Shown one piece after another: positions 1 through 64,000 of a stretch of DNA of 64,000 bases. Position 1 is the first letter of the stretch. Each line of letters begins with the position of its first letter. The position numbers were made by a program, and so were the translations under genes. A model generated the notes under the pieces. It was given only the letters and a program-made list of their open reading frames with translations, searched no databases and had not been told where the DNA came from. Source of the stretch: Mycolicibacterium goodii (lineage in GTDB: Bacteria > Actinomycetota > Actinomycetes > Mycobacteriales > Mycobacteriaceae); NCBI RefSeq assembly GCF_022370755.2, contig NZ_CP092364.2, forward strand, positions 6,510,001-6,574,000, given 5' to 3'.

Positions 1-1866
<1,866 letters not shown>

Positions 1867-1869
1867 GGC

Positions 1870-1885
1870 TGTGAGCCTAGTCACC
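1870..1885. promoter_or_regulatory. Candidate CRP (cAMP receptor protein) site upstream of acsA
   Basis: The sequence TGTGA-N6-TCACC matches the mycobacterial CRP consensus TGTGA-N6-TCACA at nine of ten defined bases. It ends 4 bp before the acsA ATG, so bound protein would overlap the start of the gene. acs regulation by cAMP fits known mycobacterial physiology, but binding here is inferred. Confidence 0.5.
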
Positions 1886-1993
1886 GAACGTTGCACATAC
1901 GTTGGACCCTCACATGTCGGCTGTTGGGCGGCGGTCTGGCTGCGCTGAACGGTCGGAGAACACGCGATCAGCGGTCGACTAGTGTGGCTGGTT

Positions 1994-2749
1994 ATGACCG
2001 AGCGCCCAGATCCTCTCGCGCCGCTGTTCGACCTGCCCGGTGTGGCTGCGGCGTGCGAGGAGGCGCGTGGCGCGCTCGGACGCGCACACCGTCACAAGGT
2101 CAACCTGCGCGGCTGGCCGCAGACCGCCGCGGAGTCCGCGCTGCGGGGCGCCCGCGCGTCGGCCGTGCTCGACGGCGGTGCCGTGCAGTTGTCGGCCGAC
2201 GGCGACCCCGACCCGGTGACCGCGGGTGCGATACGCGTCGCCGAGGCCCTGGAAGGCGGCGCGACCTCCCTGGTGACGGTGTGGCAGCGCGCGCCGATGC
2301 AGGCGCTGGCGCGACTGCATGCGCTCGCAGCGGCAGATCTGACCGACGACGAGCACCTGGGCCGGCCGCGCACCGATCCCGAAGTCGGTCCGCGGCTGGA
2401 GTTGCTGATCGAGATCCTGACCGGTGGGTCCAAGGTGCCCGCCCCGGTGCTGGCGGCCGTGGCGCACGGTGAGTTGCTGACGCTGGCCCCGTTCGGCACG
2501 GCCGACGGGGTGGTGGCGCGGGCCGTGTCGCGGCTGGTGACGATCGCGAGCGGACTGGACCCACACGGTCTCGGTGTGCCCGAGGTGCACTGGATGCGCA
2601 AGTCGGGCGAGTACCAGGGGGCCGCCCGCGGGTTCGCGTCGGGCACGTCCGACGGCCTGACCGCATGGCTGCTGCTGAGCTGCGAGGCGCTGCACGCGGG
2701 AGCCCGCGAGGCGCTCCAGATCGCGCAGCACATCGCCCAGGCGGGTTAG
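1994..2749 (+). CDS. Conserved protein resembling a degenerate Fic-fold protein (Rv3662c-like)
   Basis: A 251-residue soluble protein from the ATG at 1994; a GTG four codons upstream is also possible. Gene position next to acsA matches Rv3662c. The N-terminal segment ESALRGARASAVLDGG resembles the region before a Fic domain. Residues about 164-176 (APFGTADGVVARA) align by eye with the Fic core HPFxDGNGR followed by its helix, but the catalytic histidine and the GNGR anion-binding residues are absent. If the fold is right, AMP-transfer activity is unlikely. No signal peptide or membrane segment is seen. It ends 4 bp into the convergent transporter gene. The fold is inferred; the gene itself is well supported. 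Confidence 0.8.
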   Translation: MTERPDPLAPLFDLPGVAAACEEARGALGRAHRHKVNLRGWPQTAAESALRGARASAVLDGGAVQLSADGDPDPVTAGAIRVAEALEGGATSLVTVWQRAPMQALARLHALAAADLTDDEHLGRPRTDPEVGPRLELLIEILTGGSKVPAPVLAAVAHGELLTLAPFGTADGVVARAVSRLVTIASGLDPHGLGVPEVHWMRKSGEYQGAARGFASGTSDGLTAWLLLSCEALHAGAREALQIAQHIAQAG

Positions 2750-4071
2750 CCGGCCTTCTCGCGGACCCGCTCGACACGGCCCACCAGCAGCACGTACGAC
2801 GCGATGCCGATCAGCGTCACGATGGTCATGTACACGAAGCCGGGCGCGAAGCTCTCCTCGGTGACCAGCAGGCCGATGATGATCGGCGTGGCGATCGACG
2901 ACAGGTTGCCGATGAAGTTGAACATTCCGCCGGTGAGGCCGAGCAGCCGTTTGGGTGCCAGGGCCGACACCAGCGACCACGTGATCGACGCCAGGCCGTT
3001 GCCGAAGAACGCGATCGACAGGAACAGCACCACCAAGGCAGTCGAGTCGGTGTAGTTGGCGCCGAGCATCGCCGTGGTGAGCAGCAGCCCGACGATGATC
3101 GGGCCCTTGCGGGCGGCGCCGAGCGAAATACCGCGCCGCAGCAGGAAATCCGACAGCACACCGGAGAACAGCACACCGACCAGCGCTGCGATGAACGGCA
3201 GCGACGCCAGGAAGCCGGTCTTGATGTAGTCCATGCCGCGGTACTCGACGAGGTACGTGGGGAACCACGTGAGGAAGAACCACAGCGTCGAGGTCAGGCA
3301 GAACTGGCCGAGGTAGATGCCCCACAGCTTGCGCCGCCCGAGCACCGTCGCGACGTCGGCGCGCGTCACCGCGGCCCGCTGCGGCTGTTCCTCGGCGACA
3401 TCGACCAGGCCCCCGCCACGTTCGATCAGCTCGAGCTCGGCCTCGTTCGCGTTGGACTGTCGCGGCTCACGGTATTTCAGGTACCAGACCGCGGCCCAGC
3501 CGATGCCGATCGCGCCGGTCACGATGAACACCCAGTGCCAGCTCATGACAGCCTGCAGCCACGACAGCACGGGTGTGAGCAGCGCGAGGCCGATGAACTG
3601 CCCTGAGGTGTAGAAGCCGATGACCGATGCGCGTTCGCGCTCGGGGAACCACGTCGTCGCGACACGGTTGTTGATCGGGTAGGCCGGCGCCTCGAACACA
3701 CCGACCAGCAGACGCAGTGCGATCAGCGCGACGAACCCGCCGATGACGCCCATGAACAGCGTCGCGAGCGACCACAGCGCCAGACACACCGGATACAGCA
3801 CGCGCGGGCGCACGCGATCCACGAGCCAGCCGCCCGGAATCTGCAGTGCCGCATACGTCCAGCCGAACGCACTGAGCAACAGCCCCTGCTGAGCCTTGGT
3901 CAGGTCCATCTCGTCGGCGATCGCGGGCATCGCGATCGACAGGTTGGCCCGGTCCATGTAGTTGATCACGACGGTGATGAACAGCATCACCGCGATGAGG
4001 ATGCGCGCACGGGAGGCCTGCTTGGCCAGATCCGGTGCGGCGCCTGTCTTTCCGGTACGGGTCATGTTCAT
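2746..4071 (-). CDS. dgoT: MFS sugar-acid:H+ symporter, D-galactonate transporter (DgoT-like)
   Basis: A 441-residue inner-membrane permease of the anion:cation symporter branch of the MFS, predicted to import D-galactonate. It has about twelve hydrophobic segments, and the first carries the family signature NYMDRANLSIAMP near residue 37. A WFPERERA motif follows in the first half, between the TM4 and TM5 regions. The ATG start at 4071 shares one base with the stop of the upstream dehydratase gene (TGATG), so it is the last gene of the dgo operon. The TAA stop at 2746-2748 overlaps the stop of the convergent gene by two bases. Substrate assignment comes mainly from the operon. Symbol by analogy with E. 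coli. Confidence 0.9.
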   Translation of the reverse strand: MNMTRTGKTGAAPDLAKQASRARILIAVMLFITVVINYMDRANLSIAMPAIADEMDLTKAQQGLLLSAFGWTYAALQIPGGWLVDRVRPRVLYPVCLALWSLATLFMGVIGGFVALIALRLLVGVFEAPAYPINNRVATTWFPERERASVIGFYTSGQFIGLALLTPVLSWLQAVMSWHWVFIVTGAIGIGWAAVWYLKYREPRQSNANEAELELIERGGGLVDVAEEQPQRAAVTRADVATVLGRRKLWGIYLGQFCLTSTLWFFLTWFPTYLVEYRGMDYIKTGFLASLPFIAALVGVLFSGVLSDFLLRRGISLGAARKGPIIVGLLLTTAMLGANYTDSTALVVLFLSIAFFGNGLASITWSLVSALAPKRLLGLTGGMFNFIGNLSSIATPIIIGLLVTEESFAPGFVYMTIVTLIGIASYVLLVGRVERVREKAG

Positions 4072-5219
4072 CACCACTCCGCGAAGGATCCGTCGGCGTG
4101 GCGCCAGACCGGGTTGCGCCACCGATGTCCCTCGGCCGCCCGTTCGGCCACGTACTCTTCGTTGATCTCGATGCCGAGGCCCGGGCCCGTCGGGATCCGG
4201 ACCTGCCCGTCGGCGTAGGTGAAGACGCCAGGGTCGACGAGGTAGTCGAGCAGGTCGTTGGTGGTGTTGTAGTGGATGCCGAGGCTCTGCTCCTGGATGG
4301 TCGCGTTGTAGCAGCCCGCGTCGATCTGCAGGCACGAGGCGAGCGCGATCGGTCCGAGCGGGCAGTGCAGGGCGAGCGCGACGTCGTACGCCTCTGCCAT
4401 GTGTGCGATCTTGCGGGCCTCGGTGATGCCGCCGCAGTGCGACGGGTCCGGCTGGATGATGTCGACCGCACCAGAGGCGAGAATGGTCTTGGCGTCCCAT
4501 CGCGAGAACAGCCGCTCGCCCAACGCGATCGGGATGGGCGACTGGCGCAGCACGTCGACGAAACCGTCGACATGTTCACTGAGCACGGGTTCCTCGACGA
4601 ACATCAGCCGGTACGGTTCGAGTTCACGCAGCAGCACCTTGGCCATCGGCTTGTGTACGCGCCCATGGAAATCCACCCCGATGCCGATGTCGGGGCCCAC
4701 CGCCTCGCGGACGGCCGCGACGCTGGCCACCGCGCGGTCCACCTTGTCCCACGTGTCGAGGTACTGCATCTCCTCGGTGCCGTTCATCTTCACCGCGGTG
4801 AAGCCACGGTCGACGACTTCGCGTGCGGCCTTGGCGGTTTCGCTCGGCCGGTCGCCGCCGATCCACGAGTAGACCTTGATCCGGTCACGGACCCGCCCAC
4901 CCAGCAGTTCGTAGGCAGGCACGCCAAGGGCCTTGCCCTTGAGGTCCCACAGGGCCTGGTCGATGCCGGCGAGCGCGCTCATGTGGATGCCGCCGCCGCG
5001 GTAGAACCCGCCGCGGTACATGACGGTCCAGAGGTCCTCGATCTGGCCGGGGTCCTGGCCGATCAGGTAGTCCGACAGCTCCTCGACCGCGGCGGCCACG
5101 GTTGCCGCACGGCCCTCCAATACCGGTTCGCCCCAACCGACGAGGCGTTCGTCGGTCTCGATGCGCAGGAAGAGCCACCGCGGGGGAACGGTGAACGTCT
5201 GCACCGATGTGATCTTCAT
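4071..5219 (-). CDS. dgoD: D-galactonate dehydratase
   Basis: Converts D-galactonate to 2-dehydro-3-deoxy-D-galactonate, the first step of the De Ley-Doudoroff pathway. At 382 residues it equals E. coli DgoD in length. It is an enolase-superfamily enzyme: an N-terminal capping domain ([20 protein letters not shown]), then a barrel. Metal ligands are visible in VDFHGR (about residue 183), FVEEPV and ALGERL, and the catalytic histidine pair is represented by DFHGR and ALHCPLGP. The ATG at 5219 overlaps the stop of dgoA by four bases (ATGA). Operon position and length make the function secure. Confidence 0.95.
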
Positions 5220-5842
5220 CGTGGGTTCCTCTCTGCCTGTGCGTGAGACCAGATGTCCTGCAGCGTGCGGGCGCGCCGACCGACGTCGGCGGCGTTGTCT
5301 CCTGGGCGGTACAGGTTCGTGCCCAGCCCGGCGCCGCCGGCGCCTGCGGCGATCCAGTCGGCCAGGTTGTGTTCGTCGACGCCGCCGACCGGCAGCATCT
5401 CGACGTCGGCGGGAAGCACTGCGCGCCACGCCTTCATACCCGAGATGCCGACGGCGTCGGACGGGAAGAGCTTGAGGCTGCGCGCGCCGGCGTCGACGGC
5501 GCTGAACGCCTCGGTGGGGGTCGCAACCCCCGGATAGGGTCGTAGGCCGCGCTGCACCGCGGCGGCGATCACCTCGGTATTGGCATTGGGGGACACCGTG
5601 ATCCGGGCACCGGCTGATTCGGCGCGGGCGACGTCGTCGACGCTGAGCACGGTTCCGGCGCCGATCACGCACTGCTGCGGCGCCGCGGCCGCGAGGCGTT
5701 CGATCGAGTCGAAGGGGTCGGGGGAGTTGAGCGGGATCTCGATCGCGGTGAACCCGGCGTCGATCAGCGCGCCGCCGATCGCCAGGATCTCATCGGGGCG
5801 CACCCCGCGCAGGATGGCCACCAATCCGGTGGGCTGGTTCAT
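5216..5842 (-). CDS. dgoA: 2-dehydro-3-deoxy-6-phosphogalactonate aldolase
   Basis: Cleaves KDPGal to pyruvate and glyceraldehyde-3-phosphate, the third step of galactonate breakdown. It has 208 residues, the usual size for the KDPG/KDPGal class I aldolase family. Recognisable elements are [12 protein letters not shown] at the start, IEIPLNSP with the proton-relay Glu, GAGTVL, and the Schiff-base lysine in SLKLFPS (about residue 126). PVGGV near residue 155 belongs to the phosphate-binding part. Start and stop both overlap neighbours by four bases (ATGA), indicating translational coupling with dgoK and dgoD. Confidence 0.95.
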
Positions 5843-6825
5843 GAAACCTCCTCCGTTCGGGATCGGGCGTCGACGAGGCCGCTGGTGGCCGCGACGTGCC
5901 ACAGGCCGCGCGCCGCGGCCTCCTCGGTGAGCGACGCCGACGGCTGCACACCGTGGCGCCCGAGCGCGGTGGCGTAACGACGGCACAGGTCGGGCTTGCC
6001 GCACAAGACGATCCGTTGCCCAGGCGCGGTCTGCAGGAGATGACGGATCTCGTCGGCGATCAGCAGGCCCGACACATAGTCCGGCAGCGCGCCCGGTGCG
6101 AGCGCGCCGTCGAGCACGAGGGCGCGGGCGCCGAACAGGGCGGTCGAGATGCCACGCGAGGTGTCGGCGTCGAGGCCGCGGACGAAAGCCGCGTTGTCCC
6201 GTGCGGGCGCGTGCGCGGTGCGGGCGAGGATGCCGTGCTCCATCAGCAGGCCGTAGAGCTCGCCCGTCATCGCGGTGGTGAACGTGTGAACCTGTCCGGC
6301 AACGATTCTGACCCACTTGGTGTGGGTTCCCGGCAGGACGACCAGGAGGTCGCCGGCCGGATCGTCCAGCAGGTCGAGCACACCGACGAGCTGGGTTTCC
6401 TCACCGCGCATCACGTCGCCCGCGGTGTGCGCACCGGGCGCTACGCGCAGTCCGGGGACGAGGTGCAGCGTGCCGCGCTGATGGGGCACGCGGGTCAACG
6501 TGGCCGCGTCGAACTCCAGGTCGGTGGGCACGGTGAGGTAACCGGCCTCGTGCCAGCCCTGCGCACTGCCCACCATCCCGCAGGCGATGGCGGGAACGCC
6601 CGGGTGGGCGTCGAGCCAGTCGGCGCACACGTCGGTGAAGACCTTTTCGTAGTCACCGGCGCGGGTGTCGGAGTTGCCGGAGGTGACGTTGAGCAGCCCG
6701 CTGTCTCGGGCGTGGGTGTCGAGGACCCGGCCGTCGTCGCCGAGCAGCCAGGCCCGCAGCGCGGTCGAGCCCCAGTCCAGGGCGATGAGCCGCGCCACGC
6801 CGGGCACCTGGGTGTGATGTGTCAC
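5839..6825 (-). CDS. dgoK: 2-dehydro-3-deoxygalactonokinase
   Basis: Phosphorylates KDGal with ATP to give KDPGal, the substrate of the adjacent aldolase. It has 328 residues from a GTG at 6825. The DgoK-family N terminus LIALDWGSTALRAWL carries the ASKHA-type phosphate-1 motif. VLPGTHTKWV near residue 185 is the conserved sugar-kinase signature (GTHSKW in relatives). As the first gene of the operon it faces the IclR regulator across 66 bp containing an inverted repeat. No ATG lies closer than the GTG; the next upstream part of the frame runs into the operator region. Confidence 0.93.
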   Translation of the reverse strand: MTHHTQVPGVARLIALDWGSTALRAWLLGDDGRVLDTHARDSGLLNVTSGNSDTRAGDYEKVFTDVCADWLDAHPGVPAIACGMVGSAQGWHEAGYLTVPTDLEFDAATLTRVPHQRGTLHLVPGLRVAPGAHTAGDVMRGEETQLVGVLDLLDDPAGDLLVVLPGTHTKWVRIVAGQVHTFTTAMTGELYGLLMEHGILARTAHAPARDNAAFVRGLDADTSRGISTALFGARALVLDGALAPGALPDYVSGLLIADEIRHLLQTAPGQRIVLCGKPDLCRRYATALGRHGVQPSASLTEEAAARGLWHVAATSGLVDARSRTEEVS

Positions 6826-6843
6826 AGGGCCACTATGGGAACC

Positions 6844-6884
6844 GCATCCCAAAATATCCAACACAGTCCCTATATGTGGGATGC
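6844..6884. promoter_or_regulatory. Inverted repeat, candidate operator for the dgo operon and its IclR regulator
   Basis: GCATCCCA (6844-6851) and TGGGATGC (6877-6884) form perfect 8-bp arms around a 25-bp AT-richer spacer, inside the 66-bp divergent promoter region. A second looser pair, TATGGGA (6834-6840) and TCCCTATA (6868-6875), interleaves with it. The position suits an IclR-type regulator controlling both directions. Binding is inferred. Confidence 0.55.
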
Positions 6885-6891
6885 TGGGCGC

Positions 6892-7674
6892 ATGAGTGTT
6901 CCGTCCGGTACCCAAACGTTGGCCCGTGGACTGTCGGTGATCAGGGCCGTCGCCGACGGGGCGCGCGATCTGCGCACGCTCGTCGAGCGGACCGGGCTGG
7001 GCCGCAGCACCACCCACCGGCTAGTCCAACTGCTCGTCCATGAGGAGTTCCTGCGTCATGTCGACGGCGGTTACACCCTAGGCCCGGCGTTGATCGAGCT
7101 GGGATTCAAAGCGCTGCACGGCAATCCGCTGCCCGTTGTGGCGCGCCCGCTTCTGGAGGAACTGTCCGAGCAGGTCCATGACACGGTGCACCTTGGCGTG
7201 GTCGACGGCGACTCGGTGCTGTACCTGGAGAAGCTGCCCGGTAACCGTGGCGCCGAGATGCGTTCGCGGGTCGGGCACCGGATGCCGTTGACGCGAACGG
7301 GTGTGGGGATGGCGCTGCTGCTGGACTCACCGGACCGTTGGGAGGCGCTCTACATCGCCGACGAGGACCGGGTCACGGTCCCGGCGGCGGTGCGCCGCGG
7401 GGATGTGGCGCAGCGGTGCGCCGAGTTCTGCGCCCGCATGCAGACCTACGCGAAAGACGGATCCGCGATGGACCTGGAGGATAACGAGCCCGGCATCCGC
7501 TGCGTGGCGGCTCCCGTGCGGGACGCGTCGAAGGCCATCGTCGGGGCGATCAGCGTGTCGGCGACGCGGCCGTACATGCCCGCCGCGCGGATGCGCGGTC
7601 TGGTGCCGGTGGTGCGCCGCACCGCCGCGCGCATCTCATCGGCGATGGGGTACCGGGAAGCGCAGTCGCCGTGA
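6892..7674 (+). CDS. IclR-family regulator of galactonate catabolism (DgoR-like role)
   Basis: A 260-residue transcription factor. The N-terminal winged helix-turn-helix spans about residues 8-65 (LVERTGLGRSTTHRLVQLL is the recognition region). The C-terminal IclR effector domain (about 80-250) includes YLEKLPGNRGAEMRSRVG and the conserved C-terminal core GIRCVAAPVRDASKAIVGAISV. The start is the ATG at 6892, right after the divergent operator region; an extended frame further upstream is antisense to dgoK and is not real. Divergent placement next to dgoK strongly suggests it senses galactonate or KDGal and controls the operon. E. coli DgoR is a GntR protein, so this is an analogous, not homologous, regulator. 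Confidence 0.9.
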   Translation: MSVPSGTQTLARGLSVIRAVADGARDLRTLVERTGLGRSTTHRLVQLLVHEEFLRHVDGGYTLGPALIELGFKALHGNPLPVVARPLLEELSEQVHDTVHLGVVDGDSVLYLEKLPGNRGAEMRSRVGHRMPLTRTGVGMALLLDSPDRWEALYIADEDRVTVPAAVRRGDVAQRCAEFCARMQTYAKDGSAMDLEDNEPGIRCVAAPVRDASKAIVGAISVSATRPYMPAARMRGLVPVVRRTAARISSAMGYREAQSP

Positions 7675-7704
7675 CCGTCTTGACTGGATCCAGCAAAAGA
7701 AATC

Positions 7705-7740
7705 GGGCGGCGATCCGAACTGCTGTCCGGCTCGCCGCCC
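7705..7740 (+). terminator. GC-rich hairpin downstream of the IclR gene
   Basis: Perfect 8-bp stem GGGCGGCG (7705-7712) with CGCCGCCC (7733-7740) and a 20-nt loop, 30 bp after the IclR stop. There is no T-tract, which is common for mycobacterial terminators; function is inferred. Confidence 0.4.
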
Positions 7741-8112
7741 GCTAGCACGGACCTCGAGTGACCAAGCGTGCGATGTGGGTTGCGTGGGTGACCTCGGCGT
7801 CTTTGCGATGCGCTTCGGCTGCAACCCCACCCAAAGGGCCGTCGAGGCCGTCCGCTTTTCGAAACTACGCAGGTCCGCAACACTTTTGCCTATTCCGCGG
7901 CATGTGCTCCGCGTGGGTGCTCGGTGTCCGTGCTAGGAGCTTGGGTCGGGAGATCTAGCCTTCTCTTCCGGCTAGGTCTTGGCCTCGCCAAGCTTCCGTG
8001 CCTCCTTTGTACTACGTGTCCCGGGTCACAGCAAGGGTCAAAATCCCCGCGTCGCCGGATCGATACGCGCTCGTGCTCAGCAACGTTCGCAGAACTTCGG
8101 AAAGTGCGTGTC
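7741..8112. other. Intergenic stretch with no recognised gene
   Basis: About 370 bp between the IclR terminator hairpin and the end of the HAD phosphatase gene. I looked for coding, tRNA and transposase remnants on both strands and saw none that I could support. Short inverted repeats occur but none is distinctive. Confidence 0.5.
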
Positions 8113-8994
8113 TCAGAGCGCGAACCGGCGCAGCAGCGAGTACGTCAGGGCGCCCGCGGCCAGTGCGCTGATGCCGACCGCGGCGGTGGTGGCGACGGCC
8201 GCGCCCGACGGCGCCGGGATCCGGTCGCGCAGCGACACCGGTTTGGTGAACGTCAGCACCGGCCAGTCGCGGGCCACCGCCTCCTTGCGCAACGCGCGGT
8301 CGGGATTGACGGCGGTGGGGTGGCCCACGCTCTCGAGCATCGGCAGATCGGTGATCGAATCCGAATACGCGTAGCAGTGTTCGAGCGCGTACCCCTCCCG
8401 CGCCGCAAGGGCCTTGATGGCCTGAGCCTTGCCCTCGCCGTAGCAGTAGAACGCGATCTCCCCCGTGTAGCGGCCGTCCTCGACCACCATGCGGGTGGCC
8501 ATCGCGTGCGTCGCGCCGAGGGCCCTGGCGATGGGTGCGACGATCTCCTCGCCCGATGCGGACACCACCACGACGTCGCGGCCGCACAACTTGTGATCGG
8601 CGATCAACTCTGCGGCCTCGGCGAACACGAGCGGATCGACGATCTCGTGCAAGGTCTCGCCGACGATCGATTTCACCTGCTCGACATCCCAGCCCGCGCA
8701 CATGTTTGTGATGTAGTCACGCATCCGGTTCATTTGATCGTGATCCGCGCCCGACATCAGAAAAAGGAACTGCGCGTACGACGACTTGAGTACCGTGCGC
8801 CGGTTCAGCAGTCCCTGGTCGAAGAATGGTTTGCTGAACGCCAGCGTGCTCGACTTGGCGATCACGGTCTTGTCGAGGTCGAAGAACGCGGCCGTGCGCA
8901 CCGGTCGACCGTCGTCGCCCCGGGGTGCTGCGTGGGATGGCGCCGCGATCGACTCCTGGGCGGCCCGATCGGATGCGGTCACGAGCGCCAGCAT
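8113..8994 (-). CDS. HAD-superfamily subfamily IB phosphatase, SerB-like (Rv3661-like)
   Basis: A 293-residue protein with the HAD motifs in order. FFDLDKT places the nucleophile Asp39 and acid/base Asp41; then come VVVSAS (motif II), KAQAIKAL (motif III lysine) and YSDSITDLPML (motif IV acidic pair). The cap insertion between motifs I and II is large, as in SerB/CicA relatives. The C-terminal 35 residues are hydrophobic and may be a membrane anchor. The physiological substrate is unknown; phosphoserine is a guess of limited value. It is divergent from the ssd-tad operon and lies directly downstream of the Ms1-like RNA on the same strand, the arrangement known in M. tuberculosis. Confidence 0.88.
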   Translation of the reverse strand: MLALVTASDRAAQESIAAPSHAAPRGDDGRPVRTAAFFDLDKTVIAKSSTLAFSKPFFDQGLLNRRTVLKSSYAQFLFLMSGADHDQMNRMRDYITNMCAGWDVEQVKSIVGETLHEIVDPLVFAEAAELIADHKLCGRDVVVVSASGEEIVAPIARALGATHAMATRMVVEDGRYTGEIAFYCYGEGKAQAIKALAAREGYALEHCYAYSDSITDLPMLESVGHPTAVNPDRALRKEAVARDWPVLTFTKPVSLRDRIPAPSGAAVATTAAVGISALAAGALTYSLLRRFAL

Positions 8995-9044
8995 AGAGGC
9001 ACCCTCGCGTCAATAACCGACCGAAGGTACAAAATGGCAGTTCA

Positions 9045-9342
9045 CGACACATTCTCAGGGTTCGTCGCTTCGGGACACGCGCAGGTAACTCGCAGCTGTA
9101 TCTCTTGCGACTTTCGGCAGTTCCGTGTGTATAGTGAGCATTACTCGGCTTATGCCGAGGTGTATCAGCCCGACCCCCCGGGGCTGATACGCGACGACCT
9201 CCGCCTCCTCCCCCCCTGGCGGGGGTCGTCTTCTTTTCCGGGGGAACTCCGGCTCCCGCAAACCGCGCCGAGATTGCCCGCCGTTGCCCGCGCCCGGATT
9301 GCACAGCCCGTCATCGACGGCCCGGCGCCGAAGAATTTCCGG
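9045..9342 (-). ncRNA. Ms1/MTS2823-type 6S-like RNA (boundaries approximate)
   Basis: In M. tuberculosis the abundant RNA MTS2823 (Ms1 in M. smegmatis, about 300 nt, binds core RNA polymerase) is encoded between Rv3661 and Rv3660c, reading toward Rv3661. The orthologous gap here holds a structured segment. On the minus strand a -35 TTGTGG (9376-9371), a 17-bp spacer and a -10 GATAAC (9353-9348) predict a start near 9341. The following 300 nt contain three consecutive perfect stems: 9193-9199/9224-9230, 9162-9171/9181-9190 and 9144-9149/9154-9159. Identity rests on synteny, structure and promoter. The 3' end is a length estimate, as I see no clear terminator. Confidence 0.75.
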
Positions 9343-9347
9343 CCGAA

Positions 9348-9376
9348 GTTATCCCCAACCTGTGATTTATCCACAA
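9348..9376 (-). promoter_or_regulatory. Predicted promoter of the Ms1-type RNA, containing two DnaA-box-like 9-mers
   Basis: TTGTGG-N17-GATAAC on the minus strand. Read on the plus strand, TTATCCACA (9367-9375) is an exact classical DnaA box and TTATCCCCA (9349-9357) differs by one base. They overlap the -35/spacer and the -10 respectively, 18 bp apart. Confidence 0.55.
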
Positions 9377-9427
9377 TTTGAGGGGCGGCTGTGGTGCCGG
9401 CACCATCGGCGCCCGCAGATTTGAGGC

Positions 9428-10507
9428 ATGGCAGCACCGAACGTCACATCGAAAACCGCCGCCGTGCTCGCGATCCTGGGTGATCCGCTGTTGCGCGCGG
9501 AGGTGGCCCGAGTGGCCGCGGCGGCCGGTGCCGACCTCGTGGAGGTCCCGATGCCGTCGGGCCGCAAGGCCTGGTTGTCCGCGTCAGCGGTGCTGCTCGA
9601 CGCCGCGGCCGCCCAGCGGTGTGTCGAGCGGGGACTGCCGCGACGCGACCGAGTGCTCGTGGTCGGGTGCCACGAACCCGAACCGGCCGACTGGCAGGCC
9701 GCGATGGCCGTCGGCGCACGACACGTCGTCACGTTGCCCCGGCAGGACACCGATCTGGTCGCGGTGCTGTCCGAAGCGGTCGTCGACGACGCGTGCGGCA
9801 GCCGCGGTCCCGCGGTCGCGGTCGTCGGCGCGAAAGGCGGGGCGGGTGCGTCGGTGTTCGCCGCGGCGCTGGCCCTCTCGGCGCCGGCCGCTCTGCTCAT
9901 CGACACCGATCCGTGGAGCGGTGGAATCGATCTCGTGGTCGGCACCGAGGATGCCCCGGGATTGCGCTGGGCGGATCTGGCGCTGCGGGGCGGCAGGCTC
10001 GGGTATGCCGCGCTGCGCGACGCGCTGCCGCGCCGGGGCGAGGTCAGCGTGCTGTCGGGTGGGCGTACCGGCGTCGACATCGCGGCGGCAGCTCTGCACG
10101 CCGTGATCGACGCGGGGTCTCGCGGCGGTGCGACCGTGGTCTGCGATGTGCCCCGGCGCAGCACCGACGCGGCCGAGGCGGCGCTGGAGGCCGCTGATCT
10201 CGTCGTCGTGACGGCAGCCGCCGACGTGCGGTCGTGTGCCGCGGCCGCGGCCGCGAAGCCCTGGATCACCGCATGCAATCCGAACATCGGTCTCGTGGTC
10301 CGTGGTCCCGCCCCTGGCGGGCTGCGGGCCGCCGAGGTCGCCGACATCGTCGACCTTCCGCTGCTGGCGTCGATGCGTCCGCAGCCTGGTCTCGACGAGG
10401 CGCTCGAACGCGGCGGGTTGCGCCCCACACGCCGGTCACCGTTGACCACGGCCGCGCGACGCGTGCTGGATGTGCTGGCGCAGCATCCCGTACGGGAGGC
10501 GGCATGA
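9428..10507 (+). CDS. ssd: Septum-site-determining/CpaE-like P-loop protein (Rv3660c-like)
   Basis: A 359-residue MinD/CpaE-family protein heading the tad pilus operon. The N-terminal third looks like a receiver-type or localisation domain without phosphorylation residues. The P-loop region begins at VVGAKGGAGASVFAAAL (about residue 135), a deviant Walker A motif with the signature lysine (KGGAGAS), followed by LLIDTDPWSGGIDLV (switch region). The family is membrane-associated and either places the pilus machine or affects division; M. tuberculosis Ssd inhibits septation when overproduced. The stop overlaps the next ATG (ATGA at 10504-10507). Confidence 0.9.
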   Translation: MAAPNVTSKTAAVLAILGDPLLRAEVARVAAAAGADLVEVPMPSGRKAWLSASAVLLDAAAAQRCVERGLPRRDRVLVVGCHEPEPADWQAAMAVGARHVVTLPRQDTDLVAVLSEAVVDDACGSRGPAVAVVGAKGGAGASVFAAALALSAPAALLIDTDPWSGGIDLVVGTEDAPGLRWADLALRGGRLGYAALRDALPRRGEVSVLSGGRTGVDIAAAALHAVIDAGSRGGATVVCDVPRRSTDAAEAALEAADLVVVTAAADVRSCAAAAAAKPWITACNPNIGLVVRGPAPGGLRAAEVADIVDLPLLASMRPQPGLDEALERGGLRPTRRSPLTTAARRVLDVLAQHPVREAA

Positions 10508-11661
10508 GCCCGTCCCTGATCGACCGGGTCCGCGAACGGCTCGTCGCCGAGACCGCACCGCTGAGCCCCGACGTGGTGGCCGCGGCGATCCGCGCCGAAT
10601 CCGGCGGGCTGCTCGGGGACACCGAGGTGCTGAGCAACCTGCGTGCTCTGGACACCGAGCTGACCGGAGCCGGCATTCTCGAGCCGCTGCTGAGGGCCGA
10701 GGGCACCACCGACGTCCTCGTCACCGCGCCCGATGCGGTATGGGTCGACGCCGGTCGGGGCCTGCGCCGCACCGACGTGCGGTTCCCCGACGAGGCCGCG
10801 GTGCGACGGCTCGCCCAGCGGCTCGCGCTGCTCGCCGGGCGGCGACTCGACGAGGCCCAGCCCTGGGTCGACGGCCACCTCGGCGGATTCGGCCCGTTCA
10901 CGGTGCGCCTGCACGCCGTGCTGCCGCCGATCGCGGCGGCCGGCACGTGTCTGTCGCTGCGGGTTCTGCGACCCGCCACCCAGAACCTCGACGGCCTTGC
11001 GCGGTCGGGCACGATCGCGTCCGTCGCGCTCGACCTCCTCCAGCGCATCATCGATGCCAGGCTCGCGTACCTGATCTCAGGTGGCACGGGCGCGGGCAAG
11101 ACCACGCTGTTGTCGGCGCTGCTGGGGGCAGTTCCAGAGCGGGAACGCATCGTGTGCGTCGAGGACGCCGCCGAGCTCGCGCCGCCACACCCGCACGTCG
11201 TGCGGCTGGTGGCGCGCAACGCCAATGTCGAGGGCGTCGGTGAGATCACGATGCGTGGCCTGGTCCGCCAGGCCTTGCGGATGCGGCCGGACCGGATCGT
11301 CGTCGGCGAGGTCAGAGGGGCCGAGGTCGTCGATCTGCTCGCCGCGCTCAACACCGGCCACGACGGCGGCGCAGGCACCGTTCACGCCAACAGCCCTGCC
11401 GAGGTGCCCGCGCGGCTCGAAGCGCTCGGAGCGCTCGGCGGTCTCGACCGGTACGCCCTCAACGCCCAGGTCGCCGCAGCCGTGCAGGTTCTGCTGCACG
11501 TCGACCGTGCGCGCAGCGGGCACCGCAGGCTCAGCGAGATCGCGGTGCTCAGACGCGCCGACCGCGGCCTCGACGTTCTCACCGCGTGGCATGTCGACAG
11601 CGGATTCGGTTCCGGTATGGACCTTCTCGGCCAGACCCTGGCGCGAAGAGGCGCATCGTGA
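10504..11661 (+). CDS. tadA: Tad secretion ATPase, CpaF/TadA family (Rv3659c-like)
   Basis: A 385-residue type II/IV secretion hexameric ATPase powering assembly of Flp-type pili. The Walker A motif GGTGAGKTT is near residue 195. The Asp/Walker B region is IVCVEDAAEL and the conserved RPDRIVVGEVRG is about 262-273. The histidine box appears in NTGHDGGAGTVHANS. The N-terminal domain contains the family core TDVLVTAPDAVWVDAGRGL. The start ATG overlaps the ssd stop and its own stop overlaps the following GTG (GTGA), so the tad genes are translationally coupled. Confidence 0.93.
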   Translation: MSPSLIDRVRERLVAETAPLSPDVVAAAIRAESGGLLGDTEVLSNLRALDTELTGAGILEPLLRAEGTTDVLVTAPDAVWVDAGRGLRRTDVRFPDEAAVRRLAQRLALLAGRRLDEAQPWVDGHLGGFGPFTVRLHAVLPPIAAAGTCLSLRVLRPATQNLDGLARSGTIASVALDLLQRIIDARLAYLISGGTGAGKTTLLSALLGAVPERERIVCVEDAAELAPPHPHVVRLVARNANVEGVGEITMRGLVRQALRMRPDRIVVGEVRGAEVVDLLAALNTGHDGGAGTVHANSPAEVPARLEALGALGGLDRYALNAQVAAAVQVLLHVDRARSGHRRLSEIAVLRRADRGLDVLTAWHVDSGFGSGMDLLGQTLARRGAS

Positions 11662-12431
11662 GCGCGGCCGCGCTGGCCCTGGCCGCCGCGTTGTTGATCT
11701 GGCCGTCGCGCCAACGGCGCCTGCGCAGCGCGCGGCGGGTAGGACGCCGCAGGACGTGGTGGCCGCTGTTCGTCGTGTGCGTCGGCGCGGTCGCGTGGCT
11801 GGTACCGGTGCCGGTCGCGCTCGCGGCCGGTGTCGTCGCGGCCACCGTCGCGGTACGCCGTCGGGACCGCGCCGCCGCGCAGCGGAGCCAACACGAATCT
11901 TCAGCTCTGCAGGGTGCTTTGGATGTCCTGGTGGGTGAGTTGCGCGTCGGGGCCCATCCGGTGGACGCGTTCGGTACCGCGGCGGGCGAGTCGGGCGGAC
12001 CGGTCGCCGAGGGCATGCGCGCAGTCGCCGCGCGGGCACGTCTGGGTGCCGACGTCGCAGCCGGACTCGACGACGTCGCCCGCACGTCCGAGTTGCCCGG
12101 TCACTGGGAGCGGCTCTCGCTGTGCTGGCGACTGGCGCAGACGCACGGTCTGGCCATCGGCACGCTGATGCGGGCCGCGCACGAGGACATCGTGGAGCGG
12201 GAACGGTTTTCGGCGCGTGTACGGGCGGCCATGGCGGGTCCTCGGACCACGGCGCAGGTGTTGGCCGGGCTGCCGCTGGCCGGTATCGCACTGGGACAGG
12301 CGATCGGTGCGGCACCTGTGGCATTTCTCGTGAGACCCGGTGCCGGCACCTGGTTGCTTGTGGTCGGTGTCGTCCTGGCGTGCGCGGGGCTGCTCTGGTC
12401 GGACCGGATCCTCGCGAAGGTCACGCGATGA
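11658..12431 (+). CDS. tadB: Tad pilus inner-membrane platform protein, TadB-like (Rv3658c-like)
   Basis: A 257-residue membrane protein of the type II secretion F (GspF) family, half of the platform for pilus assembly. Hydrophobic segments lie near residues 1-17 and 34-60, with a C-terminal pair at about 195-250. The central cytoplasmic GspF domain runs from QGALDVLVGELRVGAHPVDAF to ERERFSARVRAAMAGPRTTAQ. It begins with GTG at 11658 inside the tadA stop and overlaps tadC by four bases. Shorter than proteobacterial TadB but normal for mycobacteria. Confidence 0.88.
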   Translation: MSAAALALAAALLIWPSRQRRLRSARRVGRRRTWWPLFVVCVGAVAWLVPVPVALAAGVVAATVAVRRRDRAAAQRSQHESSALQGALDVLVGELRVGAHPVDAFGTAAGESGGPVAEGMRAVAARARLGADVAAGLDDVARTSELPGHWERLSLCWRLAQTHGLAIGTLMRAAHEDIVERERFSARVRAAMAGPRTTAQVLAGLPLAGIALGQAIGAAPVAFLVRPGAGTWLLVVGVVLACAGLLWSDRILAKVTR

Positions 12432-12997
12432 GCTGGGCTGCGCTGTGTCTTGCGGGTGCACTCCTGATCGCACCCGCTCGCACTCGTACCAACGCCTTGC
12501 GGTCATGGTCGTCGGGGCACCGTCAACGAGCGACGGGGACCGACGATCCGCTCGCGGCCGCTTCGACTTTCGACCTGTTCGCCGCCTGCCTCACCGCCGG
12601 GATGGCCGTCTCGACCGCCGCCGCTGCGGCCGCGCACACCGCACCGCGGCCGCTGGCGCAGGTTCTCACCCGAGCCTCGGATCTGTTGGCCCTTGGTGCC
12701 GACCCGGTCATCGCTTGGTCCAACGACGTTGAGACACATGACAAGAACGTGGATGCACTGCTGCGGATGGCGCGGCGGTCCGCAGCCTCGGGCACTGCCC
12801 TGGCGCACGGGGTCGCCGAGCTGGCGACACAGTCGCGCCATGACGTGGCGGCCGCGGCCGATGCGGCCGCCGAACGCGCGGGCGTGCTCGTCGCCGGGCC
12901 GCTCGGCCTGTGCTACCTGCCCGCATTCGTGTGTCTCGGGATCGTGCCGGTGGTCGTCGGGCTTGCCGGTGATGTGCTCGGGGCGGGTTTGTTGTGA
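12428..12997 (+). CDS. tadC: Tad pilus inner-membrane platform protein, TadC-like (Rv3657c-like)
   Basis: A 189-residue, truncated-looking GspF-family protein. It keeps an N-terminal hydrophobic segment, the domain DLFAACLTAGMAVSTAAAAAAH, the conserved SGTALAHGVAEL element and a long C-terminal hydrophobic hairpin (VLVAGPLGLCYLPAFVCLGIVPVVVGL). The ATG at 12428 overlaps the tadB stop (ATGA). Together with TadB it should form the membrane base of the pilus machine. The short length matches the mycobacterial Rv3657c type, so I do not read it as broken. Confidence 0.85.
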   Translation: MSWAALCLAGALLIAPARTRTNALRSWSSGHRQRATGTDDPLAAASTFDLFAACLTAGMAVSTAAAAAAHTAPRPLAQVLTRASDLLALGADPVIAWSNDVETHDKNVDALLRMARRSAASGTALAHGVAELATQSRHDVAAAADAAAERAGVLVAGPLGLCYLPAFVCLGIVPVVVGLAGDVLGAGLL

Positions 12998-13021
12998 GGT
13001 TCACGGAAAGGAAAATCGAAG

Positions 13022-13222
13022 ATGGGCAATGTGTTTCAACGTATCCAGGCACGGATGACACTGCTCGCGGTCGACGACTCAGGCATGTCGACCGTCGAAT
13101 ACGCTCTCGGCACCATTGCCGCGGCGGCGTTCGGTGCGATCCTGTACACGGTCGTGACGGGCGATTCGGTGGTGAGCGCGTTGAGCAACATCATCAGCCG
13201 GGCACTCAACACCAGCGTGTAG
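13022..13222 (+). CDS. flp: Flp-type pilin precursor (Rv3656c-like)
   Basis: A 66-residue pilin. A short leader ends at DDSG, followed by MSTVEYALGTIAAAAFGAILYTVV. This is the classic class IV-b pilin pattern: glycine before the cut, glutamate at position +5 of the mature protein, tyrosine next to it, then a hydrophobic stalk. Cleavage after Gly (about residue 21) by a prepilin peptidase gives a mature pilin of about 45 residues. The ATG at 13022 is preceded by GGAAAGGAAA. A 24-bp gap separates it from tadC. Confidence 0.9.
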   Translation: MGNVFQRIQARMTLLAVDDSGMSTVEYALGTIAAAAFGAILYTVVTGDSVVSALSNIISRALNTSV

Positions 13223-13545
13223 GGCTCGATGATCGGGGTGCGGTCACCGTCGAGGCCGCGTTCGCGATCGCGGCGCTCGTGGCCGTACTGGTGTTGTGCG
13301 CCGGTGGGCTCAGCGCGCTCTCGATGCAGGTGCGCTGCGTCGACGCCGCACGTGAGGCAGCCCGGTTGGCGGCGCGTGGCGACGGGTCCGCCACGGAGGC
13401 GGCCCGGCGAATCGCGCCGCGCGGGGCGCTTGTCGAGGTCCGCGGAGACGGTGCGTTCTACGTGGCGAGGGTCAGCGTCGATGCTCCGTTGCCCGGGCTC
13501 ACCCTTGCGGCCGAGGCGGCGTCGGCCCGGGAACCCGGCATGTGA
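13219..13545 (+). CDS. tadE: TadE-like minor pilin/pseudopilin (Rv3655c-like), start codon unclear
   Basis: About 105 residues read from the end of flp: DDRGAVTVEAAFAIAALVAVLVL is a TadE-type N terminus with prepilin-like Gly/Glu spacing and a membrane stalk. A conserved exported domain follows (QVRCVDAAREAARLAARGD). Oddly, I find no ATG, GTG or TTG in this frame between the last in-frame start at 12994 (inside tadC/flp) and the conserved DDRG motif. An ATG at 13229 lies in the frame one base ahead and could enter this frame by a -1 slip on GGGG (13235-13238). The coordinates mark the conserved reading frame, not a proven start. Confidence 0.7.
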   Translation, partial: VGLDDRGAVTVEAAFAIAALVAVLVLCAGGLSALSMQVRCVDAAREAARLAARGDGSATEAARRIAPRGALVEVRGDGAFYVARVSVDAPLPGLTLAAEAASAREPGM

Positions 13546-13882
13546 CGATCGCGGATCGGCCAGTGTCATCGCCGTCGCGATGATCGCCGTATTACTCGTT
13601 CTCACGGGCGGTTTCGGCTATCTCGGGTCGGCAGTGGTGGCGCGGCACCGGGCGCAGGCGGCCGCAGATCTGGCCGCCCTGGCGGGCGCGGGCATCGTGG
13701 CGGCCGGTCCAGAAGCAGCATGCGAACACGCCGCGCAGCTCGCCCGGCGGATGGGCGGCGGCGTCACGTCATGTCTGGTGGAGGATCTCGACGTGGTACT
13801 CACCGTGGAGATCGCGGTCGCTCTGGGGCATTGGGATGTCGGGCCCGCCCGGGCATCCGCGCGCGCCGGGCCGGTGCGGTGA
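13544..13882 (+). CDS. TadE/TadG-like small exported pilus-locus protein (Rv3654c-like), start unclear
   Basis: About 113 residues: a second DDRG motif (DDRGSASVIAVAMIAVLLVL) starts a membrane stalk, then RHRAQAAADLAALAGA, typical of TadE/G-like and Rv3654c proteins. As with tadE, no convincing start codon sits in frame just before DDRG. The junction reads ATG-TGA-C, so a +1 slip at the tadE stop would fuse the two proteins. In-frame starts further upstream (including the ATG at 13229) are antiphase to tadE. It ends the operon. The frame is real by homology to the locus; the start is unresolved. Confidence 0.65.
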   Translation, partial: DDRGSASVIAVAMIAVLLVLTGGFGYLGSAVVARHRAQAAADLAALAGAGIVAAGPEAACEHAAQLARRMGGGVTSCLVEDLDVVLTVEIAVALGHWDVGPARASARAGPVR

Positions 13883-14105
13883 GCACACCTCGCGGTAGGA
13901 GGCCATCACGTTGGTGACACCCGCCGCAAGCTGAGTTGCGGGCGCGGCCGACCAGCAAGGGGGCCGTGAGGCGATGGTAGCTGTCGTGGATGTTCCAGAC
14001 CTCAGGGGCTTGTGCGCGCCGCTCCTGTGAGGCCCAGATGCGGGCGCAGAGGAACTTCTCGGCGAGAATCCGGTTGTGGGGCTGCACTTTTCGCTGTTCC
14101 TGAGC
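13883..14105 (-). pseudogene. Remnant of an IS481-type transposase/integrase C terminus
   Basis: On the minus strand, KVQPHNRILAEKFLCARIW followed by ERRAQAPEVWNIHDSYHRL matches by memory the end of IS481/IS3-type integrases. In these, KVERYNRILAEEFLYAR and WNVHYNYHRPH are typical. Near 13935-13955 the frame must shift to continue as ATQLAAGVTNVMASYREVC, another typical ending. So this is a frameshifted C-terminal fragment with no inverted repeats or N-terminal part seen. It abuts the end of the tad operon exactly, suggesting an old insertion that decayed there. The next 200 bp (to 14312) show nothing recognisable. Confidence 0.65.
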
Positions 14106-14312
14106 CTGCGGGAACCCGATCGCGGCGAGGCCTTCTCATCTGAAGTGTCTCGGTGTACCGGAAAAGGCCATGGCCATCGATGGCGGAATGGATACGGCAG
14201 GGAACCTGGTTACTGTCGTCGTCGGGATCGTTGATTCTGCGACGGTTCAGCCCGAGTGGGATGTCACCCGGGTGACGGTGCGGCGACTGGTCTGGGCGAC
14301 GTGCGCATTGAG

Positions 14313-14693
14313 TCACTCAGGGCGGCCGCCGTTGTAGCTCCATCCGGGCTTCCCGCCTGCTGCGTTGGAGGTGGTGGTCGTACCGATGATGAGGAACCGG
14401 ACTTCGTCTTCGGCTACGGGGCAGTGCTCGACGCCTCGGGGAACGACGAAAAGGTCGCCGGGGTTGAGTATGACGTCGCGGTCGCGGAGCTGGACTGTGA
14501 GCGTGCCGTCGATGAGCAGAAAAGTCTCGTTTTGGTCATCGTGGGAGTGCCATCGCGTTGCCCCAATCCCTTTGGCGACTTTGAAGAGGCTGCCGTTGGC
14601 CTCGGCCACCATTCGCTGGGACCAGAACTCTGTCCACCCCGTCGGCATACCGCCGACAATTCGGCGCCACGCGGTCGGTTGACGGTGAAACAC
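14313..14693 (-). CDS. Small cupin-domain protein
   Basis: A 126-residue single-cupin protein, probably cytosolic. The first cupin motif is WHSHDDQNETFLLIDG (two histidines and a glutamate as metal ligands). The second is NPGDLFVVPRGVEHCP with the third histidine. The GTG at 14693 is used as start; an internal ATG at 14648 would give a shorter N terminus and is also plausible. It stands alone between the IS remnant and the Rv3651-like gene. The substrate cannot be told from the sequence. Confidence 0.82.
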   Translation of the reverse strand: MFHRQPTAWRRIVGGMPTGWTEFWSQRMVAEANGSLFKVAKGIGATRWHSHDDQNETFLLIDGTLTVQLRDRDVILNPGDLFVVPRGVEHCPVAEDEVRFLIIGTTTTSNAAGGKPGWSYNGGRPE

Positions 14694-14733
14694 ACCCGCG
14701 CGATTGATCGCCCAACAGCGCAGGCCGCGACAC

Positions 14734-15750
14734 TCAGCCCAGACCCGCGTCGGCGATTTCGGCGTCGGTGGGTACCCGCAGGGCGAGCAGTCCCGCGTAC
14801 GTGTCGGGTTCGAGTTCGACGCGGTTGATCGTCACGTGTACGGGCTGCCAGCCGCCGCCGGTGGTGCGCATCCGCAGCACGGCCGTGGTGAAGCCGGTGG
14901 CGAACTCCGCCGCCATGCGCTCCATGTGGGCGGCGTCGTCGGGGTGGATACGGGACGCACTGCCGTCATGGCTGCGCCAGTCGATGAACGGCGCCGGCTC
15001 GTCGAGCCACTTCAACAGCTTCCAGTGGTTGAGGTCGACAAGCGCGCGATAAACGTCCGGCCGGGCCAGACCGTCGAGGATGCGCTGGGCGAGGTCGTCG
15101 GCCGGGACCTCGGTGGTGTCGCGTTCGCTGCGCCAGTTCATCGCGCGGCAGATCATCCGGTCGCGCCCGTCGGTGCCCGGTTCGACGGACGTGCGGGCCA
15201 CGAAACCCACGGTGATGGGCTCGCCGCGGAAGTCCGTCACATCCCACGTGGTGCAAATCGTGGTGCCCGGCCTCGGATTGATCGCGAGCGAGAGCACCTT
15301 CGCCTCGCTCGGATTGAGATCGCGGGTGGGCAGGTCATCGGCAAAGGTGCGGCCCTCGGTGAACTCTGCGTCGGGATCCATGCCGCTGTTGCGAATGGAT
15401 TCAGGAGTATCGGTCGCGACGCCGGTGGTGAGATCCCAGACCAGCGCCCCCGGAATCAGTCGTTCCGGGGGTTCGGCGTGCGCTGGGCCGACCCAAACAT
15501 GCACGCCATGAATGCAACCGTCCGTCATCCGCACCACTTCGGTGCGGATTACGCGCTTGGTCTTCGGGGTGATGCTGCTGAGGCCCTGGCCGGCGTGAAC
15601 CGTTTCACCGATGGCGCTTTGGATCGCCATCAGGTTCGGGTTGCGGCGCAGAAACACACTGATCGGAATCAAATTCTTGGTTTGAGAGCCTCGCGCCACC
15701 ACGGCGGGCTCGCTACCGAGTGTCTCCACGAGCAGCCAGTCGTGGGTCAT
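14734..15750 (-). CDS. Conserved PAS/GAF-like protein (Rv3651-like)
   Basis: A 338-residue protein from the ATG at 15750 (MTHDWLLVETLGSEPAVVA), without signal or membrane segments. Position between the tad operon and the helicase gene matches Rv3651, whose crystal structure, as I recall it, shows PAS-like sensory folds. The C-terminal half (FIDWRSHDGSASRIHPDDAAHMERMAAEF) resembles a PAS domain and its PAC-like extension. No output domain is present. The role is unknown; a ligand-binding or partner-binding sensor is the reasonable reading. Confidence 0.78.
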   Translation of the reverse strand: MTHDWLLVETLGSEPAVVARGSQTKNLIPISVFLRRNPNLMAIQSAIGETVHAGQGLSSITPKTKRVIRTEVVRMTDGCIHGVHVWVGPAHAEPPERLIPGALVWDLTTGVATDTPESIRNSGMDPDAEFTEGRTFADDLPTRDLNPSEAKVLSLAINPRPGTTICTTWDVTDFRGEPITVGFVARTSVEPGTDGRDRMICRAMNWRSERDTTEVPADDLAQRILDGLARPDVYRALVDLNHWKLLKWLDEPAPFIDWRSHDGSASRIHPDDAAHMERMAAEFATGFTTAVLRMRTTGGGWQPVHVTINRVELEPDTYAGLLALRVPTDAEIADAGLG

Positions 15751-16032
15751 ACCACCCATTCTACCGGGCCTGATCTTGGTCATTGCGGACGATCTCGGGC
15801 ACGGAATCCGCACCTGCGGGGCGCTCGATCCGGTAGTGCGGGGCGTACGGGTTGCGAATGCAACGGTGTTGACGTAATTTGCGTCCTGCACCCGGCCTCC
15901 GGGATAGGGAGCGGATCGAGTTGTCCGACCGTTCGCCGCAACGTTTGTGTGTTCGGCGCGCCCGAAGGTTTGGTGGACCGCGTCGTCGGCCGTCGAGGGG
16001 TCGGTCGTCAACGCGGGCCCGGGGGTGAACCG

Positions 16033-18372
16033 CTACTTCGCCAGCGCGCCGAGCACCAAGCGAAGCACCCGCACCGCCCCGGTCTTGTCGAGTGGATCGT
16101 TGCCGTTGCCACACTTGGGTGACTGCACGCACGAGGGGCATCCGCTCGGACACTCGCAGGCTTCGATCGCCGCGGCTGTCGCGCCCCACCATGTCCGCAA
16201 CTGGCGGTACCCGCGATCGGCGAAACCCGCCCCGCCCGGGTACCCGTCGTAGACGAAGATCGACGGCAGTCCGTCGACCGGGCCCACGGCGGTGGACACC
16301 CCGCCGATGTCGCCCCGGTCGCAACTGGCGACCAGCGGGAGCAGGCCGATCGCGGCATGCTCGGCCGCGTGCAGCGCCCCGGGTACCGCGAGCGCCTCGA
16401 TCCCGTTGTCCTGCAATGCCTCCGGTGTGATCGTGCACATCACGGCCATGGTGTCCAGGGTGCGCGGGGGCATGTCCAACTCGACGAAATCGATGACCTC
16501 ACCGTCCATCCGGCGGCGCAGATAGCCGACGACGGTGTTGGTCACCGACACCGGCACCAGCCCGACGGTCACCGGCCCGTAGGTGACGCGCTCGCCGAGT
16601 CCGGTCACCGAGATGTCGGTCAGTTCCCTGGCGAAGGTCGTGTACCCCGGATCCTCGGCGTGCACGAACGCGATGCCGTCCTCGAAGTCGAGGGAGTCGA
16701 CCAGGTAGCTCTCGCCCTGGTGTAGATACACCGCGCCCGGATGTACCGACGAGGCGGCCTGGCCCGCACCGGCGCTGCCCAGCATGCGTCCGGTGCCGGC
16801 CTCCAGGATGGCGATCTGCCCGCCCGTCGAGCCCCGGATGTCCACGGCTGGGTGCGGGTCGACACCGGGCGCGGGGAAGTATCCGGTCGGACGCTTGCGC
16901 AGCAACCCGTCGTCGACGAGCCGCTGGGCGACCGCCTCGGCGTTCCACATGCGCACCTCGGCCTCGGTGAGCGGCAGTTCGGCTGCCGCGCACAGCAGTT
17001 GCGGGCCCAGGACGTGCGGGTTGGTGGGGTCGATGACGACGCGTTCGATCGGCTTGTCCAGCAGCGCGGCGGGATGGTGCACGAGGTAGGTGTCCAACGG
17101 GTCGTCGCGCGCGATCAGCACCACCAACGCGCCCTGCCCGCGCCGGCCCGAACGGCCGGCCTGCTGCCAGAACGACGCGACCGTGCCGGGGAAGCCCGCC
17201 ATGACCACGGCGTCGAGCCCCGCGATGTCGATGCCCAACTCGAGTGCATTGGTGGTCGCCAGCCCCCGCAGCCGCCCGTCGGTGAGCGCATGTTCGAGTT
17301 CGCGACGATCCTCGGCGAGGTACCCGGCGCGGTAGGAGGCGACCTGTTCGACGAGATCGGGTGCCCTCTCGGCCAATCGGGCGCGCGCCCCCAGCGCGGT
17401 GAGTTCGGCACCGCGACGGGACCGCACGAACGTCAGCGTGCGCGCCCCCTCGGCGACCAGGTCGGCCATCACCCGGCCCGCCTCTGAACCGGCCGAACGC
17501 CGTACCGGGGCGCCGTTCTCACCGGCAAGGTCGGGCAGCAGGGCGGGTTCCCACAGTGCGATGGTGCGCGCGCCCTGCGGTGAACCGTCCTCGGTCACCT
17601 CGACGACGGTCTGGCCGATCAGCTCGGCGGCGGTCTCGGCGGGGGAGGAGGTGGTGGCGCTCGCGAAGATCACCGTCGGGCTCAAAGTGTCGGCCCCGTT
17701 TGCCGAGTACCGTTCGCACAGCCGCAACAGCCGGCGCAGCACCATCGCCACGTTGGAACCGAAAATGCCGCGGTAGTAGTGGCATTCGTCGACCACGATG
17801 TACCGCAGGTTGCGCAGGAACACCGCCCAGCGGGAGTGGTTACGCAACAGCGACAGATGGATCATGTCGGGGTTCGAGAAGATCCATCGGGACCGTTCCC
17901 TGGCGAAGCGGCGTACCTCGGTCGCGCTGTCCCCGTCGTAGGGGGCGGGCGCGACATCGCGTAGGGCGGGGACGCTTTCGGTGAGCGCGTGCGCCGTGCG
18001 CAGCTGATCGTGCCCGAGCGCCTTGGTCGGTGACAGGTACAGCACCCGGGCCCGAGGATCGTCGGCAAGCGCCGACAGGATCGGAAGCTGGTAGGCCAGG
18101 GACTTGCCCGAGGCGGTGCCGGTCGAGATCACCACGTGCCTGCCGTCGTGTGCCAACTGTGCGGCGGTCAGCTGATGCGACCACGGTGCGGTGATGCCCC
18201 GATCATGCAACGCGCGCACCACATCTGGGTGAGCCCACTCCGGCCACGGAACGGGTTTGCCCGCCCGGGGCGCCAAATCCGCAACGTGGCGTAGCGGATT
18301 TTCGTCGCCGGGGGTGCCGTCAACTGCGGAAACGAGCAGCTCACGGCCGAAATTCAGCCCCCGATCCGACAC
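16033..18372 (-). CDS. DEAD/DEAH-box helicase with DUF1998 zinc domain (Rv3649-like, MrfA/Hrq1-type)
   Basis: A 779-residue SF2 helicase. Walker A STGTASGKS at residues 83-91, DECHY box (motif II), FASATT (motif III) and the C-terminal helicase motif QQAGRSGRRGQGALVVL are all present. The C-terminal DUF1998/MZB domain has a cysteine cluster CECPSGCPSCVQSPKCGNGN that should bind zinc. Bacterial MrfA of this type unwinds DNA in mitomycin-lesion repair, so a repair role is likely. No partner nuclease lies next to it. Divergent from cspA. Confidence 0.92.
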   Translation of the reverse strand: MSDRGLNFGRELLVSAVDGTPGDENPLRHVADLAPRAGKPVPWPEWAHPDVVRALHDRGITAPWSHQLTAAQLAHDGRHVVISTGTASGKSLAYQLPILSALADDPRARVLYLSPTKALGHDQLRTAHALTESVPALRDVAPAPYDGDSATEVRRFARERSRWIFSNPDMIHLSLLRNHSRWAVFLRNLRYIVVDECHYYRGIFGSNVAMVLRRLLRLCERYSANGADTLSPTVIFASATTSSPAETAAELIGQTVVEVTEDGSPQGARTIALWEPALLPDLAGENGAPVRRSAGSEAGRVMADLVAEGARTLTFVRSRRGAELTALGARARLAERAPDLVEQVASYRAGYLAEDRRELEHALTDGRLRGLATTNALELGIDIAGLDAVVMAGFPGTVASFWQQAGRSGRRGQGALVVLIARDDPLDTYLVHHPAALLDKPIERVVIDPTNPHVLGPQLLCAAAELPLTEAEVRMWNAEAVAQRLVDDGLLRKRPTGYFPAPGVDPHPAVDIRGSTGGQIAILEAGTGRMLGSAGAGQAASSVHPGAVYLHQGESYLVDSLDFEDGIAFVHAEDPGYTTFARELTDISVTGLGERVTYGPVTVGLVPVSVTNTVVGYLRRRMDGEVIDFVELDMPPRTLDTMAVMCTITPEALQDNGIEALAVPGALHAAEHAAIGLLPLVASCDRGDIGGVSTAVGPVDGLPSIFVYDGYPGGAGFADRGYRQLRTWWGATAAAIEACECPSGCPSCVQSPKCGNGNDPLDKTGAVRVLRLVLGALAK

Positions 18373-18673
18373 GTCCGGACCTCCTGTCGTCTCTCGCGTT
18401 GCGGTCGTGCCGCCTCATGACATGAATTCTTCACCAGCCAACCGCGCGACAAGACTGTCGCACTCGGCCCGAACATGATTGACTGATCACGGTCGCAGCT
18501 TCTGTGTTCGTGTCTTTGCACTCGCAGGATCGTCGTTGCGATCGCGGTTCCTGCGAGGGTTGTAGGTCGGGTCAAGTTCCGACGACTCCACGAAGGTATG
18601 GCGGTCGGAACGGGCCCGGTACGCCGGAAGTCGGTGGACCGCACCCGGTAAGAAGAGAAGGAAATATCGAGAA
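18373..18673. promoter_or_regulatory. cspA upstream/leader region
   Basis: A 301-bp gap between the divergent helicase and cspA. A weak -35 TTGCGA (18536-18541) with a TTGTAG -10 18 bp later is possible, giving a leader of about 100 nt. A hairpin CGCAGGA/TCCTGCG (18523-18555) overlaps it. The ribosome site GAGAAGGAAA precedes the ATG. Long structured leaders are usual for cold-shock genes; the exact start is not visible. Confidence 0.35.
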
Positions 18674-18877
18674 ATGCCACAGGGAACTGTGAAGTGGTTC
18701 AACGCGGAGAAGGGCTTCGGCTTCATTGCCCCCGAGGACGGCTCCGCTGACGTGTTTGTCCACTACACGGAAATCCAGGGCAGCGGCTTCCGCACCCTGG
18801 AGGAAAACCAGAAGGTTGAGTTCGAGGTCGGCCAGAGCCCCAAGGGGCCCCAGGCCACGGGTGTCCGGACCATCTGA
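18674..18877 (+). CDS. cspA: Cold-shock protein CspA
   Basis: A 67-residue single OB-fold nucleic-acid chaperone. RNP1 (KGFGFIAP) and RNP2 (DVFVHY) motifs are intact, following the family N terminus [11 protein letters not shown]. It should bind single-stranded RNA/DNA and melt mRNA structure. Monocistronic: strong ribosome site upstream, intrinsic terminator 20 bp downstream. Corresponds to Rv3648c by sequence and position. Confidence 0.97.
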
Positions 18878-18897
18878 GCGAGACAAACCTGACAGCG

Positions 18898-18945
18898 CAC
18901 CCCCGCGACACGTCCCACCGGACACCGCGGGGGTGTTCTCGTTTT
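18898..18945 (+). terminator. Intrinsic terminator of cspA
   Basis: Perfect 10-bp stem CACCCCCGCG (18898-18907) with CGCGGGGGTG (18926-18935), directly followed by TTCTCGTTTT. One of the few clear rho-independent terminators in the window, fitting a highly expressed short gene. Confidence 0.85.
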
Positions 18946-18974
18946 CGAGAGCGTCGCTGGCTTAGTGTCGATCC

Positions 18975-19568
18975 GTGAGCCAGCTGTCCTTCTTCTCGGC
19001 CGAGTCGGTGCCGCCCGCGGTCACCGATCTCACCGGGATGCTGGCTGCGCCCGGCCAGATCGTGCTGGTCGGCGGCGGCGGCCATCCGACCGCCCGGATC
19101 TCGGTGGTGGTCGACGAGCTGTGGCGGGCGCACGCGCTCGCCGAGATGATCGAGCAGGCCGGGCTGACCGCGGAGATCGCGCGCACCGACGAGAACACCC
19201 CGCTGGTGCGCACGACGATGGACGTGCGGCTGGTGCCGCTCGCCCGGCAGTGGACGCGCGGCGCCGTCAAGACCGTGCCTCCCGAGTGGTTGCCGGGCTC
19301 GCGCGAGTTGCGGGCGTGGACGCTGGCCGCGGGGAGCCCGGAAGCCGACGACCGCTACCTGCTGGGGCTGGATCCGCACGCGCCCGACACCCATTCTGTG
19401 CTTGCCTCGGCAATGATGCGGGTGGGGATCGCGCCGACGTTGATCGGTACCCGCGGTTCTCGCCCGGCGTTGCGGATCAGTGGACGCCGACGCCTGTTGC
19501 GCCTGGTAGAGAACGTGGGGGAACCGCCGGGGGACGCCGCGGCGTTGGCGCAGTGGCCACGTATTTAA
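18975..19568 (+). CDS. Conserved hypothetical protein (Rv3647c-like)
   Basis: A 197-residue soluble protein from the GTG at 18975 (VSQLSFFSAESVPPAVTDL). It lies between cspA and topA as Rv3647c does. The central part IVLVGGGGHPTARISVVVDE is glycine-rich but is not a clear nucleotide-binding motif. Repeated arginine-rich turns occur in the C-terminal half (GSRPALRISGRRRLLRL). No signal peptide or membrane segment. I do not recognise a functional domain. Conserved placement beside topA suggests a nucleic-acid-related role, but this is only context. Confidence 0.8.
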   Translation: MSQLSFFSAESVPPAVTDLTGMLAAPGQIVLVGGGGHPTARISVVVDELWRAHALAEMIEQAGLTAEIARTDENTPLVRTTMDVRLVPLARQWTRGAVKTVPPEWLPGSRELRAWTLAAGSPEADDRYLLGLDPHAPDTHSVLASAMMRVGIAPTLIGTRGSRPALRISGRRRLLRLVENVGEPPGDAAALAQWPRI

Positions 19569-19671
19569 TGGTGCGCAGGCAGAGAGCCGGTTTGCATAGG
19601 CTCTAGGGGAATGCGAGATTGGCAGTTGCCTCGCGTGGCGAGGCGACTAAAGAAGTGGAGCGTAGGCACAG

Positions 19672-22509
19672 TTGGCTGGCGGCGACCGCGGCAGCGGAGG
19701 AACAGGTAATGTCCGGCGACTCGTGATTGTCGAGTCGCCGACGAAGGCGCGCAAGATAGCTGGCTACCTTGGCTCCGACTACGTCGTCGAATCGTCCCGC
19801 GGCCACATCCGTGACCTGCCCCGCAACGCCGCCGACGTGCCGGCGAAGTACAAATCCGAGCCGTGGGCACGACTGGGCGTCAATGTCGACCAGAACTTCG
19901 AGCCGCTCTACATCGTCAGCCCGGAGAAGAAGACCACCGTCACCGAGCTCAAAGGCCTGCTGAAGGACGTCGACGAGCTCTATCTCGCCACCGACGGTGA
20001 CCGCGAGGGTGAGGCGATCGCCTGGCACCTGCTGGAGACGCTCAAGCCGCGGGTCCCCGTCAAGCGGATGGTGTTCCACGAGATCACCGAGCCCGCGATC
20101 CGCAACGCCGCCGAGAACCCGCGAGACCTGGACATCGCCCTGGTCGACGCGCAGGAGACCCGCCGGATCCTCGACCGCCTGTACGGCTACGAGGTCAGCC
20201 CCGTGCTGTGGAAGAAGGTCGCGCCGAAACTGTCGGCGGGCCGCGTGCAGTCGGTGGCCACGCGCATCATCGTGCAGCGCGAACGCGAGCGCATGGCGTT
20301 CCACAGCGCGTCGTACTGGGATGTGACCGCCGAGCTCGACGCGTCGGTGTCGGACCCCGCCGCGTCCCCTCCCAGGTTCACCGCCAAGCTCAACACGGTC
20401 GACGGGCGCCGCGTCGCCACCGGACGTGACTTCGACTCACTCGGCCAGCTCAAGCGTCCCGATGAGGTGCTGGTGCTCGACGAGGCGAGCGCGGGCGCAC
20501 TGGCCTCGGGGCTGCGCGGTGCGCAGCTTGCCGTCACCTCGGTCGAGCAGAAGCCCTACACCCGCAGGCCCTACGCACCGTTCATGACGTCGACGCTGCA
20601 GCAGGAAGCCGCCCGCAAGCTGCGGTTCTCGTCCGAGCGCACGATGAGCATCGCGCAGCGGCTGTACGAAAACGGCTACATCACCTACATGCGTACCGAC
20701 TCGACGACGCTGTCGGAGTCGGCCATCAACGCCGCGCGGACGCAGGCCCGTCAGCTCTACGGCGAGGAGTACGTGCATCCGTCGCCGCGGCAGTACACAC
20801 GCAAGGTCAAGAACGCGCAGGAGGCCCACGAGGCCATCCGCCCCGCCGGCGACGTCTTCCAGACGCCCGGCCAGCTGCACAGCGCGCTGGACACCGACGA
20901 GTTCCGCCTCTACGAGCTGATCTGGCAGCGCACCGTGGCCTCGCAGATGGCCGACGCGCGTGGCACCACGCTGAGCCTGCGTATCGCCGGAGCCGCCCAG
21001 GCGGCGACATTGGACGGGGGCGACGCCGGCGTTCATCAGGTCGTCTTCAACGCCTCGGGTCGCACCATCACGTTCCCGGGCTTCCTCAAGGCGTACGTCG
21101 AGAGCATCGACGAACTCGCCGGCGGCGAGTCCGACGACGCCGAGAGCCGCCTACCCAACCTGACGCAGGGGCAGCGCGTCGACGCGGCCGATCTCAGCGC
21201 GGACGGCCACCAGACCAGTCCGCCCGCCCGCTACACCGAGGCCTCCTTGATCAAGGCGCTCGAAGAGCTCGGCATCGGCAGGCCGTCGACCTACAGCTCG
21301 ATCATCAAGACCATCCAGGACCGCGGCTACGTCCAGAAGAAGGGCAGCGCACTGGTGCCGTCCTGGGTCGCGTTCGCCGTCGTCGGTCTGCTGGAGCAGC
21401 ATTTCGGCCGGCTCGTGGACTACGACTTCACCGCGGCGATGGAAGACGAACTCGACGAGATCGCCAACGGCCAGGAGCAACGGACCAACTGGCTCAACAA
21501 CTTCTACTTCGGCGGCGAACACGGCGTCGAGGGCTCGATCGCGCGCGCGGGCGGGCTCAAGCAGCTCGTGGGCGGCAACCTCGAGGGCATCGATGCGCGG
21601 GAAGTCAACTCCATCAAGGTTTTCGACGACTCCGAGGGCCGTCCGGTGTACGTGCGGGTGGGCCGCAATGGACCGTACCTGGAGCGCATGGTCGACGACC
21701 CTGACAACCCGGGTGAGCTGAAACCGCAACGCGCCAACCTCAAAGAGGACCTGACCCCCGATGAGCTCACCCCCGAGCTCGCGGAAAAGCTGTTCGCCAC
21801 ACCGCAAGAGGGACGCTCGCTGGGGATCGACCCGGAGACCGGACACGAGATCGTGGCCAAGGACGGACGTTTCGGCCCCTACGTCACCGAGGTGCTGCCG
21901 GAACCCGAAGACGGCGGGGACGACGGCACTGCCGGCACCCCGGCGAAGAAGGGCAAGAAGCCGACGGGCCCCAAGCCGCGCACGGGTTCGCTGTTCCGGT
22001 CCATGGACCTGGAGACCGTGACGCTGGAGGACGCGCTCAAGCTGCTGTCGCTGCCGCGCGTCGTGGGTGTCGATCCGTCGACCAACGAGGAGATCACCGC
22101 ACAGAACGGCCGCTACGGGCCGTACCTCAAGCGCGGCAGCGACTCTCGTTCGCTGGCCACCGAGGACCAGATCTTCACGATCACCCTCGACGAGGCGCTC
22201 AAGATCTACGCCGAGCCGAAACGCCGTGGCCGCCAGGCCGCGTCGGCTCCGCCGCTGCGCGAACTCGGCAACGACCCGGTCTCGGGCAAGCCCATGGTGA
22301 TCAAGGACGGCCGCTTCGGCCCGTACGTGACCGACGGCGAGACCAACGCGAGCCTGCGCAAGGGTGACGACGTGCTGTCGATCACCGACGAGCGTGCCTC
22401 CGAACTGCTGGCCGATCGCCGTGCCCGCGGGCCGGTGAAGAAGAAGGCCGCCAAGAAGGCACCCGCCAAGAAGGCTGCTGCGAAGAAGGCCGCCGCCAAG
22501 AAGGCGTAG
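19672..22509 (+). CDS. topA: DNA topoisomerase I
   Basis: A type IA topoisomerase relaxing negative supercoils, 945 residues from a TTG at 19672. The Toprim domain starts at LVIVESPTKARKI (residue 17) and holds the acidic triad DGDREGEAIAW (about 108). The catalytic tyrosine in YITYMRTDS is residue 339, the number known for M. smegmatis TopoI; this supports the TTG start. The C-terminal part lacks zinc fingers and carries mycobacterial repeats (GRFGPYVT/GRYGPYLK units). It ends in a lysine/alanine tail (KKAAKKAPAKKAAAKKAAAK) that promotes DNA clamping in this genus. Essential housekeeping gene. Confidence 0.98.
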   Translation: MAGGDRGSGGTGNVRRLVIVESPTKARKIAGYLGSDYVVESSRGHIRDLPRNAADVPAKYKSEPWARLGVNVDQNFEPLYIVSPEKKTTVTELKGLLKDVDELYLATDGDREGEAIAWHLLETLKPRVPVKRMVFHEITEPAIRNAAENPRDLDIALVDAQETRRILDRLYGYEVSPVLWKKVAPKLSAGRVQSVATRIIVQRERERMAFHSASYWDVTAELDASVSDPAASPPRFTAKLNTVDGRRVATGRDFDSLGQLKRPDEVLVLDEASAGALASGLRGAQLAVTSVEQKPYTRRPYAPFMTSTLQQEAARKLRFSSERTMSIAQRLYENGYITYMRTDSTTLSESAINAARTQARQLYGEEYVHPSPRQYTRKVKNAQEAHEAIRPAGDVFQTPGQLHSALDTDEFRLYELIWQRTVASQMADARGTTLSLRIAGAAQAATLDGGDAGVHQVVFNASGRTITFPGFLKAYVESIDELAGGESDDAESRLPNLTQGQRVDAADLSADGHQTSPPARYTEASLIKALEELGIGRPSTYSSIIKTIQDRGYVQKKGSALVPSWVAFAVVGLLEQHFGRLVDYDFTAAMEDELDEIANGQEQRTNWLNNFYFGGEHGVEGSIARAGGLKQLVGGNLEGIDAREVNSIKVFDDSEGRPVYVRVGRNGPYLERMVDDPDNPGELKPQRANLKEDLTPDELTPELAEKLFATPQEGRSLGIDPETGHEIVAKDGRFGPYVTEVLPEPEDGGDDGTAGTPAKKGKKPTGPKPRTGSLFRSMDLETVTLEDALKLLSLPRVVGVDPSTNEEITAQNGRYGPYLKRGSDSRSLATEDQIFTITLDEALKIYAEPKRRGRQAASAPPLRELGNDPVSGKPMVIKDGRFGPYVTDGETNASLRKGDDVLSITDERASELLADRRARGPVKKKAAKKAPAKKAAAKKAAAKKA

Positions 22510-22557
22510 CGCGTTTCCGCGTCACCGCGCTGCGCCCAAGCCGTATTCCGGCAGGGG

Positions 22558-24210
22558 CTACTCGACCTTTTCCTGCTGGAATGCCGTTTCGGGCGAACGG
22601 GCGGCCTCATCCGTCGAGGCCCGCTGGGCGGCGCCGTTGAGATCCTCGGGACGCGCCAGGTTGATCGGGCGCGCCAGCTGCGTGGGCACGGTGCGGCCGC
22701 GCAGTTCGACGATCTCGCCGACGTCCCAGCACAGCGCCTCGGAATCCAGGGCACCGCTCACCGCGATCGCCGATGCCAGCACGTGGCCTTCTTCGAGTTT
22801 GGCGAGCTCGGTGAGACGCGCGGCCTCGTTGACCGGGTCGCCGATCACGGTGTACTCGAAACGGGCCTTGGCGCCGATGTGGCCGGCGATCGCGCGTCCC
22901 GCCGACACCCCGATGCCGAACTCGGTCTCGGTGCCCAGCACCTTGATCAGCTCGTCGTGCAGCTCGCGGGACGCCGCCAGCGCGCCGCCGGGGGCGTCGG
23001 GATGCTCGATGGGCGCGCCGAAGATCGCCAGCGCCGCGTCGCCCTGGAACTTGTTGACGAACCCGCCGTGCTTGTTGACGGTGTCGACGATGACGCGGAA
23101 GAACTCGTTGAGCAGGTTCACCACGTCGGCCGCGGGAATCGTCGAGGCCAGATGCGTCGACCCCACCAGATCCACGAACAGCACCGCGACGTCGCGTTCC
23201 TGGCCGCCCAGCTCGGTGCCGCGTTCCAGCGCGCGGCGCGCGACGTCCTCGCCGACGTAGCGCCCGAACAGGTCGCGCAGACGTTGACGTTCGGCCAGGT
23301 CGCGGACCATGTCGTTGAACCCGGCCTGCAGCAGGCCAAGCTCGCTGGCGTCGTAGATCTGCATATGCGCGTTGTAGTTGCCGCGCTGCACCTCACCGAG
23401 CGCCCAACGCAGCTGGCGCAGCGGATCGGCGATCGACATCGCGACCAGGACCGTGCTGGCCAGCCCGATCACCAGCGCAGCGACGGCCAGCAGCAGGATC
23501 GGGGTGTTGAGCCGGTCCGCCGACGCGGTCAGGATCGAGAACTTGCTGGCCACCAGGGCCAGGATGATCGCGAGCAGCGGCACGCCCGTCGAGAGCACCC
23601 ACGTCAGCACCTGGCGCAGGATCACCCCGGGTGCGCGGAAGTTCTCCGGCACCCCGCCACGCAGTGCCGCCACCGCGACCGGGCGCAGCACGCGCTCGGA
23701 CTGCAGGTAGCCGATGATCGCGGTCGCCGTCGCACCCAGCGCGGTCGCCACGGCGACGACCGGTGCCGATTGGCTCGCCACGGGCCAGCTGGCGACGATG
23801 AACACGATCGAACCCAGGCACCAGTTGGTGACGCTGATCAGGGTCCGGTAGAACGGCATCTTCAGCGCGCGGGCGCGCGCCAGCTCGGTGATCCCCGGGT
23901 CGCCGTCGGACAGCACTGTCTCGCGGCGCTGCCAGCGGATGACCGGGATCAGCAGGCGTAAGGCCAGGTAGGCGCCGACGGTGAACGACACGAACAGGTA
24001 GCCCAGGAAGATCGCGAGGTTGAACGCGGGCAGGTCCTGCAACTGGATGCGGTCCTCGGGCGGCAGCCCGAACCGCAGAAAGCCGAGCACGAACAACGCA
24101 CCGATGATGTCGGCCTGCAGCATGCCCAGTGTGAACACCGGCCACGGGGTGCGCGCCACCCACCGGGCGAATGCACCGATTCGCGCGATGGGGATGGGCT
24201 CCGTGGTCAC
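22558..24210 (-). CDS. Membrane class III adenylate cyclase with HAMP domain (Rv3645-like)
   Basis: A 550-residue integral membrane cyclase making cAMP from ATP. About six hydrophobic segments fill residues 15-270. A HAMP linker (LRQLRWALGEVQRGNYNAHMQIYD) precedes the catalytic domain (about 330-515). Metal-binding aspartates are in VAVLFVDLVGST and KFQGDAALAIFG (with the purine-selecting lysine). FEYTVIGDPVNEAARL has the second selectivity residue and the Asn/Arg transition-state pair, so a homodimer should be active. Corresponds to Rv3645, a major cAMP producer in M. tuberculosis. Convergent with topA, divergent from the delta-prime gene. Confidence 0.93.
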   Translation of the reverse strand: MTTEPIPIARIGAFARWVARTPWPVFTLGMLQADIIGALFVLGFLRFGLPPEDRIQLQDLPAFNLAIFLGYLFVSFTVGAYLALRLLIPVIRWQRRETVLSDGDPGITELARARALKMPFYRTLISVTNWCLGSIVFIVASWPVASQSAPVVAVATALGATATAIIGYLQSERVLRPVAVAALRGGVPENFRAPGVILRQVLTWVLSTGVPLLAIILALVASKFSILTASADRLNTPILLLAVAALVIGLASTVLVAMSIADPLRQLRWALGEVQRGNYNAHMQIYDASELGLLQAGFNDMVRDLAERQRLRDLFGRYVGEDVARRALERGTELGGQERDVAVLFVDLVGSTHLASTIPAADVVNLLNEFFRVIVDTVNKHGGFVNKFQGDAALAIFGAPIEHPDAPGGALAASRELHDELIKVLGTETEFGIGVSAGRAIAGHIGAKARFEYTVIGDPVNEAARLTELAKLEEGHVLASAIAVSGALDSEALCWDVGEIVELRGRTVPTQLARPINLARPEDLNGAAQRASTDEAARSPETAFQQEKVE

Positions 24211-24292
24211 GTCTTTACCGTATCGGGCCGGGGGGACGTTGAGCGCTGCTGCCAGCCACTTGTGTCGGAGCGGGCCACTACTGTTGTGCGCG

Positions 24293-25501
24293 ATGAGCGG
24301 TGTCTTTTCGCGTCTGGTGGGTCAGCAGACGGTGGAACAGGAGCTGGTGGCGGCCGCCGCGGCCGCGCGGGGTGATTCCGCCCACAGCGGCGTCGCAACC
24401 GGCACGATGACCCACGCGTGGCTGATCACGGGCCCTCCGGGGTCCGGTCGATCGGTCGCGGCGCTGTGTTTCGCGGCCGCCTTGCAGTGCACATCCGACG
24501 GTCCTCCCGGCTGCGGCGAGTGCCGCGCCTGCACGACGACGATGGCCGGCACGCACGCCGATGTGCGCCGCATCGTGCCCGAGGGACTCTCGATCGCGGT
24601 CAAGGAGATGCGCGAGATCGTCCAGATCGCGTCGCGGCGGCCTGGGACCGGCCGCTGGCAGGTCGTGGTGATCGAGGACGCCGACCGGCTCACCGAGGGC
24701 GCCGCCAACGCCCTGCTCAAGGTGGTGGAGGAGCCGCCGCCGTCGACGGTGTTCCTGCTGTGTGCGCCGTCGGTGGATCCCGAGGACATCGCGATCACGC
24801 TGCGCTCGCGATGCCGACACGTCGCCCTGACGACGCCGTCGGTCGACGCCATCGCCGACGTCCTGATCACCGGCGACGGTCTGCCGCCCGAGGACGCGCG
24901 CTGGGCGGCGTCGGTGTGCGGAGGCCACGTCGGACGCGCCCGGCGTCTGGCGACCGATCCTGAGGCCAGGGAGCGGCGCAAACGCGCGCTCGGGTTGGCC
25001 CGAGACGCCGCGACACCGTCGCGCGCGTACGCCGCCGCCGAGGAGATGGTGGCCGTCGCCGAGGCGGAGGCCGTCGCGCTGACCGCCGACCGCAACGAGA
25101 CCGAGACCGAGGAGCTCAAGACGGCTCTGGGCGCGGGGGGAACCGGCAAGGGGACCGCGGGCACCATGCGCGGTGCCGCCGGCGCGCTCAAGGAGCTCGA
25201 GAAGCGGCAGAAGTCGCGCCAGACACGCGCGTCCCGCGACGCGCTGGATCGCGCGCTGATCGACCTCGCGACCTACTTCCGCGATGCGCTGCTGGCCTCG
25301 TCGGGGGCCACCACCGTGACCGCGAACCACCCGGACATGTCGGAGAAGGTCGCCGCCCTGGCCGCCCACGCCGCGCCGGATCGCCTGCTGCGCTGCATCG
25401 AGGCCGTGCTCGAATGCCGCGAAGCCCTGGCCGTCAACGTCAAGCCGAAGTTCGCCGTCGACGCCATGGTCGCCACCATCGGACAGGCGCTGCGGGGCTG
25501 A
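24293..25501 (+). CDS. holB: DNA polymerase III delta-prime subunit (Rv3644c-like)
   Basis: A 402-residue clamp-loader subunit. AAA+ fold: the P-loop GPPGSGRS (residues 47-54) has arginine in place of the lysine, as expected for delta prime, which does not hydrolyse ATP. A zinc module CTSDGPPGCGECRAC follows. VVVIEDADRLTEGAANALLKVVEEPP is the Walker-B/SRC-adjacent region typical of DnaX/HolB, and TLRSRCRH is the sensor region. A charged linker with repeated Glu/Lys (about 285-320) precedes the C-terminal collar domain. Start is the ATG at 24293; a longer frame upstream overlaps the cyclase promoter. Followed by tRNA-Thr as in M. tuberculosis. Confidence 0.95.
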   Translation: MSGVFSRLVGQQTVEQELVAAAAAARGDSAHSGVATGTMTHAWLITGPPGSGRSVAALCFAAALQCTSDGPPGCGECRACTTTMAGTHADVRRIVPEGLSIAVKEMREIVQIASRRPGTGRWQVVVIEDADRLTEGAANALLKVVEEPPPSTVFLLCAPSVDPEDIAITLRSRCRHVALTTPSVDAIADVLITGDGLPPEDARWAASVCGGHVGRARRLATDPEARERRKRALGLARDAATPSRAYAAAEEMVAVAEAEAVALTADRNETETEELKTALGAGGTGKGTAGTMRGAAGALKELEKRQKSRQTRASRDALDRALIDLATYFRDALLASSGATTVTANHPDMSEKVAALAAHAAPDRLLRCIEAVLECREALAVNVKPKFAVDAMVATIGQALRG

Positions 25502-25564
25502 CTCCCGGACCGTTTTGGTTGCACGGCGGGCGCTGCCGTAGACTCGTCCCGCCTGCACGGGCAC

Positions 25565-25640
25565 GCCGCCTTAGCTCAGTCGGTAGAGCGATTCACTCGT
25601 AATGAATAGGTCGGGGGTTCGATTCCCCCAGGCGGCTCCA
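25565..25640 (+). tRNA. thrT: tRNA-Thr (anticodon CGT), CCA encoded
   Basis: 76 nt with a perfect acceptor stem GCCGCCT/AGGCGGC, D-stem GCTC/GAGC, and anticodon stem ATTCA/TGAAT around loop CTCGTAA. The T-stem has loop TTCGATT. Discriminator T and an encoded CCA end the gene. Anticodon CGT reads ACG. Confidence 0.98.
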
Positions 25641-25726
25641 TCTGGTTTTCAACGGCTCCGAAACCGACGCAAATGTCGCTCACCCCGCCTTGCAGCGGCA
25701 TTTACGTCGATCTCGCGAAGACGGAG

Positions 25727-26604
25727 CTATCCGGGCGCGGCGTAGACGTCGTCCAGGAACGCGTCGACCAGTGGCACCACCTCATCGAGGTGGGTCTCCA
25801 ACAGCCAGTGCCCACCGCCGAGCAGGTGGATGTCCGCGTCCGGAAGATCCCGCAGGTACGCGCGCGCCGACGCCTCCGGCATGTAGCCGTCGTGCGGGCC
25901 CCACACGATCAGCACCCGCGGCTGCTGCTCGCGTAGATACGCCCGCTCGGCCGCGAACCAGCCCAGCGTCGTCGGCTGGTCCTCCAGGAGCCGGATCAGG
26001 TTGGCGACGCGCTCCGGCGTCGACATCAACGACCAGTGCAGCGTCCACAGGTCCGGGCTGATGCGGTCGGCGACGTCGTCGGGCAGCTCGCCACGGAATT
26101 CGGTCTCGAAGCCGTGCAGCGTCACGTGCTGCGCGATCCGCCGGCGGGCGTCGGGGCCGGGGTTGTGCCACGACTCCTTGAGGAAGTCGTACTTGGGTCC
26201 GAAGGCATCCTCGTAGATGTCGCCGTTCTGGATGATCAAGCCGGCGACACGCTCGGGCTTCGCCAGTGCCAGCTGGAAGCCGAACTGCGAGCCGTAGTCG
26301 TGCAGCCAGATCACGTAGCGGTCCAGCCCGAGCGTGTCGACGAAGCTCTGCAGGAAGTCGCTGTACGCGGCGAATGTGTAGGCGAATTCCTGTGCGGAAG
26401 GGGTTGCGCTGTAACCGAATCCGGGCAGGTCCGGGGCGATGAGGCGCCACCGGTCACCGAGGGCGGCCATGAGGTTGCGGTAGACGTACGACGACGCCGG
26501 ATAACCGTGGGGGAGCAGCAGTATCGGGGCGTCGACGGGCCGGCGGTGCGGTAGAACGTGTCGACCCCGTCGACGACGACGCGGTGGTGGGTTACAGGGC
26601 TCAC
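25727..26604 (-). pseudogene. Alpha/beta hydrolase (haloalkane dehalogenase/epoxide hydrolase type), frameshifted
   Basis: The gene starts at the GTG at 26604 (VSPVTHHRVVVDGVDTFYRT) in one frame. The rest, LLLPHGYPASSYVYRNLMAALG through the stop at 25727, continues in the next frame. One base appears to be missing around 26531-26541, where AGP must join DAPILL. The remainder is intact: oxyanion HGYP, nucleophile Asp in WLHDYGSQFGF, catalytic Asp in VWGPHDGYMP, and His in LGGGHWLLETH. It is either a recent pseudogene, a sequencing error, or a protein restarted at the ATG at 26470. GTGA overlap with the upstream decarboxylase-like gene shows they form one operon. Confidence 0.8.
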
Positions 26605-26966
26605 GAGCCCTCGAGTACCCCTTTGGCCACTGTCATCGCCGTGTTGGCGTTCGGGAATCCGGCGTAGCCGCTGGAGTGGTAGATGACCTCGGCGATCTCC
26701 TGCTCGGTGAGACCGTTGTTGCGGGCGATCTTGACGTGTGACGCGAACTCGTCAGTGGCGCGCAGGGCGATCAGGATGCCCATGGTCACCAGGCTGCGAT
26801 CCCGACGGCTCAGGCCCTCGCGGCTCCACAACCGCCCGAAGACGTTGTCGAGCCCGATTTCCAACAGCTCATCGCCGAATGACCCATCGCGCTGGAAGCC
26901 CTCGAGCGGTACGTCGGGGAGCAGCTCGCGCAGGACTTGGAGGCCTTTTTCACGCACATCTGTCAT
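26601..26966 (-). CDS. Carboxymuconolactone decarboxylase-family protein
   Basis: A 121-residue CMD/AhpD-fold protein. The core RDRSLVTMGILIALRATDEFASHVKIARNNGLTEQEIAEVIYH matches PcaC-type gamma-carboxymuconolactone decarboxylases. There is no AhpD CxxC redox pair, so the decarboxylase-like branch fits better than a peroxidase role. With the coupled alpha/beta hydrolase downstream, it resembles a split PcaC-PcaD type pair, though no other protocatechuate genes are near. The ATG at 26966 sits inside a long palindrome. Confidence 0.87.
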   Translation of the reverse strand: MTDVREKGLQVLRELLPDVPLEGFQRDGSFGDELLEIGLDNVFGRLWSREGLSRRDRSLVTMGILIALRATDEFASHVKIARNNGLTEQEIAEVIYHSSGYAGFPNANTAMTVAKGVLEGS

Positions 26967-26987
26967 GCCTGCCAGCTTGGCATGACA
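26961..26987. promoter_or_regulatory. 27-bp palindrome spanning the start codon of the CMD-family gene
   Basis: TGTCATGCC (26961-26969) and GGCATGACA (26979-26987) are perfect inverted 9-mers around a 9-bp centre, with an inner TGCCA-N3-TGGCA. The ATG (minus strand 26966-26964) lies within the first arm. Likely an operator; a leaderless transcript would be blocked directly. No regulator gene is adjacent. Confidence 0.6.
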
Positions 26988-27430
26988 TGCCTATTGGCTC
27001 GGGACCACTCGTATGCTTGCTTCCAGTCACTCGCTCCTGAGAGGCCAGCCTGGCACTGCGTCGCCGTGGGGCGGAGGTTGATCTTTGTATCCGGTCATCA
27101 TCTCTCTCCGCTGAGCCTCGTTGTGGGGCATGGAATCGCTGCAGCGCTTCTCAATTCCGGGAGTTGGGGAGTTGTCGAGGACGGGCCGAGTGATCGGTCC
27201 CCATCCGACGCTACTTGACGCAGTGATGAACCAGTTGCCGAAGACGTCGACTTGAGGGGCGGGTGCTGCCGCACTGATATTCCGACGTAAGGAGAGTCGT
27301 TATGCGGCTCGACTCCGGCTTGAGTCTCTCTGGCGGACGCTGATATAGGAATCAGGGTTCACGCTGCTTTTGATGGAGTTCGCATAAGATCCGGAGCAGA
27401 TTAACGCGCGAATTCCTTGCGGAATTTCGG
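26988..27430. other. Intergenic stretch, lower GC, no recognised gene
   Basis: About 440 bp before the lipoprotein pseudogene. No protein family, tRNA or insertion-sequence ends seen on either strand. A 13-codon frame (ATG 27302, ribosome site AAGGAGAG) is the only start with good ribosome-binding context and codes for nothing I recognise. Base composition already shifts toward the AT-richer island that follows. Confidence 0.45.
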
Positions 27431-27845
27431 TCACCCAAGTATGTGGTCTGTGTTGTGACCGAAGTGTGGTACCGCGTTGGGCGGCGTGCTTCGTTGATAG
27501 ATGCCCAGAGGGCGTATGTCGGTGAGTTCGCTTTGGTAGGGGCCTTCATTGGTGGGCTGATTCTCTGGTGTGGCCCGTTGGAATCCCGGATAGACGTTGT
27601 TGATATCGGACGTCATGGTCGCGACTTTCATACGACTCGATTTACGCGCGAACTGGCACTGCAGGTCCCATGGTCCCATCGATGCCCGGTGCGGCGGTCC
27701 AGTGAAAGCGAAAGTCGTTGAGAAGTGCTGGCCAATTTGGAAATTGCTGATCCGAGCGGGAGGAAGAAGTGGAATCCGAGTCGGATTTCGGGGTGCAGCT
27801 AGGTAGCAGCGCTGCCGTGAGCAGGACCGCTACAAGACGCCACAT
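27431..27845 (-). pseudogene. Second lipoprotein copy, frameshifted
   Basis: Starts at the ATG at 27845 with MWRLVAVLLTAALLPSC, a lipoprotein signal with lipobox cysteine. It then reads FRFHWTAAPGIDGTMGPAVPVRA before a TAA at 27642-27644. The adjacent upstream lipoprotein has FQWTASPGISLTEGPAVPIRAYLESW at the same place. Losing one base in the next codon explains the stop, and the following frame resumes with NNVYPGF (SAYPGF in the intact copy). After that the similarity fades and the frame ends at 27431. So this is a tandem paralogue that has decayed. Confidence 0.7.
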
Positions 27846-27927
27846 AGATTCTGTTGATAGTCGGCTGCGTCCGCCGTGGCCACAAGCACCCGTGAGCCGT
27901 TCTTGGTGCAGTACCGGGGTGTCGTCG

Positions 27928-28764
27928 TCACGCGCTTGATTCCTGCGGCCACCCCGGAATAGGAGGACCGGTGGGGAAGTCGGTTCGGGGATGCTCCCCG
28001 GTGGTGAGGAAGTTCCGACGATCGGGAGGGTCGGGTGCCATGTCAACGCACTTTTGCGTATCCTCCTGGTACGTTGGCCACGCTTGTTCGAATTGAGAAT
28101 CAAAGTCAAGAAACTCATTGAGGAAACCGGTAATTTTCCATCCGGCGAACACATCGTCAACGGGCCTCGAAGCGGGCCCCTCTTGCGGTGGTAAGGCTGA
28201 GGAGGCGTTCTCGCGACTGGGCGCTGCGAGTCTTATCTGGTATGCGTTGATACCGGTGTCTTTATTTGTCTTATCTGCGACACTTGAGAAGCTTCCGTTT
28301 GGATTCTGGTTGGCCAGCGCATATCGATAGTCGCACACTAGGGCTGTGAACTGCTCACCATTTTGATCGATGCTGTCGATCACATATTTTCGATTTCCAA
28401 CAGTCGCAATCTCAGGAGCGTGACCGAGCTCATCCGGTTTCAGAAGCTTCGTGAATATGGGTGGTTCTGGGCCGGAAGGGCTGTCTATCGCGCTGCTGAA
28501 GCCGGGATAAGCAGAGTCCAGTGAGCCGGTGCTCTGCACAACCGACCACGACTCCAGATAGGCGCGAATCGGCACCGCAGGTCCTTCGGTTAGCGATATT
28601 CCAGGACTCGCAGTCCACTGGAAGCTCTGGTTTCCCAGGGGATCCGAGGTGGTGTGCGAAGGCTCTGCCTGAGTGAAAAGGTTGCAACCAGACACCGTTG
28701 CCGCGATGGTGAGCGCGGAAACGAGGGTTGCTGCGCGACCCTTATCCACGAGCAACGTTCTCAT
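27928..28764 (-). CDS. Lipoprotein encoded behind the EspA-like gene
   Basis: A predicted exported lipoprotein of 278 residues. The signal peptide MRTLLVDKGRAATLVSALTIAATVSGC ends at the lipidated cysteine. Start at 28764 gives the best signal length; ATGs at 28782 and 28812 are alternatives, all overlapping the end of the upstream gene. The mature part has no family I recognise, with conserved-looking blocks FQWTASPGISLTEGPAVPIRAYLESW and ATVGNRKYVIDSIDQNGEQFTALVCDYRYAL. One internal cysteine pair could form a disulfide. Gene overlap with the EspA-like gene suggests the products work together. GC content is below the surroundings. Confidence 0.75.
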   Translation of the reverse strand: MRTLLVDKGRAATLVSALTIAATVSGCNLFTQAEPSHTTSDPLGNQSFQWTASPGISLTEGPAVPIRAYLESWSVVQSTGSLDSAYPGFSSAIDSPSGPEPPIFTKLLKPDELGHAPEIATVGNRKYVIDSIDQNGEQFTALVCDYRYALANQNPNGSFSSVADKTNKDTGINAYQIRLAAPSRENASSALPPQEGPASRPVDDVFAGWKITGFLNEFLDFDSQFEQAWPTYQEDTQKCVDMAPDPPDRRNFLTTGEHPRTDFPTGPPIPGWPQESSA

Positions 28765-31006
28765 ACTGTTTCGCAAACGCATCAGAAGGATTTCCGCTGT
28801 CTCCCTCTGCATTCCGCACCGTCCGATCCAAGCTCTCGTTCAAGAATCCCCCGTATACGTCCTCGGTGACGGTTATCTTCTTCTCGCTCATTATTTCTTC
28901 GAGCGTGCCCAACCGTTTTGTCGGGTTACCGTTCTCATCTAAAACTGGATTACCGAACATGTCCTTGTTGTCTACCAGATACTTCTCATGACCGGGGATG
29001 TCGACACCTACCGCGAGGAGGGCATTTGCGGCAAAGCGCGCGGATTCGGCCGGCGACATCGGTTTCACTTCTCCACTTGTGGCTGAACCGTCGCCGAAGA
29101 AGCTATCCGCCAGCGCGCTTCCGACTGCGCCTACGGCCTTACCGTATGGGCCGCCGATATCAGATAGTCGGGACACCGCTTCGGTATATACGGACCGCTT
29201 CAAGTTATCGAGTTCTGCTTTATCCTGGCCGATTGCCGTCAGTCCTTCGGCGGTGCCGTAGTCGATCAAACCCTTGAGCGTGGCTGCCGCCAACATTCGT
29301 GGATCATGCTGGAACGTATCTGCGCCACTCTTGACGTCGTTGGCCCACTCATAACTTTTCTCGACGGCTAGTTGATTGGCCGCGACGTTGAATTCGCGAT
29401 AAGCATCGACATCGGTCCCGAGGACAGTGAATATCCCCTTGGCAAGGGGGCGTGTGCTAGCCGTCTCAAGTGGATCGAAATTGTCTGCCGCCCCACCGTC
29501 TACACTGGCGATATCCGCCATATAGGGGGTTAGCCCGTGGGCCATAGCTTTCACGAGCTCCGGATTGACTTGGCCTAGCGTATCGGTCATTCCGAACGCG
29601 TTTTCAATGTCCATCAAGTCGGGCTGCCCATGCTCGCCTAGGAATCTGGCGTACGCCTCCGCGGCAGCGGAGGCGTTGGCAACCTCGGGGCCTGTCCCAT
29701 TGTCGTTATTTGTCCATGAGAATAGTGATCCGGCATCTCTGCCGTTGTCCGACCACCCGGTTTTCATGATATCCATCATGAAATCGTCCGGGTCGTAGTC
29801 ATAAGGGACAGTGCCTTCCGGGCCATCCAGATAGGGTTGGTGACCGACGAGATGGTCGGTAACAATCTGGTGGTCCCGTCCGGCCGACGTGAACAACTCC
29901 CGCACTGTTTCTTGGTTGACTGGGCTTTCGTCCATCAATCGATCGGACAGGCGGATCATCGCTCGATCGATCTCGGTGCCAGTTTGGAACTTGGTATCGC
30001 CCTCCCTGACGATGTCGGCGATCGCCTCGATCTTCTGCCGTTCGACCTCGCCACCGGGATATCCAATAAGGTTGTTGTTAGACAGCGCTTTCTGGACGGA
30101 ATCCGGTAGCCGTTCGAAAGATCCTTTACGGGGTTCCCCGTTTTCTCCCGGCTCTCCGAAGGCAACGTCATCGTTGCTCATCAGTTGCCAGGAGTTCCCT
30201 ATGACTTTCCCTTTGTCGCCGAGTCTGTCGGTAGCCTCTTTCAGCTCGTCGACCGACATATCAGCTTGCTGGGCTTCCATGGCGCTCAGATATGCGTTTT
30301 GTTCAGCAGTGAGGGGCTCACCGGGCTTGACGCCGCCGAGCACACTGTCCACTCGGGAAGCTGCTTCCTGGTCGCCATCTTCGAGCATCGCCCTGACATC
30401 GCCTTCGGCTTTGTCTTCGGCGCTCCCTTCTTCGCCTTCTCCCATCGCCGTTTGGCGGTCGTCCTCTTCGTCCTTCTTGCCGTCCTTCTCGCCACCAGGT
30501 GCGAACTTCTGGTTGGTGAGTTCTTCGAACTCACCCTTATACCCGGTAACCCGACCCTGAATGGTCCGCATCTCGTCGGTCGCGGACTTGACGATGTTGT
30601 CGACCTTGTTGATGCCCTCGCGGGCGATGGGGATCAACTTGCGTTCGCGATCCTGCTCGCTGGTGGCGGGCAGGCTGTTCACCATGCTCTCGACCCAGCC
30701 TTTGGCAGTGTCGAGGTTCGTGCGCCCCACGCTTACTACGTTGGCGGCGTTCTTGACCTCGGCGGCCATCTTGCGGTCGAGGTCGGCGAGCTTCTCGTAC
30801 ACCTGCGCGTGCTCTTTGTTCGCCGCCGCGTACGCGTTCGCACCGGAGCCCTGCCAACGGTCATCAGGTGCGGCAGCCTCGACGCTCGCCTTCATGTTGA
30901 GAAGCTCTGAGCTGTGGTCGAACTGGGAGCCATCAGTGGGTACACCCTGTCCGAAGGTCTCACGGGCTTTGTTCCACGTCGAGTAGAACCCGTCAAGCGC
31001 TCCCAC
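28742..31006 (-). CDS. Large EspA/EspE-like ESX-associated protein (TPR-repeat-region type)
   Basis: A 754-residue protein without a Sec signal, from a GTG at 31006 preceded by GCGAGGGGG. Residues 1-110 (GALDGFYSTWNKARETFG, then WQGSGANAYAAANKEHAQVYEKLADLDRKM) match the EspA/EspE-type N terminus, a WxG helical hairpin secreted by type VII systems. A strongly acidic linker follows (about 160-200, GEKDGKKDEEDDRQ). A long mainly helical region runs to the end, with several Trp/Asp-rich blocks. Similar large mycobacterial proteins (Rv2082 type) are uncharacterised. Overlaps the downstream lipoprotein gene. A longer frame upstream of 31006 is antisense noise. The effector role is inferred. Confidence 0.78.
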   Translation of the reverse strand: MGALDGFYSTWNKARETFGQGVPTDGSQFDHSSELLNMKASVEAAAPDDRWQGSGANAYAAANKEHAQVYEKLADLDRKMAAEVKNAANVVSVGRTNLDTAKGWVESMVNSLPATSEQDRERKLIPIAREGINKVDNIVKSATDEMRTIQGRVTGYKGEFEELTNQKFAPGGEKDGKKDEEDDRQTAMGEGEEGSAEDKAEGDVRAMLEDGDQEAASRVDSVLGGVKPGEPLTAEQNAYLSAMEAQQADMSVDELKEATDRLGDKGKVIGNSWQLMSNDDVAFGEPGENGEPRKGSFERLPDSVQKALSNNNLIGYPGGEVERQKIEAIADIVREGDTKFQTGTEIDRAMIRLSDRLMDESPVNQETVRELFTSAGRDHQIVTDHLVGHQPYLDGPEGTVPYDYDPDDFMMDIMKTGWSDNGRDAGSLFSWTNNDNGTGPEVANASAAAEAYARFLGEHGQPDLMDIENAFGMTDTLGQVNPELVKAMAHGLTPYMADIASVDGGAADNFDPLETASTRPLAKGIFTVLGTDVDAYREFNVAANQLAVEKSYEWANDVKSGADTFQHDPRMLAAATLKGLIDYGTAEGLTAIGQDKAELDNLKRSVYTEAVSRLSDIGGPYGKAVGAVGSALADSFFGDGSATSGEVKPMSPAESARFAANALLAVGVDIPGHEKYLVDNKDMFGNPVLDENGNPTKRLGTLEEIMSEKKITVTEDVYGGFLNESLDRTVRNAEGDSGNPSDAFAKQYENVARG

Positions 31007-31189
31007 GGAAACCCCCTCGCCGAACCTGTCAGTCAATAAGTATCGCCGATGCCCAGTGCCGTGCACGACAGGAGTTGGCGCCGACGAGAGCGGGGCGGCC
31101 CTCGCTCCACGGAACCATGCGATACGGCCGATTTGGTTGGCATAGCGATTTGCTACGCGCAATTCAAGATTATGGGATAACTTCCCGTC

Positions 31190-32641
31190 ATGGCATTCCG
31201 AAATGGCGTGATCGCGGCCGGTGCCGCCGCGCTCACTGCAGCCTTGGTGACCACTGTGCCTGCGCTTGGCGCGACCGCCTTCACGATCAGCGGCACGCGC
31301 ATTTTTCACGATCCGGCATATCCGGAGCAGGTCGTTCCTGGGGAATTTGCCGGATACGATGTCGAACACGTCAAATACCCGGCCTCGGTGATCGGCATGG
31401 ACCGCGGAATCCGTATTGCCGCGGACGCTTTGGCGGCCAGGGTGGACAGTGCCGTCGGCACTGACGAAGACATCATCGTCGCCGGCTTGAGCCAGGGCGC
31501 GATAGTGATCGCGTACGAGAAGAAGCGCCTCATGGCGCTGAGCGAGGATGAACGTCCGGACCCGGGCCAATTGAAGTTCGTCACGGTCGGTGATCCCACA
31601 GGCCCGGGCGGCATTCTGCGGTGGGTCCCCGGACGTATCCCGATCATCGGACTGACACCGGTGCGCCCCCCGGACACGCCGTACGAGACAGTGATCATCA
31701 ACGGTGAGTACGACGGCTGGGCCGATTTCCCTGACCGGCCATGGAATCTCCTCAGCACGGCCAACGCGCTCCTGGGCATTATCTACGTGCACGGCCGCTA
31801 CGAGGACAAGCCGGGCGGGTGGGACCTGTCCACGGTCCCCGAGAAGAACATCGTCGTCACCGAGAACTCGCTGGGCGGTAAGACGACCTCATATCTGATC
31901 CCCACCGAAAAGTTGCCGCTGTTGCAGCCGTTGCGCGATCTCGGATTCCCGGAGTCTTTCGTCGCTGCGCTGGAGAAGGTGCTGCGACCTCTCGTCGACG
32001 CGGGTTACAAACGCAATGACCCCGTGCCGGTCACCGGTAGTACCGAGGAAACTCCGGCGGTCGAGGAGTCCGATGTCACCGCTGCCGTCAACGATGTTGA
32101 GGAAGCCGACGAACCGCAAATGACCGACACCCAGGGTGTCGCCGACAAGAATGTCGCGCCGGCACGCATCGCGGAAGCCGCCGACACGGTGGCGGTCACC
32201 GAAGAAGACACTTCGGTCACCGACGAAGACACTTCGGTCACCGAAGAGGTCACCGACGAAAGAACCGCCGAAGACGCCGAGGCCGCGAAAGACGCCGAGG
32301 CCGCGAAAGACACCGACGTCACCCAGGACGCCGAGGTCACCGGCGACTCCAACACGACCGAAGACCCTGGAGCCACCCAGGACGCCGACGTGGTGAAGGC
32401 CGACGAGACGGACAAGACCGACCAGTCCGCCGAGAAATCCAAAGCATCCGAAAAGCCGGACGCGCCAGCCGAGAAGAAGTCGAATCGTCCCCGTCTCAAC
32501 CTGTTCAAGCCGAAGAAGCCGAAGGTGACGACGACTGACCGGGTGACGGTGCCCAAGGCCGAGCCGGCGGGAATCCGGGACCGCGACACCAAAGACGACG
32601 ACAAGCAAGCGGACACCGACGCAAACAAGGACGCCGCCTGA
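31190..32641 (+). CDS. Secreted PE-PPE-domain serine hydrolase with acidic repeat tail
   Basis: A 483-residue exported protein. Residues 1-28 form a Sec signal (VIAAGAAALTAALVTTVPALGA). The PE-PPE domain (about 30-250) is an alpha/beta hydrolase with nucleophile Ser101 in GLSQGA and GEYDGWADFP near the catalytic aspartate. Such domains act as esterases or acyltransferases on cell-envelope lipids, and here stand without a PE or PPE module. The last 200 residues are low-complexity, Asp/Glu/Thr-rich and repetitive, ending with a basic patch (RPRLNLFKPKKPK). The ATG at 31190 is divergent from the EspA-like gene. Substrate unknown. Confidence 0.85.
   Translation: MAFRNGVIAAGAAALTAALVTTVPALGATAFTISGTRIFHDPAYPEQVVPGEFAGYDVEHVKYPASVIGMDRGIRIAADALAARVDSAVGTDEDIIVAGLSQGAIVIAYEKKRLMALSEDERPDPGQLKFVTVGDPTGPGGILRWVPGRIPIIGLTPVRPPDTPYETVIINGEYDGWADFPDRPWNLLSTANALLGIIYVHGRYEDKPGGWDLSTVPEKNIVVTENSLGGKTTSYLIPTEKLPLLQPLRDLGFPESFVAALEKVLRPLVDAGYKRNDPVPVTGSTEETPAVEESDVTAAVNDVEEADEPQMTDTQGVADKNVAPARIAEAADTVAVTEEDTSVTDEDTSVTEEVTDERTAEDAEAAKDAEAAKDTDVTQDAEVTGDSNTTEDPGATQDADVVKADETDKTDQSAEKSKASEKPDAPAEKKSNRPRLNLFKPKKPKVTTTDRVTVPKAEPAGIRDRDTKDDDKQADTDANKDAA
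32204..32308 (+). repeat. In-frame tandem repeats in the hydrolase tail
   Basis: A 20-base unit beginning GAAGACACTTCGG occurs at 32204-32223 and 32225-32244 (21-bp period, coding EDTSVTD/E). An exact 18-bp unit GACGCCGAGGCCGCGAAA is repeated at 32273-32290 and 32291-32308 (coding DAEAAK). Such repeats suggest length variation between strains. Confidence 0.85.
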
Positions 32642-32643
32642 AC

Positions 32644-35393
<2,750 letters not shown>

Positions 35394-35400
35394 AAAGATT

Positions 35401-35416
35401 GTAAGTACTCACTTAC
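35401..35416. promoter_or_regulatory. TetR-type operator before the D-aminoacylase-like gene
   Basis: GTAAGT-ACTC-ACTTAC is a perfect 6-bp inverted repeat with a 4-bp centre, 36 bp upstream of the ATG. It has the size and AT-rich arms of TetR-family operators, and a TetR gene closes this operon. Autoregulation is inferred. Confidence 0.65.
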
Positions 35417-35451
35417 TGGGTTAGCGTGGCGGCAACCGATGGAGGTCCGCC

Positions 35452-37233
35452 ATGTCATACGACGTCATCGTCCGCAACGGTCTGTGGTTCGACGGGACGG
35501 GTAAACCACCCCGGGTCCGCACCCTCGGTATCCGCGACGGGGTCGTCGCCGCGGTGTCGACCAAGCCCCTCGACGAGGCCGGATGTCCCGAGGTGATCGA
35601 CGCGGGCGGCAAATGGGTGGTTCCTGGCTTCGTCGACGTGCACACCCACTACGACGCCGAGGTCCTGCTCGACCCCGGACTCCGTGAATCCGTGCGCCAC
35701 GGTGTCACCACGGTGCTGTTGGGGATGTGCTCGCTGTCGACCGTGTACTCCGACGCCGAGGACGCCGCCGACCTGTTCAGCCGCGTGGAGGCCGTGCCCC
35801 GCCAGTTCGTCCTCGGCGCACTGCAGGCGCACAGGACCTGGTCGAATCCCGCCGAGTACGTCGCGGCGATCGACGCGCTGCCGCTCGGCCCGAATATCGC
35901 CTCGCTGCTGGGGCATTCGGATCTGCGCGCATCGGTGCTCGGCCTCGACCGTGCCACCACGCGCGGCGTGATCCCCAGCGACGCCGAACTTGAGGAGATG
36001 GCCGACAAACTGGACGCGGCCCTCGACGCCGGGATGCTCGGCATGTCCGGCATGGATGCGGCGATCGACAAGCTCGACGGTGACCGGTTCCGTTCGCGGG
36101 CACTGCCTTCGACATTCGCGACCTGGCGTGAACGTCGTCGGCTCATCAAGGTGCTGCGTCGGCGTGGCCGCATCTTGCAGAGCGCCCCGAACGTCGCGCG
36201 GGCGCAGGAGGCGCTGAACTTCTTCCTGGAGAGCAGCGGCATGTTCGGGCGCCGTCGCGGGGTGCGGATGAGCCTGCTGGTATCGGCCGACGCGAAATCC
36301 TCACCCGGTGCCGCGCGCGTGATCGGGCTGGGCACCCGGCTGATGAACAAGGCGCTCGACGCCAAGGTGCGTTTTCAGCATCTGCCGGTGCCGTTCGAAT
36401 TGTATTCGGATGGAATCGATCTGCCGGTGTTCGAGGAGTTCGGGGCGGGAACCGCGGCGCTGCATCTGCGTGATCAGCTCGAGCGCAACAAGCTGCTCGC
36501 CGACCCGGAATACCGCCGTCGGTTCCGCCGGTCGTTCGACCGCCGTAAGCTCGGACCGACGTTGTGGCACCGCGACTTCCACGACGCCACCATCGTCGAA
36601 TGCCCGGACACGAGCCTGATCGGCAAGACCTTCGGCCAGATCGCCGATGAGCGTGGCGTCCACCCGCTCGACGCGTTCCTCGACGTGCTCGTCGACAACG
36701 GCGAGAAGAACGTGCGCTGGACGACGATCGTCGCCAACCACCGGCCCAAGGTGCTCGATCAGCTCGCGAACGATCCCGCGGTGCACATGGGCTTCTCTGA
36801 TGCCGGTGCGCACCTGCGGAACATGGCGTTCTACAACTACCCGCTGCGGCTGCTGAAGCGGGTCCGCGACGCCCAGCTCTGCGGGCGACCTTTCCTGACC
36901 ACCGAACGTGCCGTGTACCGGTTGACCGCGGAGGTGGCCGACTGGTTCGGCGTCGACGCGGGCACGCTGCGCGAAGGGGACCGGGCCGACTTCGTGGTGA
37001 TCGATCCCAACTGCCTCAACTCCGACGTCGACGCGTACCACGAGGAGACCGTGCCGTTCTACGGCGGGCTGAGCCGCATGGTCAACCGCAACGACGACGC
37101 CGTGGTCGCGACGGCGGTCAACGGCACCGTGGTGTACGGCAGGGGCAAGTTCCGCGACGGCTACGGCGAGACCGTGAAGTCGGGTCGCTACCTGCGCGCC
37201 GGTGCCGACAGCCGCATGAGAACCGCTGTCTGA
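35452..37233 (+). CDS. N-acyl-D-amino-acid deacylase / D-aminoacylase-family amidohydrolase
   Basis: A 593-residue metal-dependent amidohydrolase. Metal motif VDVHTHYDAE (His64, His66) follows the composite beta-sandwich N terminus DVIVRNGLWFDGTG. GHSDLRASVLG (third His), the bridging region GMCSLSTVYSDAEDAA and FSDAGAHLRNMA (catalytic Asp) complete the site. C-terminal LREGDRADFVVIDPNCL rebuilds the sandwich. The family removes acyl groups from D-amino acids; longer members may act on other N-acyl compounds. In an operon with TetR 1 bp downstream. ATG with ribosome site GGAGG. Confidence 0.87.
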   Translation: MSYDVIVRNGLWFDGTGKPPRVRTLGIRDGVVAAVSTKPLDEAGCPEVIDAGGKWVVPGFVDVHTHYDAEVLLDPGLRESVRHGVTTVLLGMCSLSTVYSDAEDAADLFSRVEAVPRQFVLGALQAHRTWSNPAEYVAAIDALPLGPNIASLLGHSDLRASVLGLDRATTRGVIPSDAELEEMADKLDAALDAGMLGMSGMDAAIDKLDGDRFRSRALPSTFATWRERRRLIKVLRRRGRILQSAPNVARAQEALNFFLESSGMFGRRRGVRMSLLVSADAKSSPGAARVIGLGTRLMNKALDAKVRFQHLPVPFELYSDGIDLPVFEEFGAGTAALHLRDQLERNKLLADPEYRRRFRRSFDRRKLGPTLWHRDFHDATIVECPDTSLIGKTFGQIADERGVHPLDAFLDVLVDNGEKNVRWTTIVANHRPKVLDQLANDPAVHMGFSDAGAHLRNMAFYNYPLRLLKRVRDAQLCGRPFLTTERAVYRLTAEVADWFGVDAGTLREGDRADFVVIDPNCLNSDVDAYHEETVPFYGGLSRMVNRNDDAVVATAVNGTVVYGRGKFRDGYGETVKSGRYLRAGADSRMRTAV

Positions 37234-37234
37234 C

Positions 37235-37816
37235 ATGGCCAGAACTCAGCAGCAGCGCCGCGAGGAGACCGTCGCACGTCTGCTCGACGCGAGCATCGCG
37301 ACGATCATCGACATCGGGTACGCCAAGGCGTCGGCGGCGGTCATCGCGCGGCGCGCAAAGGTGTCCGACGGTGCACTGTTCCGGCATTTCCCCACGATGG
37401 GGGACTTCATGGCGGCCACGGCCCACGAGGTGATGCGCCGCCAACTTGAGGTGTTCTCGAAACGGATCGCCGAGATCCCGGCCGACCAGCCGCCGCTGCA
37501 GGCCGTGCTGACGATCCTGCGTGATGTCACGGGCAACGACACCAACACCGTGATGTACGAGTTGCTGATCGCCGCGCGCACCGACGAAAAGCTGCGCGCC
37601 ACACTGCAAGAGGTGCTCACCGAGTACGCCGCCAACATCTACGAGACCGCACGGACCATCCCGGGTTTCGAGCAGTTCCCGGAGGGGGAGTCCATGGCTG
37701 CGGTGGCGCTGCTGGTCAACACGTTCGACGGGGCCGCGATCATCCGGCCGGTGCTGGCGCAGCCCGAACTCGAAGACGCTCGCATCGCGCTGCTGTCGTC
37801 GCTGTTCAGCCGCTGA
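37235..37816 (+). CDS. TetR-family transcriptional regulator
   Basis: A 193-residue regulator. The N-terminal helix-turn-helix (about residues 12-58, AKASAAVIARRAKVSDGALFRHFPTMGDFMAA) is a clear TetR domain, followed by an all-helical ligand domain. The gene begins one base after the amidohydrolase stop, so the two are cotranscribed. It probably represses the operon at the palindrome at 35401-35416. The ligand is unknown; an N-acyl amino acid or fatty-acid-like compound is possible from context. Confidence 0.9.
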   Translation: MARTQQQRREETVARLLDASIATIIDIGYAKASAAVIARRAKVSDGALFRHFPTMGDFMAATAHEVMRRQLEVFSKRIAEIPADQPPLQAVLTILRDVTGNDTNTVMYELLIAARTDEKLRATLQEVLTEYAANIYETARTIPGFEQFPEGESMAAVALLVNTFDGAAIIRPVLAQPELEDARIALLSSLFSR

Positions 37817-37834
37817 GGGGGGTGCCCTCAGCGC

Positions 37835-39100
37835 CTAACGTCGCGACGCAAGTGCGGTCAGATGCACGGCGATTCCGACCAGCGGCCCGCACAGCAGGGC
37901 GATGACGGTCCTCGTCTCGAGCTCGAGCGGCAGTAGCAGCAGCCCAACGGCGGCGACTGTCGCGACGATCCACCCCAGCGCATATGCGCGGTGCAACGCG
38001 GCGGCCACCGCGGCCGCGCCGGTGAGTGTGAGCATCGCGATCGCCACGGCCGCGGCGGTCAACCAGGCCAGCAGCGTCCCGTCGGCGCGGTACTCGTCGC
38101 CGAAACCGACCTTCAGCAGCCACGGCCCGATCAGCCCGGCCGCGACGACGCCGACCGCACCGATTCCGGCGACGACGGCGGCAGGTATCGCCAGCGCGCG
38201 CATCCGTGCGCTGCGCTGGTCGACGAAGTGGGCGATCAGGTTGCCCTGCATCGCGGTCAGCGGCACGAGCAGAGGCGCCCGGGTGAGCGTGACGGCCAGG
38301 ATCACCACACCGCCGGTGGCGCCGAGATCGGCCGACGTGGCCTGCAGCAGCACCGGGAAACCCATCACCAGTATCGCGCTGGCACCGGCCGCGGCGATCG
38401 AGTGCGCGGTTCCGCGCACGAACGTCACGGTGCCGCCCGCGGTGACCTGACGGGCCGCGAGCCGTGCGGCGGGCGCCGCGAGCAGCAGGATCAGCCAGGC
38501 GCCGGCCCCGGCCACGGTGGCCCACAGATAGCCGCCCAGCCCCCAGCCCGATACGAACGACGCGGCCGCGACCGCGACGCGGATGCCGGCGTCGGTCACC
38601 ATCAATGCGCCGTACTCGGTCCAGCGGCCGATGCCGGCGAGCATGCCCAAAAGCGTTGCATGCAGGCAGAATCCGGCCAGACCAGCGCTGAGCAGCGCGA
38701 CGCTCATGGCCCGGGATTCGACGAACACGTGCGCACCCCACAGCGGCGAGGTCGCCGCGATCACGAGTGCGGCGACCACACCGACCGCGGCGGCCACCCG
38801 CATCGGATGCGTGCGCGCACCGTCGACGGCGGGGGTGAACTGCGCCGATCTGACCTCGCGGGTGGCCTCCTGCAGCAGGCCGTTGGCCGCGCCGGTGACG
38901 AGTCCGAACGCGCCCCAGAACACCGCGAACACCGAGAAGCCCGCGGGTTCCAGGTCGCGAGCGGCGAGGTACAGGACGGCGTAGCCGCACACGGCCGTGA
39001 CGGCGGTGGCCGCCCCGACACGGGCGACGCTGCTGCGGGTGATCGGCCCCCGCGCGGGATCGTCCGGGTCGAATGGCGCAGGGGCGCCGCCGTCGGTCAC
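37835..39100 (-). CDS. MATE/Wzx-like polytopic membrane protein, last gene of the Pls operon
   Basis: A 421-residue membrane protein with about twelve hydrophobic segments arranged as in the MOP (Wzx/MviN/MATE) flippase group. It has LYLAARDLEPAGFSVFAVFW near the start and LMVTDAGIRVAVAAASFV midway. GTG at 39100 overlaps the stop of the peptidase gene (GTGA), so it is translated with that gene. A lipid or product flippase/exporter is the natural reading. Similar proteins in mycobacteria (Rv3630 type) are annotated only as integral membrane proteins. It converges on the TetR gene with an 18-bp gap. Confidence 0.78.
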   Translation of the reverse strand: MTDGGAPAPFDPDDPARGPITRSSVARVGAATAVTAVCGYAVLYLAARDLEPAGFSVFAVFWGAFGLVTGAANGLLQEATREVRSAQFTPAVDGARTHPMRVAAAVGVVAALVIAATSPLWGAHVFVESRAMSVALLSAGLAGFCLHATLLGMLAGIGRWTEYGALMVTDAGIRVAVAAASFVSGWGLGGYLWATVAGAGAWLILLLAAPAARLAARQVTAGGTVTFVRGTAHSIAAAGASAILVMGFPVLLQATSADLGATGGVVILAVTLTRAPLLVPLTAMQGNLIAHFVDQRSARMRALAIPAAVVAGIGAVGVVAAGLIGPWLLKVGFGDEYRADGTLLAWLTAAAVAIAMLTLTGAAAVAAALHRAYALGWIVATVAAVGLLLLPLELETRTVIALLCGPLVGIAVHLTALASRR

Positions 39101-40434
39101 AGCGGCGGCAGCGCTTCCGAGTACAGCCACGCCTGCCACAGCGGCTGCAGCGATTCACTGGTGTAACCGGCGGCCAGACCGGTGAAATCGTCGGTGAACG
39201 CGGTACCGTGGCGGTGCCGGGCGGTCCAGTCCTGCAGCAGCGCAAAGAAACTCTTGTCGCCCAGCCGGTTGCGCAGCACGTGCAGGGTGAGGGCGCCGCG
39301 CTTGTAGATGCGGTCGTCGAACATGTCGCGCGGTCCTGGATCGGCAAGCAGCAGGTCCTGCGGCGACTGCCGCAACTTCTCGTGGTAGTGCTGTGCCCAC
39401 TCGGCCGCGCTGCGCCCTCCGCTGTTCTCCGACCACAACCATTCGGCGTAGCACGCGAACCCTTCGTGCAGCCAGATGTCGCGCCAGCGCCGCGCCGTCA
39501 CCGAGTTGCCGAACCACTGGTGCGCCAACTCGTGGGCGATGAGGCGTTCGGCGCCGCGGTTGCCGTCGCAGTGGTTGGCCCCGAAAATAGAGATGCCCTG
39601 CGCCTCAAGGGGGATCTCCAGATCGTCGTCGGTGACCACCACGGTGTAGCCGGTGCTCAGCGGGTACGGCCCGAACAACTTGGTGAACACCGTCATCATC
39701 TGCGGTTGCCGTTCGAAGTCGTGGTCGAACGTCGCGCGCAGCCGCGGCGGCAGCACGGCGTGCATCGGCACCGGAGTTTTCGCCATCCGGTGCGATTCGT
39801 ACATCCCGATCTGCAGCGTGATCAGGTATGTCGATGTCGGCTCGGCAAGCTCGTAGATCCACGAGGTGTGGCCCGCACGGACCTTGCGGGACACCAGTTC
39901 ACCGTTGGCGAGCGCGAAATAGGGGCTGTCGGTGCTGATCTGGATGCGGTAGGAGGCCTTGGCACTGGGATGGTCGTCGCACGGGAACCACGACGCCGCG
40001 CCGTTCGGCTGGCCCGCGACCAGCGCACCGTTGGTGAGCTCCTCGAAACCGACGTCACCCCAGAGGGTGTCGATGGGACGCGGGTTGCCGCTGTATCGCA
40101 CGGCGATCGTCATCGCGGCACCGGCGGGTAGGGCGGAAGGCAGCGTGATGTGCAGCTTCGCGCCCGAACACCGGAACTGCGCGGGCCTGCGCCCGTTCAC
40201 CGAGACCTTGCCGACCGTGAGGTTGTCGGACAGGTCGAGGGTGAAGGTGCGCAGCGCCGCCAGGGTCACCGCGGTGATCGTGGCGGTCCCGGCGAGCCGG
40301 TTGCTCGCCACCTTGTACTCGAGGTCGAGCTCGTACCGCGACACCCGGTAGCCGAAATTGCCGTTGCCCGGCAGGTAGGGGTCGATGACAGGCGGGTGCC
40401 CGGCCTTCTTGGTGACCTTCTTGAACCTCGTCAC
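39097..40434 (-). CDS. M1-family metallopeptidase (aminopeptidase N-like)
   Basis: A 445-residue zinc peptidase. HELAHQWFGN (HExxH zinc site, about residue 303) followed by WLHEGFACYAEWLW supplies the third ligand. The N-terminal beta-domain begins YLPGNGNFGYRVSRYELDLEY. The usual substrate-N-terminus motif GAMEN is replaced by LEAQG, common in shorter actinobacterial M1 proteins. The protein lacks the C-terminal HEAT-like domain, and no signal peptide is seen. GTG at 40434 overlaps the NRPS stop (GTGA). In this operon it could trim or degrade the NRPS product, or act on an unrelated peptide. Confidence 0.88.
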   Translation of the reverse strand: MTRFKKVTKKAGHPPVIDPYLPGNGNFGYRVSRYELDLEYKVASNRLAGTATITAVTLAALRTFTLDLSDNLTVGKVSVNGRRPAQFRCSGAKLHITLPSALPAGAAMTIAVRYSGNPRPIDTLWGDVGFEELTNGALVAGQPNGAASWFPCDDHPSAKASYRIQISTDSPYFALANGELVSRKVRAGHTSWIYELAEPTSTYLITLQIGMYESHRMAKTPVPMHAVLPPRLRATFDHDFERQPQMMTVFTKLFGPYPLSTGYTVVVTDDDLEIPLEAQGISIFGANHCDGNRGAERLIAHELAHQWFGNSVTARRWRDIWLHEGFACYAEWLWSENSGGRSAAEWAQHYHEKLRQSPQDLLLADPGPRDMFDDRIYKRGALTLHVLRNRLGDKSFFALLQDWTARHRHGTAFTDDFTGLAAGYTSESLQPLWQAWLYSEALPPL

Positions 40435-43400
40435 GCGGCGGGTTTCTCTGTCGTCTTGTTCTTGCCTGCCGACGCGCCGGCGCGCTTCTTGCCGAACATG
40501 TTCCACGGCGCGATCGGGTTGCCCTGCCAACGCATCGATGGCGGCACCTCGTCACCGCGCATCACGAGGGATCCAGGGCCCACCGTGGCGCCCGCACCCA
40601 GCCGTGCGGCGGGCAGCGCCACGCAGTGCGGTCCCAGCGTCGCCCCCTCTTCGAGGACGACACTGTCCATCCGCATTATGCGGTCGTGGAACAGGTGCGT
40701 CTGCACCACGCAGCCGCGGTTGACGGTGGCGCCGGTGCCGAGGCTCACCAGATCGGCCTCGGGCAGCCAGTAGGTCTCACACCACACCCCGCGGCCGATC
40801 GAGGCGCCCAGGGCGCGCAGCCACAGGTTCATCACCGGGGTGCCGGTCGCGGCACGCGCGAACCACGGCGCCGCGACAGTTTCGACGAATGTGTCCGACA
40901 CTTCGTTGCGCCACACGAACGAGGACCACAGCGGATGTTCGACGGCGCGAATCCGCCCGATCACCAACCACTTCGCGGCCACCGCGATGATCCCGGCCAG
41001 CGCGCCCGCGGCCAGGATCACGAGGCCGCTCGCGACCGTGGCCCACAGGTATCCGAAGCGCAGTACCAGGGCCTGCAGCGCGCCCAGCACCGCCACGCCG
41101 ATGCCGAAGGTGATGATCACCGGGACCACGCGGCACGTCTCGACCGCCGCGCGCATGGCCTTCAACCGCTGTGACGGATGGAAGGTCCGCAACACATCGG
41201 CCGCGGTGGCCTTGCGGCGCAACCGCACCGGTGGACTTCCGAGCCAGGACGAGCCGGCCTTGGCCTTGTGCGGCGTGGCCGACAGCACGGCCACCAGACC
41301 GTCGTCGGGCACCTTGCGACCGGGCTGTGTGATGCCCGAGTTGCCGAGGAACGCGCGCTTGCCGATGGTGGCCTTGGCGACGTGGATCCACCCACCGCCG
41401 AGTTCGTACGACGCCACCATGGTGTCGTCGGCCAGGAACGCACCGTCCTGCACCTCGGTGAACTTCGGGGTGAACAGGGCCGTCGAGATCTCGGTGCCCT
41501 GACCGACTTTCGCGCCGAGCAGCCGCAGCCACCACGGGGTCAGCAGGCTTGCGTAGACCGGGAACAGGTAGGTGCGCGCGGCATCCATGAGGCGTTCGGT
41601 GGCCCATAGCTGCCAGCCCACGCGGCTGCGCACCGGGTGGTAACCCTCGCTGAGCCCGATCGACAGCAACCGGACGCCTGCCACCGTGAGCGCGGCGTAG
41701 GCGAGCACCGCCACCAGCGTCGCCACCGGCGTCCACGCCAGCGCGGGCAGCAGCGCGTCGACCGGGGTCGCGGTGCCGCGGATGCCCCAGCCGATCACCG
41801 CGAGACCCGCGCCGAGCGCGACCAACGGAAGGCTGCCCAGCAGGATCGAGGTCACGCCGTACACCGCGACCCATACGGGAGCGCGCGGCGGCCGGTGGTC
41901 GGGCCACGGATGGCGCGCCTTACCGGATTTCACCGCGGGCGAGCCTTTCCAGTACTGGCCGTTCTTGACCTTTCCGGTCACGGCCGAACCCGGCGCCACG
42001 TCGGCGTTCTTGCCGACGGTCGCACCGGGCAGCAGCGTCGTGCGGGCCCCGATCGTGGCGTCGTTGCCGACGGTGACCGGACCGACGTGGAACAGGTCCC
42101 CGTCGATCCAGTGTCCGCTCAGGTCGACCTCAGGTTCGATCGAGCAGCGGTGGCCGAGCTTGGCCATCCCGGTCACCGGCGGTGCCGAGTGCAGGTCGAC
42201 ACCCTTGCCGACGCTGTTGCCGAGCGCGCGGGCGTAGTACACCATCCACGGTGCGCCCGCGAGGTTTTCGGCACCGCTGGCCTCGGCGAGCCGTTCGGCG
42301 AACCACACGCGCAGGTGCACCGCGCCGCCGCGACGGTACGTGCCGGGCTCAAGGCCGCTCAGCAGCATCCTGGCGAACAGCACGGCGATGCCCATGCGGC
42401 CCAGGGGTGTGATGAAAACTCCGAAGCCGGCCAACAGCAGCCACCAGTTGACCGCCTGCGCCCACGGCACGAGGTGCAACGTGGCCGCGATGTTGTTCAA
42501 CAGGCCCAGCCACACGACCCACTGCATTCCGGTGAGCGTCGCCAGCGGTACGGACAGCACCACCTGCGCGGCCTGTGTGATCCGCGAGGTCGGTGCGACG
42601 GTGCGGGTCTGCACCTGCGGCGGCGGGGAGAGTTCGTCGAGATAGCCTGCCAGCGAACCGAGCCGGGGATGGTCGTAGATGTCGGCGACGGTGACCTGCG
42701 GGTAGCGCCCGCGCATCGCGGCGACGAGTTGCGCCGCGGACAGTGAGCCCCCGCCGAGCGCGATGAAATCCGCCTCAGGGCCGTCGACCGTGGTACCGAG
42801 GACGTCACGCCACAGACCTGCGAGCCAGCCCGTGGTGCCGACGAGTTCGGGGACGTCCTGCTCGGCGTCACCCGGCGGCGGCCAGGGCAGCGCGTTGCGG
42901 TCCACCTTGCCTGACGTGCGGGTGGGCAGTTCGTCGAGCAGCACCAGGCGCGGAACCAATGCGGCGGGCAGGGTTTCGGCGAGCGCGGCGCGTGCGGCGG
43001 CCAGGTCGAAGGCCGGGTCACTGCTGGAGATGTAGCCGACCAGCAGCGGAGTGCCGCTGGCGGTCTTGCGGACCGCGGCCGCCCCCGCGCTGACGCCGGG
43101 CACGTTGACGAGTGCGGTGTCCACCTCACCGAGTTCGATGCGGCGGCCACCGACCTTCACCTGATCATCGGCACGGCCCTGGAAGTACAGGCCGTCGGCT
43201 TCCAGACGCACCAGATCCCCACTGCGGTATGCGCGGCTCCAGCCGAGGGTGGGCATGGCCGCGTACTTCTCGCGGTCCTTGTCGGGGTCGAGGTAGCGGG
43301 CCAGGCCCACACCGCCGATGACGAGTTCGCCGACCTCGCCGAGCCCGACCGGCCGGCCGTCGCGGTCGACGACGGCCAGATCCCAGCCGCTCAACGGCAG

Positions 43401-44366
43401 GCCGATGCTCACCGGTCCGAGCCCGTCGAGTTTCGCCGCGCAGGCCACCACGGTGGCCTCGGTGGGGCCGTAGGTGTTCCAGACCTCGCGACCATCCACT
43501 GCGAGACGGTGCGCGAGTTCGGGCGGGCAGGCCTCGCCGCCGAAGATCAGCAGCCGCACGGATTCGAGGGCCTCGGCCGGCCACAGCGCGGCCAGCGTCG
43601 GCACGGTGGACACCACGGTGATGTCGCGGCTCACCAGCCACGGCCCCAGGTCCATCCCGCTGCGTACCAGCGATCGCGGCGCCGGGACCAGGCATGCGCC
43701 GTGCCGCCAGGCCAGCCACATCTCCTCGCACGACGCGTCGAACGCCACCGACAGACCCGCGAGCACCCGGTCGCCGGGCCCGATCGGGTTGTCCTGCAGA
43801 AACATTCGCGCTTCGGCATCGACGAAGGCGGCGGCGCTGCGATGGGTCACCGCGACCCCCTTGGGGGTTCCGGTCGAACCCGAGGTGAAGATGATCCAGG
43901 CGTCGTCGCGGCCGAGCGGTGCGGCCGCGCGCCAGCCGCGCGACTGTCCGACACCGCGGATCAGGCCCCTTTCGGTGATCACGCCGACGACGCCGGCCTC
44001 GCCGAACACCAACTCGGCGCGTTCGTCGGGGTCGTCGGCGTCGACGGGCACGTAGGCCGCGCCGGCCGCCAGCACCGACAGGATCGCGACGTACAGGGCG
44101 TAACTGCCCGACGGCATCCGGATGCCGATGCGGTCGCCGCGTCCGATGCCGCGCGCGGCCAGCCACGCGACGCTCTCCTCGACGTCGGCGATCAGTTCGG
44201 CATAGGTGAGTTGCACCGTCCCGTCGTCGATCGCGGGTGCGTCGGGAAACCGGCGCGCGGTGTCGTTGAGGATGTCGATGAGCGTCCGCGGCGCAGGTGC
44301 CAGCGATGAGAGCAGGTACTGGGCGGGGATCTCGTGCCCCTCAACTGCGTCGTCCGTTGCTGTCAC
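40431..44366 (-). CDS. Pls-type single-module NRPS (poly-amino-acid synthetase-like)
   Basis: A 1311-residue membrane enzyme. Residues 30-500: adenylation domain (IIFTSGSTGTPKGVAVTH, YGPTEATV, YRSGDLVR, KVGGRRIELGEVD, and the catalytic lysine in RTSGKVDRN). Residues 510-590: carrier domain with the phosphopantetheine serine in LGGGSLSAAQ. After this come three membrane blocks (about 610-690, 850-930, 1120-1190). Each is followed by a left-handed beta-helix acyltransferase-like domain rich in hexapeptide repeats (VGNDATIGARTTLLPGATVG). This order and length match epsilon-poly-L-lysine synthetase (1319 residues), in which the tandem C-domains polymerise one amino acid. The amino acid used here is unknown. 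GTG start at 44366. Confidence 0.9.
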   Translation of the reverse strand: MTATDDAVEGHEIPAQYLLSSLAPAPRTLIDILNDTARRFPDAPAIDDGTVQLTYAELIADVEESVAWLAARGIGRGDRIGIRMPSGSYALYVAILSVLAAGAAYVPVDADDPDERAELVFGEAGVVGVITERGLIRGVGQSRGWRAAAPLGRDDAWIIFTSGSTGTPKGVAVTHRSAAAFVDAEARMFLQDNPIGPGDRVLAGLSVAFDASCEEMWLAWRHGACLVPAPRSLVRSGMDLGPWLVSRDITVVSTVPTLAALWPAEALESVRLLIFGGEACPPELAHRLAVDGREVWNTYGPTEATVVACAAKLDGLGPVSIGLPLSGWDLAVVDRDGRPVGLGEVGELVIGGVGLARYLDPDKDREKYAAMPTLGWSRAYRSGDLVRLEADGLYFQGRADDQVKVGGRRIELGEVDTALVNVPGVSAGAAAVRKTASGTPLLVGYISSSDPAFDLAAARAALAETLPAALVPRLVLLDELPTRTSGKVDRNALPWPPPGDAEQDVPELVGTTGWLAGLWRDVLGTTVDGPEADFIALGGGSLSAAQLVAAMRGRYPQVTVADIYDHPRLGSLAGYLDELSPPPQVQTRTVAPTSRITQAAQVVLSVPLATLTGMQWVVWLGLLNNIAATLHLVPWAQAVNWWLLLAGFGVFITPLGRMGIAVLFARMLLSGLEPGTYRRGGAVHLRVWFAERLAEASGAENLAGAPWMVYYARALGNSVGKGVDLHSAPPVTGMAKLGHRCSIEPEVDLSGHWIDGDLFHVGPVTVGNDATIGARTTLLPGATVGKNADVAPGSAVTGKVKNGQYWKGSPAVKSGKARHPWPDHRPPRAPVWVAVYGVTSILLGSLPLVALGAGLAVIGWGIRGTATPVDALLPALAWTPVATLVAVLAYAALTVAGVRLLSIGLSEGYHPVRSRVGWQLWATERLMDAARTYLFPVYASLLTPWWLRLLGAKVGQGTEISTALFTPKFTEVQDGAFLADDTMVASYELGGGWIHVAKATIGKRAFLGNSGITQPGRKVPDDGLVAVLSATPHKAKAGSSWLGSPPVRLRRKATAADVLRTFHPSQRLKAMRAAVETCRVVPVIITFGIGVAVLGALQALVLRFGYLWATVASGLVILAAGALAGIIAVAAKWLVIGRIRAVEHPLWSSFVWRNEVSDTFVETVAAPWFARAATGTPVMNLWLRALGASIGRGVWCETYWLPEADLVSLGTGATVNRGCVVQTHLFHDRIMRMDSVVLEEGATLGPHCVALPAARLGAGATVGPGSLVMRGDEVPPSMRWQGNPIAPWNMFGKKRAGASAGKNKTTEKPAA

Positions 44367-44460
44367 GAATACAAACTACTAAGCGGGTGGCGGGGCGGGT
44401 CGGAGACGACGCGGCGTGGCTGCTCGATTTCGGATCACGGTCACGATCAGGCAGACTTGT

Positions 44461-44590
44461 CGGCGGAGGGGAGTATTCCTTCGCTGCGGTGTCGTCATCA
44501 CGTCGGTCGCCATAGATCCGATCGGTGCCGTGGGCCGGTGCGTTGTGCCGGTGGAAGAGACCTCCGGCGTTGTTTGGCGACCGGAGGTAA
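44461..44590 (+). promoter_or_regulatory. yybP-ykoY (Mn2+) riboswitch controlling terC
   Basis: Conserved elements in order: GGAGGGGAGTA (44465-44475), GTCGTCA (44491-44497), CATAGATCCGATCGG in the second arm, and GGAAGAGACCTCCG (44553-44566). CCTCCGG (44561-44567) can pair with CGGAGG (44464-44469), closing the aptamer. Alternatively it pairs with CCGGAGG (44581-44587), which is the terC ribosome-binding site. These pairings exclude each other, so Mn2+ binding should free the ribosome site. The family is known to sense Mn2+ and to precede TerC-type genes. Confidence 0.88.
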
Positions 44591-44593
44591 TTG

Positions 44594-45571
44594 ATGCAGG
44601 TAACCCAGCTCGAGTGGATCATCACGCTCTCGGTGACGATCGCCGTACTGCTGTTCGACGTGGTCGTGATCGGGCGCCGTCCACACGAGCCCACGCGCCG
44701 TGAGACGGCGACGTACCTGTCGATCTACATCGGGCTCGCAGTCGCCTTCGGGCTGTGGACGTGGATCTACCACGGTCATCAGTACGGGGTGGAGTTCTTC
44801 GCGGGGTGGCTCACCGAGTACAGCCTGTCGGTGGACAACCTGTTCATCTTCTTGATCATCATGGCCAGCTTCAAGGTGCCGCGGATCTACCAGCAGCAGG
44901 CGCTGCTGGTCGGCATCATCCTGGCGCTCATCTTCCGTGGCATCTTCATCGCGCTGGGCGCGGTGGCCATCAACCAGTTCTCGTGGGTGTTCTACATCTT
45001 CGGCGCGTTCCTGGTGTACACCGCGATCAACCTGATCCGTGACACCGACCATGACGACGACGGCGACAACGCCGTGGTGCGGTTCGCGCGCAAGCACTTG
45101 CGGACCACCGACAAGTGGGACGGCCTGCGGCTGTGGATCCGCGACCCCGGCGCGGGTGGCGCGCGACTGATGACGCCGATGTTCCTGGTCATCGTCGCCC
45201 TCGGCACCACCGACCTGCTGTTCGCGCTCGACTCGATACCGGCGATCTACGGCCTCACGCAGGAGCCGTACCTGGTGTTCACCGCCAACGTGTTCGCGCT
45301 CATGGGGCTGCGGCAGCTGTACTTCCTGCTCGGAGACCTGCTCAAGCGGCTGGTGTACCTGTCGCAGGGCCTGGCGTTCATCCTGGCGTTCATCGGCGTG
45401 AAGCTGGTGTTGCATGCGCTGCACGAGAACGAGGTGCCGTTCATCAACGGTGGTGAACCTGTGCATGTGCCCGAGATCCCGACCCTGGCGAGCCTGGGTG
45501 TGATCATCGTCACGCTGCTCATCACGACCGCCGCGAGCCTGTACAAAACCCGGGTCCGCGACGCCCAGTGA
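44594..45571 (+). CDS. terC: TerC-family Mn2+ exporter
   Basis: A 325-residue inner-membrane protein with about nine helices. TerC signature acidic residues are in the first helix (VLLFDVVVIG), EYSLSVDNLFIFLIIM and LLFALDSIPAIYG. The family (Alx/MeeF/MeeY) exports manganese, partly to metallate exoenzymes. Expression should be switched by the riboswitch directly upstream, which pairs with its ribosome site GGAGGT; the ATG at 44594 is six bases beyond. Transcribed divergently from the Pls operon. Confidence 0.94.
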   Translation: MQVTQLEWIITLSVTIAVLLFDVVVIGRRPHEPTRRETATYLSIYIGLAVAFGLWTWIYHGHQYGVEFFAGWLTEYSLSVDNLFIFLIIMASFKVPRIYQQQALLVGIILALIFRGIFIALGAVAINQFSWVFYIFGAFLVYTAINLIRDTDHDDDGDNAVVRFARKHLRTTDKWDGLRLWIRDPGAGGARLMTPMFLVIVALGTTDLLFALDSIPAIYGLTQEPYLVFTANVFALMGLRQLYFLLGDLLKRLVYLSQGLAFILAFIGVKLVLHALHENEVPFINGGEPVHVPEIPTLASLGVIIVTLLITTAASLYKTRVRDAQ

Positions 45572-45671
45572 CGCCGAGTGTCGCCGGGTAACCGGTCAGG
45601 TAACAGGGCCCTTACATTCGCGCTGAGTGCAACCCTGCACGGATTCGGCGCCGCGGCATAGTCTGGCGGGC

Positions 45672-46100
45672 GTGCGGTTATTTGTGGCGGACGCCGATTC
45701 CTGGAGTGAACTGACCGACGGTGTGTCAGACGCCGCCCCGACGGTCCGGATATCGGCGCCGGACCTCGCGCAGGCCCGTCGTCAACGGTCGCGGATCAAG
45801 GCCGAGGACGACACGGTGGCGGTGATCCTGGACGTGACGGTGGCCGTGGCGGGCGATTTCCGTGCGGCCCGGCGCCTGCAGGTGGCGGCCGAGCACGCCG
45901 AGGGCCGCGAGGATCCCGCCGTCGTCCGGTACGTCGGCACCGCCGACGGTCTCGCGGGTCTGCTCGACGACATCGAATCGGCGGGGGTGGCCGACGGTGT
46001 GACCCTCATCCCGGCCGGCAGTGGTCAGAATCTGCGTGCGCTTGGCGCCGAGGTGCTGCACCGGCTGGAGCTGCGCGGCCAGGCCCGCCGCGCCTCCTGA
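45672..46100 (+). CDS. Small protein resembling the C terminus of a luciferase-like flavin monooxygenase
   Basis: A 142-residue protein from the GTG at 45672 (VRLFVADADSWSELTDGVSDA). The part VRYVGTADGLAGLLDDIESAGVADGVTLIPAG matches the end of LLM-class F420/FMN monooxygenases (typically YVGTPEQVADRL...GVDGFNLIP). It lacks the N-terminal and central barrel, so it cannot be a complete enzyme. It may be a standalone accessory domain or a decayed relic, although the frame is intact and codon use is normal. No coupled partner. Confidence 0.65.
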   Translation: MRLFVADADSWSELTDGVSDAAPTVRISAPDLAQARRQRSRIKAEDDTVAVILDVTVAVAGDFRAARRLQVAAEHAEGREDPAVVRYVGTADGLAGLLDDIESAGVADGVTLIPAGSGQNLRALGAEVLHRLELRGQARRAS

Positions 46101-46198
46101 CCGCCCTGCGGCGCGCACGGCGCCGAACATCGCACCGGCCGACGGCCTCTCACCACTGCGGCCGGTACTGATTCAAGTCGTGCATCAGTAAGCCGCAA

Positions 46199-46215
46199 AC
46201 TTGACTTGGACAAGT
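46199..46215. promoter_or_regulatory. Candidate operator before the glucarate/galactarate operon
   Basis: ACTTG-GA-CAAGT (46204-46215) is a 5-bp inverted repeat with a 2-bp centre. A further ACTTG at 46199-46203 repeats the left half. It lies 28 bp upstream of the aldehyde dehydrogenase ATG, where a promoter is expected. No regulator gene is adjacent; a GntR-type protein would suit the spacing. Confidence 0.4.
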
Positions 46216-46242
46216 ATTTATCGCCGGTCTTACGGTGCCACT

Positions 46243-47841
46243 ATGACATCCATGGTGCAGACGACAGACCTGACCGGGCAGATGTTGATCGCGGGTACGC
46301 CGGTGCGCGGCGCCGGCCGACAGATCCGGGCCATCGATCCGCAGACCGGGGCCGCCCTCGAACCCGCGTACGCCTACGGCGACGGCTCGCACGTCGAGGC
46401 CGCCTGCGCGGCCGCCGCCGGTGCGTTCGGCGCCTACCGCGGCGCGCCCATCGAGAACCGGGCCCGATTCCTCGAGACCATCGCGGACAACCTCGAATCG
46501 ATCCGCGAAGCGCTCGTCGAGCGTGCCCACGCCGAAAGTGGCCTGCCGGTACCGCGACTGACCGGTGAGGTCGGACGGACCGCGGGCCAGCTTAGGCTGT
46601 TCGCCGGCGTGCTGCGCGAGGGCAGCTGGAACCAGGCCCGCATCGACCCGGCGCTTCCGGATCGAGAACCGGCGCCGCGGCCGGACATCCGGCAACGCAG
46701 CGTGCCGCTCGGACCCGTGGCGGTGTTCGGGGCGAGCAATTTCCCGCTGGCGTTCTCTGTCGCCGGTGGTGACACCGCATCGGCCCTGGCCGCCGGGTGC
46801 CCGGTCGTGGTCAAGGCGCACGACGCCCATCCGGGCACCTCCGAACTCGTCGGGCGGGCGATCACACAGGCGGTGGCCGCCACCGGGATGCCCGCAGGCA
46901 CCTTCTCCCTGCTGTACGGGTACGGCCCGGACCTCGGCACGGCCCTGGTCACCGATCCGCGGATCAAGGCCGTCGGGTTCACCGGATCCCGCGGGGGCGG
47001 CATGGCGCTGGTGGCCGCGGCCGCCGCACGCCCCGAACCGATCCCGGTGTACGCCGAGATGAGCGCCGTCAACCCGGTGTTCCTGCTGTGCGGGGCGCTG
47101 GCCGCGCGGGCGGCCGATCTGGGCCGCGCGTTCGTCGGCTCACTGACCATGGGATCGGGACAGTTCTGCACCAACCCCGGCCTGGTGATCGCGGTCGAGG
47201 GCCCCGATCTCGACGTGTTCGTCGCCGCGGCCGCCGAGGCTGTCGCCGCCACGGCGCCCACCCCCATGCTGACCCCGGGCATCGCCGAGAACTTCCGCAC
47301 CGGTGTCGAGGCGCTGCGAAGCGACGCCGAACTCGTCGCGCGCGGCTCCGAGGAGAACGCACCCGCGGTGTCCTGCCGTGCCGCGCTGTTCCGCAGCGAC
47401 GCATCCGCGTTTCTGGCGTCCGAGGCCTTGCAGGCCGAGGTGTTCGGCGCCTCGGGCGTGATCGTCCGGTGCGCCGACGACGCCGAGATGCTGCGGGTCG
47501 CCTCGCAGCTCGAGGGCCAGTTGACCGCCACGATCCACGCCGAGGAGTCCGACCACGCCCAGGCCGGTGAGCTGCTCCCGATTCTCGAGCTGAAGGCGGG
47601 CCGAATCCTGTTCAACGGCTGGCCAACCGGCGTCGAGGTCGGCCACGCCATGGTGCACGGCGGACCGTTCCCGTCCACCTCGGACTCCCGCACCACCTCC
47701 GTCGGCGCCAGGGCGATCGAACGGTTCCTGCGCCCGGTCTGCTACCAGAACGCCCCGAAGTCATTGCTGCCAAGCGCTGTTGCCGACGGCAACCCGGACG
47801 GGTTGTGGCGCACCGTCGACGGCCGACTCACCAAAGACTGA
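46243..47841 (+). CDS. 2,5-dioxovalerate (2-oxoglutarate semialdehyde) dehydrogenase, NADP+
   Basis: A 532-residue aldehyde dehydrogenase oxidising 2-oxoglutarate semialdehyde to 2-oxoglutarate, the last step of this sugar-acid route. It belongs to the KGSADH/FatAldh branch: VAVFGASNFPLAFSVAGGDTASALAAGCPVVVKAH forms the cofactor region, EMSAVNPVF the general-base segment, and GSGQFCTNPG the nucleophile, Cys309. The ATG at 46243 opens the operon with the two following genes (32-bp and 10-bp gaps). Confidence 0.9.
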   Translation: MTSMVQTTDLTGQMLIAGTPVRGAGRQIRAIDPQTGAALEPAYAYGDGSHVEAACAAAAGAFGAYRGAPIENRARFLETIADNLESIREALVERAHAESGLPVPRLTGEVGRTAGQLRLFAGVLREGSWNQARIDPALPDREPAPRPDIRQRSVPLGPVAVFGASNFPLAFSVAGGDTASALAAGCPVVVKAHDAHPGTSELVGRAITQAVAATGMPAGTFSLLYGYGPDLGTALVTDPRIKAVGFTGSRGGGMALVAAAAARPEPIPVYAEMSAVNPVFLLCGALAARAADLGRAFVGSLTMGSGQFCTNPGLVIAVEGPDLDVFVAAAAEAVAATAPTPMLTPGIAENFRTGVEALRSDAELVARGSEENAPAVSCRAALFRSDASAFLASEALQAEVFGASGVIVRCADDAEMLRVASQLEGQLTATIHAEESDHAQAGELLPILELKAGRILFNGWPTGVEVGHAMVHGGPFPSTSDSRTTSVGARAIERFLRPVCYQNAPKSLLPSAVADGNPDGLWRTVDGRLTKD

Positions 47842-47873
47842 TCACCCACGTGCGAACCTCTAGGAGTAACACC

Positions 47874-48797
47874 ATGCTCGACGGCGTCCTCTTCTTCCCC
47901 GTCACCCCGTTCACCGCGTCGGGTGAGGTGGATGTGGACCTGCTCGCCCAGCACGTCGCGACCGGCGTCGACGCGGGGCCTGGCGGAGTTTTCATCGGTT
48001 GCGGCACAGGGGAATTCCACGCCCTCGAACCGGCCGAGATGCGCACCGTGGTGCGCACCGCGGTGGATGCCGCAGGCGGCCGGGTCCCGGTGTACGCCGG
48101 GGCCGGTGGACCGGTGGCGTCGGCCAAGACGTTCGCACGCGTCGCCGCCGAATCCGGTGCCGACGGTCTGCTGCTGCTGCCGCCGTATCTCGTCGAGATG
48201 CCGCAGGCCGGCCTCGTCGGCTACACGCGGGCGGTCAGCGCCGTCACCGACCTGCCGCTCGTGGTGTACAACCGCAACAACGCGCGGTTCACCGAGGCGT
48301 CGGCCGTCGAGGTCGCCCAGCTGCCCAATGTCGTCGGATTCAAGGACGGCACAGGGGATTTCGATCAGGTGGCACGCATCCTGCGGGCGGTGACCGATGC
48401 CCTGGAGTCCACCGGGAAGCCGTTCCAGTTCTTCAACGGCCTACCCACCGCGGAGGTCTCGCAGCAGGCCTACCGCGCCATCGGGGTGACGTTGTACTCG
48501 TCGGCCACGTTCGCGTTCGCGCCCGACATCTCGCTCGCGTTCTACACCGCGCTCGAGACCGGTAACGAACCATTGATCGCCGCGCTGCTGCGGGCGTTCT
48601 TCCACCCGCTGGTACGCCTGCGTGACAAGGTGCCCGGCTATGCGGTGTCACTGATCAAGGCGGGTGTCACGCTCGGCGGACTGTCCGCCGGCCCGGTGCG
48701 CCCGCCGCTGGTCGACGCGGCCGACGGTGACGTCGCCGAACTGCAGCGCATCCTCGCCGCGGGGCGTGCGGTGCTCGCCGACGCCCTCGTGCACTAG
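47874..48797 (+). CDS. kdgD: 5-dehydro-4-deoxyglucarate dehydratase
   Basis: Dehydrates and decarboxylates 5-keto-4-deoxyglucarate to 2-oxoglutarate semialdehyde. It is a 307-residue member of the DapA/NAL class I lyase family. The Schiff-base lysine is residue 157 in VVGFKDGTGDFD. GCGTGEFHAL near residue 42 is the carboxylate-binding GxxGE-type motif, and VVYNRNN carries the family tyrosine. Ribosome site TAGGAG before the ATG. Sits between the semialdehyde dehydrogenase and a glucarate dehydratase, completing the three-step path. Confidence 0.92.
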   Translation: MLDGVLFFPVTPFTASGEVDVDLLAQHVATGVDAGPGGVFIGCGTGEFHALEPAEMRTVVRTAVDAAGGRVPVYAGAGGPVASAKTFARVAAESGADGLLLLPPYLVEMPQAGLVGYTRAVSAVTDLPLVVYNRNNARFTEASAVEVAQLPNVVGFKDGTGDFDQVARILRAVTDALESTGKPFQFFNGLPTAEVSQQAYRAIGVTLYSSATFAFAPDISLAFYTALETGNEPLIAALLRAFFHPLVRLRDKVPGYAVSLIKAGVTLGGLSAGPVRPPLVDAADGDVAELQRILAAGRAVLADALVH

Positions 48798-48807
48798 GGC
48801 GGCACCG

Positions 48808-50103
48808 ATGGCAGTCGACCTCATCCGCATCACCGGAGCCCGCATCACCCCCGTGGCGTTCGCAGATCCGCCGCTGCTGAACACCGTCGGGGTGCACCAG
48901 CCGTACGCGCTGCGGGCCATCATCCAGCTCGACACCGACGCGGGGCTGACCGGGCTGGGGGAAACCTATGCCGACACCGTGCACCTGGAGCGTCTGCGAG
49001 CAGCCGCCGATGCCATCGTCGGACAGGATGTGTTCGCGTCCAACACGATCCGCGCACTCATCTCCGATGCGCTCGGTGGTGACCGCACCGGTGACGCCAC
49101 GGGGCTGGCGGGCATGATCACCTCGGCCAGCGTGGTGGACCGGGTGTTCTCGCCGTTCGAGGTGGCCTGTCTCGACGTGCAGGGACAGGCGACCGGCAGA
49201 CCGGTGTCGGATCTGCTCGGCGGCGCGGTGCGAGACGCCGTGCCGTTCAGTGCGTACCTGTTCTACAAGTGGGCCGGGCATCCCGGCGCCGAGCCCGACG
49301 CGTGGGGTGCCGCCCTCGACCCCGACGGCATCGTCGCTCAGGCCCGCCGCATCATCGACGAATACGGTTTCACCGCGATCAAGCTCAAAGGCGGTGTGTT
49401 CCCGCCCGAGGAGGAGATGGCGGCCATCGAGGCACTGCGGGCGGCATTCCCCGCTCATCCGCTGCGTCTCGATCCCAATGCGGCATGGACACCGCAGACC
49501 TCGATCAAGGTGGCCGCGGCCCTCGACGGCGTCCTGGAGTACCTGGAAGACCCCACTCCTGGCCTCGACGGTATGGCAGAGGTCGCCGCGCAGGCCCCGA
49601 TGCCGCTGGCCACCAACATGTGTGTGGTGGCATTCGACCAACTGCCCGGCGCGGTCGCGAAGGACGTCGCAAAGGACGTGGAAAAGAGGCCGGTCTCGGT
49701 CGTTCTGTCCGACCACCACTACTGGGGCGGGCTGCAGCGATCCCGATTGCTGGCAGGTATCTGTGACACGTTCGGCCTCGGGCTGTCCATGCATTCGAAC
49801 TCACACCTCGGGATCAGCCTGGCCGCGATGGTGCACCTGGCCGCCGCAACCCCGAATCTGACGTACGCGTGTGACACGCACTGGCCGTGGCGTCACGAGG
49901 ACGTCGTCGCGCCCGGCGTCCTGAACTTCCGCGACGGCGCGGTGCCGGTTCCCGCGGCACCGGGACTCGGGATCCGGATCGACGAGGACAATCTGGCCGC
50001 ACTGCACGAGCAGTATCTGCGCTGTGGGATCAGGGACCGCGACGACACCGGGTACATGCGCAGCATCGCTGCCGATTTCGACCCGTCGGGGCCACGCTGG
50101 TAG
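48808..50103 (+). CDS. Glucarate dehydratase-family enzyme (enolase superfamily)
   Basis: A 431-residue enolase-superfamily dehydratase that should convert glucarate (or galactarate) to 5-keto-4-deoxyglucarate. The catalytic lysine lies in AIKLKGG (about residue 195), metal ligands in RLDPNAAW, EDPTPG and ATNMCV, and the Asp-His pair in LSDHHYWGG and HSNSHLGIS; the last is typical of glucarate dehydratases. The N terminus GARITPVAFADPPLLNTVGVHQPYALRAII differs from GudD proper. That favours the related glucarate-dehydratase-like group and leaves its exact diacid open. A true GudD start is found at 63949. Confidence 0.87.
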   Translation: MAVDLIRITGARITPVAFADPPLLNTVGVHQPYALRAIIQLDTDAGLTGLGETYADTVHLERLRAAADAIVGQDVFASNTIRALISDALGGDRTGDATGLAGMITSASVVDRVFSPFEVACLDVQGQATGRPVSDLLGGAVRDAVPFSAYLFYKWAGHPGAEPDAWGAALDPDGIVAQARRIIDEYGFTAIKLKGGVFPPEEEMAAIEALRAAFPAHPLRLDPNAAWTPQTSIKVAAALDGVLEYLEDPTPGLDGMAEVAAQAPMPLATNMCVVAFDQLPGAVAKDVAKDVEKRPVSVVLSDHHYWGGLQRSRLLAGICDTFGLGLSMHSNSHLGISLAAMVHLAAATPNLTYACDTHWPWRHEDVVAPGVLNFRDGAVPVPAAPGLGIRIDEDNLAALHEQYLRCGIRDRDDTGYMRSIAADFDPSGPRW

Positions 50104-50317
50104 AAGTGGCCGATCCCGGCCGTTCAGCAATTTTCGGCTTGCGCCGCAAGCCCGTTTGCAGTCACCACGTCCGACTGCCAGTTGCCAGAACGTTACATGC
50201 GGCGATGCACTCGAATTGTCGGTAGCGCCCGTTTACTGGGTATTGTCAGGAGTTGTCACTAAAGCAGAGGGTCAGCGCGACCGGGGTGGCCATCATTGCG
50301 AAGGACGTGATTTTCCC

Positions 50318-51526
50318 ATGCGCGCGCCATTAGACCGACTCATAACGTCACCCGCTGACCTCAGGGGTCCGGGCCAGCGACGCCTTTCCCTGCTCCTGGT
50401 GGAAGACGACCGCGCCGACGCCATCCTGGTCGAAGAACTGATCGCGGATGCGCCCGACATCGACTTCGTGTGGGCCAAATCGATGTCGGACGCCGAGCGC
50501 ACGCTGACCGACAATCGCCCCGATTGTGTCCTGCTCGACCTGAACCTCCCCGACGCCGCGGGTATCGACGCGCTGCACCACCTCGGCAAGCTGGACGCCC
50601 GTATCCCGATCATCGTGCTCACGGGCCTCAACGACGAACACTTCGGGGTGTCCGCGGTCGCCTCGGGTGCCCAGGACTACCTGGTCAAAGGCCGCGTCGA
50701 GCCCGAGATGCTGCGCCGTGCGGTGCTCTACGCCATCGAACGCAAACGCGCCGAGCTCACGGCGGTCGACCTGCACGCCAGCCAGTTGCGGGCGGCGGAG
50801 AACGCACGCCTCGAACGTGGCCTGCTGCCGTCGCCGCTGCTCCTGGAGGAATCGGGCGTCGAGATCGTCACCGAATCCCGGCCCAGCCGCCAACATGCGC
50901 TGATCGGCGGTGACTTCTACGACGTCGTGCAGACCCCCGACCGCACAGTGCACGTGATGATCGGGGACGTCTCAGGTCACGGGCCCGACGAGGCCGCGCT
51001 CGGCGTGGCACTGCGCATCGGGTGGCGGGCGTTGACGTTCGCGGGCCTGCGCGGTAACGAGCGGATGCGGCAGGTCGACCGGATCCTGACCACCGAACGT
51101 CCCGGCAAAGGGATCTTCGCCACACTGTGCAGTGTGGCACTCGAACCCGATAGCGGCCGTTTCACGGTGGTCCGTGCCGGCCACCCCGGTCTGCTGGTGC
51201 AGAACAACGGCACCGTCGACTGGCTCGAACCACGTCCGGGCGCGGCGCTGGGACTCGGCGCCAGGGAGTGGCCGGTCAACCACTACGAGCTTCCCGAGGG
51301 ACACGGGTTGCTGCTGCTGACCGACGGGCTGTTCGAAGGCCACGCCGGACGCGGCGACGAGCGGCTGGGGGAGAGCGGGCTGCTCGCACTGGCCCGAGCG
51401 CTCGCCGCGAAATCCGGTCGGGAGTTCGTGACGTCGCTCATCAGTGAGGCCGAGTCCCGCGCGCAGATGCACGGTGGGCTGACCGACGACATCGCCGTTG
51501 TCCGTGTGGAGCGCTCACACCGATGA
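50318..51526 (+). CDS. Response regulator-PP2C phosphatase (RsbU-type output)
   Basis: A 402-residue fusion. The receiver domain (about 22-140) has the acidic pair LVEDD, phospho-acceptor Asp74 in LLDLNLP, and the lysine in YLVKG. A short coiled linker leads to a PPM/SpoIIE-type serine phosphatase (about 180-400), with metal sites GGDFYD, IGDVSGHG and LTDDIAVV. The logical target is a phosphorylated STAS antagonist such as the RsfB-like protein encoded 2.5 kb downstream. The histidine kinase gene overlaps its stop by four bases. ATG 50318; the upstream extension is antisense to or inside neighbouring sequence. Confidence 0.93.
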   Translation: MRAPLDRLITSPADLRGPGQRRLSLLLVEDDRADAILVEELIADAPDIDFVWAKSMSDAERTLTDNRPDCVLLDLNLPDAAGIDALHHLGKLDARIPIIVLTGLNDEHFGVSAVASGAQDYLVKGRVEPEMLRRAVLYAIERKRAELTAVDLHASQLRAAENARLERGLLPSPLLLEESGVEIVTESRPSRQHALIGGDFYDVVQTPDRTVHVMIGDVSGHGPDEAALGVALRIGWRALTFAGLRGNERMRQVDRILTTERPGKGIFATLCSVALEPDSGRFTVVRAGHPGLLVQNNGTVDWLEPRPGAALGLGAREWPVNHYELPEGHGLLLLTDGLFEGHAGRGDERLGESGLLALARALAAKSGREFVTSLISEAESRAQMHGGLTDDIAVVRVERSHR

Positions 51527-53100
51527 GGCTGACGGTACAAGGCTGGCAGAACTTGATCCTGTCGGTCATGGGAGTGGTGGTCTTCACCGGGGCGATCGCG
51601 GGCGCGGTGCTGGTCGGCCGCACCGACACGCTCTCCGACGAGTTGATCGCCGAGATCCAGCCGGCGCGCGTCGCCGCCTACCAGTTGCAGGCGGCGCTAC
51701 GGGACCAGGAGACGGCGGTGCGCGGCTATGCGATCGCCGCGGACCCGCAGTTCCTGGCACCCTACGACGAAGGACAGCGGGTCGAGTCCGAATCGGCTGC
51801 CGGCATCCGCGAGTTCCTGGACGGCCGCGCGGACCTGCTCGCCGATCTCGATGCGATCGAGAAGGCCGCCGCGGCATGGCGTGCCACCTACGCCGACCCG
51901 ATGATCTCCAGCATCCAGCCGGGCCGTCCGCGCATCGGCGACGACATGGCAGCCGCGCGCGGCAAGGCCCAGTTCGACCAGCTTCGTGCGCTTTTCGACG
52001 TCCAGAACAGCCACCTGAGCGACGCGCGAACCGCGGGCATCGAGGATCTGGATTGGATGCGCAACTGGCGCAACGGTGTGCTGATCGCGATGATCGTGGC
52101 GTTCTTCGCGATGGCCGTGGTGTTGGCGATCCTGGTGCGCAATGCCGTGAACCGTCCGCTGGCTGCCCTCGCGGCGGCCTGCAGAAGGATCACCCAGGGC
52201 AACTTCGCCGAGCGCATCGCACCCAAGGGCCCCAAGGACATCCGGGCGATCGCCATCGATGTCGAGAACATGCGCCAGCGCATCGTCGACGAGCTCGACG
52301 CGTCGCGGTCGGCGCGCGAGGCGCTCGACGAGCAGGCCGAGGAACTGCGCCGGTCCAACGCCGAACTCGAGCAGTTCGCCTATGTGGCCTCCCACGATCT
52401 GCAGGAGCCGCTGCGCAAGGTCGCGTCATTCTGCCAGCTGCTCGAAAGGCGCTACGGCGACAAGCTCGACGAGCGCGGCGCCGAGTACATCGGTTTCGCC
52501 GTCGACGGCGCCAAACGCATGCAGGTGCTGATCAACGACCTGCTGACGTTCTCGCGGGTGGGCCGGCTGAATTCGACGACCACCGAGGTGGACCTCAACG
52601 CGGTGATGGACGCCGCGCTGAACAACATCTCCACCGCGATGGAGGAATCGGGCGCCGAGATCGTGCGGCCGGACGAACCCCTGCCACACGTCGACGGTGA
52701 CCCGACGCTGTTGATCATGGTGTGGCAGAACCTCCTCGGCAATGCGGTCAAGTTCCGCCGTGAAGGCGTCACGCCCCGTATCGTCGTGGAGTACCGCCCC
52801 CAGACCGTCGGGGACACCGACAACTGGCTTTTCACCGTTTCCGACAACGGGATCGGCATTTCCGAAGAGTTCGTCGACAAGGTGTTCGTGATCTTCCAGC
52901 GGCTCCACGGCCGCGATGCCTACAGCGGGACCGGTATCGGGCTCGCGTTGTGTAAGAAGATCATCGAACATCACGGCGGCAACATCTGGATCGACACCTC
53001 GTACACCGGTGGAACCAGGTTCTGTTTCACCCTGCCCGTAACGCCCACAACCGTGCCGGACGTCCTCGTCGACGCCGAGCTGGAAGGAAACCCACGATGA
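51523..53100 (+). CDS. Sensor histidine kinase with CHASE3-like sensor and HAMP domain
   Basis: A 525-residue membrane kinase. The first membrane segment (about 10-32) and second (about 184-208) enclose a helical exported CHASE3-type domain (LQAALRDQETAVRGYAIAADP). HAMP follows (NRPLAALAAACRRITQGNFAERI), then a coiled coil. The HisKA domain carries His291 in YVASHDLQEPLRK, and the ATPase domain has N (LLGNAVKF), G1 (VSDNGIGI) and G2 (GTGIGLALCKKI) boxes. This is the phytochrome-like kinase type that pairs with Rcp1-like regulators, one of which follows directly with ATGA overlap. Confidence 0.94.
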   Translation: MRLTVQGWQNLILSVMGVVVFTGAIAGAVLVGRTDTLSDELIAEIQPARVAAYQLQAALRDQETAVRGYAIAADPQFLAPYDEGQRVESESAAGIREFLDGRADLLADLDAIEKAAAAWRATYADPMISSIQPGRPRIGDDMAAARGKAQFDQLRALFDVQNSHLSDARTAGIEDLDWMRNWRNGVLIAMIVAFFAMAVVLAILVRNAVNRPLAALAAACRRITQGNFAERIAPKGPKDIRAIAIDVENMRQRIVDELDASRSAREALDEQAEELRRSNAELEQFAYVASHDLQEPLRKVASFCQLLERRYGDKLDERGAEYIGFAVDGAKRMQVLINDLLTFSRVGRLNSTTTEVDLNAVMDAALNNISTAMEESGAEIVRPDEPLPHVDGDPTLLIMVWQNLLGNAVKFRREGVTPRIVVEYRPQTVGDTDNWLFTVSDNGIGISEEFVDKVFVIFQRLHGRDAYSGTGIGLALCKKIIEHHGGNIWIDTSYTGGTRFCFTLPVTPTTVPDVLVDAELEGNPR

Positions 53101-53543
53101 CATCAGCAGACGACACCCGCCCGATCGACATCCTCCTGGTCGAGGACGATCCGGGCGATGAGCTCATCACGCGAGAAGCCTTCGAGCACAACAAGATCAA
53201 GAACAATCTTCATGTCGCGCACGACGGTCAGGAAGGTTTGGACTTCTTGTACCGGCGCGAACCCTATACGGACGCACCCCGCCCGGATCTGATCCTGCTC
53301 GACCTCAACCTGCCCAAGTACGACGGCAGGCAGCTGCTTGAGAAGATCAAGTCCGACGAGAACCTGTGCCACATCCCGATCGTGGTGCTGACGACCTCAT
53401 CGGCCGAAGAGGACATCCTGCGCAGCTACAAGTTGCACGCCAACGCCTACGTCACCAAGCCGGTGGACCTGGATCAGTTCATGAGTGCGGTGCGACAGAT
53501 CGACGAGTTCTTCGTCCAGGTGGTGCGGTTACCGCAGTTCTGA
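53097..53543 (+). CDS. Single-domain response regulator (Rcp1-like)
   Basis: A 148-residue receiver with no output domain. Acidic pocket Asp17/Asp18, phospho-acceptor Asp69 in LILLDLNLPKYDG, switch Thr/Ser in VVLTTSSAEED, and Lys121 in YVTKP are all present. It should take phosphate from the overlapping histidine kinase (ATGA) and work by protein contact, perhaps as a shuttle or sink for the receiver-phosphatase. Its last 15 bp overlap the convergent RsbW-like gene. Confidence 0.94.
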   Translation: MTSADDTRPIDILLVEDDPGDELITREAFEHNKIKNNLHVAHDGQEGLDFLYRREPYTDAPRPDLILLDLNLPKYDGRQLLEKIKSDENLCHIPIVVLTTSSAEEDILRSYKLHANAYVTKPVDLDQFMSAVRQIDEFFVQVVRLPQF

Positions 53544-53975
53544 GGCGACGCTGCGGGTCAGGTTGTGCCACTGCAGGCGCACCTGGGTGCCCGAGGGTGT
53601 CGCGTCGATGACGGCACGGTCGCTCAGTGCGTGCATCAACGGGATGCCGCGCCCCCTGGCGGGATTCTTGTGGTCGGTGTCGCCTATCCGCCACGCGCCC
53701 TCGTCGGCGACGACGACCGTGAGTGTGTCTGCCGCGGTGTCGTATTCGGCGCGCACGTGCATGACACCGGGTTGACTGGCGTTGCTGTAGGCGAATTCCG
53801 CCGCGTTGGCCAATGCCTCGTTCACGGCCAGGACGACGTCACTGGCCTTCACCGGGTCGAGCGTGAGATGCGCACCGAGCCATTCGGAGAACTCGCGCCG
53901 CAACTGGGCAGCGCGTTCCGGGACGGCAACGATGTCCGCCTTGTTGAAACTGGTTGACTCGCCTGCGTCTGTCAT
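53529..53975 (-). CDS. RsbW-like anti-sigma/serine kinase
   Basis: A 148-residue GHKL-ATPase of the RsbW/SpoIIAB kind, with N-box VNEALANAAEFAY and G1-like VVVADEGAWRIGD. The glycine-rich lid GRGIPLMHALSD follows. Such proteins bind a sigma factor or phosphorylate a STAS antagonist; the RsfB-like antagonist gene lies 33 bp upstream on the same strand, so the pair is probably an operon. No sigma factor gene is in the window. ATG at 53975. Confidence 0.9.
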   Translation of the reverse strand: MTDAGESTSFNKADIVAVPERAAQLRREFSEWLGAHLTLDPVKASDVVLAVNEALANAAEFAYSNASQPGVMHVRAEYDTAADTLTVVVADEGAWRIGDTDHKNPARGRGIPLMHALSDRAVIDATPSGTQVRLQWHNLTRSVASELR

Positions 53976-54008
53976 ATCGACCTGGTGGCTACCCGGTTGC
54001 GATCTGTT

Positions 54009-54368
54009 TTATGTCTTCAGCGACGCAAGGGCTTCGTCGAGGGTGGCGAACAGGTCGACCACGTCGGCGATTCCGACAAGTTTGAGAGGCCTGCTGGTCG
54101 CGGGCCCGTCCGCGACCACGGCGAGACGCACGGCCGGGGCAAGTTCTCCGTGGGCTGCCACCAGCACGCCCATGCCCGCGGAGGCGAGGAAGTCCACGGC
54201 GCTCAGATCGACCACCACAGCCGACGGCTCGCTCTTGGCGGCCGAACCGATCGCCTCTTCGAGCTTCGGTGCGGTCAGCATGTCCACCGTTCCGGTGACC
54301 GCCACCACAGTGATCTCACCTACGCGGCGTTCCTCCACCGTGCAGTTCGCCGGGTCTTGGCTCGTCAT
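54009..54368 (-). CDS. rsfB: STAS-domain anti-sigma antagonist (RsfB-like)
   Basis: A 119-residue STAS protein. DLSAVDFLASAGMGVLV holds the phosphorylatable serine (Ser63), and RPLKLVGIADVVDLFATLDEAL closely resembles the end of M. tuberculosis RsfB, the antagonist of the SigF anti-sigma factor. The ATG at 54368 is preferred because GGAGG lies five bases upstream; a GTG six bases earlier would overlap it. Likely controlled by the RsbW-like kinase next door and the phosphatase at 50318. A SigF-like promoter precedes it. Confidence 0.88.
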   Translation of the reverse strand: MTSQDPANCTVEERRVGEITVVAVTGTVDMLTAPKLEEAIGSAAKSEPSAVVVDLSAVDFLASAGMGVLVAAHGELAPAVRLAVVADGPATSRPLKLVGIADVVDLFATLDEALASLKT

Positions 54369-54443
54369 CGTCACCTCCGACGGTGTGTCGTGCGCCTATG
54401 GAACAGTCGACAAATAGTAGCCGTGTCGATGCCGTCCAACTCT

Positions 54444-54468
54444 CTACCCCCGAGGCTCGGGACTCAAC
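54444..54468 (-). promoter_or_regulatory. SigF-like promoter upstream of the RsfB-like gene
   Basis: On the minus strand GTTG (54468-54465), 15 bp, then GGGTAG (54449-54444), against the mycobacterial SigF consensus GTTT-N15-17-GGGTA. It lies about 75 bp before the ATG. It suggests that SigF feeds back on its own regulator. Prediction only. Confidence 0.5.
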
Positions 54469-54622
54469 CTCGGGCGGCACAAGATCAGCCTACTGGCTGA
54501 TCGTTGCGTTACCTTGCCACCAGCTTCTCAGGTGTGCCCGCTGTATGCGCGGGCGGGTCGTCGAAGCGCGACATTCATGCGGGTCGGGCATTGATCGGCC
54601 GTGCGGTCGATAGGCTGGCGCG

Positions 54623-55549
54623 GTGTTCTCCCTGTCGAGACTGTCCTGCTTCATCGCGGTGGCCGAGGAGCTGCACTTCGGGCGGGCCGCCGAGCGGTTG
54701 CACATGACGCAGCCGCCGCTGAGCCGTCAGATCCAGCAGTTGGAGAACGAACTCGGGGTGCACCTCATCGACCGCACCACGCGGTCGGTCACACTGACCC
54801 CGGCCGGCGTCGCCTTCCTGCCGGATGCCCGACGGATCCTCCAGCTCGCCGAGGGCGCCGCGCTCAACGTCAAACGCGTCCCGGCGGGCGACCTCGGCAC
54901 CGTGGTCATCGGGTTCACCGCGGCGTCGGCGCACGCGGTGATGCCACGGCTCCTCGACGCGGCCCGCGAGCAGTTGCCCGACGTGACACTGGATCTGCGC
55001 GAGATGGTGACCGCCGCCCAGATCGAGGGGCTGATGACCGGCGAGCTGGACCTCGGCATGGCCAGGCCGCCGTTGAAGCGGCCCGGCCTGGTGTCCCGGC
55101 CGCTGCTGCACGAACAGTTGATCGCGGCGCTGCCCTCGGCGCATCCGCTGGTCGACGTGAGCCGTCAACTCACACTCAACGACCTCGACGGCGAGGACAT
55201 GATCATGTACTCCCCCGTGCAGGCGCGCTACTTCAACGAACTGCTCATCAGCACGTTCACGATCGCGGGAGCGACACCGCGCTACGTCCAGTACGTCACG
55301 CAGGTGCACACCATGCTGGTGCTCGTCCGCTCCGGGATCGGCATCGCACTGGTCCCCGCGTCGGCGGCGACGCTGCATCCCGAGGGAGTGGTGTTCCGGT
55401 CCATCGGCGCGTTCCGGGAACGACCCGTGGAACTCGACGCGGTGTGGCGCGGCGACAGCACCAACCCGGCCCTGCTGCGCCTGCTGCGCGACGTCCTGCC
55501 GCCGCGCGAGTGGACCACCGACGATCTGGTGGGAAACCAGATCATCTGA
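54623..55549 (+). CDS. LysR-family regulator
   Basis: A 308-residue LysR protein. The N-terminal winged helix covers residues 1-60 (FGRAAERLHMTQPPLSRQIQQLENELG). The effector domain begins near 88 (LGTVVIGFTAASAHAVMPRLL), of the kind found in CatR/BenM-like members. GTG at 54623. It converges on a 2-hydroxyacid dehydrogenase gene with an 8-bp overlap of coding ends. Usual LysR genes regulate a divergent neighbour, which here would be the rsfB-like gene 250 bp away, so the true target is unclear. Confidence 0.9.
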   Translation: MFSLSRLSCFIAVAEELHFGRAAERLHMTQPPLSRQIQQLENELGVHLIDRTTRSVTLTPAGVAFLPDARRILQLAEGAALNVKRVPAGDLGTVVIGFTAASAHAVMPRLLDAAREQLPDVTLDLREMVTAAQIEGLMTGELDLGMARPPLKRPGLVSRPLLHEQLIAALPSAHPLVDVSRQLTLNDLDGEDMIMYSPVQARYFNELLISTFTIAGATPRYVQYVTQVHTMLVLVRSGIGIALVPASAATLHPEGVVFRSIGAFRERPVELDAVWRGDSTNPALLRLLRDVLPPREWTTDDLVGNQII

Positions 55550-56522
55550 CGGTCATCTGGCCGTCGAAGGGAACCGGGGTGACAAGTTCTCCGGTCTGCA
55601 GGAACGCGTCGAGGTTGGCCAACGTGAGCTCTTCCATCGCTTTCCTGGTCTCGACGGTTCCGCTGCCGACATGCGGCAACAGCACCACGTTGTCCATCGT
55701 GAGCAGCGCGGCGGGCACATCGGGTTCGTCGGTGAACACGTCGAGGCCCGCGCCCGCGAGCCTGCCGTCGGCCAGTGCCTCGACGAGCGCCTGTTCATCG
55801 ATGACGCTGCCGCGTGCGACGTTGACGAGATAGCCGTCGGGCCCCAGCGCGTCCAGCACGGCACGGTCCACGAGATGACGGGTGCCCGCACCGCCTGCCG
55901 CGGCGATGACCAGCACGTCGACCTGTGCGGCGAGTTCGGCGGGCGAGCGCACGTAGCGGTACGGGCTGCCCTCCACCTCGCGGCGATTGTGGTAGCTGAT
56001 GGTGCAGCCGAACCCGGCGAGCCGGGTGGCGATCGCCGTGCCGATGCGGCCGAGCCCGACGATGCCGACGTGGGCCCCCGAAACCTTGTGTGTCAGAGGG
56101 TAATTGCCTTCGGCGGCCCATCGCCCCGCGCGCAGGTAGCGGTCGGACGCCGAGAACTGGCGCATCACGTCGATCAACAACCCGATCGCGGTGTCGGCGA
56201 CACAGTCGCTGAGCACGTCGGGGGTGTTGCTCACCGCGATGTTCCGTGCCGCGGCCTCGTCGACGTCGGTGGTGTCGTATCCGACACCGAAGTTCACCAC
56301 CGCGCCGAGATTCGGCAGCGCCGACATGAGTTGGGCATCGACGCCGGTACGGCCCGACGTGACCGCGACGGTGATCTCCTCGCCGTGCTCGGCGAGGAAC
56401 GCCGCGCGTTCGGGGCCGTCGGGTAGGACGTACGCGTCATAGGTGGATACGAGCGTCCGGCTGAGGGACGGTTTGAGCGGACCCACCTGCAGAACGCGGT
56501 GGGTGACCTGGTGAGCGGGCAC
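55542..56522 (-). CDS. D-isomer-specific 2-hydroxyacid dehydrogenase
   Basis: A 326-residue NAD(P)-dependent enzyme of the glyoxylate/hydroxypyruvate reductase type. Nucleotide motif VGIVGLGRIGTAIATRLAGFG (about 153-173), catalytic arginine in VNVARGSVIDEQAL, Glu in DVFTDEP and His in LLPHVGSGT are all in place. It probably reduces hydroxypyruvate, glyoxylate or a related keto acid, the last two being side products of sugar-acid metabolism encoded on both sides. GTG at 56522. Confidence 0.9.
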   Translation of the reverse strand: MPAHQVTHRVLQVGPLKPSLSRTLVSTYDAYVLPDGPERAAFLAEHGEEITVAVTSGRTGVDAQLMSALPNLGAVVNFGVGYDTTDVDEAAARNIAVSNTPDVLSDCVADTAIGLLIDVMRQFSASDRYLRAGRWAAEGNYPLTHKVSGAHVGIVGLGRIGTAIATRLAGFGCTISYHNRREVEGSPYRYVRSPAELAAQVDVLVIAAAGGAGTRHLVDRAVLDALGPDGYLVNVARGSVIDEQALVEALADGRLAGAGLDVFTDEPDVPAALLTMDNVVLLPHVGSGTVETRKAMEELTLANLDAFLQTGELVTPVPFDGQMTVR

Positions 56523-56843
56523 AGTGACTCCTCTGCGGTATCGATGTCACGCTAAGACTGCCTGCAGATACCGGTCCAACACGGAAATAGCATCGGTTGA
56601 TATTCAAGCCGCATAAATAGGCGTGACATGTTGCGCCGACCGCATGGCCGCCCACGGCGCCAGTGTGAAACCGCAGGTAGAGCCGCTCGTGGAGCCGGCC
56701 TAACAGAATTGCGGGAGACCGGTGTTCATCGCGAATCGGTGGATCTGACGTGGTTGACGCTGCGAGAGCCGCATTTCTAACGTGTGTCTGCGGTCACAAC
56801 CAGCATCCACATACGTGGACATCACAGCCCTGGAGGATCCGAC
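56523..56843. promoter_or_regulatory. Divergent promoter region with a palindrome before the ABC transporter operon
   Basis: A 321-bp gap between the hydroxyacid dehydrogenase and the solute-binding gene. TCCAC-ATAC-GTGGA (56806-56819) is an inverted repeat 24 bp upstream of the binding-protein ATG, a good operator candidate for the IclR protein at the far end of the operon. GGAGG at 56832-56836 is the ribosome site. Nothing else is recognised in the gap. Confidence 0.45.
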
Positions 56844-58418
56844 ATGCGCCGAGCGCCGCACACGCCGGCCCTGCTCGCAGGCACGGCGATCGCCGCGGCC
56901 ATCACCGTGGCCACCGCCACGGCCGGTTGCACGGTCGCCAACACCGCGCACGGCGGGTACGACCCCGGGACCCTGCGCATCGTGCTGCCCCAGGAGCCGC
57001 CGACGCTGGAGCCGTGTGAGAGCTCGCTGACCTCGACCGGTGTCGTGGTGCGGTCCAACATCACCGAGCCGCTCGTCGAACGCGACCCGCAGACCGGCGA
57101 CCTGCTGCCCCTGCTGGCCACCGGATGGCACCAAACCTCGCCCGACCAATGGACTTTCGACGTCCGGCGCGGGGTCAGGTTCTCCGACGGATCGCCGTTC
57201 ACGGCGGCCGACGCGGCATTCTCCATCGACCGCGCCGTGAACTCCGATCTGCAGTGCAACGTCGACGGCTACGTGTTCGGAGACGATCCGCTGACGGTCT
57301 CCGCACCTGATGACCACACCGTCGTTGTGCGCACCACGAAGCCCGATCCCATTCTGCCGCTGCGTATCTCGTTCATCGAGATCGTGCCGCGGACCACCAG
57401 TGTCACCGAGAAGGTGCGCGAACCCGTCGGCACCGGGCCCTATGCGATCGAACGCTGGGAGTACGGCCAGAAACTCGTGCTGCACCGCAACGAGACGTAC
57501 TGGGGCGCCAAACCGGACTTCACGCGCGCCGAGTACCAGTGGCGCAGCGAGGGCAGCGTGCGCGCCGCCATGGTCGTCAACGACGAGGCCGACATCGGGA
57601 TTTCGGTGGGACCCGAGGACGGTGCGGGCGATCTGGGCGTGCCGTTCCCCAACAACGAGACCACGGCGCTTCGGCTCACCGCGACCGAGGCCCCACTCGA
57701 CGATCTGAGGATCCGCCAGGCGATCAACTACTCGGTGAACCGCACCGGCATCGTCAAGGCCCTGTTCCGCGGACTCGGCGAGCCCGCGTCGCAACTCATC
57801 CCCGAGGGCGTCGTCGGGCACAACCGGGATCTCGCCCTGTGGCCGTACGACCCCGACCGGGCCAGGGCCCTGGTCGACGAGGCGAGGGCGGACGGCGTGC
57901 CGGTGGATCGCCAGATCCGGCTGATCGGGCGCAACAGCCAGTTCCCCAAGGTCACCGAGACCGTCGAGGTGATCCAGAACGAGCTCACCAAGATCGGCCT
58001 GAACGTCAAGATCGAGATGATGGACACCGCGGCTCAGCTGCAGTACCAGCTGCAACCGTTCCCGCCGAATGCCGGGCCGTTCATCGCGTTGATCATGCAC
58101 GGTAACCAGGCCGGCGACGCAGCGTTCTCCGTCGACCAGTACATGCGCAGCGACGGTGCACAGAGTGCCTACGGCACACCGGAATTCGACGCCAAGATCG
58201 CCGCGGCCGGTGAACTCACCGGTACGCAGCGCCAGCAGGCCTACGCCCAGATCTTCGCCGACGAACCCAACGAGATCGCCCAGTTCGCCTACATCGCGCA
58301 CATGACCGGTGTGCTCGCCAAGTCGCCGCGCGTGGATTACCAACCGAACTCGGCGACCGGTGACGAGATGAGGTTGTCGCAGATGACGTTCGCCGGCGAC
58401 CGCACCGACAAGCAGTGA
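56844..58418 (+). CDS. ABC transporter solute-binding lipoprotein (DppA/OppA-type)
   Basis: A 524-residue SBP family 5 protein that captures the substrate outside the membrane. Signal peptide with a slightly unusual lipobox (TAGC, Cys29). The fold landmarks IVLPQEPPTLEP, ITEPLVERDPQTGDLLPLLATGW and the core WTFDVRRGVRFSDGSPFTAADAAFS are typical of family 5. Members bind peptides, but also oligosaccharides, nickel or sugar acids. The operon ends with a glucarate dehydratase, so a sugar acid is the likelier ligand here. Confidence 0.92.
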   Translation: MRRAPHTPALLAGTAIAAAITVATATAGCTVANTAHGGYDPGTLRIVLPQEPPTLEPCESSLTSTGVVVRSNITEPLVERDPQTGDLLPLLATGWHQTSPDQWTFDVRRGVRFSDGSPFTAADAAFSIDRAVNSDLQCNVDGYVFGDDPLTVSAPDDHTVVVRTTKPDPILPLRISFIEIVPRTTSVTEKVREPVGTGPYAIERWEYGQKLVLHRNETYWGAKPDFTRAEYQWRSEGSVRAAMVVNDEADIGISVGPEDGAGDLGVPFPNNETTALRLTATEAPLDDLRIRQAINYSVNRTGIVKALFRGLGEPASQLIPEGVVGHNRDLALWPYDPDRARALVDEARADGVPVDRQIRLIGRNSQFPKVTETVEVIQNELTKIGLNVKIEMMDTAAQLQYQLQPFPPNAGPFIALIMHGNQAGDAAFSVDQYMRSDGAQSAYGTPEFDAKIAAAGELTGTQRQQAYAQIFADEPNEIAQFAYIAHMTGVLAKSPRVDYQPNSATGDEMRLSQMTFAGDRTDKQ

Positions 58419-58445
58419 CGCCGAAGCCGCCAGGAAGGTTCGAGC

Positions 58446-59375
58446 ATGTTCCCATTCATCCGGCGCAGGATGTACACCAGCGCCCTGCCGCTGATCATCG
58501 TCCTGCTCGGGGTCTTCCTGCTGGCGCGGCTCACCGGAGACCCCACCAATCTGTACCTGCCCGAGTCCGCGACACCCGAGCAGCGCGCGGAGTTCCGCGC
58601 CGCCAACGGCTTCGACCAGCCTGTCACGACCCAGTTGGTCGACTACTTCAAAGGCGTCATCCATCTGGACTTCGGAACATCGCTGCGCACCGGTGAGCCT
58701 GCCGCGGAAATGGCGCTGCGGGCGTTCCCGGCCACGCTGCAACTGGCCGTCACCACAATGCTTCTCGCGATCGTCGGTGCGGTGGTCATCGGTTGCTGGG
58801 CCGCCTACCGGCCGAACTCGCTGGCCGACCGGTTCTCGAGCCTGCTGTCGATGACCGCGGCGTCGATCCCCGACTTCTGGTTCGCGATCACCGGGGTGTG
58901 GTTGTTCGCGGTCCTGCTGGGCTGGCTGCCCACCTCGGGGGTGGACAGCGGTGCGCTGTCGTGGATCCTGCCGATCGCCACGCTGATGATCCGTCCGCTC
59001 GGCGTGCTCACACAGGTGGTCCGCGGCGCGATGGTCTCGGCCCTGTCGGCGCCGTACATCCGGCTGGCGCGCAGCAAGGGCGCAGACGACGTGCGCGTGG
59101 TCACCCACCACGCGCTGCGCAACGCGGCCGCGCCCGCGCTCACCGTGGCGGGCGACCTGGCGGTCGGCCTCATCAACGGCGCCGTGGTCGTCGAGGCCAT
59201 ATTCGGCTGGCCCGGCATCGGCAAGCTGATGATCGACGCGATCCTGCAACGCGATTTCGCCGTGCTGCAGGCCGCCGTACTGCTCACCGCCGTCAGCATC
59301 TTCATCCTCAACATCGTCATCGACGCCTGCTACGCACTGCTCGACGCCCGGGTGCGGGAACCGGCGAAGGTTTAG
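58446..59375 (+). CDS. ABC transporter permease, DppB-type
   Basis: A 309-residue membrane permease with six helices. The N-terminal segment RRMYTSALPLIIVLLGVFLLARLTGDP is typical of DppB. The coupling EAA loop appears in YIRLARSKGADDVRVVTHHALRNAAAPALT. It pairs with the DppC-type permease 8 bp downstream to form the channel. ATG at 58446 with ribosome site AGGAAGG. Confidence 0.93.
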   Translation: MFPFIRRRMYTSALPLIIVLLGVFLLARLTGDPTNLYLPESATPEQRAEFRAANGFDQPVTTQLVDYFKGVIHLDFGTSLRTGEPAAEMALRAFPATLQLAVTTMLLAIVGAVVIGCWAAYRPNSLADRFSSLLSMTAASIPDFWFAITGVWLFAVLLGWLPTSGVDSGALSWILPIATLMIRPLGVLTQVVRGAMVSALSAPYIRLARSKGADDVRVVTHHALRNAAAPALTVAGDLAVGLINGAVVVEAIFGWPGIGKLMIDAILQRDFAVLQAAVLLTAVSIFILNIVIDACYALLDARVREPAKV

Positions 59376-59383
59376 GAGCCGCC

Positions 59384-60376
59384 ATGAGCACACAGATCGA
59401 CCTCGTCCCGGCGAAGCCCACGACGGCCATCGTCGGCGCGACCGACACCGACACCGGCAGGAGCCGCGATCGCGCAGTGCTGCTGAGGATGCTGGGCAAC
59501 GACCGCGTCGCGGCCACGGCCGCCTGCGTGCTGGGTCTGGTGTTCCTCACCGCGATCTTCGGGCCCATGCTCGTCGGCGATCTCGCCACCGACATCGACC
59601 TCGACAACTCCAACACCGCGCCGTTTCACCTCGCCCACGGGTGGGCCGACATCCTCGGCACCGATCCACTGGGCCGCAGCATGCTCGCACGGCTCATCGT
59701 CGCAAGCCGCACCACCCTGTCGGTCGCGGTACCCGCCGTCGTGCTCTCGGCGGTCATCGGGTCGGTCATCGGCATGTGGGCCGGCTACCACCGAGGCTGG
59801 CGGGAGACCGTCGCGATGCGCATCGCCGACGTCATCATGAGTTTCCCGTCGCTGCTGCTGGCCGTCGTCGTGCTCTACGTCTTCTCACCGAGCGCAGCCA
59901 ACATCATCCTGGTGCTGGCCATCACGCGCATCCCGGTGTACCTGCGCACCGCCCGCGCCGAATCCGCCGAACTGCAGAGCCGGGTGTTCGTCGACGCCGC
60001 GCGCACCTTCGGGGCCGGTGCGACATCGATCATCACACGCCACGTCGTTCCGATCGTGCTGCCCACGCTGCTCACGGTCGCCACCCTGGACTTCTGCTAC
60101 GTCATGCTGGCCGAGAGCTCGCTGAGCTTCCTCGGCATCGGTATCCAGCCGCCCGACGTCAGCTGGGGCCTCATGGTCGCGCAGGGCCGCACCTACCTGC
60201 ACACCGCGTGGTGGCTGTCGTTCTTCCCAGGGCTGGCCATCGTGGTCACCACGGTGTCGGCCACGATCCTCGCCGCGTGGGCCCGCATCGCCACCGATCC
60301 GGGGCAACGCTGGCGCCTCAGCGTGCCGCAGAAGCGCCTGTCCCGCTTCACCAAGACCGGAAGGGCCCTCTCATGA
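59384..60376 (+). CDS. ABC transporter permease, DppC-type
   Basis: A 330-residue permease. It has the DppC hallmark ILGTDPLGRSMLARLIVASRTTL before the second helix and the EAA loop FVDAARTFGAGATSIITRHVVPIVLP. The end SLSFLGIGIQPPDVSWGLMVAQGR is conserved in this family. ATG at 59384 after ribosome site TTTAGGAG; its stop overlaps the ATPase gene by four bases (ATGA). Confidence 0.93.
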   Translation: MSTQIDLVPAKPTTAIVGATDTDTGRSRDRAVLLRMLGNDRVAATAACVLGLVFLTAIFGPMLVGDLATDIDLDNSNTAPFHLAHGWADILGTDPLGRSMLARLIVASRTTLSVAVPAVVLSAVIGSVIGMWAGYHRGWRETVAMRIADVIMSFPSLLLAVVVLYVFSPSAANIILVLAITRIPVYLRTARAESAELQSRVFVDAARTFGAGATSIITRHVVPIVLPTLLTVATLDFCYVMLAESSLSFLGIGIQPPDVSWGLMVAQGRTYLHTAWWLSFFPGLAIVVTTVSATILAAWARIATDPGQRWRLSVPQKRLSRFTKTGRALS

Positions 60377-61386
60377 CCCCACCCATGACCGCCGTGCTCG
60401 CCGATCCCGCACTCAAGGTCGACGGGCTGTGCGTGGACATCCGCACCATCGCCGGCGCCGTGCGAGCGGTCGACAACGTCTCGTTCGAGGCGCACCGTGG
60501 CGAAACCCTCGCCCTGCTGGGGGAATCCGGCTGCGGCAAGTCGATGACGGCCACCGCGCTGGTCGGCCTGCTCGAACCGGTCGCTCGCGTATCCGCGGGG
60601 ACCGCGCGGCTCGGCGCGGTGGACCTGTTCAGCGCCGACCGCAAGACCCGCCGCGGCCTCGCCGGCACCGAACTGGCGATCGTGTTCCAGGACGCGCTCA
60701 CCGCGCTCAACCCGCTCTACACTGTGGGAACCCAACTGGCCGAACCGTTCCGGATCCACCGCGGGCTCAGTGCAAAGGAGGCCAGACGCAAGGCCGCCGA
60801 ACTCATGGACCGCGTCGGGATACCGCAGCCCGAGTCGCGGCTGAACGACTACCCGCACCAGTTCTCCGGCGGTATGCGCCAGCGCCTGCTCATCGCGATG
60901 GCCGTCGCACTCAACCCCACCGTGCTGATCGCCGACGAGCCCACCACCGCGCTCGACGTCACGGTGCAGGCACAGATCATGGCGCTGCTGCGGGATCTGC
61001 GCACCGAGTACCACATGGCCGTGGTGCTGATCACCCACGATCTGGCGCTGGTCGCCGAGGAGGCCGACCGCGTCGCGGTGATGTATGCCGGTCAGATCGT
61101 CGAAACAGGCCCGGTGACTGAGGTTTTCGCGAACCCCGCGCATCCGTACACGAAGGGCCTGCTCGACTCTGTGCCGGTCAGCGCGGTACGCGGTGCGGCC
61201 CTCGCGTCGATCGGCGGTGCGCCGCCCGAACTCAGCGCGATCCCGAAAGGCTGTGTCTACCAGGACCGCTGCCCGCACACGGCGGACGTCTGCGTGACGA
61301 GCAGACCGGCTCTCGAAGGAGAACACCGGCGCACCGCGTGTCACTTCGCAGGCCGGTTCGCGACGGGAGGAGAACACCATGTCTGA
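60373..61386 (+). CDS. ABC transporter ATPase, DppD-type
   Basis: A 337-residue nucleotide-binding subunit. Walker A GESGCGKS near residue 50, Q-loop [12 protein letters not shown], signature FSGGMRQR, Walker [13 protein letters not shown] and switch His in LITHDLAL. The C-terminal oligopeptide-transport extension has a cysteine cluster [14 protein letters not shown] that in homologues binds an iron-sulfur or metal centre. Works as heterodimer with the next gene; overlap of eight bases. Confidence 0.94.
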
Positions 61387-62386
61387 TCACCTGTTGCAGG
61401 TGCGCGACCTGCGCAAGTCGTTCCGGGTGGCGGGAAAGAACCGCCTGGTCGCGCTCGACGGCATCAACCTGCACCTCGACCGCGGCGAGACGCTGGGGCT
61501 GGTCGGCGAATCCGGTTGCGGCAAGTCCACCTTGGCGCGGACACTCATGATGCTCGAACGACCCGACGCCGGCACCGTCACGTTCGACGGGATCGACCCG
61601 TTCCGGTTGCGCGGCAAGGATCTGCTGGCGTACCGCCGCCGCGTGCAGATGGTCTTCCAGGATCCGTACGCCTCGCTGAATTCCCGCATGACCGCGGCCG
61701 AGATCGTCGCCGAACCGTGGCGCAGCCACAAGACGATGTACCCGCGCCGTTCGGACCGCGACGCGCGCGTGCGGCAACTGCTGGACATGGTCGGCCTGAG
61801 CGCCGCGGCCGCGGGCAGATATCCGCAGGAGTTCTCCGGTGGTCAGCGGCAGCGCCTCGGCATCGCGCGGGCGCTGGCGCTGGAACCCGATGTGATCATC
61901 TGCGACGAGCCCGTCTCGGCGCTCGACCTGTCGGTGCAGGCGCAGGTGCTCAATCTGCTCAACGATCTGCAGCAGCAGTTGCAGATCTCCTACATCTTCA
62001 TCTCGCACGACCTGTCGGTGGTCCGGCACGTGGCCGACCGGGTCACGGTGATGTACCTGGGCCGGATGATCGAGACCGGCCGCACCGAGGACGTCTACCG
62101 CAGGCCCGGCCATCCCTACACCGCCGCGCTGATGTCAGCCGCACCGAAACTCGATGCCGCGCAACGGCGCGAGCGGATCCTGCTGACCGGGGAGGTGCCG
62201 TCACCGCTGAACCCGCCGTCGGGCTGCCGGTTCCGCACCCGATGCTGGAAGGCGACCGAGGTCTGCGCGCGGACCACTCCGCCCGATGCGCTCGATCCGG
62301 TCGCCGACGGCGCCGACGATCTCAGGGTCGCCCACACCGCCGAGTGCCATCATCCGATGCACCGGGCGATGTCGGTCCCGGCGTGA
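61379..62386 (+). CDS. ABC transporter ATPase, DppF-type
   Basis: A 335-residue nucleotide-binding subunit. Walker [10 protein letters not shown] (about residue 43), Q-loop MVFQDPYASLNSRM, signature FSGGQRQR, Walker B VIICDEPVSALD and FISHDLSV. The C-terminal extension has CRFRTRCWKATEVC, like its partner. The stop overlaps the following permease start (GTGA), placing the TauE-like gene in the same operon. Confidence 0.94.
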   Translation: MSDHLLQVRDLRKSFRVAGKNRLVALDGINLHLDRGETLGLVGESGCGKSTLARTLMMLERPDAGTVTFDGIDPFRLRGKDLLAYRRRVQMVFQDPYASLNSRMTAAEIVAEPWRSHKTMYPRRSDRDARVRQLLDMVGLSAAAAGRYPQEFSGGQRQRLGIARALALEPDVIICDEPVSALDLSVQAQVLNLLNDLQQQLQISYIFISHDLSVVRHVADRVTVMYLGRMIETGRTEDVYRRPGHPYTAALMSAAPKLDAAQRRERILLTGEVPSPLNPPSGCRFRTRCWKATEVCARTTPPDALDPVADGADDLRVAHTAECHHPMHRAMSVPA

Positions 62387-63105
62387 GCGCCGCCGGCTAT
62401 GCGGTGGTCGCCGCGGCGATCCTGCTGGCGTCGTGCATGCAGGCCTCGATCGGGTTCGGCATGGGCATGCTCGCCGCGCCCGTCGTCGCGATCGTCGATC
62501 CGGCGCTGATCCCTGGCACGCTCATCATGCTGGCCACCGCGGTCACGCTGCTGGTGGTGATGCGCGAGCGCGAATCGATCGACCTGTCCGGCACCGGGTG
62601 GGCGCTGCTGGGCCGGGTGCCCGGCACGGTCGCCGGTGCGCTGGTGCTGCTGGTGCTGCCCGAGAAGGCACTGGCGGTCGCGCTGGCGGCCGTGGTGCTC
62701 GCGGGGGTCGCCGTCACGAGCCTCGGGTGGATACCGGCGCCGCACCGCCGCAATCTCGTGCTCGCCGGCGCCACGTCAGGGCTGCTCGGGACCGCGACCG
62801 CGATCGGCGGACCTCCCATGGCGCTGGTGTGGCAGAACAACTCCGGCGCACGGTTGCGCGGCACGATGAGTGGCTTCTTCCTGGTGGGTTCGGTGCTGTC
62901 GCTCGCGGTGCTCGCGCTCACCGGCGCCATCGATCGCCACACGCTGGTGATGTTCGCGTTGCTGATCCCCGCCGTGGTCGTCGGTTACGCGTTGTCCCGG
63001 TGGGTCAACCGGCATCTGGACCGCACCCGGCAGCGCCGGACCGCGATCGCGATCTCGACGATCGGTGCGGTGATCCTGATCGCCCGACAGCTGATGGGAG
63101 GCTGA
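62383..63105 (+). CDS. TauE/SafE-family (TSUP) permease
   Basis: A 240-residue membrane protein with about eight helices. Features include the TSUP N terminus SCMQASIGFGMGMLAAPVVAIVDP and the mid-protein repeat LGTATAIGGPPMALVW. Members export or import small anions: sulfite, sulfolactate, glycolate or other carboxylates. In this operon it may handle the sugar acid or a breakdown product. GTG at 62383 overlaps the ATPase stop. Confidence 0.87.
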   Translation: MSAAGYAVVAAAILLASCMQASIGFGMGMLAAPVVAIVDPALIPGTLIMLATAVTLLVVMRERESIDLSGTGWALLGRVPGTVAGALVLLVLPEKALAVALAAVVLAGVAVTSLGWIPAPHRRNLVLAGATSGLLGTATAIGGPPMALVWQNNSGARLRGTMSGFFLVGSVLSLAVLALTGAIDRHTLVMFALLIPAVVVGYALSRWVNRHLDRTRQRRTAIAISTIGAVILIARQLMGG

Positions 63106-63107
63106 GA

Positions 63108-63923
63108 TTGTCCGCCGACGACGTGTCCACCGACAACGCCGTTTCGATGCGCAAGGTGAAATCGGCGGTTCGCACCGTCGAACTGCTCGAGTACCTCGCG
63201 GCGCGCCCGGACCGGCCCGTGCGCATCCGCGAGATCTGCGCGGCGCTTGACATGCCGCGCAGTTCGGCGCACGCACTGCTGCGCACTCTCGTCGCGCAGG
63301 GGTGGGTGCGTTCCGATGACGCGGGCACGCAGTACAGCATCGGGATCCGCGCCCTGCTGGTCGGCACCAGCTATCTGGACACCGATCCGTACCTGCCGCT
63401 GATCGCGCCGTTTCTCGACGATCTGCGCGGTGAGCTCGACGAGACGTTCCATCTCGCGCGCCTCGACGGGCACGACGTCGTCTACCTGGCCACCAGGGAA
63501 TCCCGGCAGTACGTGCGCACCACCAACAAGGTCGGGCGCCGGCTGCCTGCGTACACCACGGCGCTGGGCAAGGCACTGCTGGCCGAGCGGTTCGGCGTGG
63601 ACCTCGACGCGCACATCCCTCAGACGCTGACGCCGTTGACGCCGCACACCATCACCGACCGCGCGGTGCTCGACGCCGCACTCGAGGAGGCGAGGGTGCG
63701 CGGCTATGCCACCGAGCACGAGGAGAACACGGTGGGGACACGGTGTTTCGCGGTCGCCCTGCGGTACCAGCAACCCGCACAGGACGCGATCAGCGCGTCG
63801 GTACCGCTGTCCCGGCTCACACCGGAACGCGAACGCGAGATCGTCGACGCCCTGCGCATGGTGTGCGACAAGGTCTCGCGGGTCGTGCGACCGGTGGCCA
63901 ACGGCGACAAGTGGTTCGCCTGA
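63108..63923 (+). CDS. IclR-family regulator of the ABC transporter/gudD operon
   Basis: A 271-residue IclR protein from a TTG at 63108, two bases after the TauE-like stop and preceded by GGGAGG. Winged helix at about 17-75 (IREICAALDMPRSSAHALLRTLVAQGWV). The effector domain has VYLATRESRQYVRTTNKVGRRLPAYTTALGKALL and RCFAVALRYQQPAQDAISASVP. Being inside the operon between transporter and gudD, it probably senses the transported sugar acid. Confidence 0.92.
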   Translation: MSADDVSTDNAVSMRKVKSAVRTVELLEYLAARPDRPVRIREICAALDMPRSSAHALLRTLVAQGWVRSDDAGTQYSIGIRALLVGTSYLDTDPYLPLIAPFLDDLRGELDETFHLARLDGHDVVYLATRESRQYVRTTNKVGRRLPAYTTALGKALLAERFGVDLDAHIPQTLTPLTPHTITDRAVLDAALEEARVRGYATEHEENTVGTRCFAVALRYQQPAQDAISASVPLSRLTPEREREIVDALRMVCDKVSRVVRPVANGDKWFA

Positions 63924-63948
63924 CCCGCAACGCTTCTCAAGGAGGAAC

Positions 63949-64000
63949 ATGGCACCGCAGACAAGGACCCCCGTGGTCACCGAGATGACCGTGATCCCGA
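63949..64000 (+). CDS. gudD: Glucarate dehydratase, 5' end only
   Basis: Only 17 codons fit before the window ends: MAPQTRTPVVTEMTVIP. They match the very start of E. coli GudD (TPVVTEMQVIPVAGHDS), which is distinctive. Ribosome site AAGGAGG lies 4 bp before the ATG, and the IclR stop is 25 bp away, so it continues the operon. This is the second glucarate-dehydratase-type gene in the window. Confidence 0.75.
   Translation, partial: MAPQTRTPVVTEMTVIP

Follow-up and report, generated by a model that had tools for sequence, protein, structure and literature searches.

Gene pairs in which pls, encoding an epsilon-poly-L-lysine (epsilon-PL) synthetase, stands beside the peptidase gene pldII are already known in other actinobacteria. 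PldII is described as an epsilon-PL-degrading enzyme (PMC8117764), and excerpts of a second paper report that pldII is translationally coupled to pls and that the protein is found outside the cell membrane (PMC9223678). Coryneform bacteria have a pls-peptidase operon and lysine pockets; the Pls of Corynebacterium variabile yielded epsilon-PL in S. coelicolor, and epsilon-PL was undetectable in C. variabile culture and in C. glutamicum expressing its gene, according to the sections of that work drawn on here (PMC8117764). Such genes can therefore be silent. For Nocardia, the excerpted text of a 263-genome study gives the NAPAA cluster class ('like e-polylysin') in 218 genomes (PMC12153302). Searches of the open-licence PubMed Central literature listed no paper that, as judged by title and the start of the abstract, reports a mycobacterial poly-lysine product.

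The window analyzed here is a 64,000-nucleotide stretch of the Mycolicibacterium goodii genome (6.74 Mb, one contig). On its minus strand lie pls (40431..44366), which starts with GTG and encodes a Pls/PosA-family non-ribosomal peptide synthetase of 1311 amino acids; a pldII-like M1 metallopeptidase gene (39097..40434), whose 445-residue product agrees with the database entry for the window protein (P0125); and a gene for a MOP-superfamily membrane protein with a MATE/WzxE fold (37835..39100), hereafter the flippase-like gene, for which the longest frame would begin at GTG 39139 instead of 39100. All three frames, and the GTGA stop/start overlaps that join pls to the M1 gene (40431..40434, minus strand) and the M1 gene to the flippase-like gene (39097..39100, minus strand), were found as the earlier note had described them. 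The 4-base NTGA overlap between pls and the M1 gene recurred in 103/103 mycobacterial loci with both genes (GTG in 90, ATG in 11, and TTG in 2), and that between the M1 and flippase genes in 74/74, so neither junction is a product of chance. Adjacency in this recount, and in that of the motifs below, excludes genomes G008 and G015. The stop/start overlap suggests translational coupling from pls to the M1 gene; Sigma-70-type promoters were looked for in the operon, and none was found.

We consider that pls and the M1 gene are very probably a pls-pldII pair, whose predicted function is to make and cut epsilon-PL; the M. goodii pair thereby joins the kind described above. In the mechanism that we infer, the adenylation domain would activate L-lysine with ATP and load it onto the carrier serine. 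The C-terminal region, embedded in the membrane, would then join lysine after lysine at the epsilon-amine to give a cationic chain, which it would probably also deliver outward, and the M1 enzyme would cleave that chain, so limiting its length or self-damage. A trimming role had been proposed for the peptidase in the earlier note and is kept here as putative; PldII, in the papers that describe it, is an aminopeptidase that degrades the chain.

The 1311-residue protein belongs to the Pls/PosA family, matching the NCBIfam model NRPS_term_dom (TIGR02353) with 737.7 bits against a cut-off of 423.1; the match spans residues 600-1285 and model positions 2-695 of 695, that is, its full length. Pfam placed an AMP-binding domain at residues 35-357, a PP-binding domain at 514-576, and a single hexapeptide block at 764-798. 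We delimited the adenylation domain as residues 27-493 (42888..44288, minus strand), the carrier (thiolation) domain with its GGGS serine as residues 514-576 (42639..42827, minus strand), and the membrane polymerization region, made of helix pairs and beta-helix blocks, as residues 600-1285 (40512..42569, minus strand). The carrier serine was kept in the window protein and in 112/113 rows, the remaining row (G073) being truncated. A structural model of residues 600-1311 (712 residues), of medium confidence (mean pLDDT 66.0), featured helix pairs followed by beta strands in a pattern repeated three times, a layout in agreement with the C-terminal architecture of PosA as described in the excerpted text of PMC10522769. 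Of the domain plan first proposed for this protein, the adenylation domain, the carrier, and the membrane region thus stand, while the three beta-helix blocks depend on the medium-confidence model, Pfam seeing one. Compared by sequence with solved structures, the C-terminal half of Pls gave weak hexapeptide-transferase matches only. Among the best 120 matches shown, the nearest named relatives of this half were M. smegmatis and M. goodii proteins (~95-96%), which NCBI names 'Pls/PosA family non-ribosomal peptide synthetase'.

The closest solved relative of the window protein was the adenylation domain of the epsilon-poly-L-lysine synthase in PDB 7WEW (628.8 bits), and its own adenylation domain is 63% identical to this Streptomyces albulus enzyme. 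The ten specificity positions, numbered as in the Stachelhaus code, were found by motif: D210, A211, E214, S253, I274, G276, T298, V306, V307, and K487, all within the adenylation domain (minus strand). The resulting code, DAESIGTVVK, was the same in the window protein and 7WEW at all ten residues; it was also read in 44/44 proteins of a first set (7WEW, the window protein, and 42 others) and in 101 of 104 mycobacterial rows, with the truncated sequences of G070, G126, and G044 agreeing where letters are present. Genome G045, with a frameshifted pls, was excluded from the 104-row set, and locus L130 from alignment A3. Sought in the literature as a printed string, DAESIGTVVK was found in no paper. 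What this code predicts is the amino acid, lysine; it does not prove the linkage.

The gene following pls carries M1 domains (Pfam), and the named nearest relatives of its product are annotated as M1 family metallopeptidases. The HEXXH-18-E zinc motif, present in the window protein, was found in 102/103 M1 copies, the exception (G008) being truncated. We take PldII to be a member of family M1 as well, the cited papers calling it an aminopeptidase. In the genus sample an M1 gene was present in 105/105 pls-bearing genomes and lay within 200 bases of pls in 104; the single genome with a more distant M1 gene, G045, is the one with the frameshifted pls. The possibility that the peptidase gene is not co-conserved with the synthetase, raised in the earlier note, is contradicted by these counts, and the coupled M1 peptidase beside a Pls-type synthetase that it had described matches the published pls-pldII pair. 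The M1 count omits a fragment in G088, the copies in G114 (37-47%, stops in one), and the second, ~30% identical M1 genes in G050, G087, G091, and G146. The G088 fragment (contig C64, 5195-5353) is a 53-residue piece, 83% identical; as no pls match was obtained in that genome, it suggests that the gene was lost there, or falls in an assembly gap, and was not primitively absent. Outside Mycobacteriaceae, a related M1 gene (46-53% identity) followed pls in 11 of the 12 fetched loci, some of them from genomes of Streptomyces size; in the other, L085, the synthetase relative is split, ~30% identical, and has a different pocket code. In some other genera a small HvfX/DoxX-like gene lies on the opposite strand between pls and the M1 gene (L094, 5589-6083, 49.4 bits against a cut-off of 80; L097, 7385-7876). 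One observation speaks against the pair: PldII is reported outside the membrane, yet a hydropathy scan predicted no membrane helix in the window M1 protein, nor is a signal evident in it. In Streptomyces-type homologues likewise none was evident.

Selection points to working genes. In the sister pairs compared, which were chosen visually on the tree (10 + 10; 10 + 7 usable for the flippase), each of the three genes had a dN/dS well below 1. Averages were 0.07-0.09 for pls and 0.09-0.11 for the M1 gene, indicating that both are maintained. By distribution, pls was found in 105/148 mycobacterial genomes sampled, and TIGR02353 in 137/151 genomes and 28/31 genera of the Mycobacteriaceae sample. 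The synthetase is carried by M. smegmatis. Among 24 named mycobacterial genomes, chosen from 80 named loci, pls was present in 15: in chelonae, franklinii, peregrinum, tusciae, vanbaalenii, and pyrenivorans, and, not immediately beside the flippase gene, in szulgai, angelicum, asiaticum, intermedium, montefiorense, nonchromogenicus, arupensis, engbaekii, and algericus. Among the same 24, no pls match was obtained in two interjectum strains, kyorinense, uberis, persicum, fragae, terramassiliense, Marseille-P9652, and a sinensis strain. The gene is absent from some slow growers and differently placed in others. One mycobacterial genome holds a second pls copy, 74% identical (G030, contig C82, 598-4443). 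Three loci titled as Bifidobacterium breve MAG (L138, L156, and L170) contain mycobacterial pls, M1, and flippase genes (69-79% identity) and are probably mislabelled bins. Beside pls in the window lies a divergent gene for a TerC/Alx-type metal homeostasis membrane protein (44591-45571), near which a riboswitch was looked for and none found; such a gene also occurs near pls in many named mycobacterial loci.

The breadth of this distribution bears on what the product is for. A short or envelope-attached lysine isopeptide, serving as a physiological wall component and not as a secreted antimicrobial, is possible, although we regard it as unlikely. The synthetase family is near-core in Mycobacteriaceae, TIGR02353 being found in 131/141 genomes outside the genus (with the lysine code read in part of them) as against 14/381 other Actinomycetota in a phylum sample outside the family, and arabinogalactan genes lie nearby in several genera. 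However, the Pls products known so far are chains that are set free, none of the neighbor genes scanned was recognized as coding for an attachment enzyme, and a broad distribution would also fit a defense compound.

The third gene raises a separate question. Its product has a MOP (MATE/WzxE) fold that resembles cation-exporting MATE proteins no less closely than WzxE, and the displayed rows of Foldseek and VIA-align name no other fold class, which excludes nothing; its flippase-like identity holds in this sense of a MOP-fold membrane protein. It is probably a MOP-fold protein of the neighboring galactosamine (PpgS) locus, with a frame that overlaps the pls-M1 pair in many mycobacteria. By the synteny of its relatives, which was tested, it is probably the orthologue of the M. 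tuberculosis gene that we take to be numbered Rv3630. Just past this gene, the window holds two more, one amidohydrolase-like and one of the TetR family (35452-37816); in the relative L118, ppgS and a DUF2304 gene lie between the flippase and these amidohydrolase/TetR genes. In a locus of another genus, an AftA-like arabinofuranosyltransferase gene lies between flippase and ppgS (L296, 5015-7234), tying the locus to arabinogalactan.

A three-gene system, in which Pls makes poly-lysine, the peptidase trims it, and the MOP protein exports it or a lipid-linked form of it, appears distinctly doubtful to us. The flippase gene immediately follows the peptidase gene in 82 of the 105 mycobacterial genomes with M1 and flippase genes (a set that includes G125, which has an M1 gene, no pls match, and a poor assembly, and omits G015, which has pls and M1 but no flippase match; G008, where a contig break splits the M1 gene, is counted as non-adjacent). 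The order pls-M1-flippase was kept in 9/9 loci read from other genera, which makes the neighborhood ancient and a functional link possible. Together with the overlap at every M1/flippase junction read, this order is why we do not hold the flippase to be merely an unrelated neighbor. The resemblance to cation-exporting MATE proteins also favors export. So does the situation in the 36 pls-bearing genomes of the genus, that of the window included, that retain the flippase without ppgS (in the M. goodii genome the best ppgS match reached 61 bits against a cut-off of 370): there the flippase gene adjoins the M1 gene in every case and remains under purifying selection in the sister pairs.

On the other side, Pls has a membrane region of its own, and the flippase is missing from 97 of the 131 TIGR02353-bearing genomes outside the genus. 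There its occurrence goes with that of ppgS and not with that of pls, with 36 genomes containing both flippase and ppgS and 3 and 1 containing one alone (36/40); Fisher's test, uncorrected for kinship, gave 7e-29 for ppgS and 0.14 for pls. The pls-flippase distance outside the genus was read in 20 genomes picked by eye. Within the genus, where ppgS was counted in 109 genomes at E <= 1e-60 and in 107 above the curated cut-off, 40 mycobacteria without pls keep the flippase, one copy of which (G114) contains stops and is nevertheless included in the flippase total of 145. Among these, G072 has an intact flippase gene while lacking both pls and ppgS; the idea that this copy is broken was rejected, since its in-frame stop precedes the start. 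Loss of ppgS also goes with a higher flippase dN/dS (0.145 against 0.084, from the hand-picked pairs). These presence/absence profiles in and outside the genus rule out the flippase as a fixed third part, as which it had been proposed; the order with the flippase is often kept but not obligate.

A broader variant would give both loci one history. The mycolic-acid bacteria would have had an ancestral locus pls-pldII-flippase-ppgS-DUF2304, in which the envelope was charged both by galactosamine on arabinogalactan and by a lysine polymer, one MOP flippase being shared; in M. smegmatis-like lineages that lost ppgS, the flippase would now serve an envelope-bound lysine polymer alone, and not a secreted antimicrobial. 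We consider this scenario quite improbable.

A different cationic amino acid as the substrate of the synthetase, such as ornithine, diaminobutyrate, or diaminopropionate, is very improbable. Family members with different pockets do exist, both in the excerpted text of PMC10522769 and among second-copy Pls/PosA paralogues of other Mycobacteriaceae, which served as a control: across ten stretches of ~10 kb each (L285-L294), the code was DFEYLGTVTK in nine, ~33% identical, L294 lacking a readable frame. M1 and flippase genes were absent from all ten stretches. The substrate of these paralogues is possibly a shorter diamino acid. The window pocket, however, equals that of the lysine enzyme 7WEW in ten of ten residues. 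PMC10522769 links the residue at the second pocket position to the substrate: alanine is the state for lysine, methionine that for ornithine, and phenylalanine that for diaminopropionate or diaminobutyrate; the pocket glutamate touches the side-chain amine. The window protein has alanine at this chain-length position, and the methionine or phenylalanine of PosA and the diaminopropionate/diaminobutyrate synthetases was not encountered; the comparison of specificity residues with Pls and PosA thus gave a lysine code and not a PosA-type one. Finally, an O-acetyltransferase that acts on capsule or envelope and has no polymerase function, the reading that the earlier note had named against its own proposal, is hardly conceivable, for although the protein has C-terminal hexapeptide repeats and the top fold matches of its C-terminal model are hexapeptide acetyltransferases, its adenylation and carrier domains have intact motifs and TIGR02353 is matched over its full length.

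If the preferred reading of an epsilon-PL synthetase with its degrading partner is right, the capacity for a cationic polymer that is uncounted among mycobacterial envelope or secreted products would be present in many mycobacteria. The breadth of pls-pldII in mycobacteria and its old neighborhood with the PpgS locus are noteworthy, and the patchy absence and placement, together with the galactosamine genes nearby, make a physiological role testable in M. smegmatis.

Compared with known systems, the locus shares most with the S. albulus Pls-PldII pair: the domain plan, the ten pocket residues, the 63% identity of the adenylation domain, and the coupled aminopeptidase gene. It differs in being mycobacterial, in that its product is predicted, and in that a MOP-fold gene continues the overlapped run. 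With the Pls-peptidase operon of C. variabile, a coryneform relative, it has the lysine pocket and the peptidase neighbor in common; the sections of PMC8117764 drawn on here do not mention a flippase/PpgS neighborhood. PosA of Acinetobacter baumannii, which makes delta-poly-L-ornithine, shares the synthetase family and plan, but methionine replaces alanine at the chain-length position, and its operon consists of a single gene. The M. tuberculosis locus Rv3630-Rv3631(PpgS)-Rv3632 corresponds through the flippase-like gene, which in relatives is syntenic with ppgS and a DUF2304 gene; in contrast, the window lacks ppgS, and TetR and amidohydrolase genes lie past its flippase-like gene.
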